Assembly (NCBI GenBank): GCA_017537745.1
Contig: JAFYKF010000005.1
Location: 1-39,226 of the forward strand
Origin: Candidatus Saccharimonadota bacterium
GTDB lineage: Bacteria; Patescibacteriota; Saccharimonadia; Saccharimonadales; Saccharimonadaceae
Reading direction: 5' to 3'
DNA length: 39,226 bases
The number at the start of each line of letters is the position of its first letter. The first letter of the stretch is position 1. The notes beneath the pieces are model-generated. The model searched no databases. It saw only the letters and a program-made list of their open reading frames with translations, and was not told the origin of the DNA. The position numbers and the translations under genes are program-made. This document shows positions 1-39,226 of this stretch, one piece after another.

Positions 1-747
1 GACCAGGGCATCATGATTGGCTACGCCACTGACGAGACTCCAGAAATGCTACCACTTGAAGTTGTATTATCACGTAGGCTCAACGAGTTTGTTTATAGTA
101 AACATCCTTACGATGGTAAAACTCAAGTCACCATCCGCCCAGATGGTAAAATTGACTCTGTAGTAGCGAGCTTCCAAAACGTCTCATCGGAAAATCTCCA
201 ACAAATTATATCAGATTGGCTGTTCGTCCAAGGTTTTATCAATAATCGCAGCGTTACATTTTGTTATAAATACATTTTAGATAATCCAGAAAAATTTGCA
301 CCACTATTTGAAGATCAAGATTCAATTCGTGCCTACGTCAATCCAGCCGGTGACTGGCAACAAGGCGGTTTTGATGCCGATACTGGCCTCACTGGTCGTA
401 AATTAATCGTAGATAATTATGGGCCACGCATCGCAATTGGTGGCGGTTGCTATTCTGGCAAAGATCCATCTAAGGTGGATCGCTCTGCCGCCTATATGGC
501 CCGTCGTATTGCAGTGGACTATCTAAAAAAACGCAATGCCCATGAAGTCCTTGTTCGCCTTGCCTATGCTATCGGCTACGCTGAACCGCTCGAAAAAACC
601 GTCATTATTGATGGAAAGCCAGAAGAGATTGAAGGCTACGACCTTACCCCAAACAGTATCATCAAGTTTTTGAAACTAAAACGCCCGATTTATGAGCAAA
701 CCGCTCGTTATGGTCACTATGGCCACAATTTCCCTTGGGAAGCTTAG
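1..747 (+). CDS. metK: S-adenosylmethionine synthetase, 3' part (5' end outside window)
   Basis: MetK makes S-adenosylmethionine from methionine and ATP in the cytosol, supplying methyl groups, for example to the TlyA-like methyltransferase downstream. The reading frame is open from base 1 and begins with DQGIMIGYATDE, the conserved core motif (usually GAGDQGLMFGYA), so the first ATG at 13 is internal. Also present are DGKTQVT, the GLTGRK segment, the IAIGGGCYSGKDPSKVDRSAAY signature and the C-terminal YGHYGHNFPWE. About 248 residues are visible. The family is usually 380-400 residues, so roughly the first third lies upstream of the window. No terminator is obvious after the TAG stop; the rpsF promoter follows at once. 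The identification is very secure. Confidence 0.96.
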   Translation, partial: DQGIMIGYATDETPEMLPLEVVLSRRLNEFVYSKHPYDGKTQVTIRPDGKIDSVVASFQNVSSENLQQIISDWLFVQGFINNRSVTFCYKYILDNPEKFAPLFEDQDSIRAYVNPAGDWQQGGFDADTGLTGRKLIVDNYGPRIAIGGGCYSGKDPSKVDRSAAYMARRIAVDYLKKRNAHEVLVRLAYAIGYAEPLEKTVIIDGKPEEIEGYDLTPNSIIKFLKLKRPIYEQTARYGHYGHNFPWEA

Positions 748-760
748 TTTATGGCACCTC

Positions 761-789
761 TTGCCAGACAAACATATCTGTGATATAAT
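761..789 (+). promoter_or_regulatory. sigma70-type promoter of the rpsF operon
   Basis: TTGCCA (761-766), a 17-bp spacer and TATAAT (784-789) make a near-consensus housekeeping promoter. The expected start near 796 gives a leader of about 70 nt before rpsF. The rpsU promoter at 22195-22223 has the same hexamers and spacing, which suggests a shared ribosomal-protein promoter type. Confidence 0.85.
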
Positions 790-808
790 AAATCCACAAT
801 ATTAGCTC

Positions 809-851
809 AGCAAACAGGTCAACCTGTAGTTAACAGAGAACTGTGTTTGCT
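809..851 (+). promoter_or_regulatory. structured 5' leader of rpsF (possible autoregulatory site)
   Basis: An outer stem AGCAAAC (809-815) with GTTTGCT (845-851) encloses a hairpin CAGG-TCAA-CCTG (815-826) and a small AGTT/AACT stem (828-842). The outer stem and first hairpin overlap by a base or two, so only a shortened outer stem can coexist with it. rpsF leaders in many bacteria bind the S6:S18 complex through a CCG-containing loop. I do not see that CCG signature here, so autoregulation is an inference from position and structure. Confidence 0.45.
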
Positions 852-868
852 TTAACCAAAGGAGTCAC

Positions 869-1267
869 ATGAAAGATTACGAACTTACAGTTCTATTTCA
901 TCCAGATCTCGAAACGAATCTGGACCCAGCTCTTGATAAGGTCAAAAACCTTATCGAATCAAACGGTGGTAAAATTGTAAAAATCGAGCCAGAAGGCAAG
1001 AAGCGTCTTGCTTATCGCCTCAAGGGCCAAGATTTTGCCATTTATTACTACTACGACCTCCAGCTTCCAGCCGAAGCTCCTAATAAGCTCGCTACGGTTA
1101 TGGGTATCACAGACGAAATCCTCCGTGCCATGCTTGTCAAAGCCGACGTTCGCAAAGCTCGTTATGAGGAATACTTGAAGTCCAAGTCTACCGACGAGTC
1201 TGCCGAAGCTAAGGAAGAGGCAAAGGAAGAAGCAAAAGAAGAAACCAACGCAAAAGAGGAGGCATAA
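869..1267 (+). CDS. rpsF: 30S ribosomal protein S6
   Basis: S6 is a small-subunit protein that pairs with S18 on the 16S rRNA platform. The N-terminus YELTVLFHPDLE and the stretch KRLAYRLKGQDFAIYYYYDL match the S6 fold and its RNA-binding strand. The 132 residues end in a charged low-complexity tail of EEAK-type repeats from about residue 110, somewhat like E. coli S6, which carries a C-terminal glutamate tail. A strong AAAGGAG lies 4 nt upstream of the ATG at 869. It is the first gene of the operon rpsF-ssb-rpsR-efp-tlyA-like; the rpsF-ssb-rpsR order is a classic bacterial arrangement. Confidence 0.96.
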   Translation: MKDYELTVLFHPDLETNLDPALDKVKNLIESNGGKIVKIEPEGKKRLAYRLKGQDFAIYYYYDLQLPAEAPNKLATVMGITDEILRAMLVKADVRKARYEEYLKSKSTDESAEAKEEAKEEAKEETNAKEEA

Positions 1268-1270
1268 AAT

Positions 1271-1714
1271 ATGCGCGGATTTTCAAAAGCTATTATCGCT
1301 GGTAATCTTACCCGCGACCCAGAATTAAGAAGCACTTCAAGCGGTAATTCCGTTTGTAGCTTTGCAATCGCTGTCAATCGTGTTTATCGCGATCAGAGTG
1401 GCGAAAACAAAGAAGATGTTTCTTACATCGATTGTTCCGCTTGGGGCAAGCCAGGTGAAATCATTTCTCAATACGCCAAGAGAGGATCTGCTCTCCTTGT
1501 GTCTGGCCGTCTCAGCCAACATAGCTTTGAAGACAAGAATGGTGTCAAACGCTCTCGCACTGAAATTGTTGTTGAAGATTTCAACTTCATTAATGGCGGT
1601 AACACTGGTCCAAACGCCACGAGCGCACCGGCATCTAGCTCGTCTAATAATTCTCCCGCCGATATTCCAGATGACATCCCAGAAGAAGTTGATCTTAGCG
1701 AGGTGCCATTTTAA
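1271..1714 (+). CDS. ssb: single-stranded DNA-binding protein
   Basis: SSB coats single-stranded DNA in replication, repair and recombination and recruits partner proteins through its C-terminal tip. The N-terminal OB fold is recognisable (AIIAGNLTRDPELRSTSSG, WGKPGEIISQYAKRGSALLVSGRL, FEDKNGVKRSRTEIVVEDFNF; residues about 1-110). A Ser/Ala/Asn-rich linker follows, then the acidic tip ending DLSEVPF, equivalent to the canonical DDDIPF tail. The 147-residue length is normal. An AGGAGG at 1257-1262 sits inside the end of rpsF, and the ATG follows the rpsF stop by 3 nt, so the two are translationally linked. Confidence 0.96.
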   Translation: MRGFSKAIIAGNLTRDPELRSTSSGNSVCSFAIAVNRVYRDQSGENKEDVSYIDCSAWGKPGEIISQYAKRGSALLVSGRLSQHSFEDKNGVKRSRTEIVVEDFNFINGGNTGPNATSAPASSSSNNSPADIPDDIPEEVDLSEVPF

Positions 1715-1742
1715 TTAAGAAAAATTGTGAAGAAGGAAAATA

Positions 1743-1940
1743 ATGAAAAGATACAAGAATGATCCAAATCTCTATTTCGATTATCGCGACGTCAAGACAC
1801 TACAGCGATACATCGATGCCTATGGCCGTATTGAGCCAATGAGCAAAACTGGCCTTAGTGCCAAGCAGCAACGCCAGCTTGCAGTCGCAATTAAGCGTGC
1901 TCGTAATATTGCACTTTTGCCATTTGTAGCCAACAATTAA
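1743..1940 (+). CDS. rpsR: 30S ribosomal protein S18
   Basis: S18 binds the 30S platform as a heterodimer with S6. The 65-residue protein shows the family core: [51 protein letters not shown] contains the typical RYI, [19 protein letters not shown] and LLPF elements. It lacks the longer cysteine-containing N-terminus of some S18 paralogues, so it is a zinc-independent type. An AAGGA precedes the ATG, and the gene sits 28 nt after ssb in the same operon. Confidence 0.96.
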
Positions 1941-1955
1941 TCATTAAGGAGTAAT

Positions 1956-2516
1956 ATGTACGGACCAACAGATCTAAAGAAAAACACTCTTATCACTTTA
2001 GACGGTCAACCGTATAAGGTGGTAGAATATTCTCAAAAAGTTATGGGCCGCGGTGGTTCCATCGTGAATGTTAAGGTTAAAAACCTAATCACTGGTGCCC
2101 TTCTCCCAAAGACTTTCAAAGGTCAGGAGAAAATCGAGCCTGCCGAAGTCACCACGAGAAAGGTCCAATATCTCTATCGCGATGACGAAAAGTTCTACTT
2201 TATGGACCCAGAAACTTTTGAGCAGTACGAGCTTCTCGCTGAAATGGTTGGTGATTCCAAAGATTTCATGAAAGATGGCGATGAGATGGAAATTGAGTTT
2301 TATAACGGCACTCCCATCAATTTGCGACTTCCTAAGAACCTCTGGCTTGCCGTCACTTATACTGAGATCGCAGTTAAAGGCGACACTACGAGTTCCGTCA
2401 TGAAAGATGCTACTCTTGAAACTGGCGTAATTATCAAGGTCCCAGCGTTTATCAAAGAAGGCGACATCGTATCGGTGGACACTGACACTTATGAATACCG
2501 CGAGCGTCGTAAATAG
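1956..2516 (+). CDS. efp: translation elongation factor P, arginine-tip type
   Basis: EF-P rescues ribosomes stalled on polyproline stretches by entering the E site. The 186 residues cover the three beta-barrel domains, with KVKNLITGALLPKTFKG in domain I and DTSSVMKDATLETGVIIKVPAFIKEGDIVSVDT in domain III. The tip loop reads VMGRGGSI, which places Arg at residue 32 where E. coli has the beta-lysylated Lys34. Arg at this position is typical of EF-Ps rhamnosylated by EarP, as in Pseudomonas and Neisseria. No EarP gene is in this window. AAGGAG lies 6 nt before the ATG. The polyproline-containing surface proteins nearby could be clients, but that is speculation. Confidence 0.95.
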   Translation: MYGPTDLKKNTLITLDGQPYKVVEYSQKVMGRGGSIVNVKVKNLITGALLPKTFKGQEKIEPAEVTTRKVQYLYRDDEKFYFMDPETFEQYELLAEMVGDSKDFMKDGDEMEIEFYNGTPINLRLPKNLWLAVTYTEIAVKGDTTSSVMKDATLETGVIIKVPAFIKEGDIVSVDTDTYEYRERRK

Positions 2517-3051
2517 AGGCTATCTCAAAATTGAAGGTGCAGTTAGCGCCTTCAATTTTGATTTTAAGGGCAAGACCGTCCTAGACATTGGCTCTTCCAC
2601 TGGGGGCTTTACTAAGCTTGCCCTCGACCACGGTGCCAAAAAAGTCATCGCTGTAGAAAAGGGAACCAATCAAATGGTCGCCCCCCTCCGCTTCGACCCC
2701 CGTATTGATCTTCATGAGAAAACTGATATTTTTGATTTTGAAGCAAATCCAGACGTCATCGTTGCAGATGTATCATTTTTGAGCTTAACTAAAATTCTGA
2801 AGTATGCCAAAACGCATCTCTCGACCAACTCTACTGACTTTCTCGTTATGTTGAAGCCTCAATTTGAAGCAAAGCCCAATCAACTTATAAAAGGCATCGT
2901 AAAAAACGAAACCGCTCGCCGCGAAATTATTAAAAACTTTGAATTTTGGCTTAAAAACAACGGCTTCGTAATCGTAAAAAAGCACGACAATGAACTGTCC
3001 GGCAAGCACGGCAATAAAGAACGTTTTTATTGGCTGAAAATCGCCAAATAA
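2491..3051 (+). CDS. TlyA/FtsJ-type rRNA 2'-O-methyltransferase, S4-less short form
   Basis: TlyA-family enzymes methylate ribose 2'-OH groups in 16S/23S rRNA using SAM. Seen here are the N-terminal NRGYLKIEGA motif (usually SRGGLKL), the SAM-binding VLDIGSSTGGFTKLALDHGAKKVIAVE, DVSFLSL and the catalytic-region MLKPQFEA with the following KGIVKN. Typical TlyA proteins have about 60 further N-terminal residues forming an S4 RNA-binding domain. Here the frame starts at ATG 2491 inside the last codons of efp, leaving no room for one, so this is a 186-residue catalytic core. The 26-nt overlap with efp points to translational coupling. Specificity cannot be told from sequence. Confidence 0.85.
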   Translation: MNTASVVNRGYLKIEGAVSAFNFDFKGKTVLDIGSSTGGFTKLALDHGAKKVIAVEKGTNQMVAPLRFDPRIDLHEKTDIFDFEANPDVIVADVSFLSLTKILKYAKTHLSTNSTDFLVMLKPQFEAKPNQLIKGIVKNETARREIIKNFEFWLKNNGFVIVKKHDNELSGKHGNKERFYWLKIAK

Positions 3052-3065
3052 TTTTAAAATAATCC

Positions 3066-3094
3066 TTGCAATTTAACATCAAACCGCTTATAAT
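3066..3094 (+). promoter_or_regulatory. promoter of the pilM-pilB operon (near-leaderless)
   Basis: TTGCAA (3066-3071), a 17-bp spacer and TATAAT (3089-3094). ATG 3102 lies 7 nt after the -10 box, so transcription should begin at or one base before the start codon. An upstream in-frame TTG at 3066 is the -35 element itself and therefore not a start codon. Confidence 0.8.
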
Positions 3095-3101
3095 TAAAAG
3101 T

Positions 3102-4148
3102 ATGAATCTATTGCATGGCGTGGGCGACTTCTTCTCGCTTGATATTGGAACCAATTCGATGCGCATCGTACAGCTTGTTGGTGACGAGAGGCGCGGTTGG
3201 GCTCTTTCCAAATATGCTTATGTTCCGATCGAAGAAAAAGCTTCAGCCGATACTAGCGATCTTGGTCGCAAGCGCCTTGGCGAAGCTATTTTGGGCGCCG
3301 TCCAACAAGCTGGCATTAGAACCAAAAACGTCGCCCTCGGCCTCCCGGCCAGCAAGACATTTACTTCTATTGTTGAGACCGACACATTGACTGAACGCGA
3401 ACTTGCCAAGTCGTTCAAATATGAAATTGATAAATATATTCCTATGCCCATGAGTGAAGCTAAGACCGACTATATTGTGCTTGGCCTCAGTCCAAACGAC
3501 CCCGCCAAGACTGAAATCTTAGTCAGCTCAATTGCCAAAGAATTCGCTGAGGCATCTCTAGAAACTATCGAAAGAACCGGATTGAATGTCATCGCAATGG
3601 AACCAGAACCACTTGCCATGGCACGCTCGCTCGCCATTCCAGGTGCGACAGACGGCAATCTAATAGTTGACTTTGGTGAAAAGTCCACCGATCTCGTAAT
3701 TATGTTTAAAGGCCAACCTCGCCTAGTCCGTTCAATCCCTGGTGGCTTCGGTATGCTTGTCAAAACTCTTTCCGGTAGCCTCGGTGTCCGCGAAGACCAA
3801 GCTCGCCAGTTTATTATTAAGTTTGGCCTTGCTGAAGATAAGATTGAGGGCCAAGTCTTCAAAGTCCTAAGTGCACCACTCGATAGCTATGCAGCCGAAC
3901 TTACTAAATCCGTCCGCTTTTTCCAAACCAAATACGCAGGTGGCAAAATTGGCAATATTGTTCTTTCCGGCTATGCTGGTATGATTCCGTTATTTCCGGA
4001 ATACATTGAGGCCAAGACTAACATCCCTGCTGTCAAAGGTAACCCGTGGCAATTGGTTCGCACCACAGAAGAGCAACAACGGGCTCTAGGCCCAGTAGCC
4101 TCTGAATTTGCAGTGGCAATTGGGCTTTCCGAAAGGAGTAATGATTAA
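3102..4148 (+). CDS. pilM: type IV pilus assembly protein PilM
   Basis: PilM is the cytoplasmic actin-like ATPase-fold protein that docks onto the N-terminus of PilN and links the inner-membrane platform to the motor. The nucleotide-fold motifs are visible: FSLDIGTNSMRIVQL near the N-terminus, NLIVDFGEKSTDLVIM in the middle and IVLSGYAG near the C-terminus. From ATG 3102 it is 348 residues, a normal PilM length. This start is chosen because the promoter -10 box ends at 3094 and no Shine-Dalgarno precedes it. The stop overlaps the pilN start (TAATG). It is first in the operon pilM-pilN-pilO-104aa-pilB. Confidence 0.93.
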   Translation: MNLLHGVGDFFSLDIGTNSMRIVQLVGDERRGWALSKYAYVPIEEKASADTSDLGRKRLGEAILGAVQQAGIRTKNVALGLPASKTFTSIVETDTLTERELAKSFKYEIDKYIPMPMSEAKTDYIVLGLSPNDPAKTEILVSSIAKEFAEASLETIERTGLNVIAMEPEPLAMARSLAIPGATDGNLIVDFGEKSTDLVIMFKGQPRLVRSIPGGFGMLVKTLSGSLGVREDQARQFIIKFGLAEDKIEGQVFKVLSAPLDSYAAELTKSVRFFQTKYAGGKIGNIVLSGYAGMIPLFPEYIEAKTNIPAVKGNPWQLVRTTEEQQRALGPVASEFAVAIGLSERSND

Positions 4149-5488
4149 TGGCAAATTTCCTAGATAAAATCAAAAATATAGGCAAAGGCAAATCAAACGC
4201 CACTAGGCCAAGCGGAGCAAAACCAGGCACTATTAATTTACCAAGTTTCAATCAAATTAAAACCAATATTCAAGACAAGATAAACAAGCACCCTGCCGGT
4301 CGCGAAATTAATCTTGTTCCTGACATCAAAGACGAAATGATTAAGGCTCTAAAGCTCCGTAATTTCATCTTCTTCCTCTGTATTATTATCGCCTCTGCCA
4401 GCGTTGCCGTTTCGTTAATATTTGCCACCATCGCAGTCGGACAGCAAGCTATTGTCGACGCTAAAAATACTACTATCTCAAATCTATCTTCGACAGTCAA
4501 TAGTTACAGCGATCTCGGCGATTTTCTCACCATCAAAGATCAGCTTAATAACCTCGATACGATCTCAAAAAACAAGAAGCTTCTTTCACGCACTTTTAGT
4601 GTTCTTTCCGCGTTACTCCCAACCGGCGCCGATTATATTAAAATATCTGAATTAGGCGTAAATTTTACTGGTGAAAATCCAATCATATCCTTTGATGCCC
4701 AAGCCAACGCTGGCAATCCGCCGTATATTGATTATAACGTGCTTGACTCCTTTAAAAAATCCATGCAATATATGCGCTACGATTATGGCTCATACGTAGA
4801 TAGATATGGCGTTGAAATTCCAGCCTATTGCATTATTGAGAATGGCACCGATGGCGCAAGCCTTTACGATGAAGAAAAAGGCTCCTATGCCTACTGGCTT
4901 ATTAAAGGTGAAGGATGTAATCCGTCCTACGAACCAGAACTGGATAAAGATGGGGAAGAAATATACAATGAAACCAAAGCGCTAGAAGGCTACGTATTGG
5001 AAGACTATGGCGATGATGAGGTCGTCAGAATTTGGCGCACCCCACAGTACAAAGACTGGTATAAAGAAAAAGAAGTCGAGGGCCAACCTTATATGAGCAT
5101 AGATGGTGAAATTACAAACGTCGCACACTTTGCCAGTGAATGTACTACATATTACGGTATTGAAAGTGAAAAAAACAAAGAAATCGTTTGGAAGACCGAA
5201 AATGAAGACTGTCTTCTCGTTCCAGATGGTATTGATGGTATTAAAATTAGTGATTCATCCAATGGGCGTGGCGCTACTGGCGAGCTAGTACTCAGATTTT
5301 CCGCATCAATCACGCTTAATTCAGAGGTGTTCAGCGCGACTAATCATCATCTAATAGCCGTCGCTCCACTTGGACGCCACAATGTTACGGACTCTTATGT
5401 TCAGATTCAAAATATGTTTAGCGAACGCGCTGCCGACTGCGAACCAGGCGACACTGCATGTAATAGTTCAACGAATGGAGGTAACTAA
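4148..5488 (+). CDS. pilN: PilN-like pilus assembly membrane protein (enlarged)
   Basis: PilN is a bitopic inner-membrane protein that binds PilM with its cytoplasmic N-terminus and PilO with its periplasmic coiled coil. REINLVPD at residues 52-59 matches the conserved INLLP motif that contacts PilM. One membrane helix follows at about 73-97, then a coiled-coil-like stretch (about 104-150). At 446 residues the protein is about twice the usual PilN length: about 50 extra N-terminal residues and a long acidic, Tyr-rich extracellular insert (about 200-390). The gene is coupled to pilM and pilO by TAATG overlaps. Position and the INLVPD motif make the call firm; the role of the insert is unknown. 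Confidence 0.82.
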   Translation: MANFLDKIKNIGKGKSNATRPSGAKPGTINLPSFNQIKTNIQDKINKHPAGREINLVPDIKDEMIKALKLRNFIFFLCIIIASASVAVSLIFATIAVGQQAIVDAKNTTISNLSSTVNSYSDLGDFLTIKDQLNNLDTISKNKKLLSRTFSVLSALLPTGADYIKISELGVNFTGENPIISFDAQANAGNPPYIDYNVLDSFKKSMQYMRYDYGSYVDRYGVEIPAYCIIENGTDGASLYDEEKGSYAYWLIKGEGCNPSYEPELDKDGEEIYNETKALEGYVLEDYGDDEVVRIWRTPQYKDWYKEKEVEGQPYMSIDGEITNVAHFASECTTYYGIESEKNKEIVWKTENEDCLLVPDGIDGIKISDSSNGRGATGELVLRFSASITLNSEVFSATNHHLIAVAPLGRHNVTDSYVQIQNMFSERAADCEPGDTACNSSTNGGN

Positions 5489-6369
5489 TGGCCCGTGAAA
5501 TTGCAATCGGGAAACGCGCAAGAATCTCAAAAGCCCAACAATATACTATACTCGCCGTACTGGGCGCTGGTATGTTTCTTGGTGTTGCAATTGCGCTTGT
5601 CCAACATTTCTCTAATCAAATTTCTTTTAATGCTAACGTAATTGCCGAGGAAGATAAAGCCATTGTTGCCTATTCCGATGCAATAAAGAATATTGGTATA
5701 TGTAAAAAACCAGCTGGTGACACTTATACAGATGATGAATTAAAAAAATGTAATCCTGATTCGATAAATGTTTCCGAAGTCCCAGGCACGCTCCGCTCCA
5801 ACATCCTTGAGGGAATGGCCGCAAATAAGGCACTCAGTTCCGTTCCGAAGGAAAACACTTCTAGTTGCATAAACACACTTACCGGTAAGGCATATACCTA
5901 TGACGAAATGCAAACTCTTTTGGAAATCGCCTCGGCAGAAGGAACCAGTGAAGAGATTAATGCAGCAAGTGAACTTATACAGAGTTGTTCCGCTCTCCGT
6001 GTCATACCAGATGCCCTCCCGGCCTTTAAAAACGAAGAAGCACTCTTATCCAGTTTAAATAAGATTTTCATTCTTTCCAACTGGGAGCCGGAGTCACTTA
6101 GTCCTACCGGCAACTACGGCACCGCTGCAATAGGCAACAAACTTGATGCCTTTTCGGTTCGTCTATCGGTCGAATCCGATGTCGCCACTACGCGCGGTGT
6201 CCTCAGTAATATTGAGCGTTCCATTCGCGAATTTAATATCGAGCGTGCTACTATCGAATGGGGTGGGACAAATACCCTAGTATTACAAGCTCAGGCAACT
6301 GCCTTCTATACTTCTCCGTCTACCCTTTCTGAGGTTACGAAAACTATTAAAGTAGGAGGTAGAAAATGA
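5488..6369 (+). CDS. pilO: PilO-like pilus assembly membrane protein
   Basis: PilO pairs with PilN in the alignment complex of the type IV pilus. The 293-residue protein has a short basic cytoplasmic N-terminus, one membrane helix (about 22-44, ILAVLGAGMFLGVAIALVQ), and a long extracytoplasmic region. The C-terminus resembles the ferredoxin-like PilO fold (LSVESDVATTRGVLSNIERSIREFNIERATIEW). Four cysteines in the middle (CKK, KCN, SCIN, SCS) are unusual for the family and could form disulfides. Sequence similarity to classical PilO is weak by eye, so the name rests mainly on topology and on its position directly after pilN. It overlaps the next gene by ATGA. Confidence 0.78.
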   Translation: MAREIAIGKRARISKAQQYTILAVLGAGMFLGVAIALVQHFSNQISFNANVIAEEDKAIVAYSDAIKNIGICKKPAGDTYTDDELKKCNPDSINVSEVPGTLRSNILEGMAANKALSSVPKENTSSCINTLTGKAYTYDEMQTLLEIASAEGTSEEINAASELIQSCSALRVIPDALPAFKNEEALLSSLNKIFILSNWEPESLSPTGNYGTAAIGNKLDAFSVRLSVESDVATTRGVLSNIERSIREFNIERATIEWGGTNTLVLQAQATAFYTSPSTLSEVTKTIKVGGRK

Positions 6370-6680
6370 AAACAGATTTAGCTACAGCTGTTATTGCTGC
6401 TATTGCAGGCGTCGTCGCCGGCTTCTTTGTCACAAATATCGTTCTTCCATCTCTGCAAGACGTAAGTTTTAAAACCATTGGTAGTTCAGTTAATGCTACA
6501 CTTATCGAGCCGGATATTGAAACCTTTAATTTTCGTGCTATTAACCCGACTGTAGAAGTGTTCGTTGGTGAATGCACCAAATATGACGATAGTGGCAAGT
6601 GTATTGATGATAATTACAAGGCGCCAGAAGAATCCGAAGAGATGACTCCAGACGAGGAGGAGAATGGCGACACTGACTAA
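6366..6680 (+). CDS. small single-pass membrane protein of the pilus operon
   Basis: Not recognised as a named family. The 104 residues contain one N-terminal hydrophobic helix (about 5-29, ATAVIAAIAGVVAGFFV) and a polar extracytoplasmic part with a Cys pair (GECTKYDDSGKCIDD). The C-terminus is very acidic (EESEEMTPDEEENGDTD). It starts inside the pilO stop (ATGA) and its end overlaps the pilB start by 17 nt, so it is locked into the pilus operon. By position it could act as a PilP-like linker or as an accessory subunit of the PilN/PilO platform. That is inference from context only. Confidence 0.75.
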   Translation: MKTDLATAVIAAIAGVVAGFFVTNIVLPSLQDVSFKTIGSSVNATLIEPDIETFNFRAINPTVEVFVGECTKYDDSGKCIDDNYKAPEESEEMTPDEEENGDTD

Positions 6681-8427
6681 GGCCGCTGAGGAGCGCATCA
6701 TCGGCTTGCTAATTTCTGAGGGGCTTGCTGATAGTAACTCTGTTTTGAAAATTAAAACAGAGGCCGAGAATAAAGGTGAGTCTGTTCTTGATGAACTTGA
6801 GAAAAAAGGCATCGTTACCGAAGACATGATTTCTCACGCCACTGCTATAATTATTGGTGTTCCATATGTTGAGCTCAAAAACATAATAATTGATCAAGAT
6901 ATTCTCTCCAAAATACCATATGAAGCCCAGGTGCGTTCCAAAGCCATCCCGCTAGGTGAAAAGGACGGTATGTTAAACGTTGCCATGAGCGACGTCACCA
7001 ACGTTCAACTTACAGATTACCTCTCTAGCCTTGTTAACAAGCCAATTCGTGTCTGGATGTCTTCCGAACATGGCATTCGTGAAATGATTGAGAAGAACCA
7101 TGGCGACTTCTCCGGTGTCACCGAAGCTGTAAAGCAAACTAGCGCCGAGGCTGTTCAAAAAGAAGAGAGCAATGTCAAAACTATCGTCCAGGATTCGCCA
7201 ATTTCAAAAGCTCTTACCACGATTCTAAGCTACGCCGCTCGCACCAAAGCCTCAGATATTCATATTGAGCCACTCGAAAACTCACTAATAATTCGTTGCC
7301 GCATCGATGGTGTGCTTCGCAAAATTATGGATTTACCAAAGACTATTGCTCCTGCACTGGTATCCCGCATTAAGATTCTATCGAATCTTAAAATTGATGA
7401 GCACCGTATTCCGCAAGACGGCCAGTTTACTGTACTCGTTGACGACAAAGAAATCGATCTTCGTATTGCTATTGCACCAGTCACATGGGGCGAACAGGTC
7501 GTTATTCGTTTGCTTGATAAAACCGGCACCACTATGGATATCAAAACCATGGGCATGGCCGGGCGCGCATTGCGTACTGTGCTTGAAGGTATCAAAAAAC
7601 CAAATGGTATGATTCTGACATCTGGTCCTACCGGTTCGGGTAAGTCCACCACCCTCTATGCCTTAATCCAGCAAATCAAATCCGTAGAAATCAATATCGT
7701 AACCCTAGAGGATCCGGTTGAATATAAAATGGACGGCATCAATCAAACGCAAGTTAATGTTGACGCCGGCCTCACCTTCGCCAGCGGCCTCCGTTCGATT
7801 CTGCGTCAAGACCCTGACGTGGTAATGGTGGGTGAGATTCGCGATTCCGAGACCGCCTCCCTCGCTGTGCAGGCCGCCCTTACCGGTCACCTCGTGTTCA
7901 GTACTCTCCACACCAACTCTGCTGCCGGTATTCTACCCCGTCTTCTCGATATGGGTATCGAGCCATTTCTCCTCGCCTCCACGCTCAACGTAGTAATTGG
8001 TCAGCGCTTAGTGCGTCGCGTTACCGAAAAACACGAAATGTATCAATCATCCGAGATAGAAACCGAAAGCATTAATTCCATTGTGGGCGATATCTTACCG
8101 ACTACTCCGGCCGACGTTGCTAGCGTCAGTGAAGATCTTGGCTATCCAGGTTTACCGGTAAAAAATGATGACCACTACATGTTGGCTAAAGGGATGGATA
8201 CTAAAGAAACTCCAGGTGGTTATAAAGGCCGCGCCGGTCTCTATGAGACCATTGAGGTGGACGAAGATATTCAAAAGCTCATCACCTCGCACGCTACTGC
8301 TGCCGAAATCATGCGCCTCGCTCGTCAAAAAGGCACTGTAACGATGCGCCAAGACGGTATTTTAAAGGTTCTCTCCGGCATTACGACAATTGACGAGGTT
8401 AATCGTGTAGCATCGGATTTATCGTAA
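6664..8427 (+). CDS. pilB: type IV pilus extension ATPase PilB (GspE family)
   Basis: PilB is the hexameric cytoplasmic motor that powers pilus polymerisation. The 587 residues show an N-terminal MshEN-type domain (about 5-145), then the secretion ATPase core: DIHIEP, RCRIDGVL, Walker A GPTGSGKSTT at about 321, Asp-box TLEDPVEYK, Walker B region DPDVVMVGEIRDSETA, His-box TGHLVFSTLHTN. C-terminal GYKGRAGLYE is present, but the CxxC...CxxC zinc module usual in PilB/GspE between LVRR and this motif is absent (RLVRRVTEKHEMY). An insert of about 70 residues fills that region. GAGGAGG lies just upstream of ATG 6664. Confidence 0.95.
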   Translation: MATLTKAAEERIIGLLISEGLADSNSVLKIKTEAENKGESVLDELEKKGIVTEDMISHATAIIIGVPYVELKNIIIDQDILSKIPYEAQVRSKAIPLGEKDGMLNVAMSDVTNVQLTDYLSSLVNKPIRVWMSSEHGIREMIEKNHGDFSGVTEAVKQTSAEAVQKEESNVKTIVQDSPISKALTTILSYAARTKASDIHIEPLENSLIIRCRIDGVLRKIMDLPKTIAPALVSRIKILSNLKIDEHRIPQDGQFTVLVDDKEIDLRIAIAPVTWGEQVVIRLLDKTGTTMDIKTMGMAGRALRTVLEGIKKPNGMILTSGPTGSGKSTTLYALIQQIKSVEINIVTLEDPVEYKMDGINQTQVNVDAGLTFASGLRSILRQDPDVVMVGEIRDSETASLAVQAALTGHLVFSTLHTNSAAGILPRLLDMGIEPFLLASTLNVVIGQRLVRRVTEKHEMYQSSEIETESINSIVGDILPTTPADVASVSEDLGYPGLPVKNDDHYMLAKGMDTKETPGGYKGRAGLYETIEVDEDIQKLITSHATAAEIMRLARQKGTVTMRQDGILKVLSGITTIDEVNRVASDLS

Positions 8428-8431
8428 AATA

Positions 8432-8440
8432 TGGTATAAT
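8432..8440 (+). promoter_or_regulatory. extended -10 promoter of pilT, leaderless
   Basis: TGG-TATAAT, with the hexamer at 8435-8440, ends exactly 6 nt before ATG 8447, so the A of ATG is the predicted +1. No Shine-Dalgarno sequence is present. No convincing -35 is seen, which fits an extended -10 (TGN) promoter. The motif ATATGGTATAAT is identical at argS and ileS. Confidence 0.8.
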
Positions 8441-8446
8441 GAAATT

Positions 8447-9517
8447 ATGCAAAATAGTGGGCCAAAAATCGAATTATTGTTGGAAGAATGTGTCAAGCGT
8501 AATGCTTCAGACATCCACCTTCAGTATGGCCTACCGCCAATCTTTAGAATTGACGGAACATTAGTTCCAGTTAGTGGCTACACACCACTGACCGACGATA
8601 TAATCAAAAATCTAATTTTTGCGACCTTAGATGAGGAGCAGCAGAAAATCTTCTTAAAAGATAAAGAATTCGACTATTCTTTTGCCTTTGGCGATATTGC
8701 GCGTTTCCGCGTCAACGCTTTCCACGAGCGTGGCAAAATGGCTGCCGCCTTCCGTCTCATTCCTAACAAAATTCGCAATATTAGTGAGCTTGGTATGCCG
8801 ACCATCGTTGAATCATTCGCTGATTACCCACGTGGCTTAGTGCTTGTTACTGGTCCTACCGGTTCAGGCAAATCTACTACCCTTGCAGCACTTATTGATA
8901 AAATCAACCACGAAAAATCTTGCCATATTATTACTATCGAAGATCCAATTGAATTTACGCATAAATCTCAACGTTCAGTTGTAGCACAAAGGGAAGTGCA
9001 CTACGATACATTCAGCTTTGGTGCAGCCTTGCGCTCCGTACTTCGTGAAGATCCAGATGTGGTCCTAATTGGCGAGATGCGTGATCTCGAAACCATTCAA
9101 GCCGCCATTACTATTGCTGAGACTGGTCATCTGGTCTTTGCCACACTTCACACTAATTCCGCCGCACAATCTATCGATCGTATTATTGATGTCTTTCCAT
9201 CTCACCAACAGCCCCAGGTCCGTACCCAGCTTAGCAATATGCTAATGGCTATTTGCTCCCAACGCCTCGTCCCGGCTATTAATGGTGGCCGCGTGGCTGC
9301 TACCGAAATCATGATTGCCAACGCTGGCATCCGCGCGCTAATCCGCGAAGGAAAAACCTACCAAATTGATACCGCCATCCAGACCGGTGCCTCCGAAGGA
9401 ATGCAGACCATGGACAAAACTCTAGCTCAACTCGTCCGTTCCAACACTATCAGTTATGACTCCGCCCGTGAATATGCAGTCGATATAAATGAATTGAATC
9501 GTTTTGTGAGGGGGTAA
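8447..9517 (+). CDS. pilT: type IV pilus retraction ATPase PilT
   Basis: PilT hexamers depolymerise the pilus and power twitching or DNA uptake. The 356 residues are full length. Motifs in order: ASDIHLQYG near residue 20, Walker A GPTGSGKSTTLAAL from about 136, IEDPIEF Asp box, EDPDVVLIGEMRDLET Walker B region, TGHLVFATLHTNSAAQ, and the PilT hallmark ALIREGKTYQI near the C-terminus (AIRNLIRE in classical PilT), which separates it from PilB. It has its own leaderless promoter and is followed directly by pilC, whose ATG abuts the stop. Confidence 0.95.
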   Translation: MQNSGPKIELLLEECVKRNASDIHLQYGLPPIFRIDGTLVPVSGYTPLTDDIIKNLIFATLDEEQQKIFLKDKEFDYSFAFGDIARFRVNAFHERGKMAAAFRLIPNKIRNISELGMPTIVESFADYPRGLVLVTGPTGSGKSTTLAALIDKINHEKSCHIITIEDPIEFTHKSQRSVVAQREVHYDTFSFGAALRSVLREDPDVVLIGEMRDLETIQAAITIAETGHLVFATLHTNSAAQSIDRIIDVFPSHQQPQVRTQLSNMLMAICSQRLVPAINGGRVAATEIMIANAGIRALIREGKTYQIDTAIQTGASEGMQTMDKTLAQLVRSNTISYDSAREYAVDINELNRFVRG

Positions 9518-10729
9518 ATGAAGCGTTTTAACTATAAAGCAAAAGACAAGACCACCGGCAAAATCGTCAAAGGTAGCATTCAGGCCGAGAATGAGCAGAC
9601 TGCCGGGCAGCTCCTTATCGAACAAGGTTACATTCCGGACAGTGTCGTAGAAGAGGGTACCAATGATCCATTTGTTAAAGTAACCAAGCGTGTTAGGGGC
9701 AAAGACCGTATCATCTTTACTCGCCAACTCTCAACTCTAATCGGTGCCGGGCTCCCACTTTCTGCCTCGCTTCGTACTGTTGCAGAGCAAACCCAAGGTA
9801 AAGGTATGAAAGAAGTTGCCGAAGAAATCATTACGGCTGTGGAATCAGGTAAAAGCCTCTATGAGGCCTTTTCCGAACATCCCAAAATTTTCAACGGCGT
9901 CTATCTTGCACTTATTCAAGCTGGCGAAACATCCGGTACACTGGATCTTGCATTGAAGCGTCTTGCCGACCAAGATGAAAAAGATGCTGCTATGATGAGT
10001 AAAATCAAAGGTGCCCTCGTATATCCGGCCATTATTCTGTTTGTCATTATCGCCGTACTTGCTTTTATGATGATTGCGGTGGTTCCACAAGTCGAGAGCT
10101 TGTATCAAGACATGGGTAGCGAACTGCCAGGTCTCACTCAAGCACTCGTTAATATGACCGACTTCTTCGGCGAATACTGGTGGCTCGTTCTAATCATTTT
10201 GGTGTCAGTCATCGGTGGCGTGTTCTATGCATTTCGCTCCACTCCATGGGGTCGCCGCACTTTCGACTGGTTCAAAATCCGCGTGCCGGTCTTTGGCGGG
10301 CTTTTCCGCAAACTCTATGTTTCACGTTTTGCTCGTACTGCTGAAATGATGATTGCTACCGGTGTTCCACTACTAGATTCTATCACGATTTCGATTGATG
10401 CTATTAATAATGTTGTCGTTGAAGAAGATTTTAAAGAGTCACTTGCCTTGATTAAAGGCGGCAAACCTCTTTCCGAGTCGCTTGCTGAAAGGGAATACAT
10501 GCTCCCACTCGTCCCCCAAATGGCCGGCATTGGTGAGCAGTCTGGTAAAATTGATGAAATGCTTGGCAAAGCCGCCCAGGTCTACGAGAACGAACTTGAC
10601 GAAAAAATCAGCAACATCTCCACTATGATTGAGCCAATCCTCATGGTGGTCATGGCGGGCCTTATTGGCGTTGTGGTTGGCGGTACACTTTTGCCAATTT
10701 ATTCACTTGTCAATTCAGTTTCTATGTGA
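9518..10729 (+). CDS. pilC: type IV pilus inner-membrane platform protein PilC
   Basis: PilC (GspF family) is the polytopic membrane platform turned by PilB/PilT. The 403 residues start with the family N-terminus FNYKAKDKTTGKIVKGSI, followed by two T2SSF domains: one around RQLSTLIGAGLPLSASL with LIQAGETSGTLD, the other around RFARTAEMMIATGVPLLDSI with MAGIGEQSGKIDEML. Three membrane segments are visible (about 166-190, 216-238 and 368-398), the last near the C-terminus. GAGGGGG sits at the end of pilT, and the two genes are adjacent without a gap. Confidence 0.95.
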   Translation: MKRFNYKAKDKTTGKIVKGSIQAENEQTAGQLLIEQGYIPDSVVEEGTNDPFVKVTKRVRGKDRIIFTRQLSTLIGAGLPLSASLRTVAEQTQGKGMKEVAEEIITAVESGKSLYEAFSEHPKIFNGVYLALIQAGETSGTLDLALKRLADQDEKDAAMMSKIKGALVYPAIILFVIIAVLAFMMIAVVPQVESLYQDMGSELPGLTQALVNMTDFFGEYWWLVLIILVSVIGGVFYAFRSTPWGRRTFDWFKIRVPVFGGLFRKLYVSRFARTAEMMIATGVPLLDSITISIDAINNVVVEEDFKESLALIKGGKPLSESLAEREYMLPLVPQMAGIGEQSGKIDEMLGKAAQVYENELDEKISNISTMIEPILMVVMAGLIGVVVGGTLLPIYSLVNSVSM

Positions 10730-10765
10730 TAATATTAAAATAAGCATAAAGAAAGGATTAATTCA

Positions 10766-11407
10766 ATGAGCAACAAAATAAAACAAAAGAAAGGCTTTAC
10801 GATCATCGAAGTTGTGCTCGTTCTCGCAATTGCCGGTCTTATCTTCTTAATGGTCTTCTTCGTCTTGCCGCAAGCCATGGCTGGTCAGCGCGATACCGAG
10901 CGTCGTCAAGCAATGTCCCGTGTGCAAAGCGCCCTCGTCCAGTATCAGACCAACAACAAATCCAAACGCAACAACCTGCCAGGCCCAGGCGCCATCGCAT
11001 TTTCTGATAGTGATGAAGGGTTTGGAGAATGTACTTCTTCAGCCTGTACATTCATCAGAAACTACCTCAATACGACCGATTCAGTAGCCGCTAACCAAAA
11101 CCTGTTTGTTGACCCAGACGGTGTTGCATATAATATGGTTATCACAGAAAACTGGGCGTCGTCATCGTCAGGCATTTCGACCACTTCCGCATCGGGCTTA
11201 CAAGATTTAAGTTCCCTCGACATACAAGGCACAGATTCTAACCAATATATTACAATTAAAGGTGATGATCCATTGAAAGCGCATGTGATATATATTATTC
11301 CAGGTGCCAAATGTGATGGTGAAAACGCCGTCAAATCAGAACTCCGTCACTTTGCGGTTTTATATCGTCTAGAAAACTCTAGCATCTATTGCGGCGACTC
11401 TGACTAA
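10766..11407 (+). CDS. type IV pilin-like protein (213 aa)
   Basis: A candidate pilus subunit. The N-terminus has a short basic leader KIKQKKG followed by FTIIEVVLVLAIAGLIFL: the prepilin peptidase site is Gly10/Phe, Glu is at +5 of the mature protein and a hydrophobic helix follows. The rest is a polar globular domain with four cysteines. Two are near each other (GECTSSACTF) and two are C-terminal (AKCDGENAV...IYCGDSD). The last part is strikingly like the second pilin at 15327 (VICD/VCDGE-A-KS...VLYRxE...YCxxx), so the two are paralogues. AAGGA lies 9 nt before the ATG. Major versus minor subunit status cannot be told. Confidence 0.88.
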   Translation: MSNKIKQKKGFTIIEVVLVLAIAGLIFLMVFFVLPQAMAGQRDTERRQAMSRVQSALVQYQTNNKSKRNNLPGPGAIAFSDSDEGFGECTSSACTFIRNYLNTTDSVAANQNLFVDPDGVAYNMVITENWASSSSGISTTSASGLQDLSSLDIQGTDSNQYITIKGDDPLKAHVIYIIPGAKCDGENAVKSELRHFAVLYRLENSSIYCGDSD

Positions 11408-11425
11408 TCCCACCTACTTTACGGT

Positions 11426-12364
11426 ATGGATATACTCGAACTCATTGAAGACTTTTTGGAACACCTTGAAATCGAAGCGGGGCGTAGTAAGAAAACTATT
11501 GAAAATTACCGCCTATATTTAGAGCGCTTTTACGAAATTGCTAGTGAAATTCTTAACAAAGATGATGTCAAACCGAGTGACATCACAAGGGAATTGCTTA
11601 GACGCTACCGACTCAAACTCAATCGTTATGGCACATCCAATGGCGAAGAGGATCTAAAAACCATTACACAAGCCTATCACTTAATTGCCTTAAGAGGCTT
11701 TCTCAAATATCTTGCACGCCGCGAAATCAAATCGTTGGACCCATCGCTTGTTGAGCTACCGCATGTTGTACGGAAACAAGTCACTTTTTTGCATTATGAC
11801 GAAGTCGAAGACATGCTCGAGCAAATCGACCTGTCCACAGAATCTGGTTTGAGGGATCGCGCCATCATTGAATTACTATATTCTGGTGGTCTTCGGGTAT
11901 CGGAACTAGTTGCCCTTAATCGTGATTCTATCAATCTCGAACGCCGCGAATTTATGGTGCGTGGCAAAGGCTCCAAAGATCGCCCCATCTTTATCTCGAA
12001 AGCCTGTGCAGATCGAGTGAGAGATTATCTTGATGCCCGCACGGATTCTTTACCAGCTCTCTTCCTCAATAACTCGCGCAACCTTCAGGCTGCCGACACT
12101 TCCGGTGATTATCGCCGTATGACTGCGAGGAGTATCGAAAGAATAGTTGAAAAATATGCCCGCCTGGCCGGCATTACTAAGCATGTTTCACCACACACAT
12201 TAAGACACTCCTTTGCTACTGATCTCCTCATGAACGGTGCAGATTTAAGAAGCGTGCAATCCATGCTTGGCCACGCAGATATTTCAACCACCCAAATCTA
12301 CACTCATGTCACCGATGCGCATCTCCGCGATATTCATGAAAAATTCCATTCCGAAACCAAATAA
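11426..12364 (+). CDS. xerC: XerC/XerD-type tyrosine recombinase
   Basis: Site-specific recombinase of the Xer type, probably resolving chromosome dimers at a dif site. The 312-residue length and the SAM-like N-terminal domain (FLEHLEIEAGRSKKTIENY) are typical. The catalytic set is complete: Arg157 (SGGLRVSE), Lys181 (RGKGSKDR), His257 and Arg260 (HTLRHSF), His283 (LGHADISTTQIY) and the nucleophile Tyr292. XerC and XerD cannot be separated by eye; a lone Xer is possible. It sits between pilin genes rather than beside phage genes and has ordinary base composition, so a mobile-element integrase is unlikely. No clear Shine-Dalgarno precedes ATG 11426. Confidence 0.9.
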   Translation: MDILELIEDFLEHLEIEAGRSKKTIENYRLYLERFYEIASEILNKDDVKPSDITRELLRRYRLKLNRYGTSNGEEDLKTITQAYHLIALRGFLKYLARREIKSLDPSLVELPHVVRKQVTFLHYDEVEDMLEQIDLSTESGLRDRAIIELLYSGGLRVSELVALNRDSINLERREFMVRGKGSKDRPIFISKACADRVRDYLDARTDSLPALFLNNSRNLQAADTSGDYRRMTARSIERIVEKYARLAGITKHVSPHTLRHSFATDLLMNGADLRSVQSMLGHADISTTQIYTHVTDAHLRDIHEKFHSETK

Positions 12365-12405
12365 TTACTATATCAAATCAAATAGCTAAACTATCAAAAA
12401 TGTTT

Positions 12406-14517
12406 TTAATCCGAATCCGGTTCCGGCTCCGGTTCAGGTTCAGGTTCAGGACGAATTGGCTCCCATTCCAAATGGCTGCACGCTTCAACGCCTTCCGCTA
12501 GTTCCATCGGCTCATCAGAAACCCAGTATGGTTCAACGTCTATAGCATATTGATTAGTGGAATTCAATGTGGCTCCATCCGGAATGTTATAAACAGTTAA
12601 TTCGACTACTAACATCCCATCCTCTCGATGCGCCGAACAATACGATTTTTCTGGCATTCTTCCACAAATTGTATCTTCATTTACTATGTGGTATCCTTCG
12701 ACGTCATAGAACTCAATCCGTACTAGTCTACTAAATTCCACTGGTTGGTAAAAATCAATATCGGTAAGCCGAATCTTGGCCCCATTAAAGACCTCATCAT
12801 GTCTAGCCTTATCGACTTCCTGGCCATCGATATATGTTTTTATGTTAAATCCTGCTTTACCGGATTGAAGCTTTTCGCAATTTACATAAATATTTGCATC
12901 CACCCAGAATTCCTCTAGTTTCCAGGTAGGATACAGATTTACATCCCTTGAAATTGCGGGGTAATAATCACCTGGCTGATAAGTCTTGCCTGTGCATGTA
13001 ACATAATTGGTCACTTCATTAGTGCACCAATTCATAAATATCAAACCAATTTCTGATGGAGTTTGAGTAGTAATGTAGCATCCTCTAGCAGAACTACATT
13101 CTTGTGGGTCGATTGTTGTGCCCACATAATTTATTCGTGTATATGGATCTTTCCAAACGGCCTTGAGGTTAACCAACAGTTCAACATATGGCTCGCCATC
13201 CTCACCTATTTTTTCTTCACCATATTCCGTAATAGTATATGCATACGCACTCGCTGTATTATATATATTGTGACGTCTATCTTCCCAACCACTAAAGTAA
13301 GCTCCTTCCTTTGTAAACGCGCCATTATTGCTGTCAATCGTAACAGTAGAACCTACGGTGACATTTTCAATTACTTGGTCTTCTTTACTTCCTGTACCAC
13401 CATTTTTGTTAAATCTAAACCGAATGTTAAACGGCTTTGCTCGCCAAATCGCATAAAGTGTCACCCTACCAGAACGTGACTTGGTAGGAGCTACAAACAC
13501 ATTATGCGTCAAGTCATAAAAACCAGCCGCACCATCAGCAAGGCCGGCCTCGACCTCTTCCGGTGTACTGTTACGTCTAGTACTCCAACCGACAAAGTCA
13601 AACCCAACACGCTCAGTCGCGAAGTAGTCTTCTGTCATCTCCAACTCTGCACCAGCATCTAGTTCAACAGGTGACGGAATATTGGACGCCTTAATGCTAC
13701 TTTCCGAATCATTCCCATTGAATGAAAGCGTTATAGAGTCTTTAAAGTCATCCGTAACAATTGCATCTGGATTATATAAACGAATAACTGTAGATATAGT
13801 AGACGGGCGAGTCGCCCCAGTAGCATACCAACAAGTCCGAATATAAAAATCATAATAAGCGGACACGGCGTCATCAACCTCTCCTCCATCCACAATTGTC
13901 GTAGTATAATTATCTCTTACAGGTACCACATAAATACCTTCCACGGCAGTTGGTTTATTTGTGACATCACGATCTAGTAAGTTATTGTCATCAGTAAACT
14001 CGCCACTCACTTCATTTTTGAATACCAACCTCGGAAAAGTAGCCGCAGCGCTAAAAATCCAGTTAGTTCTCCCTGGTTTGAGAATAACATCATCTATAAT
14101 AATATAATCGTTATATAGTTCATTGCCTATATTATAGCCAAGACCCCGCGTATTAATTACGAAAGCACCCTGTTTTTCAAGATTACCTGGACTATATAAT
14201 TTAGCACAATTATCCGGGTGAAATTCAAGTATCTCCGCAGTTGGTTCCTTAGCCCTATCTGCAATAGCATGCCAAAGTTTAGCATATTTGGTATTATTAC
14301 TAAGGTTTGTGTCGCCGCTCGCTATATATGACGTCTGGATAAACCGGAGTGCCTCAGCCTGAGCATCAATTTCTTCTCTTGTCAAAGTAAGCTCAAGTGC
14401 AGATTGTGCACTCGACATACTTCCACTCATCACTGAAACCACTGCAATTGCCACCATCGAAAAAATGCCAATCGCAAGCGCTACCTCAATCAATGTATCA
14501 CCAGGCTTAAACTTCAT
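12406..14517 (-). CDS. pilin-like surface protein with three InlB-type B-repeats
   Basis: A 703-residue protein with a prepilin start: KFKPG then DTLIEVALAIGIFSMVAI, with Glu at mature position +5 and a hydrophobic helix, so probably processed by the PilD encoded directly upstream (ATGA overlap). The +1 residue is Asp rather than Phe. After a pilin-like region (to about 255) come three Listeria-Bacteroides/InlB B-repeat units at about 262-359, 365-456 and 460-533, recognised by F-x-G-W and the closing LYAIW/LKAVW/LYPTW. A C-terminal domain with several cysteines follows, then an EPEPEPEPEP tail. B-repeats are known from secreted adhesion proteins such as internalin B. A pilus-tip or pseudopilus adhesin is a reasonable inference. 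Confidence 0.85.
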   Translation of the reverse strand: MKFKPGDTLIEVALAIGIFSMVAIAVVSVMSGSMSSAQSALELTLTREEIDAQAEALRFIQTSYIASGDTNLSNNTKYAKLWHAIADRAKEPTAEILEFHPDNCAKLYSPGNLEKQGAFVINTRGLGYNIGNELYNDYIIIDDVILKPGRTNWIFSAAATFPRLVFKNEVSGEFTDDNNLLDRDVTNKPTAVEGIYVVPVRDNYTTTIVDGGEVDDAVSAYYDFYIRTCWYATGATRPSTISTVIRLYNPDAIVTDDFKDSITLSFNGNDSESSIKASNIPSPVELDAGAELEMTEDYFATERVGFDFVGWSTRRNSTPEEVEAGLADGAAGFYDLTHNVFVAPTKSRSGRVTLYAIWRAKPFNIRFRFNKNGGTGSKEDQVIENVTVGSTVTIDSNNGAFTKEGAYFSGWEDRRHNIYNTASAYAYTITEYGEEKIGEDGEPYVELLVNLKAVWKDPYTRINYVGTTIDPQECSSARGCYITTQTPSEIGLIFMNWCTNEVTNYVTCTGKTYQPGDYYPAISRDVNLYPTWKLEEFWVDANIYVNCEKLQSGKAGFNIKTYIDGQEVDKARHDEVFNGAKIRLTDIDFYQPVEFSRLVRIEFYDVEGYHIVNEDTICGRMPEKSYCSAHREDGMLVVELTVYNIPDGATLNSTNQYAIDVEPYWVSDEPMELAEGVEACSHLEWEPIRPEPEPEPEPEPDSD
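12415..12450 (-). repeat. hexanucleotide repeat coding the Glu-Pro tail
   Basis: A run of about six 6-bp units (plus strand CGGTTC/AGGTTC-like) encodes the Pro-Glu tail of the pilin/B-repeat protein. Slippage would change tail length without shifting the frame. Confidence 0.6.
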
Positions 14518-15290
14518 ATGTTTATTATACCATAGTTTATAACCATAAGCGAAACGATAAAACCGAAAACCAAAAATGGCCCAAAGTATATTTTACGATT
14601 TTTTGATTTTCTTACATATGGCCACATAATGATGCATGCAGTGAAATTTGAAAGAAATAGTGTTAGTAATGCATAAAAAGGTCGGCCTAACGCAAGCCCA
14701 ATGATACCAGCAAGTATCCAGTCCCCATCGCCAACCCATTTACCTCTTGATCCAGAAAACAACACGAGATATAAACCGCCCAGGATTACGGCTGAAATGA
14801 TAGTACCCACAATATCCACCTCGCCATTTATTATTCTTAGTATGGAATATGCCAGCGCAAATACGGCAGCCATAATCAATACAGTAACTGGGAGCTCGCC
14901 ATACATCCCATCGTACAAGGCTAAGAAAACCAGGGCACTAATTAACAGAAAAAGACTCCCAAAAAGCAACCAATCAATTAAATTTGCCTCGGTGATATTT
15001 ATAGTGGTAGCAATTAAAGCCATAATTATAGCCGTCGCCACTTCGGAAAAGATTTCAAGATAACCAATCCGCGCCTTACATCTCCTACATTTACCGCGCA
15101 GCACAATCCACGACAAAATTGGAATATTCTCGTACCAACTAAGCCTATGACCACATTTTAAACAAATCGAACGTGGACCAAGCTTCTTGCGCCCGACTTC
15201 TTTTTCGCGCATCCTACGCGCCTCACAGCAAAGGAACGATCCTACGCATGCTCCAACTACAAACATCATTACTAAAAACACAACCTGCAT
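14514..15290 (-). CDS. pilD: prepilin peptidase / N-methyltransferase
   Basis: PilD cleaves the leader of type IV prepilins at the inner membrane and often methylates the new N-terminus. The 258 residues show the N-terminal GSFLCCEARR region, the zinc-type pairs C43xxC46 and C68xxC71 of the methyltransferase part, and the two catalytic aspartates of the A24 family: Asp127 (LALYDGMYGELP) and Asp190 in the GDGD motif (GKWVGDGDWILA). Several membrane helices are evident. Expected substrates are the pilin-like products at 10766, 15327 and 12406-14517. No Shine-Dalgarno is present; a TGA-TAAAAT -10 box 6 nt upstream predicts a leaderless transcript. Confidence 0.94.
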   Translation of the reverse strand: MQVVFLVMMFVVGACVGSFLCCEARRMREKEVGRKKLGPRSICLKCGHRLSWYENIPILSWIVLRGKCRRCKARIGYLEIFSEVATAIIMALIATTINITEANLIDWLLFGSLFLLISALVFLALYDGMYGELPVTVLIMAAVFALAYSILRIINGEVDIVGTIISAVILGGLYLVLFSGSRGKWVGDGDWILAGIIGLALGRPFYALLTLFLSNFTACIIMWPYVRKSKNRKIYFGPFLVFGFIVSLMVINYGIINI

Positions 15291-15296
15291 GCTTTA

Positions 15297-15320
15297 ATTT
15301 TATCATTTTTTTGGTATAAT
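15297..15320. promoter_or_regulatory. overlapping divergent promoters of pilD and the second pilin, both leaderless
   Basis: On the minus strand TGA-TAAAAT (hexamer 15302-15297) ends 6 nt before the pilD ATG. On the plus strand TGG-TATAAT (hexamer 15315-15320) ends 6 nt before ATG 15327. Only 36 bp separate the two coding regions, so the -10 boxes sit back to back and each promoter's upstream half lies in the other. Polymerase binding is likely to be competitive. Confidence 0.7.
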
Positions 15321-15326
15321 AAAACT

Positions 15327-15941
15327 ATGAAGCAAAAAGCTAATGGTTTTACAATGATAGAGGTAGTACTTGTTCTTGCAATTTCTGGTGCGATCTTCGC
15401 CGCAATTTTCATTGCTCTAAATGGTGTATGGGCAGATGAGCGCGACAACGAACGCCGCGCCGATGTCATGACTTTTATTCGTGAACTTAAAAATTTCCAG
15501 ACTAACAATTCTCGCGGCGCATTGCCTGGTAGCACCGGTGGAGACAAACAATTATTTGACGACAAAAAGATGGTTACCATCGTCTATAATGACGACGGGA
15601 GAGTCAACACTGCCGCCACTAATAGCGATAGAAATTCTAATATTAGTTGGTACGGATTCTACAATGACTATTTTGATATAAACTTCACCGATCCAGATGG
15701 GCCAAGATACAATTTGAGTGCCGTTAAATGTATATCAACGGGGCCCGATCAGCGCTGTACGAATCCAGGACTTGATGAAATAAGCAACGGAACTTTTTCA
15801 AATAATGCATTTAGCTATACGCTCTTTGTCGTAACCGAAGCCGTATGCGATGGTGAGGATGCCAAAAAATCTCTCAATCCCCGCAACGTTGCCGTCCTTT
15901 ACCGTATGGAAGCCGGCGGCGTTTATTGTGAAAACACATAA
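15327..15941 (+). CDS. type IV pilin-like protein (204 aa)
   Basis: Second candidate pilus subunit. Leader KQKANG is followed by FTMIEVVLVLAISGAIFAAIFIAL: cleavage after Gly7, Glu at mature +5, then the hydrophobic helix. The globular part is acidic and Asn-rich. Its last 60 residues parallel the 10766 pilin (TEAVCDGEDAKKS...NVAVLYRMEAGGVYCE), including the paired C-terminal cysteines, which probably form the disulfide-bounded D-region of type IV pilins. It has a leaderless extended -10 promoter, unlike its paralogue at 10766, which has a Shine-Dalgarno. The two may therefore be expressed differently. Confidence 0.88.
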   Translation: MKQKANGFTMIEVVLVLAISGAIFAAIFIALNGVWADERDNERRADVMTFIRELKNFQTNNSRGALPGSTGGDKQLFDDKKMVTIVYNDDGRVNTAATNSDRNSNISWYGFYNDYFDINFTDPDGPRYNLSAVKCISTGPDQRCTNPGLDEISNGTFSNNAFSYTLFVVTEAVCDGEDAKKSLNPRNVAVLYRMEAGGVYCENT

Positions 15942-15947
15942 AAACAT

Positions 15948-15986
15948 AAACTCCGCCTTGTATGATATAATATACCAAAGGAGTTT
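15948..15986 (+). promoter_or_regulatory. ndk promoter within an inverted repeat that can mask the RBS
   Basis: TGA-TATAAT (hexamer 15966-15971) is an extended -10 promoter. AAACTCC (15948-15954) is complementary to GGAGTTT (15980-15986), which contains the Shine-Dalgarno of ndk. A transcript started here lacks the left arm and has a free RBS. A read-through transcript from the pilin gene carries both arms and could hide the RBS. Confidence 0.55.
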
Positions 15987-15991
15987 TAAAA

Positions 15992-16507
15992 ATGGTGAAA
16001 TCATCAGACTATATTCAACGTACTTTAGTAGTATTAAAGCCGGATACTGTTCAGCGGGGAATCATTGGCGAAGTTATCCAACGGTTTGAGCGCGTTGGTC
16101 TTAAAATTGTTGGCATGAAAATGGTCATGCCGGACGAAAAGCTTTATCGCATGCATTACGAAGACATTGGTAAAATGATTACTCGCCGTGGCGAGCAGGT
16201 CTTTCGCTATAATGTCGAATACATGATGACTGGTCCAGTTATCGCGATGGTTCTAGAGGGCGTCGAAGCCCAACCGCTAGTTCGAAAAATTGTTGGTCCT
16301 ACTGAGCCAAAATCCGCTGAGATGGGCACCATCCGTGGTGATTATTCGCATATGAGCTTCGGCTACTCTGATGCCAAGGGCACCGGTGTGCCAAATCTTG
16401 TTCACGCTTCCGGCTCTCTCGAGGAAGCCAAAGCCGAAATCGACCTTTGGTTCAACGCCAACGAACTCTACGACTATTCTGATCTCAACGAAAAATACAC
16501 CCGCTAA
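15992..16507 (+). CDS. ndk: nucleoside diphosphate kinase
   Basis: Ndk transfers the gamma-phosphate of ATP to NDPs through a phosphohistidine. The active-site motif is NLVHASGSLEEAKAEIDLWF, with His138 as the phosphoacceptor. The N-terminal TLVVLKPDTVQRGIIGEVIQRFE and the middle GPVIAMVLEG are also typical. At 171 residues it is longer than the usual 135-150: an insert around residues 56-75 (YEDIGKMITRRGEQVFRYN) replaces the compact helical segment, and the C-terminus is extended. Similar longer forms exist in archaea-like and CPR-type Ndk. AAAGGAG lies 8 nt before the ATG. It is followed by a strong terminator. Confidence 0.95.
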   Translation: MVKSSDYIQRTLVVLKPDTVQRGIIGEVIQRFERVGLKIVGMKMVMPDEKLYRMHYEDIGKMITRRGEQVFRYNVEYMMTGPVIAMVLEGVEAQPLVRKIVGPTEPKSAEMGTIRGDYSHMSFGYSDAKGTGVPNLVHASGSLEEAKAEIDLWFNANELYDYSDLNEKYTR

Positions 16508-16508
16508 A

Positions 16509-16569
16509 GATAAAATCTGCTGAGAGGCAGATCTTATCGCCGTAGGGAAAATGAATCGCGCAGCGATTC
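16509..16569 (+). repeat. two hairpins downstream of ndk
   Basis: The first, 16509-16538, is a 12-bp stem with one mismatch and loop TGAGAG. The second, 16553-16569, is GAATCGC-GCA-GCGATTC. Neither is followed by a real T-run, so they are not classical terminators. They may protect the ndk mRNA 3' end or be repeat elements. Confidence 0.6.
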
Positions 16570-16580
16570 TTTGAAAATCA

Positions 16581-16615
16581 AAAAACGAGTTGGGATTCAC
16601 TTTCAACTCGTTTTT
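16581..16615. terminator. strong bidirectional intrinsic terminator after ndk
   Basis: A perfect 12-bp stem (16581-16592 with 16604-16615) runs from an A-tract into a T-tract, so it works as a terminator on both strands: for ndk on the plus strand and for leftward transcription from tRNA-Arg on the minus strand. Confidence 0.88.
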
Positions 16616-16632
16616 AATACTACGTTCTTTGC

Positions 16633-16656
16633 TGGACTTTCTTACAAGAAAGTCCA
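16633..16656. repeat. perfect 11-bp palindrome with 2-nt spacer
   Basis: TGGACTTTCTT (16633-16643), AC, AAGAAAGTCCA (16646-16656). It lies between the terminator and the tRNA fragment. There is no T-run; it could be a protein-binding palindrome or a cruciform/transcript-end hairpin. Confidence 0.6.
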
Positions 16657-16661
16657 AGCTA

Positions 16662-16709
16662 TTTGGTGACCCGGGTGCGAGTCGCACCGAAGGTCCGGCT
16701 CGCTTTTTT
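16662..16709 (-). pseudogene. duplicated 3' fragment of tRNA-Arg plus hairpin/T-run
   Basis: Bases 16662-16684 are identical (23 nt) to 16727-16749, which is the CCA end, acceptor strand and 3' half of the T-arm of the neighbouring tRNA-Arg. The fragment lies just downstream of the tRNA in its direction of transcription. It then diverges into a small palindrome (GGTGCGA-G-TCGCACC, 16674-16688) and a plus-strand T-run (16704-16709). It lacks the rest of the tRNA, so it is a remnant, as left by integration/excision at a tRNA 3' end or by slippage. Confidence 0.65.
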
Positions 16710-16728
16710 GTGCAAAATTGCTAAATTT

Positions 16729-16804
16729 TGGTGACCCGGGTGCGAGTCGAACGCACAACCTCTTCCTTAGGACGGAATTGCTCTATCCATTGAGCCACCG
16801 GGCC
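16729..16804 (-). tRNA. tRNA-Arg (anticodon CCU)
   Basis: Read on the minus strand, the 76-nt sequence folds into a full cloverleaf. Acceptor GGCCCGG pairs with CCGGGTC (one G-U), followed by discriminator A and an encoded CCA. The D-arm is GCTC/GAGC, and the anticodon loop GTCCTAA gives U33, CCU and A37. The T-arm is GTGCG-TTCGACT-CGCAC. The 27-43 pair is A-G, a minor mismatch. It reads AGG arginine codons. It is divergent from the gene at 16830, whose -35 element lies inside the 5' end of the tRNA gene. Confidence 0.95.
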
Positions 16805-16818
16805 AAATATGTTATACT
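16790..16818 (+). promoter_or_regulatory. promoter of the SurA/PpiC-like gene
   Basis: TTGAGC (16790-16795), 17-bp spacer and TATACT (16813-16818), giving a predicted 5' UTR of only about 4-5 nt before ATG 16830. The -35 element overlaps the tRNA-Arg gene. TATATT at 16819-16824 is an alternative -10. Confidence 0.6.
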
Positions 16819-16829
16819 TATATTATATC

Positions 16830-17837
16830 ATGAAACTACCCTCAAAGAAAGACAACAAAAAAACCGAACGCCAAAAAGTCGACGAACGTCGTGAGGAGGT
16901 TCTCGCGCGTGGACGTAAATTTAAGTATCCTCTGCAATTTACCAAATATCGTATCGTAATCAATACAGTCTTGATATCGATAATTGTTATTGCTATCTTG
17001 ATGGTAAGTGGCTGGCTGGCTTTGTATCGTTTTGGTATGACGAGCGAAATGCTATTCCGTGTCACCAAGATTGTTCCAGTCCCGGCCGCCACTATTGACG
17101 GTGAAAAAGTTCTCTTCTCGGACTATCTAATGCTTTATCGCAGTAGTATTAACAGCATTGAACGACAATCCGGCCAGGTCGACAACGAAGGAAACCTCGA
17201 TATCCTCCGTACTCAATACAAACGCTCCGCTCTTACTGAAGCCGAGAAATACACCTACGCCATCAAATTGGCTCGTGAATTAAATCTTGAAGTCACCGAT
17301 GAAGAAATCGACGAGGAATTCAATCGTCATCTCAGTATCGGCGGTATCAACCGCAGCGAAGAAGGTTTTCTGAAAATTGTTAGTGAGAACTTTGGCCTAA
17401 GTAAAGACGAGTATAGGAGAATGCTTTACCTTACCTTAATGAAAGTTAAGGTTGAAACTGCCATCGATGAACGTGCCAACGAGCTAGCGACCAAGGTCGA
17501 ATCAATACTTGCATCCAACGGTGGTAGCTACTCCGCCGTTGCCGAAGCTCTAGGCTCAGCTATTGAATATCAGGAAACTGGCGGCCTTGTCTCAAATCAA
17601 AATATTGATGGTGGCCGCGCATCGGAGGCATTTAAGCTCGAACCCGGCCAGCAATCTGGCAGGTTTATTTCAATGAACGGCGACGGCTACTATTTTGTTA
17701 AACTAAAGAATAAAACAGATACAGAAGTCAATTTTGTTTCTATTAAAATCCCATTTACTGAATTTGACCGCCGCTTTACCGAACTAACAGAGAACGACGG
17801 CCTCGACGAGCTAATCCGTATTACCAGTAACGACTAA
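16830..17837 (+). CDS. membrane-anchored SurA/PpiC-like foldase
   Basis: A 335-residue protein with a highly charged cytoplasmic N-terminus (KKDNKKTERQKVDERREEV), one membrane helix (about 41-65) and an extracytoplasmic part. The early LFSDYLMLYRSSINSIERQ, followed by a helical segment with LARELNLEVTDEEIDEEF and NFGLSKDEYRRMLYLTLMKVKVE, is the typical SurA_N/PrsA-type chaperone region. A degenerate parvulin-like domain follows (ETGGLVSNQNIDGG...FKLEPGQQSGRFISMNGDGYYFVKL, about 250-320). The family helps fold exported proteins, so it may serve the pilins and surface proteins encoded nearby. Catalytic proline-isomerase activity is uncertain. ATG 16830 is preferred to ATG 16809, which overlaps the -10 region. 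Confidence 0.8.
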   Translation: MKLPSKKDNKKTERQKVDERREEVLARGRKFKYPLQFTKYRIVINTVLISIIVIAILMVSGWLALYRFGMTSEMLFRVTKIVPVPAATIDGEKVLFSDYLMLYRSSINSIERQSGQVDNEGNLDILRTQYKRSALTEAEKYTYAIKLARELNLEVTDEEIDEEFNRHLSIGGINRSEEGFLKIVSENFGLSKDEYRRMLYLTLMKVKVETAIDERANELATKVESILASNGGSYSAVAEALGSAIEYQETGGLVSNQNIDGGRASEAFKLEPGQQSGRFISMNGDGYYFVKLKNKTDTEVNFVSIKIPFTEFDRRFTELTENDGLDELIRITSND

Positions 17838-17853
17838 AAGCTTCTCCATTTAA

Positions 17854-17880
17854 TGTTATAATATGTTTAATAATTATAAT
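17854..17880 (+). promoter_or_regulatory. promoter region of the GT8 gene
   Basis: Two -10 candidates: TGT-TATAAT (hexamer 17857-17862) and TATAAT (17875-17880). There is no clear -35. The AT-rich leader carries AGGAG at 17895-17899. Confidence 0.5.
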
Positions 17881-17910
17881 ATATCTATATGAATAGGAGA
17901 ATAATTGATT

Positions 17911-18687
17911 ATGCATAGCTACGTATGTGTATTATCCACAAATGAATATCTCGATGGACTATTGGTCATTAATGAAAATTTAAAAAGACTAAAAAGCAAT
18001 TATCCGTTATTGTGTTTAATAAACGAGAATATCAGTAAGGAAACGAGAGAAATACTGAATAAGTTCCAGATTCCATATAAAGAGCAAAAATCAGTTATTC
18101 TGGAAAGTGATTACGGCAAGACAAGATGGGGGTATACATTCGATAAACTAAACATCTTTAATTTAACTGAATACGAAAAAATAGTGTATCTTGACTTAGA
18201 TTTTTTGCTTTTAGAAAACATTGACCATCTATTTGACATTGATGTATTTTCTATGGTAAGTGACCATCCAAAATATGAAAATTATTATTGCAGTGCACTA
18301 ATGGTAATCAAGCCAAACAAAGATGACTATGACGCCTTGATCAGTCTGCTAGAAGAGAAGAATAAAAGCGGCGTAAGCGGCATTGGCGATCAAGACCTAA
18401 TCAACGAACATTTCAAAAATAATAAAAACAAAATTCCAATAGAATATAATTTTATTAAAGGTATAAAACCACAAATGATTGAGGTATTCGACGAAATAAA
18501 AGGCGAAACCACACAAAAGTATTTCTGTAAAGATTATTACTATTCGGAGAAGCCTAAAATAATACACTACTATGGCGACATAAAACCATTTTCAATAAAA
18601 AAGGAATTTGATGATGAATATTGCCATCTGTACTATTATTATCTGTCAATAGTAAGAAAGCAAAAGAGAAGGCTGACTCAGTCATAG
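17911..18687 (+). CDS. GT8-family (glycogenin-like) glycosyltransferase
   Basis: Family GT8 enzymes transfer sugars from nucleotide-sugars with retention of configuration. The N-terminus YVCVLSTNEYLDGLLVINENLKRLKS matches the glycogenin/galactinol-synthase opening. The metal-binding DxD is D95-L-D97 in IVYLDLDFLLLENID, a second GDQDL motif is at about 159-163, and the C-terminal KIIHYYGDIKPF corresponds to the conserved HF-G-KPW signature. It is 258 residues from ATG 17911, with AGGAG 11 nt upstream. The in-frame TTG at 17905 would put the RBS at 5 nt. Codon use is strongly A/T-ending compared with neighbouring genes, which suggests lateral acquisition. The acceptor is unknown; a cell-surface glycan or glycoprotein is plausible. 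Confidence 0.85.
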   Translation: MHSYVCVLSTNEYLDGLLVINENLKRLKSNYPLLCLINENISKETREILNKFQIPYKEQKSVILESDYGKTRWGYTFDKLNIFNLTEYEKIVYLDLDFLLLENIDHLFDIDVFSMVSDHPKYENYYCSALMVIKPNKDDYDALISLLEEKNKSGVSGIGDQDLINEHFKNNKNKIPIEYNFIKGIKPQMIEVFDEIKGETTQKYFCKDYYYSEKPKIIHYYGDIKPFSIKKEFDDEYCHLYYYYLSIVRKQKRRLTQS

Positions 18688-18721
18688 AAGTTGGTCTAAA
18701 GCAACCTAAGGCACGAACATA

Positions 18722-18750
18722 TTGACAAAAATAAGCATATATGATATAAT
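18722..18750 (+). promoter_or_regulatory. perfect consensus sigma70 promoter of the GC-rich orphan gene
   Basis: TTGACA (18722-18727), 17-bp spacer and TATAAT (18745-18750): exact consensus in both hexamers, the best promoter in the window. The predicted start near 18757 leaves a leader of about 170 nt before GTG 18926. Confidence 0.88.
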
Positions 18751-18756
18751 GAACGG

Positions 18757-18925
18757 ATAAGTCAATTCATTAGTAATTGATTAGGAATTTAATACGCAAG
18801 CTCCTCCTAGTAGGTATATTTCCACAACTCGTTCTGGGCATTAAAAATGGTTGGAACGAGTTGCGGAAAACACCGCCTCATAATTATTTTGGCGGTGAAA
18901 CCGCCACCAGGAGGGAGAGACTACA
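18757..18925 (+). promoter_or_regulatory. long structured 5' leader, candidate cis-regulatory RNA
   Basis: In order: a small hairpin TCAATT/AATTGA (18762-18780); CTCCTCCT (18801-18808), an anti-Shine-Dalgarno-like stretch; a long hairpin 18819-18869 with 10-bp core CAACTCGTTC/GAACGAGTTG extended by TTTCC/GGAAA across one mismatch; then two mutually exclusive hairpins sharing GGCGGT, namely CACCGCC (871-877 of this kilobase) with GGCGGTG (891-897), or TGGCGGT-GAA-ACCGCCA (18890-18906). The second ends just before the RBS AGGAGGGAG (18909-18917). CTCCTCCT can also pair with this RBS. The layout suggests translational control; no known riboswitch class is recognised. Confidence 0.55.
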
Positions 18926-19534
18926 GTGAAGATCGAAAAGTATTTCTTCTCGGACGAACACGAAAACCCGGTTTTCATCAAGGATGGCATCAAACCCATA
19001 TTTGTCTGCGGGCTGGTGTTTGGCAAACCCGGCTTCAGGGATGGCGCGTCCATCCGTACCTCTGATATCAAGGAAGTGGGGAAGGAATCCGTGACAACGG
19101 GGTCTGGCTCGGTGTACGAACTGGGCGAGATGAACCCCGACTATGTGGAAATGCTGGCGGCCAAGGCCGCTAAAATCCCGGTCATCACGGGATGGAGCAT
19201 GGAAAAAAGAATCCTTATGGATAGGACTCCTGACTCCCTCGAGGAGTATAAGGAGACCAAGACCCATGTCGGGTTTTTCCTTTCCGGCGAGACCACCGAC
19301 GGCGAATACATCGGCGGAGAAATCATCCGCCAGGAAGGGAGCTATGTCACCATGCTCACGCCTGATCCGAAGAGTTTGTTCCGCCTCGTCGAAACCAGGT
19401 GCTTCGTGTGCTGGAGAAACCTCTCGCTCGAAACGGAGGCCTTTATCGAGCTGACCGGCAAGGTCGCTGGATTGGCTTACGCCGACTTTGGCGACGCCTT
19501 CCTCATGAAGTGCCGCCCGAAGATTCCGGTTTAA
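18926..19534 (+). CDS. orphan protein of unknown function, GC-rich (probable transfer)
   Basis: Not recognised. The 202-residue product begins at GTG 18926, 8 nt after a strong AGGAGGGAG, with KIEKYFFSDEHENPVFI. It appears soluble, with no signal or membrane helix. Three cysteines are clustered late in the sequence (TRCFVCWRN, LMKCRPK). The codons strongly favour G/C in third position, unlike the AT-rich GT8 gene before it and the moderate neighbours. With its own consensus promoter, structured leader and a 13-bp hairpin after the stop, it is a self-contained transcription unit between two tRNA genes. A 218-codon frame on the opposite strand is a GC-driven shadow. Lateral origin is inferred from composition. 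Confidence 0.75.
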   Translation: MKIEKYFFSDEHENPVFIKDGIKPIFVCGLVFGKPGFRDGASIRTSDIKEVGKESVTTGSGSVYELGEMNPDYVEMLAAKAAKIPVITGWSMEKRILMDRTPDSLEEYKETKTHVGFFLSGETTDGEYIGGEIIRQEGSYVTMLTPDPKSLFRLVETRCFVCWRNLSLETEAFIELTGKVAGLAYADFGDAFLMKCRPKIPV

Positions 19535-19554
19535 CTTCAAATAATCTCAAGCTT

Positions 19555-19588
19555 GCGAAATCCCGGCCCTTGGCCGGGATTTCGCTTT
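19555..19588 (+). terminator. hairpin terminator after the orphan gene
   Basis: A perfect 13-bp GC-rich stem (19555-19567 with 19573-19585), loop CCTTG, followed by TTT. The T-run is short, but the hairpin is very stable. It closes the GC-rich transcription unit just before tRNA-Gly, which is transcribed toward it. Confidence 0.75.
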
Positions 19589-19601
19589 CACGAACTTAAC
19601 C

Positions 19602-19676
19602 TGGTGCGGGTAGAGGGAGTCGGACCCTCGTCTCATCCTTGGGAAGGATACATAATAGCCGTTATACGATACCCGC
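19602..19676 (-). tRNA. tRNA-Gly (anticodon CCC)
   Basis: Minus-strand 75-nt cloverleaf: acceptor GCGGGTA/TACCCGC, discriminator A and encoded CCA, D-loop with GG, anticodon stem TATCC/GGATG, loop TTCCCAA giving U33, CCC and A37, 4-nt variable loop, T-arm GAGGG-TCCGACT-CCCTC. The D-stem is weak (a T-T mismatch and a G-U pair). It reads GGG glycine codons. Confidence 0.93.
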
Positions 19677-19710
19677 GGCAAACACTATTATAACATATTC
19701 ACCTAAGATA

Positions 19711-19719
19711 TGGTATAAT
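19711..19719 (+). promoter_or_regulatory. extended -10 promoter of argS, leaderless
   Basis: TGG-TATAAT (hexamer 19714-19719) ends exactly 6 nt before ATG 19726. There is no RBS and no clear -35. It shares ATATGGTATAAT with the pilT and ileS promoters. Confidence 0.8.
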
Positions 19720-19725
19720 AATTTT

Positions 19726-21360
19726 ATGCAAGAAATCGCTGAAAAACTTAAAAATGCCATTAAAGATCTCTATGGCCTTGATTTTAATCCTGAAATTACT
19801 CCCGCCCCAGAAAATATCAACGCTGATTATTCATCAAATGCCCCTCTGAAACTCGCAAAAGAGCTTCACAAATCACCGATGCAAATTGCTGAAGAGCTCA
19901 ACCAGAAATTAAACGTAAACATATCGAACCCCGGCTTCCTAAATTTTGTTCTTTCCGATGATTATTTACAAAAAAATATAAATGATTTATGCAAAGATTT
20001 TGCTAGCTCTATTGATTCGAATGAATTTAGTGGCAAAACTATTGTTGCTGAATTTAGCGACCCCAACCCATTCAAAATTCTTCATGCTGGACACCTCTAC
20101 ACTAGCATTATGGGCGATGCCTTTTCTCGTCTCTATGAATCAGCTGGCGCCAAAGTAATTCGCGCCAATTTCGGTGGCGATGTTGGTCTCCACGTAGCTA
20201 AAACCATCTATATTCTACTCCAGAAAAAACCGGATACTCTTACTATTGAAGAAATAGGCAAGTGTTATGTCGAAGGCACCCTAGCTTACGACGATGATGA
20301 AAAAGCTCACGAGGAAATCACAAAGCTGAACAAAGAAATCTACAAGATTAACAATGAAGACATCCATGGCACTCCACTTTCCGATCTTTATTGGAAAGGT
20401 CGCGAGTTGTCTTACGAATATTTTAAGGACTTCTATGCCTCAATCGGTGTCAAATTTGACAAGTATTATCCAGAATCATCCGTCGCCAATTTGGGTCTCG
20501 AAACCGTCAAGAGGGAACTCGAAAAAGGCGTCTACGAATATTCTGATGGTGCCGTAGTTTTTAAAGGCGAGAAATACGGCCTTCACACCCGCGTGTTTAT
20601 CAACAAAGAAGGCGTCCCTACCTACGAAGCAAAAGATGTCGGTCTTATTTTCCAAAAAGACAAAGATTATCATTTTGATAAATCTGTTGTTATTACTGGC
20701 TCTGAACAATTAGACTATATGAAGGTTGTTCTAAAATCCGTCGAACAATACGCCCCAGAATTAGTTGCAAAAACTACACACCTAACTCATGGTCTTGTTA
20801 AACTCCCTGGCAATGTCAAAATGTCTTCCAGAAAAGGGAACTTCTTAAAAGCTGTCGACGTCATCAATCTTGTGAAATCGGCCCTAAAAGAAGCCTACAA
20901 TTCTACCGACGAGAAAGTATCTCTCGCCGCCATTAAATACGCTTTCTTAAAGTACAAAATGGGTGGCGATATCATTTTCGACCCCAACGAATCTGTCAAA
21001 ATGACCGGCAACTCCGGCCCTTATCTACTTTATTCTTGTGTCCGCGCCAAGAAAATCCTATCATCTGTGGGTGATAACTCCAAAGGTGAGAAGTATGCTT
21101 TTGAAGCCGCGGAAAAAAATCTTATCAAAAAAATCCTAGAGTATAAGAACGTTTTACAAGAAGCTACCGCTGAAATGGCCCCTCACAAACTCGCAAATTA
21201 TCTCTACGAACTTGCTCAAGAATTCTCAAGATTTTACGAAAATTGCCCCGTCGCCGGTTCAGATAAAGAACAGGAGCGCGCTAAAATAGTTCGAGCCTAT
21301 CTTAATACTATGACTCACGGCCTCAACATTTTAGGTATCGATATTCCGGAGGAAATGTAA
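19726..21360 (+). CDS. argS: arginyl-tRNA synthetase
   Basis: Class I ArgRS charges tRNA-Arg. Its N-terminal ADYSSNAPLKLAKELHKSP belongs to the Add-1 region that binds the tRNA D-loop. EFSDPNPFKILHAGHLYTS carries the HIGH-like HAGH (120-123), the GDVG motif follows, and KMSSRKGN is the KMSKS-like loop (M366). The C-terminal DALR anticodon-binding helices end in YLNTMTHGLNILGIDIPEEM. From ATG 19726 it is 544 residues. This start is preferred over an upstream in-frame one at 19639, which lies inside tRNA-Gly. The stop overlaps the orn start (TAATG). Confidence 0.95.
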   Translation: MQEIAEKLKNAIKDLYGLDFNPEITPAPENINADYSSNAPLKLAKELHKSPMQIAEELNQKLNVNISNPGFLNFVLSDDYLQKNINDLCKDFASSIDSNEFSGKTIVAEFSDPNPFKILHAGHLYTSIMGDAFSRLYESAGAKVIRANFGGDVGLHVAKTIYILLQKKPDTLTIEEIGKCYVEGTLAYDDDEKAHEEITKLNKEIYKINNEDIHGTPLSDLYWKGRELSYEYFKDFYASIGVKFDKYYPESSVANLGLETVKRELEKGVYEYSDGAVVFKGEKYGLHTRVFINKEGVPTYEAKDVGLIFQKDKDYHFDKSVVITGSEQLDYMKVVLKSVEQYAPELVAKTTHLTHGLVKLPGNVKMSSRKGNFLKAVDVINLVKSALKEAYNSTDEKVSLAAIKYAFLKYKMGGDIIFDPNESVKMTGNSGPYLLYSCVRAKKILSSVGDNSKGEKYAFEAAEKNLIKKILEYKNVLQEATAEMAPHKLANYLYELAQEFSRFYENCPVAGSDKEQERAKIVRAYLNTMTHGLNILGIDIPEEM

Positions 21361-21884
21361 TGAAACGCGCTAAACTTCTCTGGATTGATCTCGAAATGAC
21401 TGGCCTTGACCCGATTAAGGACCGCATTTTGGAAATTGCTGCCATTGCTACAGATATGGAGCTAAATGAAATAGCCCGCTTTGAAGCCGTAGTTAAAGTC
21501 TCGGAATCCCTCATGAAAGAACGTATGATTGGTGATTTCTGGGATAAAAATCACGCATCTCGTGACGCTCTTATTGCGCAAAACAAAACTGGTCAGCCAA
21601 TCAAAGAGGTTGAAAAATCCCTCCTCGATTTCCTCGGCCAGTACTTTGGTGAAGAAATCTATCTTGCTGGTAACTCTATTCATCAAGATCGCAAATTCAT
21701 CGAGCGCGAAATGCCCGAACTAAATCAAAAACTTCACTACCGTATGCTCGATGTTTCCGCCTGGAAAATTTATTTCGAAAACGCCCTAAATAAAAAATAC
21801 ATCAAGCCGGAAAATCACCGTGCCCTTAGTGATATTGAAGGCTCCATAGGAGAACTCAAATGGTATTTGACGTTCATAAAGTAA
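21360..21884 (+). CDS. orn: oligoribonuclease
   Basis: Orn degrades the last 2-5 nt RNA fragments, mainly dinucleotides and linearised c-di-nucleotides, from the 3' end. The DEDDh exonuclease set is complete: Asp10 and Glu12 (LWIDLEMTGLDP), Asp110 (GNSIHQDRKFIEREMP), His153 and Asp158 (NHRALSDIEGSI). The stretch LHYRMLDVS is also family-specific. The 174-residue length is normal. It is translationally coupled to argS through TAATG with GGAGG just upstream, and its end overlaps the next gene by 25 nt. Confidence 0.95.
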   Translation: MKRAKLLWIDLEMTGLDPIKDRILEIAAIATDMELNEIARFEAVVKVSESLMKERMIGDFWDKNHASRDALIAQNKTGQPIKEVEKSLLDFLGQYFGEEIYLAGNSIHQDRKFIEREMPELNQKLHYRMLDVSAWKIYFENALNKKYIKPENHRALSDIEGSIGELKWYLTFIK

Positions 21885-22186
21885 CTGGCATCGGTAAATA
21901 TACTGAAAAACACGAACCAAACGATACCGACGAATCCAAGTCTCGCACCATATATTATAAGGATAAAAGCAACAAAGCCTTTCTGGTCATCAATAAACAT
22001 ACCATTGAACTTCGTACCGACAGGGAACTTGCTAAATTGCTTGAGAATAAATACGAATCGGTAATGGAATCACGCTATTTTGGGCGTGGTGGCATTGAGA
22101 TCGTCATTGCTGGCAATCAACTTCCCGAGGATGAACTTTGTGATCTCGTCCGTTTAAGCTATAACCTGACAGATATTGCGGCTTAG
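21860..22186 (+). CDS. YjbR/MmcQ-like small protein
   Basis: A 108-residue soluble protein. NKAFLVINKHTIELRTDRELAKLLENKYESVMESRYFGRGGIEIVIAGNQLPEDELCDLVRLSYNLT follows the layout of the MmcQ/YjbR (CyaY-like DUF419) family: a strand near FxxI, then L-x-D-x-E-x-A-x-L, an arginine-containing Y-x-G/W-x-x-V strand, and a final D/E-EL-x-x-L-x-x-SY-x-L helix. The family is small, DNA-binding-like and poorly understood. The N-terminal third does not match, so the call is moderate. AGGAG lies 6 nt upstream. The gene overlaps orn and shares its operon. Confidence 0.6.
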   Translation: MVFDVHKVTGIGKYTEKHEPNDTDESKSRTIYYKDKSNKAFLVINKHTIELRTDRELAKLLENKYESVMESRYFGRGGIEIVIAGNQLPEDELCDLVRLSYNLTDIAA

Positions 22187-22194
22187 GCCCGCTC

Positions 22195-22223
22195 TTGCCA
22201 TTTTCTGCTCTCTGTGGTATAAT
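22195..22223 (+). promoter_or_regulatory. rpsU promoter
   Basis: TTGCCA (22195-22200), 17-bp spacer and TGG-TATAAT (hexamer 22218-22223): same hexamers and spacing as the rpsF promoter, plus an extended -10. ATG 22234 is 10 nt after the -10 box, so the 5' UTR is only about 4 nt with no RBS. Confidence 0.82.
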
Positions 22224-22233
22224 GAACCGCAGT

Positions 22234-22452
22234 ATGGCAATTAAAGTTACTAGAAAAGATCAAAGCGAAGCAAACGAAAACATCATTCGTCGTTTCAATC
22301 GCAAAGTTCTCCAGAGTGGTATTATGCCACTTAAGAAGTCACAAATGCGTTTCAACAAGCCTATTTCCAAGCGCGAACGTCGCATCAAAGCTATTATCCG
22401 CGAAGAGCGCAAAGCAGAAAAGACCGAACGCATCAAATTAGGACTCAAATAA
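22234..22452 (+). CDS. rpsU: 30S ribosomal protein S21
   Basis: S21 sits near the anti-Shine-Dalgarno end of 16S rRNA and supports initiation on SD-containing mRNAs. The 72 residues MAIKVTRKDQSEANENIIRRFNRKVLQSG show the S21 N-terminal motif, followed by a long basic helix with the SKRERRIKAI core. ATG 22234 is chosen because an upstream in-frame ATG at 22222 overlaps the -10 box and the one at 22195 overlaps the -35. The transcript is nearly leaderless and ends at a strong terminator right after the stop, so rpsU is monocistronic. Confidence 0.93.
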   Translation: MAIKVTRKDQSEANENIIRRFNRKVLQSGIMPLKKSQMRFNKPISKRERRIKAIIREERKAEKTERIKLGLK

Positions 22453-22477
22453 AAATCCCCCCGCAAGGGGGATTTTT
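22451..22477 (+). terminator. intrinsic terminator after rpsU
   Basis: An 11-bp stem AAAAATCCCCC/GGGGGATTTTT with loop CGCAA, beginning at the rpsU stop codon. The A-tract/T-tract symmetry lets it act on either strand. Confidence 0.9.
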
Positions 22478-22489
22478 AAAGGTTGAATA

Positions 22490-22510
22490 TGATATAATTT
22501 AATAAAGGAG
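22490..22510 (+). promoter_or_regulatory. adk promoter and minimal leader
   Basis: TGA-TATAAT (hexamer 22493-22498). The predicted start near 22505 falls at the Shine-Dalgarno AAAGGAG (22504-22510), so the mRNA would begin almost directly with the RBS and have a leader of about 10 nt. Confidence 0.6.
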
Positions 22511-22514
22511 AAAT

Positions 22515-23108
22515 ATGATCATATTATTTGGATTAGCAGGTTCCGGCAAGGGAACTCAGAGCAAGGCTCTCTCAGAGATTTTTGGATGGCGTACCATGTC
22601 GGTGGGCCAAGCAATTCGCGATACTGGTAAGTATGACGGCATTATTAATTATGGCAATATGATTCCAGATGAAGATGTGATTAAACTAATGCAAGAAAAA
22701 ATCGAAATGAACGAAGCCGAAGGTTATGATATGATTTTAGACGGTTTCCCACGTAACGCCGTCCAAACCAAATGGCTCCTTAAAGAGATGCCAGGCAAAA
22801 TTCAAGGTGCGATTATTCTAGAAGTCCCCAAAGAAGAACTCTACAAACGTCTTGAACTGCGCGGCCGCGATGATGACAAAGAAAAATCCAGTATCGACCA
22901 GCGCTGGGAACTGTTTGAACAAAATATTTATTCAATGCTACCACTGTTAGAAGCCAAAAATATTCCAATTGTCCGTGTTGATGGTGTAGGTACCGAAGGT
23001 GAAGTTACCGACCGCCTTGTGGATGTGTTCAAAGAATTAAATCCCAACGCCACCGAACAAAACGACGACGTGAACGGCGAAGAAATCGAAAAGTCCTACG
23101 GAGAATAA
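22515..23108 (+). CDS. adk: adenylate kinase (short form)
   Basis: Adk interconverts ATP+AMP and 2 ADP. Seen are the P-loop GLAGSGKGT (6-14), the AMP-site stretch TMSVGQAIRD, the hallmark DGFPRN (76-81) and LRGRDDDKEKSSIDQRWELF, corresponding to the R-x-DD...R segment at the end of the LID. The LID itself is short and lacks zinc cysteines. The C-terminus carries an acidic extension of about 25 residues (NPNATEQNDDVNGEEIEKSYGE). A related nucleoside monophosphate kinase cannot be fully excluded. The map gene follows 1 nt after the stop; adk-map is a common bacterial pair. Confidence 0.88.
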   Translation: MIILFGLAGSGKGTQSKALSEIFGWRTMSVGQAIRDTGKYDGIINYGNMIPDEDVIKLMQEKIEMNEAEGYDMILDGFPRNAVQTKWLLKEMPGKIQGAIILEVPKEELYKRLELRGRDDDKEKSSIDQRWELFEQNIYSMLPLLEAKNIPIVRVDGVGTEGEVTDRLVDVFKELNPNATEQNDDVNGEEIEKSYGE

Positions 23109-23109
23109 G

Positions 23110-23886
23110 ATGATTAATATTGATAATAGTCCACGTTCTAAGGTGGAAGAAAAAATCGCCGCCATGCGTGAAGGTGGCAAGATTCTCGGTAATCTTCTAA
23201 AAGATCTCAAAGATTACGTCCAGCCCGGCATGACCGGTAAGGAAATCGATGCCTGGGTCCGTAAGGAAATTGTCAAACGCGGTGCCAAAGTCGCCTACGA
23301 CATGCTAGACGATGAATTTCCGGGCGCCATCTGTATTTCAGTCAATGATGAACTAGTCCATGGTGCGCCCAAAGACGAACCGCTCGAAGAAGGCGACAAG
23401 GTCTCTTTTGATTTAGACATCTACTATAAAGGTTATTTCACCGACTCAGCTTTCACGATGTTAGTTGGCGGCAAAGGCTCCCCAGCTGTCAAAAAAATGA
23501 TCAGCGTCACTGAGTCGTCAATGTGGGAGGGAATCGAACAGGTTAAGCCAGGTGCTACTATTGGTACTATTGGTGCCGCAGTTGAAAAAGTCCTAGAAAA
23601 AGACCATCTTGGGGTTATTAAAAATTACGTCGGTCACGGCATTGGTAAATCCATGCACGAAGAACCAGAAGTTCCGAACTACGGCAAAAAAGGCCACGGC
23701 TACAAATTGGTGGAAGGGGATACTATTTGTATCGAGCCGATGTGCTGCCTTGGCAAACCAGATAATTATTGTGATCAATCCGACAATTGGACCGTCATCA
23801 TCAAGGATGGTTCCACCGCTTGTCACTGCGAACACACCGTCCTTGTCACTAAAGACGGCTACGAAGTGCTTACCCTTCCAGATTAG
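23110..23886 (+). CDS. map: methionine aminopeptidase, type I
   Basis: Removes the initiator methionine from nascent proteins. The 258 residues carry all five metal ligands: Asp101 (SFDLDIYY), Asp112 (GYFTDSAF), His176 (YVGHGIGKSMHEEP), Glu209 (ICIEPM) and Glu241 (CEHTVLVT). The second active-site His is His183. The N-terminal MREGGKILGNLL and CISVNDELVHGAP are typical. There is no N-terminal zinc-finger extension. It is co-transcribed with adk; GGAG within the adk end serves as RBS. Confidence 0.96.
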   Translation: MINIDNSPRSKVEEKIAAMREGGKILGNLLKDLKDYVQPGMTGKEIDAWVRKEIVKRGAKVAYDMLDDEFPGAICISVNDELVHGAPKDEPLEEGDKVSFDLDIYYKGYFTDSAFTMLVGGKGSPAVKKMISVTESSMWEGIEQVKPGATIGTIGAAVEKVLEKDHLGVIKNYVGHGIGKSMHEEPEVPNYGKKGHGYKLVEGDTICIEPMCCLGKPDNYCDQSDNWTVIIKDGSTACHCEHTVLVTKDGYEVLTLPD

Positions 23887-23896
23887 TGTAAATCCC

Positions 23897-23925
23897 TTGA
23901 CTTTTTTGGTATTTAGCCATAAAAT
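23897..23925 (+). promoter_or_regulatory. promoter of the NlpC/P60-like surface protein
   Basis: TTGACT (23897-23902), 17-bp spacer and TAAAAT (23920-23925). The leader of about 38 nt carries AAAGG before ATG 23970. Confidence 0.75.
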
Positions 23926-23969
23926 AAATATAGCTATCGTACGAAAACAAAAATAGAAAGGTCATACGT

Positions 23970-26231
23970 ATGAAAATAAAAAAGAAAATATTTATATGTG
24001 CCATTATTTTGTTTTCTATTTTTGCCATCACTTCCGCCATTAAATCAATATTAAGCGGTCCAGTTACCCACGCGGACCAAGTTCCAATCGATGTTCACAA
24101 AGCCATCCAACAAACCGCTTACAGCTATTATATGCGCGGCGCAAGGTTTCAATACAATTCACTTAAAGCCAACTCATCGTATTACTCGCCAGAAGAAGCC
24201 ACTGTGCAAAATATGAACTACGTCACCTGTTCGGCCTTTGTAAAAAATGTTTATTATGATCTACTAGGGGTAAAAATACCACCATATACGGCGTCGCACT
24301 TGACTTATGCTAAAAATAATCGCGGCCCAGAAGTAATACTATATGGGAAAAGAAAAAATGGTAAAAACATTATGGATGTCTACGATAAAAATACTGGCGA
24401 GCGTATTACGCTAGAAAACCCAACCACAGATGATATTATTCCATATCTTGAAATAGGAGACATACTTACCTATACAGGCCACACTATGATAGTTTACGAC
24501 TTAATTTATGACAATAATCACAACGTTGTCAATGCAAGAACCATGGAGTCTGGGCACGGCAATAGTGGCTATAGCGCTATCACTAAAATTTCCAAAACGA
24601 CCAAACTTAGCGGCCTTAGCTTTGGTAGCTCCAATCACACACTATATATCAATAGCAGAACGAATACGAGATTTGCTGATGGGCTTCTGGAAGGAAGCAT
24701 CCACCTATCTACATTTAAAGACGTAAGTACGTGGAAGGATTTAGCCGCAGCCACTCGGAGTGAATATTCCATACTCCGCTTCTTAACGGAAGAAGATGGC
24801 AATGCAATTTTGACCTATCATGGAGAAAGCTTTTCTGAAAAAGACTATAGCGGTGTCTTTGAATTCCCTCAAAAAACTCTAGATAGATTAAAATTCAATA
24901 ATTTGTTCATTGAAAAAACAGTGGATGTTTTTATGGATAGCGTTGTAGAGGCCGGTGATCAATTAACATATACAATTGAAATAGAAAATAAGAGTAACGC
25001 TGACTATCTAAATGATATTCATGTTAGGGAAATAGTTTCTCCATATGCTGATTATGTTTCGTATGAATCAAATAAGAATATTAGTTTTGCTCAAAACACG
25101 TCAAATGGAGAACTCTCCTGGAATATTGGAAAACTATCAAGCGGTGAAAAGATAACTATTCAATACACAGTAAAGGTTAAGACTGGTTCTTCTGGCCAAA
25201 CCATTGAGAGTGTTGGCTATGTCGAGAATATCCCATCAGCCGTCATCAGAAATTCGGTCCAACAAAATCTCACTAGGGAATTGTCAAATAAGATAAAAGA
25301 CGAATACGAGAATTTAAAAGGGGTCTACGCCGGCAAACAATTAATCAATGAAATTTATAAAAATACTACGGGTGAAGATTTGGGTATTAATCAGTTTGAA
25401 ATACAAAACTTAGTCCAGAATGAGGACCCATTATCAACAAACGCTTCTTCTTTAAGCCTAAACGCCGAAAACCCCTTTTATGATGCAGTGCTAAGTAAGT
25501 ATTGGAGTACAATCTACAAGAAAAAGTACACCTATGGGGATGAAGATCTTTATGAATATGATATGAAGAGCTGGGGTGCGTATAACACTAATCGACGTGC
25601 AGACACAATTTATGAAGAAAATTTTCGAACGGGAGATATTCTAATCTATACTAATCGAGATGATATCGCTTACACGTATACGAGCTCCACAGACACGGTT
25701 GACAAAAAACCAGTGACTAAAGAAAACGGAGAATATATTTACATCTATATCGAAGGTAAAGGATTTGTTGGGGTCAACTACGGTGACGATGGCATAGTCG
25801 GTACGGATGACGACAGAAATTCCTTTACTCCTGATTATTACAGTGAAAAAGGCTTACAGCTCTATTCTAATCTCGAATCATTAGAAGCTCAAGGCATCTT
25901 CTCGCTTGACTTCGTTAACTATCAAACATTATTTGGCAAAGATAGCTACGTCATATTGCGCCCATCTATGATAATGGAACTAGCGAAGGAAACAGAGGAA
26001 GAACCAAGTACTAATCCAGCAGAACCAAGCGATCCAACCAATCCGGGTCCTGACGATAAAGAATCCACCAACCATGCGGAAACACCGGATACTGGCATCA
26101 TTTCAAATAGCGAAGAGCACCATGAAGAAACAACCATTCTTAGCCCAACAAAAGGATTAATTGTGGTACCACTAATATTTGTCGGCTACTATATCTACCG
26201 TAAGAGAAAGATTTACAAAACATATTACTAA
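23970..26231 (+). CDS. secreted NlpC/P60-like protein with TPDTG sortase-type anchor
   Basis: A 753-residue exported protein. It has a basic N-terminus plus hydrophobic segment (IFICAIILFSIFAITSAI, about 7-24). An NlpC/P60-type domain (about 40-230) has Cys87 in YVTCSAFVKNVYYDLLG and His171 in GDILTYTGHTMIVYD, the usual Cys-His order; MESGHGNSG may supply the third residue. A DUF11-like beta domain (about 314-430) with GDQLTYTIEIENKSN follows. A second hydrolase-like module (about 500-670) keeps FRTGDILIY but lacks the Cys. A Pro/Asp-rich spacer precedes TPDTG (705-709), a membrane helix (about 729-743) and RKRK. Peptidoglycan hydrolysis and cell-wall anchoring are inferred; no sortase is in the window. 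Confidence 0.8.
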   Translation: MKIKKKIFICAIILFSIFAITSAIKSILSGPVTHADQVPIDVHKAIQQTAYSYYMRGARFQYNSLKANSSYYSPEEATVQNMNYVTCSAFVKNVYYDLLGVKIPPYTASHLTYAKNNRGPEVILYGKRKNGKNIMDVYDKNTGERITLENPTTDDIIPYLEIGDILTYTGHTMIVYDLIYDNNHNVVNARTMESGHGNSGYSAITKISKTTKLSGLSFGSSNHTLYINSRTNTRFADGLLEGSIHLSTFKDVSTWKDLAAATRSEYSILRFLTEEDGNAILTYHGESFSEKDYSGVFEFPQKTLDRLKFNNLFIEKTVDVFMDSVVEAGDQLTYTIEIENKSNADYLNDIHVREIVSPYADYVSYESNKNISFAQNTSNGELSWNIGKLSSGEKITIQYTVKVKTGSSGQTIESVGYVENIPSAVIRNSVQQNLTRELSNKIKDEYENLKGVYAGKQLINEIYKNTTGEDLGINQFEIQNLVQNEDPLSTNASSLSLNAENPFYDAVLSKYWSTIYKKKYTYGDEDLYEYDMKSWGAYNTNRRADTIYEENFRTGDILIYTNRDDIAYTYTSSTDTVDKKPVTKENGEYIYIYIEGKGFVGVNYGDDGIVGTDDDRNSFTPDYYSEKGLQLYSNLESLEAQGIFSLDFVNYQTLFGKDSYVILRPSMIMELAKETEEEPSTNPAEPSDPTNPGPDDKESTNHAETPDTGIISNSEEHHEETTILSPTKGLIVVPLIFVGYYIYRKRKIYKTYY

Positions 26232-26254
26232 ACTAAGTATTTGAATTTCTCCTC

Positions 26255-26283
26255 TTGATTTTTGCCAAATTAATGGGTATAAT
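26255..26283 (+). promoter_or_regulatory. ftsA promoter, leaderless
   Basis: TTGATT (26255-26260), 17-bp spacer and TATAAT (26278-26283), which ends 6 nt before ATG 26290. There is no Shine-Dalgarno, so translation should begin at the transcript's first base. Confidence 0.85.
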
Positions 26284-26289
26284 TAGCCT

Positions 26290-27522
26290 ATGGATAACGA
26301 TAAGCGTTTCGTAACAGGCCTTGATGTCGGCACGGAAAACGTCCGTGCAATTATTGCTACAGTTAATAAAGACGGCGCCGTCGCTATAGTCGGCTATAAT
26401 GAAGGAAAATCTGCCGGTATGCGCAAAGGTGTGCCAGCTAATCTTACCGGCCCAGCCGAGTCAATTGATAAAATGTTAGGTGAAGCCGAGCGCATGGGTG
26501 GTTACGAGGTGCGTTCCGCCTTTGTCTCAATTGGCGGCTCACAAGTAATTTCTACTAGAACAGAAGGAATGATTGCTGTTGGTACCGTTGAACACGAAAT
26601 TAACGACCAAGATCTCGATCGTGTTGAAGACGTTGCTGTCACTGGTCGTATTCCGGCCAACCGTGATGTTTTGGATGTTGTTCCGCTTGAATATGCCCTC
26701 GACGGCCAAGGTGGTATCAAAGATCCGCTTGGCATGTCTGGTGCTCGTCTCGAAATCCGCGCTAACGTTGTTTCTGCACTTACTCCAAATTGTGATAATC
26801 TTAAGAAGGCCACACTCGCCGCCGATGTTAAAGCCGAACGTCTTGTTCCAGGTGTTGTTGCGGCTGCCCGTGCTGTCCTTACTGATCGCCAAAGAGAAAA
26901 CGGCGTTGCCGTCATCGATATGGGTGGCGCCACTACATCGGTTGCCGTCTATGAAGAAGGCGACTTGCAATATGTAGGTGTAGTCCCAGCTGGTTCCAAT
27001 AATATCACTAATGACCTCGCCATCGTTCTAGCAATCGACCCCGAAATGGCTGAAGAAATCAAAGTTCGTTTTGTCACCGGAGATTTTGACACCGACAAAT
27101 CGCCAGTCATCAGAATTGGTAAAGAGGGCAAAACCGAACGTGCCTTTGAACGCAAGGAAGTTGAAACGGTAGTTAAAGCTCGCCTTGAAGAAATTTTTTC
27201 TGAAATTCGTAAGAAGCTCAAAAACGCTCACTATGATCAACGCCTCCCAGAGGGAATCGTTTTGACTGGTGGTGGTGCCAAAATGCGCGATATTGAACTA
27301 TTCGCCAAAAAATGTCTTGAAGCCGCCGTCAAAATCGGCGTTCCACAAGGCTTAGGTGGCGTATCTGAATCTGTCGAAAAACCAGAGTTCGCTACTGCAG
27401 TAGGTCTCGCTCTTCTTGCTGCTGAGCAATCATCTGTAAAATTTACTCCAAGTAAGAAATCCGCTAAGCTACCGAAGCTCAAATCCCCAGGCTTCCTAAA
27501 GAAGATTTTCTCCAAGTTCTAA
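26290..27522 (+). CDS. ftsA: cell division protein FtsA
   Basis: FtsA is the actin-like protein that tethers FtsZ to the membrane and recruits the divisome. Motifs in order: VTGLDVGTENVRAIIA (phosphate 1), the 1C-domain region with YEVRSAFVSIGGS and EDVAVTGRIPANRDVLDVVPLEYALDGQGGIKDPLGMSG, GVAVIDMGGATTSVAVYEEGDL (phosphate 2), VLTGGGAKM (adenosine motif), and a C-terminal amphipathic helix PGFLKKIFSKF that binds membrane. The 410-residue length is normal. It is followed by ftsZ with its own promoter, so the two can be expressed at different levels. Confidence 0.95.
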   Translation: MDNDKRFVTGLDVGTENVRAIIATVNKDGAVAIVGYNEGKSAGMRKGVPANLTGPAESIDKMLGEAERMGGYEVRSAFVSIGGSQVISTRTEGMIAVGTVEHEINDQDLDRVEDVAVTGRIPANRDVLDVVPLEYALDGQGGIKDPLGMSGARLEIRANVVSALTPNCDNLKKATLAADVKAERLVPGVVAAARAVLTDRQRENGVAVIDMGGATTSVAVYEEGDLQYVGVVPAGSNNITNDLAIVLAIDPEMAEEIKVRFVTGDFDTDKSPVIRIGKEGKTERAFERKEVETVVKARLEEIFSEIRKKLKNAHYDQRLPEGIVLTGGGAKMRDIELFAKKCLEAAVKIGVPQGLGGVSESVEKPEFATAVGLALLAAEQSSVKFTPSKKSAKLPKLKSPGFLKKIFSKF

Positions 27523-27526
27523 GCTA

Positions 27527-27555
27527 TTGAACAATATTCAAATAAGGTGTATAAT
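27527..27555 (+). promoter_or_regulatory. ftsZ promoter
   Basis: TTGAAC (27527-27532), 17-bp spacer and TATAAT (27550-27555). The leader of about 20 nt has GAGG at 27571-27574 before ATG 27582. In contrast to ftsA, ftsZ uses a Shine-Dalgarno. Confidence 0.82.
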
Positions 27556-27581
27556 GAAGCTATAAAAAGCGAGGAAATTAT

Positions 27582-28748
27582 ATGCCAGAAATCAAACCGA
27601 CAGAGGTGGAAAGCAAAGCAAGCATCAAGGTTGTAGGTGTCGGCGGTGCCGGCGGTTCAGCAGTTGAGCGAATGAAGGAAGTGGGCCTTACTGGAGTGGA
27701 ATTCGTGGCAATCAATACTGATGCACAAGCTTTACATCATTCTACCGCAGACGTCAAAGTCCATATCGGCAAAGGCTTAGGTGCCGGTGGCGACCCAGAA
27801 AAAGGTCGTGAAGCCGCTGAAGAGGGTAGAGAAGAAATCGATAAAGCACTAGATGGTGCCGACATGGTGTTCATCACTTTAGGCGCCGGTGGTGGTACCG
27901 GCTCTGGTGCCGGCCCGATTGTTGCCGAAGAGTCACGCAAGAAAGATATTCTCACCGTAGGTGTAGCAACCAAGCCATTTACGTTTGAAGGCGCCCGTCG
28001 TCGTGCTAATGCCGATCTTGCGATTGACAAGCTAGCGCATCAGGTCGACGCGCTCATTACTATTCCAAACGACAGATTGCTCCAGACCATTGACCCACGC
28101 ACCCCACTTGTTGAGACCTTCAAGATTGCCGACGATGTTTTGCGTCAAGGTGTTCAGGGTATCTCCGAGCTCATCACGGAACATTCTCTAATCAACCTAG
28201 ACTTTGCCGATGTCAAAGCTATCATGAAAAATGCCGGCTCCGCTCTTATGGGCATTGGCCGTGCTTCTGGCGAAAATCGTGCAGTCTTAGCTGCGCAGCA
28301 GGCCGTCGAATCTCCACTTATTGAAGTGAAGATTGATGGCGCACGCGGAGTATTATTCTCGGTGGCTGGTGGTCAGGACATGTCTATGAGTGAAGTCCAA
28401 GAAGCTGCTGAGGTTATCACTGGTGCAGTTTCACCAGATGCTAACATTATCTTTGGTGCCTCTATCCGCCCAGAATTAGAAGACGAAATTGTCGTCACCG
28501 TTGTAGCCACTGGTTTTGATTCTGATTATTTCAATAATAACGAACCAGCCCCAGCCGTAGAAGAACCAGTCCCAACCGCCAAGCCGGTCCCAGAGGCTAA
28601 AGATTTTGCTGTCGAAAACAAGTCCAATATGTGGGATTCCATCAAGAACGAACCAGCCCCAGAGCCAATCGCCACCAATGATGATGACGAAATGGACGTT
28701 CCACCCTCACTCCGTGAGCGCCTACGTGGTAAAAAGAAGAAATTTTAA
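27582..28748 (+). CDS. ftsZ: cell division protein FtsZ
   Basis: FtsZ is the tubulin-like GTPase forming the cytokinetic ring. The N-terminal IKVVGVGGAGGSAVERM, the tubulin signature GAGGGTGSG (101-109), and NLDFADVKAIMKNAGSALMGIG (T7 synergy loop) are clear. After residue about 320 comes a Pro/Glu/Ala-rich linker. The conserved C-terminal peptide follows, read as DVPPSLRERLRGKKKKF, with a basic end (usually DIPxFLRxR). The 388 residues are typical. nrdR follows 15 nt after the stop. Confidence 0.96.
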   Translation: MPEIKPTEVESKASIKVVGVGGAGGSAVERMKEVGLTGVEFVAINTDAQALHHSTADVKVHIGKGLGAGGDPEKGREAAEEGREEIDKALDGADMVFITLGAGGGTGSGAGPIVAEESRKKDILTVGVATKPFTFEGARRRANADLAIDKLAHQVDALITIPNDRLLQTIDPRTPLVETFKIADDVLRQGVQGISELITEHSLINLDFADVKAIMKNAGSALMGIGRASGENRAVLAAQQAVESPLIEVKIDGARGVLFSVAGGQDMSMSEVQEAAEVITGAVSPDANIIFGASIRPELEDEIVVTVVATGFDSDYFNNNEPAPAVEEPVPTAKPVPEAKDFAVENKSNMWDSIKNEPAPEPIATNDDDEMDVPPSLRERLRGKKKKF

Positions 28749-28763
28749 TCAAGGAGCATGGCC

Positions 28764-29213
28764 ATGGACCACAACTTCCGTATCGGCGACAGCAAAGTTC
28801 TAGAGTGTCGTGAGACTTTGGATGGCAAAATGATTCGTCGTCGTCGCGAAGCTGCCGATGGTCGTCGCTTTACTACTTACGAGCGTATTGAAATGCCGCC
28901 ACTTACCGTCATTAAACGTAGTGGCAACAAAGAAATTTACGATCGCGACAAGCTTCTCCTCGCAGTCAAACGTAGCGTTGGTAAATTTTTCAATTCTGAA
29001 CTCGAAATCGAAGATGTAGTAGGCCGCGCCACCGAGATATTGTATAGCTATAATACTGACCAAATTACCTCAAAGCAAATCGGTGAAGCTGTTCTTGATG
29101 TCTTGGCTGAAGTCAACGAAGTAGCCTACGTCAGGTTTGCCAGCGTTTTTCGTGAATTCAAGACACTAGAAGATTTTGAAAATATTTTAAAGGAACAAAA
29201 AAAGAAGAAATAA
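28764..29213 (+). CDS. nrdR: NrdR-like ATP-cone repressor lacking zinc-ribbon cysteines
   Basis: NrdR represses ribonucleotide reductase genes; its N-terminal zinc ribbon binds DNA and its ATP-cone senses dATP/ATP. The core VLECRETLDGKMIRRRREAADGRRFTTYERIEMPPLTVIKRSGNKEIYDRDKLLLAVKRSVGK matches NrdR closely. The CxxC pairs of the ribbon (usually CPxC near residue 3 and CxxC before GRRFTTYE) are replaced: the start reads MDHNFRIGD, and EAADGRRF replaces ECxxCGRRF. It is 149 residues from ATG 28764, 7 nt after AAGGAG; ATG 28758 would leave only 1 nt. DNA binding without zinc would be unusual. Confidence 0.88.
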   Translation: MDHNFRIGDSKVLECRETLDGKMIRRRREAADGRRFTTYERIEMPPLTVIKRSGNKEIYDRDKLLLAVKRSVGKFFNSELEIEDVVGRATEILYSYNTDQITSKQIGEAVLDVLAEVNEVAYVRFASVFREFKTLEDFENILKEQKKKK

Positions 29214-29214
29214 T

Positions 29215-29469
29215 ATGCGGGTGGTTTGTATTTATCGGGATAATCAAGATTACACTAGGTCTGTTGACGAATGGCTCGAAAATTTTCGCCGCCAAACCGG
29301 CAAAGAACTAGAAATCATGGACCCAGACCGAGATGCTAATTTTTGCCAAGTTTATGACATTGTTGAATACCCCACAATTATCGCTTTAGATAACCAAGGC
29401 TCCGTCGCTGCCATCTGGCAAGGCCGCACTCTTCCGCTCATTAATGACGTCTCTTACTACGCATCATAA
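29215..29469 (+). CDS. thioredoxin-fold-like small protein without CxxC
   Basis: An 84-residue soluble protein. The strand MRVVCIYRDNQDY, the helix VDEWLENFRRQTG, the strand KELEIMDPDRD and the YDIVEYPTIIALDNQGSVAAIWQG block follow the beta-alpha-beta...cis-Pro...beta-beta order of thioredoxins. The YPT carries the expected cis-proline. The redox CxxC is absent (the corresponding loop reads RDNQDYTRS), so a disulfide-exchange role is unlikely. It begins 1 nt after the nrdR stop, so it is in the same operon. Family assignment is by pattern only. Confidence 0.6.
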   Translation: MRVVCIYRDNQDYTRSVDEWLENFRRQTGKELEIMDPDRDANFCQVYDIVEYPTIIALDNQGSVAAIWQGRTLPLINDVSYYAS

Positions 29470-29481
29470 TGAAGCTGAGTA

Positions 29482-29490
29482 TGCTATAAT
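29482..29490 (+). promoter_or_regulatory. extended -10 promoter of mscS, leaderless
   Basis: TGC-TATAAT (hexamer 29485-29490) ends 6 nt before ATG 29497. There is no RBS and no convincing -35. Confidence 0.75.
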
Positions 29491-29496
29491 ATAAGC

Positions 29497-30294
29497 ATGA
29501 ATATTTTCGAGGATATTGTAAAAAGTGGGCTCTTCGAGCGTATTATCTGGGCAATACTTGTTATTATACTAAGCTGTACGATCTATGCTATCACCTCAAA
29601 ATTTTTCAAAGCTAAAGAAAAGAAGAACTCCAAAATTCTAAGCAGTAAAAAGAATAAAACATACCTTCGGATGTTTCGCAACATTATAGGAGCTGTTCTA
29701 GGTGTTGTCACTTTTCTTACTATACTCCAAATCTTTGGTGTCAATGTTAGCTCTATGCTTGCTGGCGTTGGTATCGCTTCAATCGTTATCGGTTTCGCCC
29801 TTCAAGACGCTCTGAAAGACATTATTCGTGGTTTCGAAATCATTTCGGACGGTTATTATGATATTGGCGACTATGTCAAATATGGCGACACAGTTGGGGA
29901 AGTCCTATCTATCGGGCTTCGCACAACTAAAATTCAAGATATGAATTCGATGAACATTGTTTCTATTGCCAACCGCAATATCGATCAAGTTGAAGTTGTT
30001 TCTGAATATATTTATATTACCGTTCCGCTACCGTTCGAAATTAAACCAGATGCTGCCGACCTCCTCATGACCGAAATTGCAAAAGAAGTTAAAAAACAGA
30101 AGGACGTTGAATCCTGTGAATACCAAGGCCTTAACTCTATTGCAGAATCCACCCTAAACTATCAAATTGCTCTCACCTGTGATCCGGCCAACAAACTGAC
30201 AGTTAATCGTGAGGCACTGCAGGTTATCGTGAGGGTTTTGGCTGCCCATAAGCTTCGCTTGCCATATAACCATCTTGTTGTCCACGGAAAATAG
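29497..30294 (+). CDS. mscS: MscS-family mechanosensitive channel
   Basis: A small-conductance mechanosensitive channel that releases solutes on hypo-osmotic shock. The 265 residues contain three membrane helices (about 12-33, 57-77 and 80-103). The pore helix VSSMLAGVGIASIVIGFALQDALKDIIRGFEII has the Gly/Ala pattern of MscS TM3. The beta domain begins YYDIGDYVKYGDTVGEVLSIGLRTTKIQDMNSMNIVSIANRNI, closely matching the family consensus (PFxVGDxIxxxGxxGxVxxIxLRxTxI). A C-terminal alpha-beta domain completes the vestibule. It is transcribed from its own leaderless promoter. Confidence 0.92.
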   Translation: MNIFEDIVKSGLFERIIWAILVIILSCTIYAITSKFFKAKEKKNSKILSSKKNKTYLRMFRNIIGAVLGVVTFLTILQIFGVNVSSMLAGVGIASIVIGFALQDALKDIIRGFEIISDGYYDIGDYVKYGDTVGEVLSIGLRTTKIQDMNSMNIVSIANRNIDQVEVVSEYIYITVPLPFEIKPDAADLLMTEIAKEVKKQKDVESCEYQGLNSIAESTLNYQIALTCDPANKLTVNREALQVIVRVLAAHKLRLPYNHLVVHGK

Positions 30295-30311
30295 CCCACC
30301 CACCCAAAATA

Positions 30312-30320
30312 TGGTATAAT
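30312..30320 (+). promoter_or_regulatory. extended -10 promoter of ileS, leaderless
   Basis: TGG-TATAAT (hexamer 30315-30320) ends exactly 6 nt before ATG 30327, with no RBS. It shares ATATGGTATAAT with the pilT and argS promoters. Confidence 0.8.
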
Positions 30321-30326
30321 AATAGA

Positions 30327-33300
30327 ATGAAATATAGAGCTGGGGAGCGCCGCAAGGCCATCGAATACGAAAAATCACTCGTCGAGTGGTGGAAAAAGAA
30401 TAAAACATTTGAACAATCGGTCGAAAGTCGCCCGATTGATAAATCCTACGTTTTTTATGATGGACCACCGTTTATTACTGGTAATCCTCATCACGGCACA
30501 CTACTGAGCTCAATCGTTAAGGATGCTGTACCGCGTTACTGGACCATGAACGGCTACCGCGTCGAGCGCCGTTGGGGCTGGGACTGCCACGGTCTCCCGG
30601 CTGAAAATTTTGTCGAAAAACAGCTCGGCATCACTGACCGTCGCGAAATCGGCACTAAATGGTCGCTTGAAGATTACATTACTAAAGCTCGCGAATCCAT
30701 GGTTGCTAATTCCGAAACTTGGCGCTCTACCATCGACCGTATCGGGCGCTGGGTAGATTTTGATAATTGTTATCGCACCATGAACAAAGACTTTATGGAA
30801 TCCGTCTGGTGGGCATTTAAACAGCTCTACGAGGCGGGGAAAATCTACGAAGGTCGCAAAGTTTTAATGTATGACACCAAGTTCGCAACGCCAGTCAGTA
30901 AAGCCGAAGTCACCATGGACAACGACGCCTACCAAACCGTCACCGACCCTAGTGCATATGTTAAATTTAAATCTACTACAGACGATTATTATTTCTTAGC
31001 ATGGACTACCACCCCGTGGACTTTGATGGCCAACCGCGCGTTAGCAGTAAATCCAGACATGGAATATGTCAAAGTTAAAGTTGGCAAAGAGATCTATATT
31101 GTCGCTAAATCGCGTGCAAAAGCTATTTTCAATGAAGAAAACGAGCGGGTGACAGGTGCGGAGGGGGACCCCCGCGAGCATCAGCGAGTGGGGGAGGAGA
31201 GCACCTGGCAGGACCCGCTCTGTATTATCAAAGGCAAAGACCTTGAAGGCCTCAAATATGAATCTCTAGACGGTACCATTTGCCAAGTCTTTACCGCCGA
31301 CTTTGTCGGCTCTGAAGAAGGCACTGGTATTGTCCATATTGCTCCCGCCTATGGCGAAGACGACTACGAACTATATAAGCAACATGGCCAGCAGGACCCG
31401 TCCAACGATGATTCTATTGGCTTTGTTGATGTTTTAGACGAAAACGGTTACTATATCAAAGAATATGCCGACAAGCTTCACAAATTAGGCGTCCGTGATA
31501 CCGATGAACACGGTATTCAAATTTGGGCCGCCAACAAATTCATCGCCAAGTGCCTTGAGGAAAAAGGAATTGTCTACAGGATTGAATATATTCAACACGA
31601 ATACCCTTTTAACCCTAGAAGCAAAGAGCGCATCATGTACCGCGCCTTCCCATCTTGGTTCTTTGATATTGAAAATCAAAAATCCCTCATGCTTGCCGAA
31701 AACGAAAATATCAATTGGTTCCCAGATTATTTGAAACACGGCCGCTTTGCTAAGAACATTGAGCAGGCCCCCGATTGGAATTTGAGCCGTGATCGTTTCT
31801 GGGCCACCGCCATGCCAGTCTGGAAATCTAAAGAGGGAACGGTACTCGTTATTGGCTCATATGATGAATTAAAAAAGTATTCTGGCAAAACGTTAGAAGA
31901 TTACCATCGTCCTTGGGTCGATCAAATTGAATTTGACGCTTATATAGTAGGTGGGCGGGTGGTGCCGTCGGAGGGGGACCCCCACGGAACCTTTAGTGAC
32001 GTGGGGGAGGAGACGGCGACAGGACCCGCCCGTCTAGAACATTTTGTCAGAATCGAAAAGGTCCTCGACTGCTGGTTCGAATCTGGCTCCATGCCTTTTG
32101 CCCAGCTTCATTATCCATTTGAAAACAAGAAAAAATTTGAACAAAACTACCCAGCCGACTTTATCGTAGAATATGTTGGCCAAGTCCGCGCCTGGTTCTA
32201 TTATGTCCACGCCGTTAACACTGCATTGGCAGAAATCGGCGCCTTTGGCGAAAAGGCTAAAAAAGGTCACAAAAACGCCTACAAGAACGTCATCACTACT
32301 GGCACCTTGGCGGGCAACGATGGCCGCAAAATGAGTAAATCCCTCGGCAACTTTACCGACCCAAATCTCTTGATGGATCAGTATTCTGCCGACGCTCTTC
32401 GTTTCTTGTTCCTTAGCTCCCCAGTCCTCTCCGGAGAGGATTTTGCCCTTCTCGATAAAGACGTCTCCGACATTAACCGCAAGCTTGCCATGCTCTGGAA
32501 TGTCTACGACTTCTTCACTACCTACGCCGAAATCGACAGCATCAATAGCGAGGACCTGGAAGACATACTTTCGAGGAGCATACGTGACGAAGCGTTCCGA
32601 GAAGGTATGCTTCCAAATCCTCTAGACCGCTGGATTATTTCTCGCATGTATGAGCTCAGAAACGAAATCACCGAAGGCATGCAAGAATACAACATTCCAA
32701 AAGCCCTTGACGGTCTTCTTCCGTTTATCGACGACCTCAGTAACTGGTTCGTTCGCCGTTCTCGCCGTCGTTTCAGCAAAAATGACGACCAAGACGACAA
32801 ACAGGCCGCCTACGCAACCTTGTACTACGTTCTAATCTATACTTCTAAAATCCTTGCCCCATTTGTACCATTCTTGGCCGAGGAGCTTTATCAAAAGATG
32901 ACCGGCGCAAACAAATCGGTTCATCTTGAATCCTGGCCTAAAGCCGGCAAGATAGACCAAGAAGTCATAGATAGAATGGCCGAAACCCGCCAAATCATTA
33001 CGGATGCTCTTGCTCTCCGTATGCAAAAGTCCGACACCGAAGAGCAAATCAAGGTGCGCCAACCACTGGCAAGCCTCGTCTACGCAGGTGATAAACTGCC
33101 AGAATTTTACGAACAAATCATCGCCGAAGAAGTGAACGTCAAAAAAGTTAAAAACGGCAAGAAACTTAAGCTCGACAAAACTTTGACCAACGAGCTCAAA
33201 AGGGAAGGTTATGCCCGCGATCTTATTCGCGCCATCCAGTCCGCCCGCAAGAACGCCAAACTAAATATGGATGATCGTATCAAACTCTCACTTTCGATAG

Positions 33301-33437
33301 ACCTACCCAAAGGTTTTGAGGATCTTGTTAAATCCGAGACTCTCACCGACTCTTTCGAAAAGGATGCTAACTTCGCTCACGATGAAATTGCCAAAGTCGC
33401 CGGCGATAATGTCACTATCTCACTTGAGAAAATCTAA
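30327..33437 (+). CDS. ileS: isoleucyl-tRNA synthetase, type 2 (eukaryote/archaea-like), with two palindromic insertions
   Basis: IleRS charges tRNA-Ile and edits mischarged Val. The HIGH motif is NPHHGTLL (H55-H56-G57); RRWGWDCHGLPAENFVEKQLGI marks the type-2 branch shared with eukaryotes and archaea, which is often less sensitive to mupirocin. The editing domain has WTTTPWTLMANRALAV and GTGIVHIAPAYGEDDYEL. KMSKS lies at 668-672 (GRKMSKSLGNFTDP). The anticodon-binding domain contains NWFVRRSRRRF. The 1036 residues include two GC-rich stretches, at about 273-298 and 543-569, coded by related palindromic DNA elements. They fall in surface regions before the KGKDLEGL strand and before the LDCWFESGSMP motif, so function is probably kept. 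Confidence 0.95.
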   Translation: MKYRAGERRKAIEYEKSLVEWWKKNKTFEQSVESRPIDKSYVFYDGPPFITGNPHHGTLLSSIVKDAVPRYWTMNGYRVERRWGWDCHGLPAENFVEKQLGITDRREIGTKWSLEDYITKARESMVANSETWRSTIDRIGRWVDFDNCYRTMNKDFMESVWWAFKQLYEAGKIYEGRKVLMYDTKFATPVSKAEVTMDNDAYQTVTDPSAYVKFKSTTDDYYFLAWTTTPWTLMANRALAVNPDMEYVKVKVGKEIYIVAKSRAKAIFNEENERVTGAEGDPREHQRVGEESTWQDPLCIIKGKDLEGLKYESLDGTICQVFTADFVGSEEGTGIVHIAPAYGEDDYELYKQHGQQDPSNDDSIGFVDVLDENGYYIKEYADKLHKLGVRDTDEHGIQIWAANKFIAKCLEEKGIVYRIEYIQHEYPFNPRSKERIMYRAFPSWFFDIENQKSLMLAENENINWFPDYLKHGRFAKNIEQAPDWNLSRDRFWATAMPVWKSKEGTVLVIGSYDELKKYSGKTLEDYHRPWVDQIEFDAYIVGGRVVPSEGDPHGTFSDVGEETATGPARLEHFVRIEKVLDCWFESGSMPFAQLHYPFENKKKFEQNYPADFIVEYVGQVRAWFYYVHAVNTALAEIGAFGEKAKKGHKNAYKNVITTGTLAGNDGRKMSKSLGNFTDPNLLMDQYSADALRFLFLSSPVLSGEDFALLDKDVSDINRKLAMLWNVYDFFTTYAEIDSINSEDLEDILSRSIRDEAFREGMLPNPLDRWIISRMYELRNEITEGMQEYNIPKALDGLLPFIDDLSNWFVRRSRRRFSKNDDQDDKQAAYATLYYVLIYTSKILAPFVPFLAEELYQKMTGANKSVHLESWPKAGKIDQEVIDRMAETRQIITDALALRMQKSDTEEQIKVRQPLASLVYAGDKLPEFYEQIIAEEVNVKKVKNGKKLKLDKTLTNELKREGYARDLIRAIQSARKNAKLNMDDRIKLSLSIDLPKGFEDLVKSETLTDSFEKDANFAHDEIAKVAGDNVTISLEKI
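31143..31220 (+). mobile_element. in-frame palindromic insertion A within ileS
   Basis: A 78-bp dyad: GAGCGGGT (31143-31150) pairs with ACCCGCTC (31213-31220), CAGGTGC (31153-31159) with GCACCTG (31201-31207), and CCCCC (31169-31173) with GGGGG (31190-31194). It is far more GC-rich than the surrounding gene. It encodes a peptide with EGDP...VGEE...DP in the ileS frame. It shares GGAGGGGGACCCCC, GTGGGGGAGGAGA and CAGGACCCGC with insertion B. Confidence 0.8.
31953..32031 (+). mobile_element. in-frame palindromic insertion B within ileS
   Basis: A 79-bp dyad: GGGCGGGT (31953-31960) with ACCCGCCC (32024-32031), GCCGTC (31964-31969) with GACGGC (32012-32017), and CCCCCACG (31979-31986) with CGTGGGGG (32000-32007). 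It encodes SEGDP...DVGEE...GP in the same frame as insertion A. The outer arms differ between A and B, but each arm change is matched on the opposite arm, as expected for a maintained hairpin. Confidence 0.8.
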
Positions 33438-33444
33438 AAAAGTG

Positions 33445-33487
33445 GACCTCTAAGTTTTAGCTAGAAAAAACGAAGAGGTCTTTTTTT
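33445..33487 (+). terminator. intrinsic terminator after ileS
   Basis: GACCTCT (33445-33451) pairs with AGAGGTC (33474-33480), with an inner GTTTT/AAAAC pairing, followed by seven T residues. The rest of the stretch to 33558 is AT-rich and shows nothing else. Confidence 0.85.
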
Positions 33488-33558
33488 AAATTTGTTTACG
33501 AAGTTCCAAATTTCCTCTGGAAATTTGACAAAATAACAATAAATAAGCATAAAAGGTA

Positions 33559-33587
33559 TTGACAAAAAACACAATGTGTGCTATACT
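33559..33587 (+). promoter_or_regulatory. strong promoter with a small palindrome, driving the 50-aa gene
   Basis: TTGACA (33559-33564), 17-bp spacer and TGC-TATACT (hexamer 33582-33587). ACACA-A-TGTGT (33569-33579) lies within the spacer and could be an operator. The leader of about 75 nt is A-rich and nearly free of structure. Confidence 0.82.
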
Positions 33588-33670
33588 CAAATCAAGTTAG
33601 AAAACAAAACAAACATTCTAACAAATAAAAACCAAAATAAAAATAATAAAAACAAAAAGGAGCAAAAATA

Positions 33671-33823
33671 ATGGCGAAACAGTACGAAAACTATAACAAT
33701 TTCATAGATATAGGTTTTAGTGCCCCGCCAGCAAAAAAGATTAGTGGCGAAACCCAGAAGAGAATCGATCGCTTTATGCAAAGGCATCTAGGCGCAGCTG
33801 CCCTCCAAGGATATAACCACTAA
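33671..33823 (+). CDS. small 50-aa protein, unknown
   Basis: Not recognised. The frame from ATG 33671 to TAA 33823 encodes 50 residues starting MAKQYENYNNFIDIGFSAPP and ending LGAAALQGYNH. The protein is basic (AKKISGETQKRIDRFMQRH) with a predicted helix in the middle, no membrane segment and no cysteine. AAAGGAG at 33656-33662 has ideal spacing (8 nt), and a strong promoter stands upstream, so it is probably a real and well-expressed small gene. It precedes the acidic protein and giant surface-type protein, but a terminator at 34000 separates them. Function unknown. Confidence 0.72.
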   Translation: MAKQYENYNNFIDIGFSAPPAKKISGETQKRIDRFMQRHLGAAALQGYNH

Positions 33824-33999
33824 TCATACAAAACAGAAAAACTAAAAGAAAGGAATAAAATCGCAAACAAAATAATATCAAGCTTAAACGAAAGGATCAC
33901 CAATGTAATATACGATTATAATAAATTCAATTTTATCTATAGTACAGCAATTATATTTATAGGAGCTTTATAAATGTAAAAGACTAGCCATAAATATCT

Positions 34000-34028
34000 A
34001 AAAAACCGAACAACATGTTCGGTTTTTT
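34000..34028. terminator. intrinsic terminator between the small gene and the acidic-protein gene
   Basis: A perfect 12-bp stem AAAAAACCGAAC/GTTCGGTTTTTT with loop AACAT. The A/T symmetry allows function in both directions. It ends the transcript started at 33587. Confidence 0.9.
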
Positions 34029-34053
34029 GATGGGAAAAATCATAAAAATTCTC

Positions 34054-34082
34054 TTGACCATTAATAATGCTCGTGCTAAACT
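34054..34082 (+). promoter_or_regulatory. promoter of the acidic/giant protein operon
   Basis: TTGACC (34054-34059), 17-bp spacer and TGC-TAAACT (hexamer 34077-34082). A leader of about 33 nt contains AAAGG before ATG 34122. Confidence 0.78.
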
Positions 34083-34121
34083 AAGAACAAAAGGAAATTA
34101 CACAAAGGAAAGGTCATTTTT

Positions 34122-34718
34122 ATGGACAACACTAACGTTACGGTGCCACAAACCGACACCACTGATATTACTAGCGATGCAGCTGCTCAGCCAACTGCCA
34201 CTGACGCAACTGCGCCAATCTCTACACCGGTCCAAGATGCTCCAGCCCAAGACGACACCCAGGATGACGTCCAAGATGATGCTCAGGGCGATGACCCTGC
34301 TCAGGGCTCAATGTCCGTGAATGACCTCACCAACGAAGAAGCAATCAATTTGTTTGTCCAAGGCATCATGGAAGAAAAAGGCGTGTCAGAAGGCAGCGAA
34401 GAAATCCAGTCCGCCATTTTCCAAGATTTAAAAAACAAACTTCTCCAAGAACTTGACCGTTCCTTAATTGCCGAACTTCCAGATGACAAAATCGACGAGC
34501 TAAATAAAATGGCCACCGAAGAGGGCCAAATCGATCCAGAAATCATTGCCAACATGATAGAAGAAGCTGGTCTCAACTCTGCAGAAATTATTGGTGTCAC
34601 CATGGCCCGCTTCCGCGATCTTTATTTAGGAAATATCTCAGCATCAGAAGATGATTTAACCACGTCAGACGATTTGGAATCGGAAGAAACACAAATCGAA
34701 GAGGAGGTGGAGCAATAA
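34122..34718 (+). CDS. acidic helical protein, partner candidate of the giant protein
   Basis: A 198-residue, strongly acidic soluble protein. The N-terminal 65 residues are low-complexity (Thr/Ala/Pro/Asp, with QDDTQDDVQDDAQGDD). A helical domain follows (about 70-170: LTNEEAINLFVQGIMEEKG...LLQELDRSLIAELPDDKIDELNKMA...IIANMIEEAGLN). This helical part resembles the DUF5663-type domain known from Patescibacteria, an assignment made from memory of the pattern only. The C-terminus is again acidic. There is no signal peptide, membrane helix or cysteine. The next gene starts 1 nt after the stop, with GAGGAGG inside this gene, so they are co-translated. A chaperone-like or assembly partner role is possible but unproven. 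Confidence 0.78.
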   Translation: MDNTNVTVPQTDTTDITSDAAAQPTATDATAPISTPVQDAPAQDDTQDDVQDDAQGDDPAQGSMSVNDLTNEEAINLFVQGIMEEKGVSEGSEEIQSAIFQDLKNKLLQELDRSLIAELPDDKIDELNKMATEEGQIDPEIIANMIEEAGLNSAEIIGVTMARFRDLYLGNISASEDDLTTSDDLESEETQIEEEVEQ

Positions 34719-34719
34719 A

Positions 34720-37700
34720 ATGGCACCTAATAGCACTAATATGGCCCCAACTGGGGGCGCTGGAGCCGGCCAAAACATGGCCAACGCTCCGGCGCCTGGA
34801 GCTCCAACGAACAATTCGGAAACTCCAGCAAACAATCCAGAGGCACAAGAAGTTGATAGAAAAACCGCCGAGAAACTCGGTGAAGCTGCAATCCGTGCTG
34901 CTATGTCAGACGAGGAAAAAATCGCCGATGTACTCGGCGGAGCGACAGTTTTAACTGACGTAGATAAAACCGCTCGTGACAATCTCGTTCTTGAAGCTGT
35001 TGAAAAAAGAAATGCAAAAGATAGAAGTAGAAAATTCTCCATTTCTAAAGCCGCTATCGGCCTTTCTTATATTCCTATGGTGGGTCCATATTTAAATAGC
35101 ATCGCAATGTCACTCCCAACCGCAATCTATCGGGCTAAGGCTGCGAAGGCTATTGACGCAACGGGTAACCTCGAAGATGCCTACAAGGCCTTAGGCGTCG
35201 AATTTACTGGTAGCAAAGCGATTTCCAGCGACAGCGCAAAAGAAACCGAAAAAAGAGCCAAGCTTGCCATCGAAGAAGCTGGCCTCTCAGAAGGTGAGAC
35301 AACCATAGATTCCAGCAAAAGTGTCTCCCTAGCTCAGGGTGAAAGCATTACAAAGGTTGAAGAGCCTGTTCAGCAGACAATTAAGGCCGCATATATTACG
35401 CTCTTTGAGCAAACTCAAAGCGCAAAGGACGAAAAAGCCAAAAAAGCAGCTTGGGATAATTATAGTAAGACCATTTCCGATTTACAAAAATCAGGTGCCT
35501 TTGGTGACGAAAAAACTAAGAGTAAAATTCTCGAATCCGGCATAGTGAGAACCCTTATTGGTGATCACAGCAAACGCGAAATCACTTCGATGGAGGCAAT
35601 TCATGAAGCCGCTAGAGGCGTAGCATCCTTGGCCGAAAATGGTATCGGCAAAAAGAATCTCGAAAATTATCTTGACAAGAATTTCACCTTGTACCACGCC
35701 AAAGGTATGAAAGAAGGTATTCATACTAAGCAAAAAGTTGATAACATCGCTTCAGCGGTCGCTATCGGCGGCTTAGTTGGTGGGGTTGCCTATTCGGTAC
35801 TAATGCGCGAAGGTCGAAAGGGAGCCAATACCCTTATCGGTAAGGCAGTTAATTCGCTTTCGTCCACCGCTAAAGCTGGTGCATTGGGTGCTATTGCGGG
35901 CGGTGTCTTTGGTGGTATTCGTGGTGCTAGCCGAGCCCGAGCAACTGTATCCAGGAATGAAATAGAAGATATTACGAGCGGTAGAGAAATCGAAACTGCA
36001 GAAAAAACAGCAGAAACAGCAACTGAAACGTCAACTGAGGCTGAAACCACTACTGGCACCCCTACACCATCGACCGAACAGGCACCCGTTCAATCCGCTC
36101 ACGAACAAAAGCGTCCAGTTAATGCAAAAGCCGTAGTCGCCAATGTATTGTCTTTCACTAATACAATCAAGAAAAAGGCTTCCAAAGCTGAAGAATATGC
36201 CAGAAAAATTAACGAATTACGTGGCCGCAAAGATGCCGCCGACATTTATGACGAACTAGGCGAAAGAATCGCCCAGGTCGAATCGGGCGGCACGCCAGAA
36301 CAAAGAGCGCAATTGTTGTCCACGATTGAAGATGTCATGGCCCGCAATCAAGTATCAGCATCACAGAAGATTGATTTGATCAGATTTAGTGGCGGCAATG
36401 TTGCCAAAGAGCGCCGCTTACTTGCCGAAAGAATGGTTGCCGCTAGGAAGCTTCTAGAAGCACAAGGTGCCTTTACCCTCAACGCAGAAAGCATTGCTAA
36501 CAAAGTCAAATCTTACGAAGACATGCAAAAAGCAGCCAATGCCGAAAAGCGTAAATATATGGCTAGACAAGTTGCCGTAGATACAATCGCTGGCGCAATC
36601 ACCGGTGGTACAATCGGTGTTCTTGCGTCGGTCATACGTGAGGCTGTGACTCCAGTTGTGTCATCTACCATGACTAAGCTAAAAGGTGAAAAAGAAAGCA
36701 AAAATAATAATCAACCCGAGCAGCCAAATAAAGAATCACTCAATGATAAAGTAAAGAGCGAGGTTGAAAAAGCAAGAAAAGCTAGTGCAACAGAAGAAAA
36801 TGAAGAGCAAACGAGTGTAGATACAGACAGAAACGGAGACGGCGGTGGCACACCAAAAGGGGCAACATTTAATATAGATAAACGGAGTCAGAGGCTTGCC
36901 CGCCAAGACCCGCGACAGGTAGCCATGCGAAATCAGCGCCTGAATAATCAGGCCTCGAATAGCCAAGATCCACGTCTAGCTGCTTTGCGCAAAAGTCAAG
37001 ACCCACGCTTGGCCGCCCTACGCAATCCTAGCTTAGCCCGAAAGCGTCTAATGGGCGAAGAACCTTCAGGCGACGACAACGTTGAGTTTGAAAAGGTATT
37101 AGCAAATAAGCGTGCCGCGGTTCTTATCGAGGATGACCCAAGCAAAGAAGGTCTAACACTGGGTAGAGATCTGAACAAAAACGGCATTCTAGACGAAGGC
37201 GACGAAATAATATATGACGAAAACAACGGCACTGGCATCAATCTATCCGACAAAGCAACCTTTGTTGAAGCAAGAGCAAAGCTAGCAGAGCAGGGCATTG
37301 ATCTAAAACGAGAATCAATCAGCGTCAATAGTTACGAACCAACCTCTGTTGGTGAATATCTACAAAAAGCCGAGAACGTCGTTGATAATTCTGGTGGCAT
37401 AGACTGGAGTAGAAGCTCTGGCAACATTGTTTCCTTCGGTCAACCTATTTCTAACAGCATCGGCGGTGACGGTCCAGAAACTTACTCAATCCCAGTCTGG
37501 GGCCTAAATGGTAATGACATTCCGGAAGGCACCAAATTATATATTGACTTAGATGGAAGTGGCTCAGGTGGAGCACTAGAATTTGACATCGTAGACGGCA
37601 GAGCCGTAGTTCCAGCCGGGTTGTTAGACACTAGTAATGTAGACAACCTCGGCACTGCCGGCTTCCTTGGTACCGCCCGCATCGGCGTGATGGATGGCAA

Positions 37701-39226
37701 TACTTTAATTTCCTATGGTACTATTTCTGGTAAGAGCGTAAATCTAGAAGACGTTGTTCATGTGCCAACTGAGGGCAGAGGTTTTGCCTTCACGGCTACA
37801 AGGACCGAAACCGGCGAAACCCTTAGCCAATTTGCTGTCGATGCGCAAGGCAAAAAGATTAGCAACCTCAGTGAAATATTCAAAGGCATTCGCGTCGGGA
37901 AAAATCTACCGTCCATGTACAAGACCCATAACATCACCAGTGATTCCGCCAACGATAATGGCGCAGCTAGCATTGCTGGTGCCGTCGCTCGCTCCAGCGG
38001 TGCTAGGAGAGATGACATAGCAATAATTCGCGGGAACCAGGAAATGCCAGTCTCGAGAGGTTCAGGTGAAGAATTATTAACCGAAACAACTGTCGCAATT
38101 TCGAAAGAAGGCTTACCGTCCATGTTCTACGAAGACGAAGTAGACGGCCACGAAGAAACCGTAATTCGCCTCGGCGAAGAATCAATAGCGGTTCCAGAAT
38201 TGGACTATCGCGGTGGTTATCATGCAGAATATGATTCATCATTAAATACTCCATACATTGAGGGAAGAGTCTACCTTGGTACGCCAACCACATGGGATTT
38301 CAACGGCGATGGCAAGATGGATATCAACGAGCAAGGTGCCTATCTCATGCAATCGCTTGTCAAAACTGGTACCGATGCCTTCATGTTGGGTCAAAATGCC
38401 TCAAACTATGGCTTGCTTGAACCAAAGGTTCTAGATACAATCATCCCAAGAGAAATATTAATTGGGTGGGGAATAACGGATGGTGTTATTGATAGCAACA
38501 GGGAGCTCAATCTCTTGCTAGATAACCTCAAGATGAGAGAAAACGCCGATTACTATGATGCCTTGGTCAATGCTACTATTAATGAGATGGAACGCAAAAT
38601 GCAAGGTGGTCATTATGCGGTTGATGTCATTACGGACAGGCTTTCCACTTACACCACTCCTGGCGTAGAAGACAGAGACATCATGACCGACTATGCATCA
38701 GTCGCAAAACAAGTAATCTTGCCAGTGGGTGCTGATGGAAAGCCTGTCGGCAACGTAGGTTGGTGGGTGCGCAAATACTTTGGCGCAGAAGGTGGCGACG
38801 TGTGCGTCTATGATATGCCTGGCTGTGCTCAAAAATGCGTCGGTGTAACTCCAGCACCAGAACCAGAGCCAACCATCCCAGAAAGTATCCCGGAAAGTAT
38901 TCCAGAAAGCATTCCAGAAAGCATCCCAGAAAGCATCCCAGAAAGCATCCCAGAAAGTATCCCAGAAAGTATCCCAGAAAGTATCCCAGAAAGTATCCCA
39001 GAAAGTATTCCGGAAAGTATTCCGGAAAGTATTCCAGAAAGTATTCCAGAAAGTATTCCGGAAAGTATCCCAGAAAGTATCCCAGAAAGTATCCCAGAAA
39101 GTATTCCGGAAAGTATTCCAGAAAGTATTCCGGAAAGCATCCCAGAAAGTATTCCTGAAAGTATCCCAGAAAGTATCCCAGAAAGTATCCCAGAAAGTAT
39201 CCCAGAAAGTATCCCAGAAAGTATCC
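34720..39226 (+). CDS. giant surface-type protein with IPES tandem repeats (3' end outside window)
   Basis: One reading frame stays open from ATG 34720 to the window edge: 1502 codons without a stop. There is no N-terminal signal; the start is Pro/Asn/Ala-rich. Hydrophobic Gly/Ala-rich segments occur at about 343-362, 387-403 and 619-640, separated by charged helical regions. QDPR repeats lie at 729, 749 and 760 (the latter two are QDPRLAALR). Two Ca-binding EF-hand/dockerin-like loops are visible: DLNKNGILDEGDE from 817 and DFNGDGKMDINE from 1193. After a Cys-containing stretch (CVYDMPGCAQKC) and PAPEPEP, IPES repeats begin at residue 1386 and continue to the edge. It is probably an envelope or stalk protein; function unknown. 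Confidence 0.85.
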   Translation, partial: MAPNSTNMAPTGGAGAGQNMANAPAPGAPTNNSETPANNPEAQEVDRKTAEKLGEAAIRAAMSDEEKIADVLGGATVLTDVDKTARDNLVLEAVEKRNAKDRSRKFSISKAAIGLSYIPMVGPYLNSIAMSLPTAIYRAKAAKAIDATGNLEDAYKALGVEFTGSKAISSDSAKETEKRAKLAIEEAGLSEGETTIDSSKSVSLAQGESITKVEEPVQQTIKAAYITLFEQTQSAKDEKAKKAAWDNYSKTISDLQKSGAFGDEKTKSKILESGIVRTLIGDHSKREITSMEAIHEAARGVASLAENGIGKKNLENYLDKNFTLYHAKGMKEGIHTKQKVDNIASAVAIGGLVGGVAYSVLMREGRKGANTLIGKAVNSLSSTAKAGALGAIAGGVFGGIRGASRARATVSRNEIEDITSGREIETAEKTAETATETSTEAETTTGTPTPSTEQAPVQSAHEQKRPVNAKAVVANVLSFTNTIKKKASKAEEYARKINELRGRKDAADIYDELGERIAQVESGGTPEQRAQLLSTIEDVMARNQVSASQKIDLIRFSGGNVAKERRLLAERMVAARKLLEAQGAFTLNAESIANKVKSYEDMQKAANAEKRKYMARQVAVDTIAGAITGGTIGVLASVIREAVTPVVSSTMTKLKGEKESKNNNQPEQPNKESLNDKVKSEVEKARKASATEENEEQTSVDTDRNGDGGGTPKGATFNIDKRSQRLARQDPRQVAMRNQRLNNQASNSQDPRLAALRKSQDPRLAALRNPSLARKRLMGEEPSGDDNVEFEKVLANKRAAVLIEDDPSKEGLTLGRDLNKNGILDEGDEIIYDENNGTGINLSDKATFVEARAKLAEQGIDLKRESISVNSYEPTSVGEYLQKAENVVDNSGGIDWSRSSGNIVSFGQPISNSIGGDGPETYSIPVWGLNGNDIPEGTKLYIDLDGSGSGGALEFDIVDGRAVVPAGLLDTSNVDNLGTAGFLGTARIGVMDGNTLISYGTISGKSVNLEDVVHVPTEGRGFAFTATRTETGETLSQFAVDAQGKKISNLSEIFKGIRVGKNLPSMYKTHNITSDSANDNGAASIAGAVARSSGARRDDIAIIRGNQEMPVSRGSGEELLTETTVAISKEGLPSMFYEDEVDGHEETVIRLGEESIAVPELDYRGGYHAEYDSSLNTPYIEGRVYLGTPTTWDFNGDGKMDINEQGAYLMQSLVKTGTDAFMLGQNASNYGLLEPKVLDTIIPREILIGWGITDGVIDSNRELNLLLDNLKMRENADYYDALVNATINEMERKMQGGHYAVDVITDRLSTYTTPGVEDRDIMTDYASVAKQVILPVGADGKPVGNVGWWVRKYFGAEGGDVCVYDMPGCAQKCVGVTPAPEPEPTIPESIPESIPESIPESIPESIPESIPESIPESIPESIPESIPESIPESIPESIPESIPESIPESIPESIPESIPESIPESIPESIPESIPESIPESIPESIPESIPESIPESIPESI
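38875..39226 (+). repeat. 12-bp tandem repeat encoding IPES, at least 29 units
   Basis: The unit ATCCCAGAAAGT and its synonyms repeat 29 full times and continue past the window edge. Variation is confined mainly to synonymous third positions (ATC/ATT, CCA/CCG/CCT, AGT/AGC), so the four-residue unit is conserved at protein level. Unit changes keep the frame. Because of the repeat, long open frames also appear on the other strand; they are shadows. Confidence 0.95.

Follow-up and report, generated by a model that had tools for sequence, protein, structure and literature searches.

Structured leaders and interchangeable genes in bacteria

Among described systems, orphan riboswitch candidates and ribosomal-protein leaders come closest to the locus analysed here, as they likewise combine a covarying 5′ leader, pairing of the Shine-Dalgarno sequence (SD) and a same-strand position before genes. 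In contrast to those leader RNAs, the leader described below precedes unrelated orphan genes and no pathway or ribosomal genes, occurs (in our sample) in a single Saccharibacteria family, stands behind a near-constant promoter and has no match in Rfam 15. Integron cassettes offer a second comparison, being interchangeable single ORFs, mostly without an assigned function, at fixed expression sites. However, each of the present units has its own promoter, leader and 3′ hairpin, the units are scattered and often near tRNA genes, and the conserved hairpin lies upstream of the gene and is transcribed. The borders of exchange are at the start and stop of the ORF, so that there is no hint of attC and an integrase. 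A third resemblance concerns the encoded protein, which may have a domain (about residues 27-70) in common with small uncharacterised phage proteins of the phrog_11960 type, here set inside a 202-aa protein with an extra C-terminal part.

To our knowledge, little is known about gene regulation in Patescibacteria. Full-text literature searches found no structured-leader class for Saccharibacteria, and searches for Saccharibacteria together with structured RNA, integrons or orphan genes returned nothing relevant. The reading that we favour, with a probability of roughly 0.6, is that the cassette represents a two-part module, in which a strong extended sigma-70 promoter and a structured, family-specific leader stand before an interchangeable orphan gene with a 3′ hairpin, and in which the leader, through its fold around the SD, would co-regulate the genes so equipped. 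What the cassette exemplifies, a lineage-specific leader before exchangeable orphans, is more interesting than a single acquired gene. Such a leader class offers access to a regulon whose members are linked by an RNA instead of by gene function, and a clue to the circumstances in which these bacteria draw on lineage-specific genes, while start-to-stop replacement of ORFs gives a concrete, testable picture of how orphan genes move.

Layout and composition of the cassette

The window, meaning the whole stretch of DNA analysed (39,226 nucleotides), makes up a single 39-kb contig in a source genome of 838 kb that is 98% complete. The cassette and its surroundings comprise the following features.

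16729-16804: tRNA-Arg, separated from the cassette by ppiC-like and GT8 genes
18722-18750, plus strand: promoter TTGACA-17-TATAAT with an extended -10 (TG one base before the -10), exact match
18757-18925, plus strand: structured 5′ leader of the mRNA, 169 nt, its start placed from the promoter
18801-18808, plus strand: anti-SD arm (CUCCUCCU) of helix P1, pairing with the SD in single and consensus folds
18818-18870, plus strand: P2, a long conserved hairpin and the defining element of the RNA family
18871-18897, plus strand: hairpin CACCGCC/GGCGGUG of the single-sequence minimum-energy fold
18891-18905, plus strand: P3 hairpin GGCGGUGAAACCGCC, directly before the SD, from the consensus fold of four homologous leaders
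18909-18914, plus strand: SD AGGAGG, 3′ arm of P1, read from the sequence and predicted to be paired
18926-19534, plus strand: GTG-started ORF for a 202-aa orphan protein
19555-19585, plus strand: terminator-like hairpin, fold -28.3 kcal/mol
19602-19676, minus strand: tRNA-Gly (ccc), adjoining the cassette

An earlier note on this DNA had described a perfect promoter, a leader of about 170 nt with several hairpins, a GTG-started 202-aa gene of no recognised family and a 13-bp hairpin terminator, all isolated between tRNA-Arg and tRNA-Gly. The promoter proved to be the sole exact TTGACA-17-TATAAT in the window (chance expectation 0.01), and a near-identical 29-mer lies upstream of homologous leaders in other genomes. 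The leader is likewise as described, folding at -59.3 kcal/mol (z -6.2) with none of 200 shuffles equally stable, and the gene, which has AGGAGG upstream, encodes a protein without a match in Pfam or NCBIfam. The 3′ hairpin is present, but its stem has 14 bp, and the terminator scan of the window made no call there because the T-tract is weak. Adjacency to tRNA-Gly also holds, whereas adjacency to tRNA-Arg does not, ppiC-like and GT8 genes lying between.

The contrast that had been drawn between GC-rich codon use in the cassette and the AT-rich GT8 gene beside it (31% GC) extends to the window as a whole, with a GC3 of 0.73 (z +7) in the 202-aa gene against a mean of 0.42 (sd 0.04) in 30 other window genes. 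This gene prefers GGG, CTG, AAG and CCG, codons that are rare in the neighbouring genes. Since the excess includes such codons, it argues for foreign origin and not for translational tuning, and codon bias as translational optimisation was rejected for this reason.

The site of the cassette in related genomes points in the same direction. Relatives sharing the ppiC neighbour are Candidatus Saccharibacteria MAGs, many of them from the ruminant gut (sheep, goat, roe deer, yak, cattle), and ppiC was detected in 111 of 118 genomes of the genus. In many of the inspected loci tRNA-Gly(ccc) follows within about 200 bp after ppiC and the interval is empty; in others it holds different genes. Among the named relatives, CAMKOB010000010.1 is the closest in the ppiC-like protein (92% identity). 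The closest relative found, G322 (locus L093), with a ppiC that is likewise 92% identical, has no such gene, with a tRNA-Gly nearby in a rearranged region. A homolog of the window gene occupies the ppiC/tRNA-Gly site in G419 behind a short and unstructured leader, and in G059 the same interval contains the family leader with an oppositely oriented, unrelated ORF of 223 aa. As the site is empty or differently filled in relatives, it is variable, and the cassette in the window is no ancestral fixture. The proposal of the earlier note that the gene was acquired is thus supported: instead of gene and leader recurring here with normal composition in all relatives, the site is empty or variable, the closest relative has no such gene and GC3 is atypical. 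The wider ppiC/tRNA-Gly/argS junction (window 17837-19602; L093-L141) carries varied cargo genes across the genus, and its tRNA-Gly is inverted in several genomes.

The leader as an RNA family

Leaders of four members of the window-protein family are highly structured (z -5.7 to -7.0), and those of others are short and unstructured. Homologous leaders were reached by scanning other strong promoters of relatives, which led to G038:C23, where the promoter differs from that of the window at 2 of 29 bases and a leader of the same layout precedes a 219-aa protein unrelated to the window protein. A hairpin-tip pattern common to G038:C23, G057 and G329 then retrieved G059:C36 and G044:C17. Promoter and leader of the window, G038:C23, G059:C36 and G044:C17 can be aligned over the whole stretch between -35 box and SD, both included, with a mean column identity of 77%, and the proteins behind them have no BLASTP similarity to each other.

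The consensus fold of these four leaders has three helices: P1, formed by a CU-rich strand and the SD; P2, in which a 1x1 mismatch separates a 17-bp stem from a 5-bp stem capped by a 5-nt loop; and P3, a GGCGG-NNNNN-CCGCC hairpin before the SD. Compensatory changes occur at seven pairs among these four closest full leaders. P1 and P3 are based on few sequences, and the pairs of P3 are invariant in the four leaders and hence without covariation support. In the window copy the hairpin at 18871-18897 excludes P3, which it overlaps at 18891-18897, and this hairpin may be an alternative state of the window leader. Leaders beyond the closest group have mainly P2 in common.

Covariation in P2 was assessed in an alignment of 18 members from which the window was left out. 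Pairing is maintained in 95.7% of cells, two-sided changes occur at 16 of 22 pairs (64 cells), and the covariation score is 0.584 compared with 0.333 after shuffling (0/500 shuffles). Sliding the partner strand by one base causes every pairing measure to collapse. The upper half of the hairpin is conserved (UUUUGNYUAUCUANAUGGUAG), and the lower stem has diverged through compensatory changes. A CM-fitted alignment has a bias toward its own structure.

Read on the coding strand, P2 has 73 G-U pairs against 14 A-C mismatches, an excess that stems partly from two mostly-G-U positions and that points to a strand-specific single-stranded molecule. This asymmetry bears on the possibility that P2 acts as DNA, either as a palindromic operator or as an attC- or REP-like hairpin for a recombinase or transposase, to which its near-palindromic sequence and the matching of the models to the minus strand would be suited. 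The ratio is unexpected for a double-stranded operator, although a folded single DNA strand would give the same kind of asymmetry.

Among 174 genomes of the genus, a model from the four aligned leaders (R1) has matches with E ≤ 0.1 in 45, weak and minus-strand matches counted. The model from the 18-member P2 alignment (R2), built without the window, recovers 18818-18870 as its best match there (39.4 bits, E 2e-9) and is found in 31 of 392 genomes of the order, spread over three genera that all belong to the Saccharibacteria family of the window; it is absent from the other families sampled among these 392. Within the window's own genome it matches two further places (G000:C8:52048 and G000:C3:25379), both of which precede a different orphan gene. 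A search of the Rfam 15 families at gathering threshold reported tRNA alone, and the sub-threshold matches to the leader are weak hairpins, mostly of animal miRNA families, which were taken as chance. The leader therefore belongs to a covarying RNA family that is missing from Rfam 15.

Genomic context and accessibility of the Shine-Dalgarno sequence

In total, 48 copies of the leader were collected from 44 genomes, each in the 5′ position and on the same strand as the single ORF that follows it (median GC3 0.57). A promoter-like sequence lies 68-112 nt upstream in 46 of the 48, 35 being exact TTGACA-17-TATAAT, and a stable hairpin follows the stop in 36 of 47. P2 invariably separates the promoter from the SD, and its position in the transcript varies little, with medians of 57 nt after the inferred transcript start and 45 nt before the start codon. 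The ORFs behind the leader fall into 24 mutually unrelated BLASTP clusters; a Pfam scan of 20 cluster representatives returned matches to a nucleoside 2-deoxyribosyltransferase-like family and a leucine-rich-repeat-variant/HEAT family, plus one below threshold. A tRNA gene is present within 1 kb in 23 of the 48 copies, and tRNA density is 0.25 per kb at leader copies compared with 0.08 around other strong promoters.

The SD of the window copy has a predicted unpaired probability of 0.08. Across copies the mean is 0.23, and shuffling of the upstream leader raises it to 0.34 (Wilcoxon p 6e-4); in some copies the SD is accessible; hiding of the SD thus appears from these folds to be a real but moderate tendency. 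Because the SD tends to be paired, we infer that translation is controlled via the leader hairpin. By default the leader would fold with its SD paired to the upstream CU-rich strand, resulting in less translation. The conserved upper half of P2 might then be recognised by a factor acting in trans, be it a protein, an sRNA or a ligand, which would shift the fold, so that refolding would open the SD and scattered orphan genes could be co-regulated.

A constitutive leader, in which the long hairpin stabilises the mRNA or provides an RNase III site without any sensing, is an unlikely account of the same observations. It would be in keeping with long hairpins close to the 5′ end, with very strong promoters and with an occlusion of the SD that is not universal, but a stabiliser needs no conserved upper half above a compensating lower stem, and for a mere stabiliser the anti-SD strand would be superfluous.

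Exchange of genes behind a kept leader

A promoter-leader module lies next to tRNA genes in G018:C59, G056:C4 and G237:C18. Between G018 and G056, which are different species, identity is 90% from start-400 to start+7 and 83% from stop-7 to stop+399, whereas the ORFs in between (140 and 207 aa) have no similarity. G018 and G237 show a similar pattern, with 3′ similarity returning 8 and 44 nt past the stops. At this one tRNA-flanked locus, from which the evidence for precise exchange comes, the ORF has been swapped from start to stop between a kept leader and a kept 3′ flank. Exchange may have proceeded by recombination in the common leader and 3′ sequences once DNA had been taken up or otherwise transferred, and homologous recombination in the common flanks would be the simplest route. 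MAG assemblies may conceal errors, yet the pattern recurs in many independent genomes.

The reverse situation is seen in the window gene family, which carries the P2 leader in the window, G038:C21, G057 and G329 and lacks it in G002, G385 and G419. As one leader precedes unrelated ORFs and one gene family occurs with and without P2, leader and gene are separable. Consequently, of the earlier suggestion that the gene is under its own RNA-based control, the structured RNA leader stands, as a member of a covarying family, whereas "own" does not, given the 24 unrelated clusters. The leader-gene pair itself does recur elsewhere, in G038:C21, G057 and G329, but is not exclusive, the leader also standing before unrelated ORFs.

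That ORFs behind P2 are exchanged is what a DNA element serving a recombinase or transposase would account for. However, P2 stays fixed between promoter and SD at a near-constant transcript position, and the borders of exchange, one at the start codon and one close to the stop, lie away from P2, which makes a role as DNA decidedly improbable. Under the favoured reading of a transcribed leader before interchangeable genes, a broader picture may be sketched, of an ultra-small, probably host-dependent lineage with dispersed RNA-controlled expression sites, where ORFs are swapped start-to-stop between strains and a fast-changing stock of genes, probably directed at host or phage, would come under a single RNA-level control. 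This picture is tentative, and the odds are somewhat against it.

The orphan protein and its phage-like domain

A search of 99 genomes for homologs of the 202-aa protein found them in 5, the genome of the window counted, and a profile found them in 13 of 392 genomes of the order, distributed over two genera of one family. Those examined also sit in small units with a promoter-like sequence, an SD and a post-stop hairpin, and the protein family shares the motif G.VYG..GF.DG..I.TS.I....VT.SGS.YELG. A sequence search of the PDB gave no convincing match. Remote homology searches yielded a weak match to phrog_11960 (E 9.8e-5, residues 27-70; 1.6e-4 for the G038 homolog), and the AlphaFold model (pLDDT 73) has BFVD matches to small uncharacterised phage proteins, such as F4N9S4 of Pantoea phage LIMEzero. 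A small domain at about residues 25-68 thus resembles phage proteins, the C-terminal part is conserved in close relatives only, and the protein remains an orphan.

Foldseek against the PDB gave no match with E ≤ 0.001. When the model was re-aligned against Foldseek's PDB matches, residues 1-81 (18926-19168) aligned by VIA-align with the RFTS domain of DNMT1 (Z 8.6, rmsd 3.7, 79 aligned; model pLDDT 73) and with the SANTA domain of M18BP1 (Z 6.3, rmsd 3.3, 69 aligned), both near the top of the ranking, RFTS above SANTA; Pfam gave no match for the protein. As a lead only, the N-terminal part may be a bacterial or phage relative of a eukaryotic chromatin domain, or else a common barrel.

The phage-like N-terminal domain and the atypical composition would also suit one phage-type gene picked up recently and served by a leader of its own, the cassette being a moron of a phage or satellite, a view near to that of the earlier note. 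However, many genomes have the leader before genes that are unrelated to each other. Searches of 50,697 phage records found no copy of the protein or of the promoter with leader, and viral contigs had neither the protein nor the conserved promoter and hairpin patterns. A tblastn search of phages with the protein gave no match, and other phage searches were likewise empty or stayed within chance. Genome contigs and viral contigs, queried with the window protein or with the homolog from G038, returned nothing, and a plasmid search was empty. Although a short apical pattern occurs in 54 viral contigs, their hairpin matches are weak or partial (best E 0.002) and were taken as chance. Such an origin for the cassette as a whole is highly improbable.

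Other small units in the same and related genomes

Pattern searches, model searches and fetched stretches of the window's own genome identified at least 19 SD-bearing ORFs with GC3 of at least 0.55 behind strong promoters, for example G000:C2:9190 (L074), G000:C5:10582 (L080) and G000:C6:72021 (L091). These GC-rich orphan single-gene units, many with strong 3′ hairpins and most without the P2 leader, form a broader class. The idea that all GC-rich cassettes of the genome use the P2 leader was discarded on the same searches, in which three places match R2. The unit at G000:C2:9190 (L074:1578-1799) encodes a 74-aa zinc-ribbon protein that resembles the restriction alleviation protein Lar, with a Pfam E of 4e-6 that is marginally below the cut-off. 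Elsewhere in the genome, the predicted protein of G000:C9:44944 (L012:1604-2680) combines a Cro/C1-type HTH, sigma-70 region 4 and the C-terminal domain of the RNA polymerase alpha subunit.

Small ORFs are also found in series. In G002:C3 (L002), a short contig of 3020 bases, several lie head to tail, including a homolog of the window protein, and at least two have their own consensus-like promoters. The window's own genome further contains an AT-rich gene family whose products start with MSSKLLINVNDA..VVPDTGMFS. About ten copies are present, each behind a strong promoter (examples are L072, L084, L145, L148, L150, L158, L160, L161 and L171), and from their sequences the products look like membrane or surface proteins.
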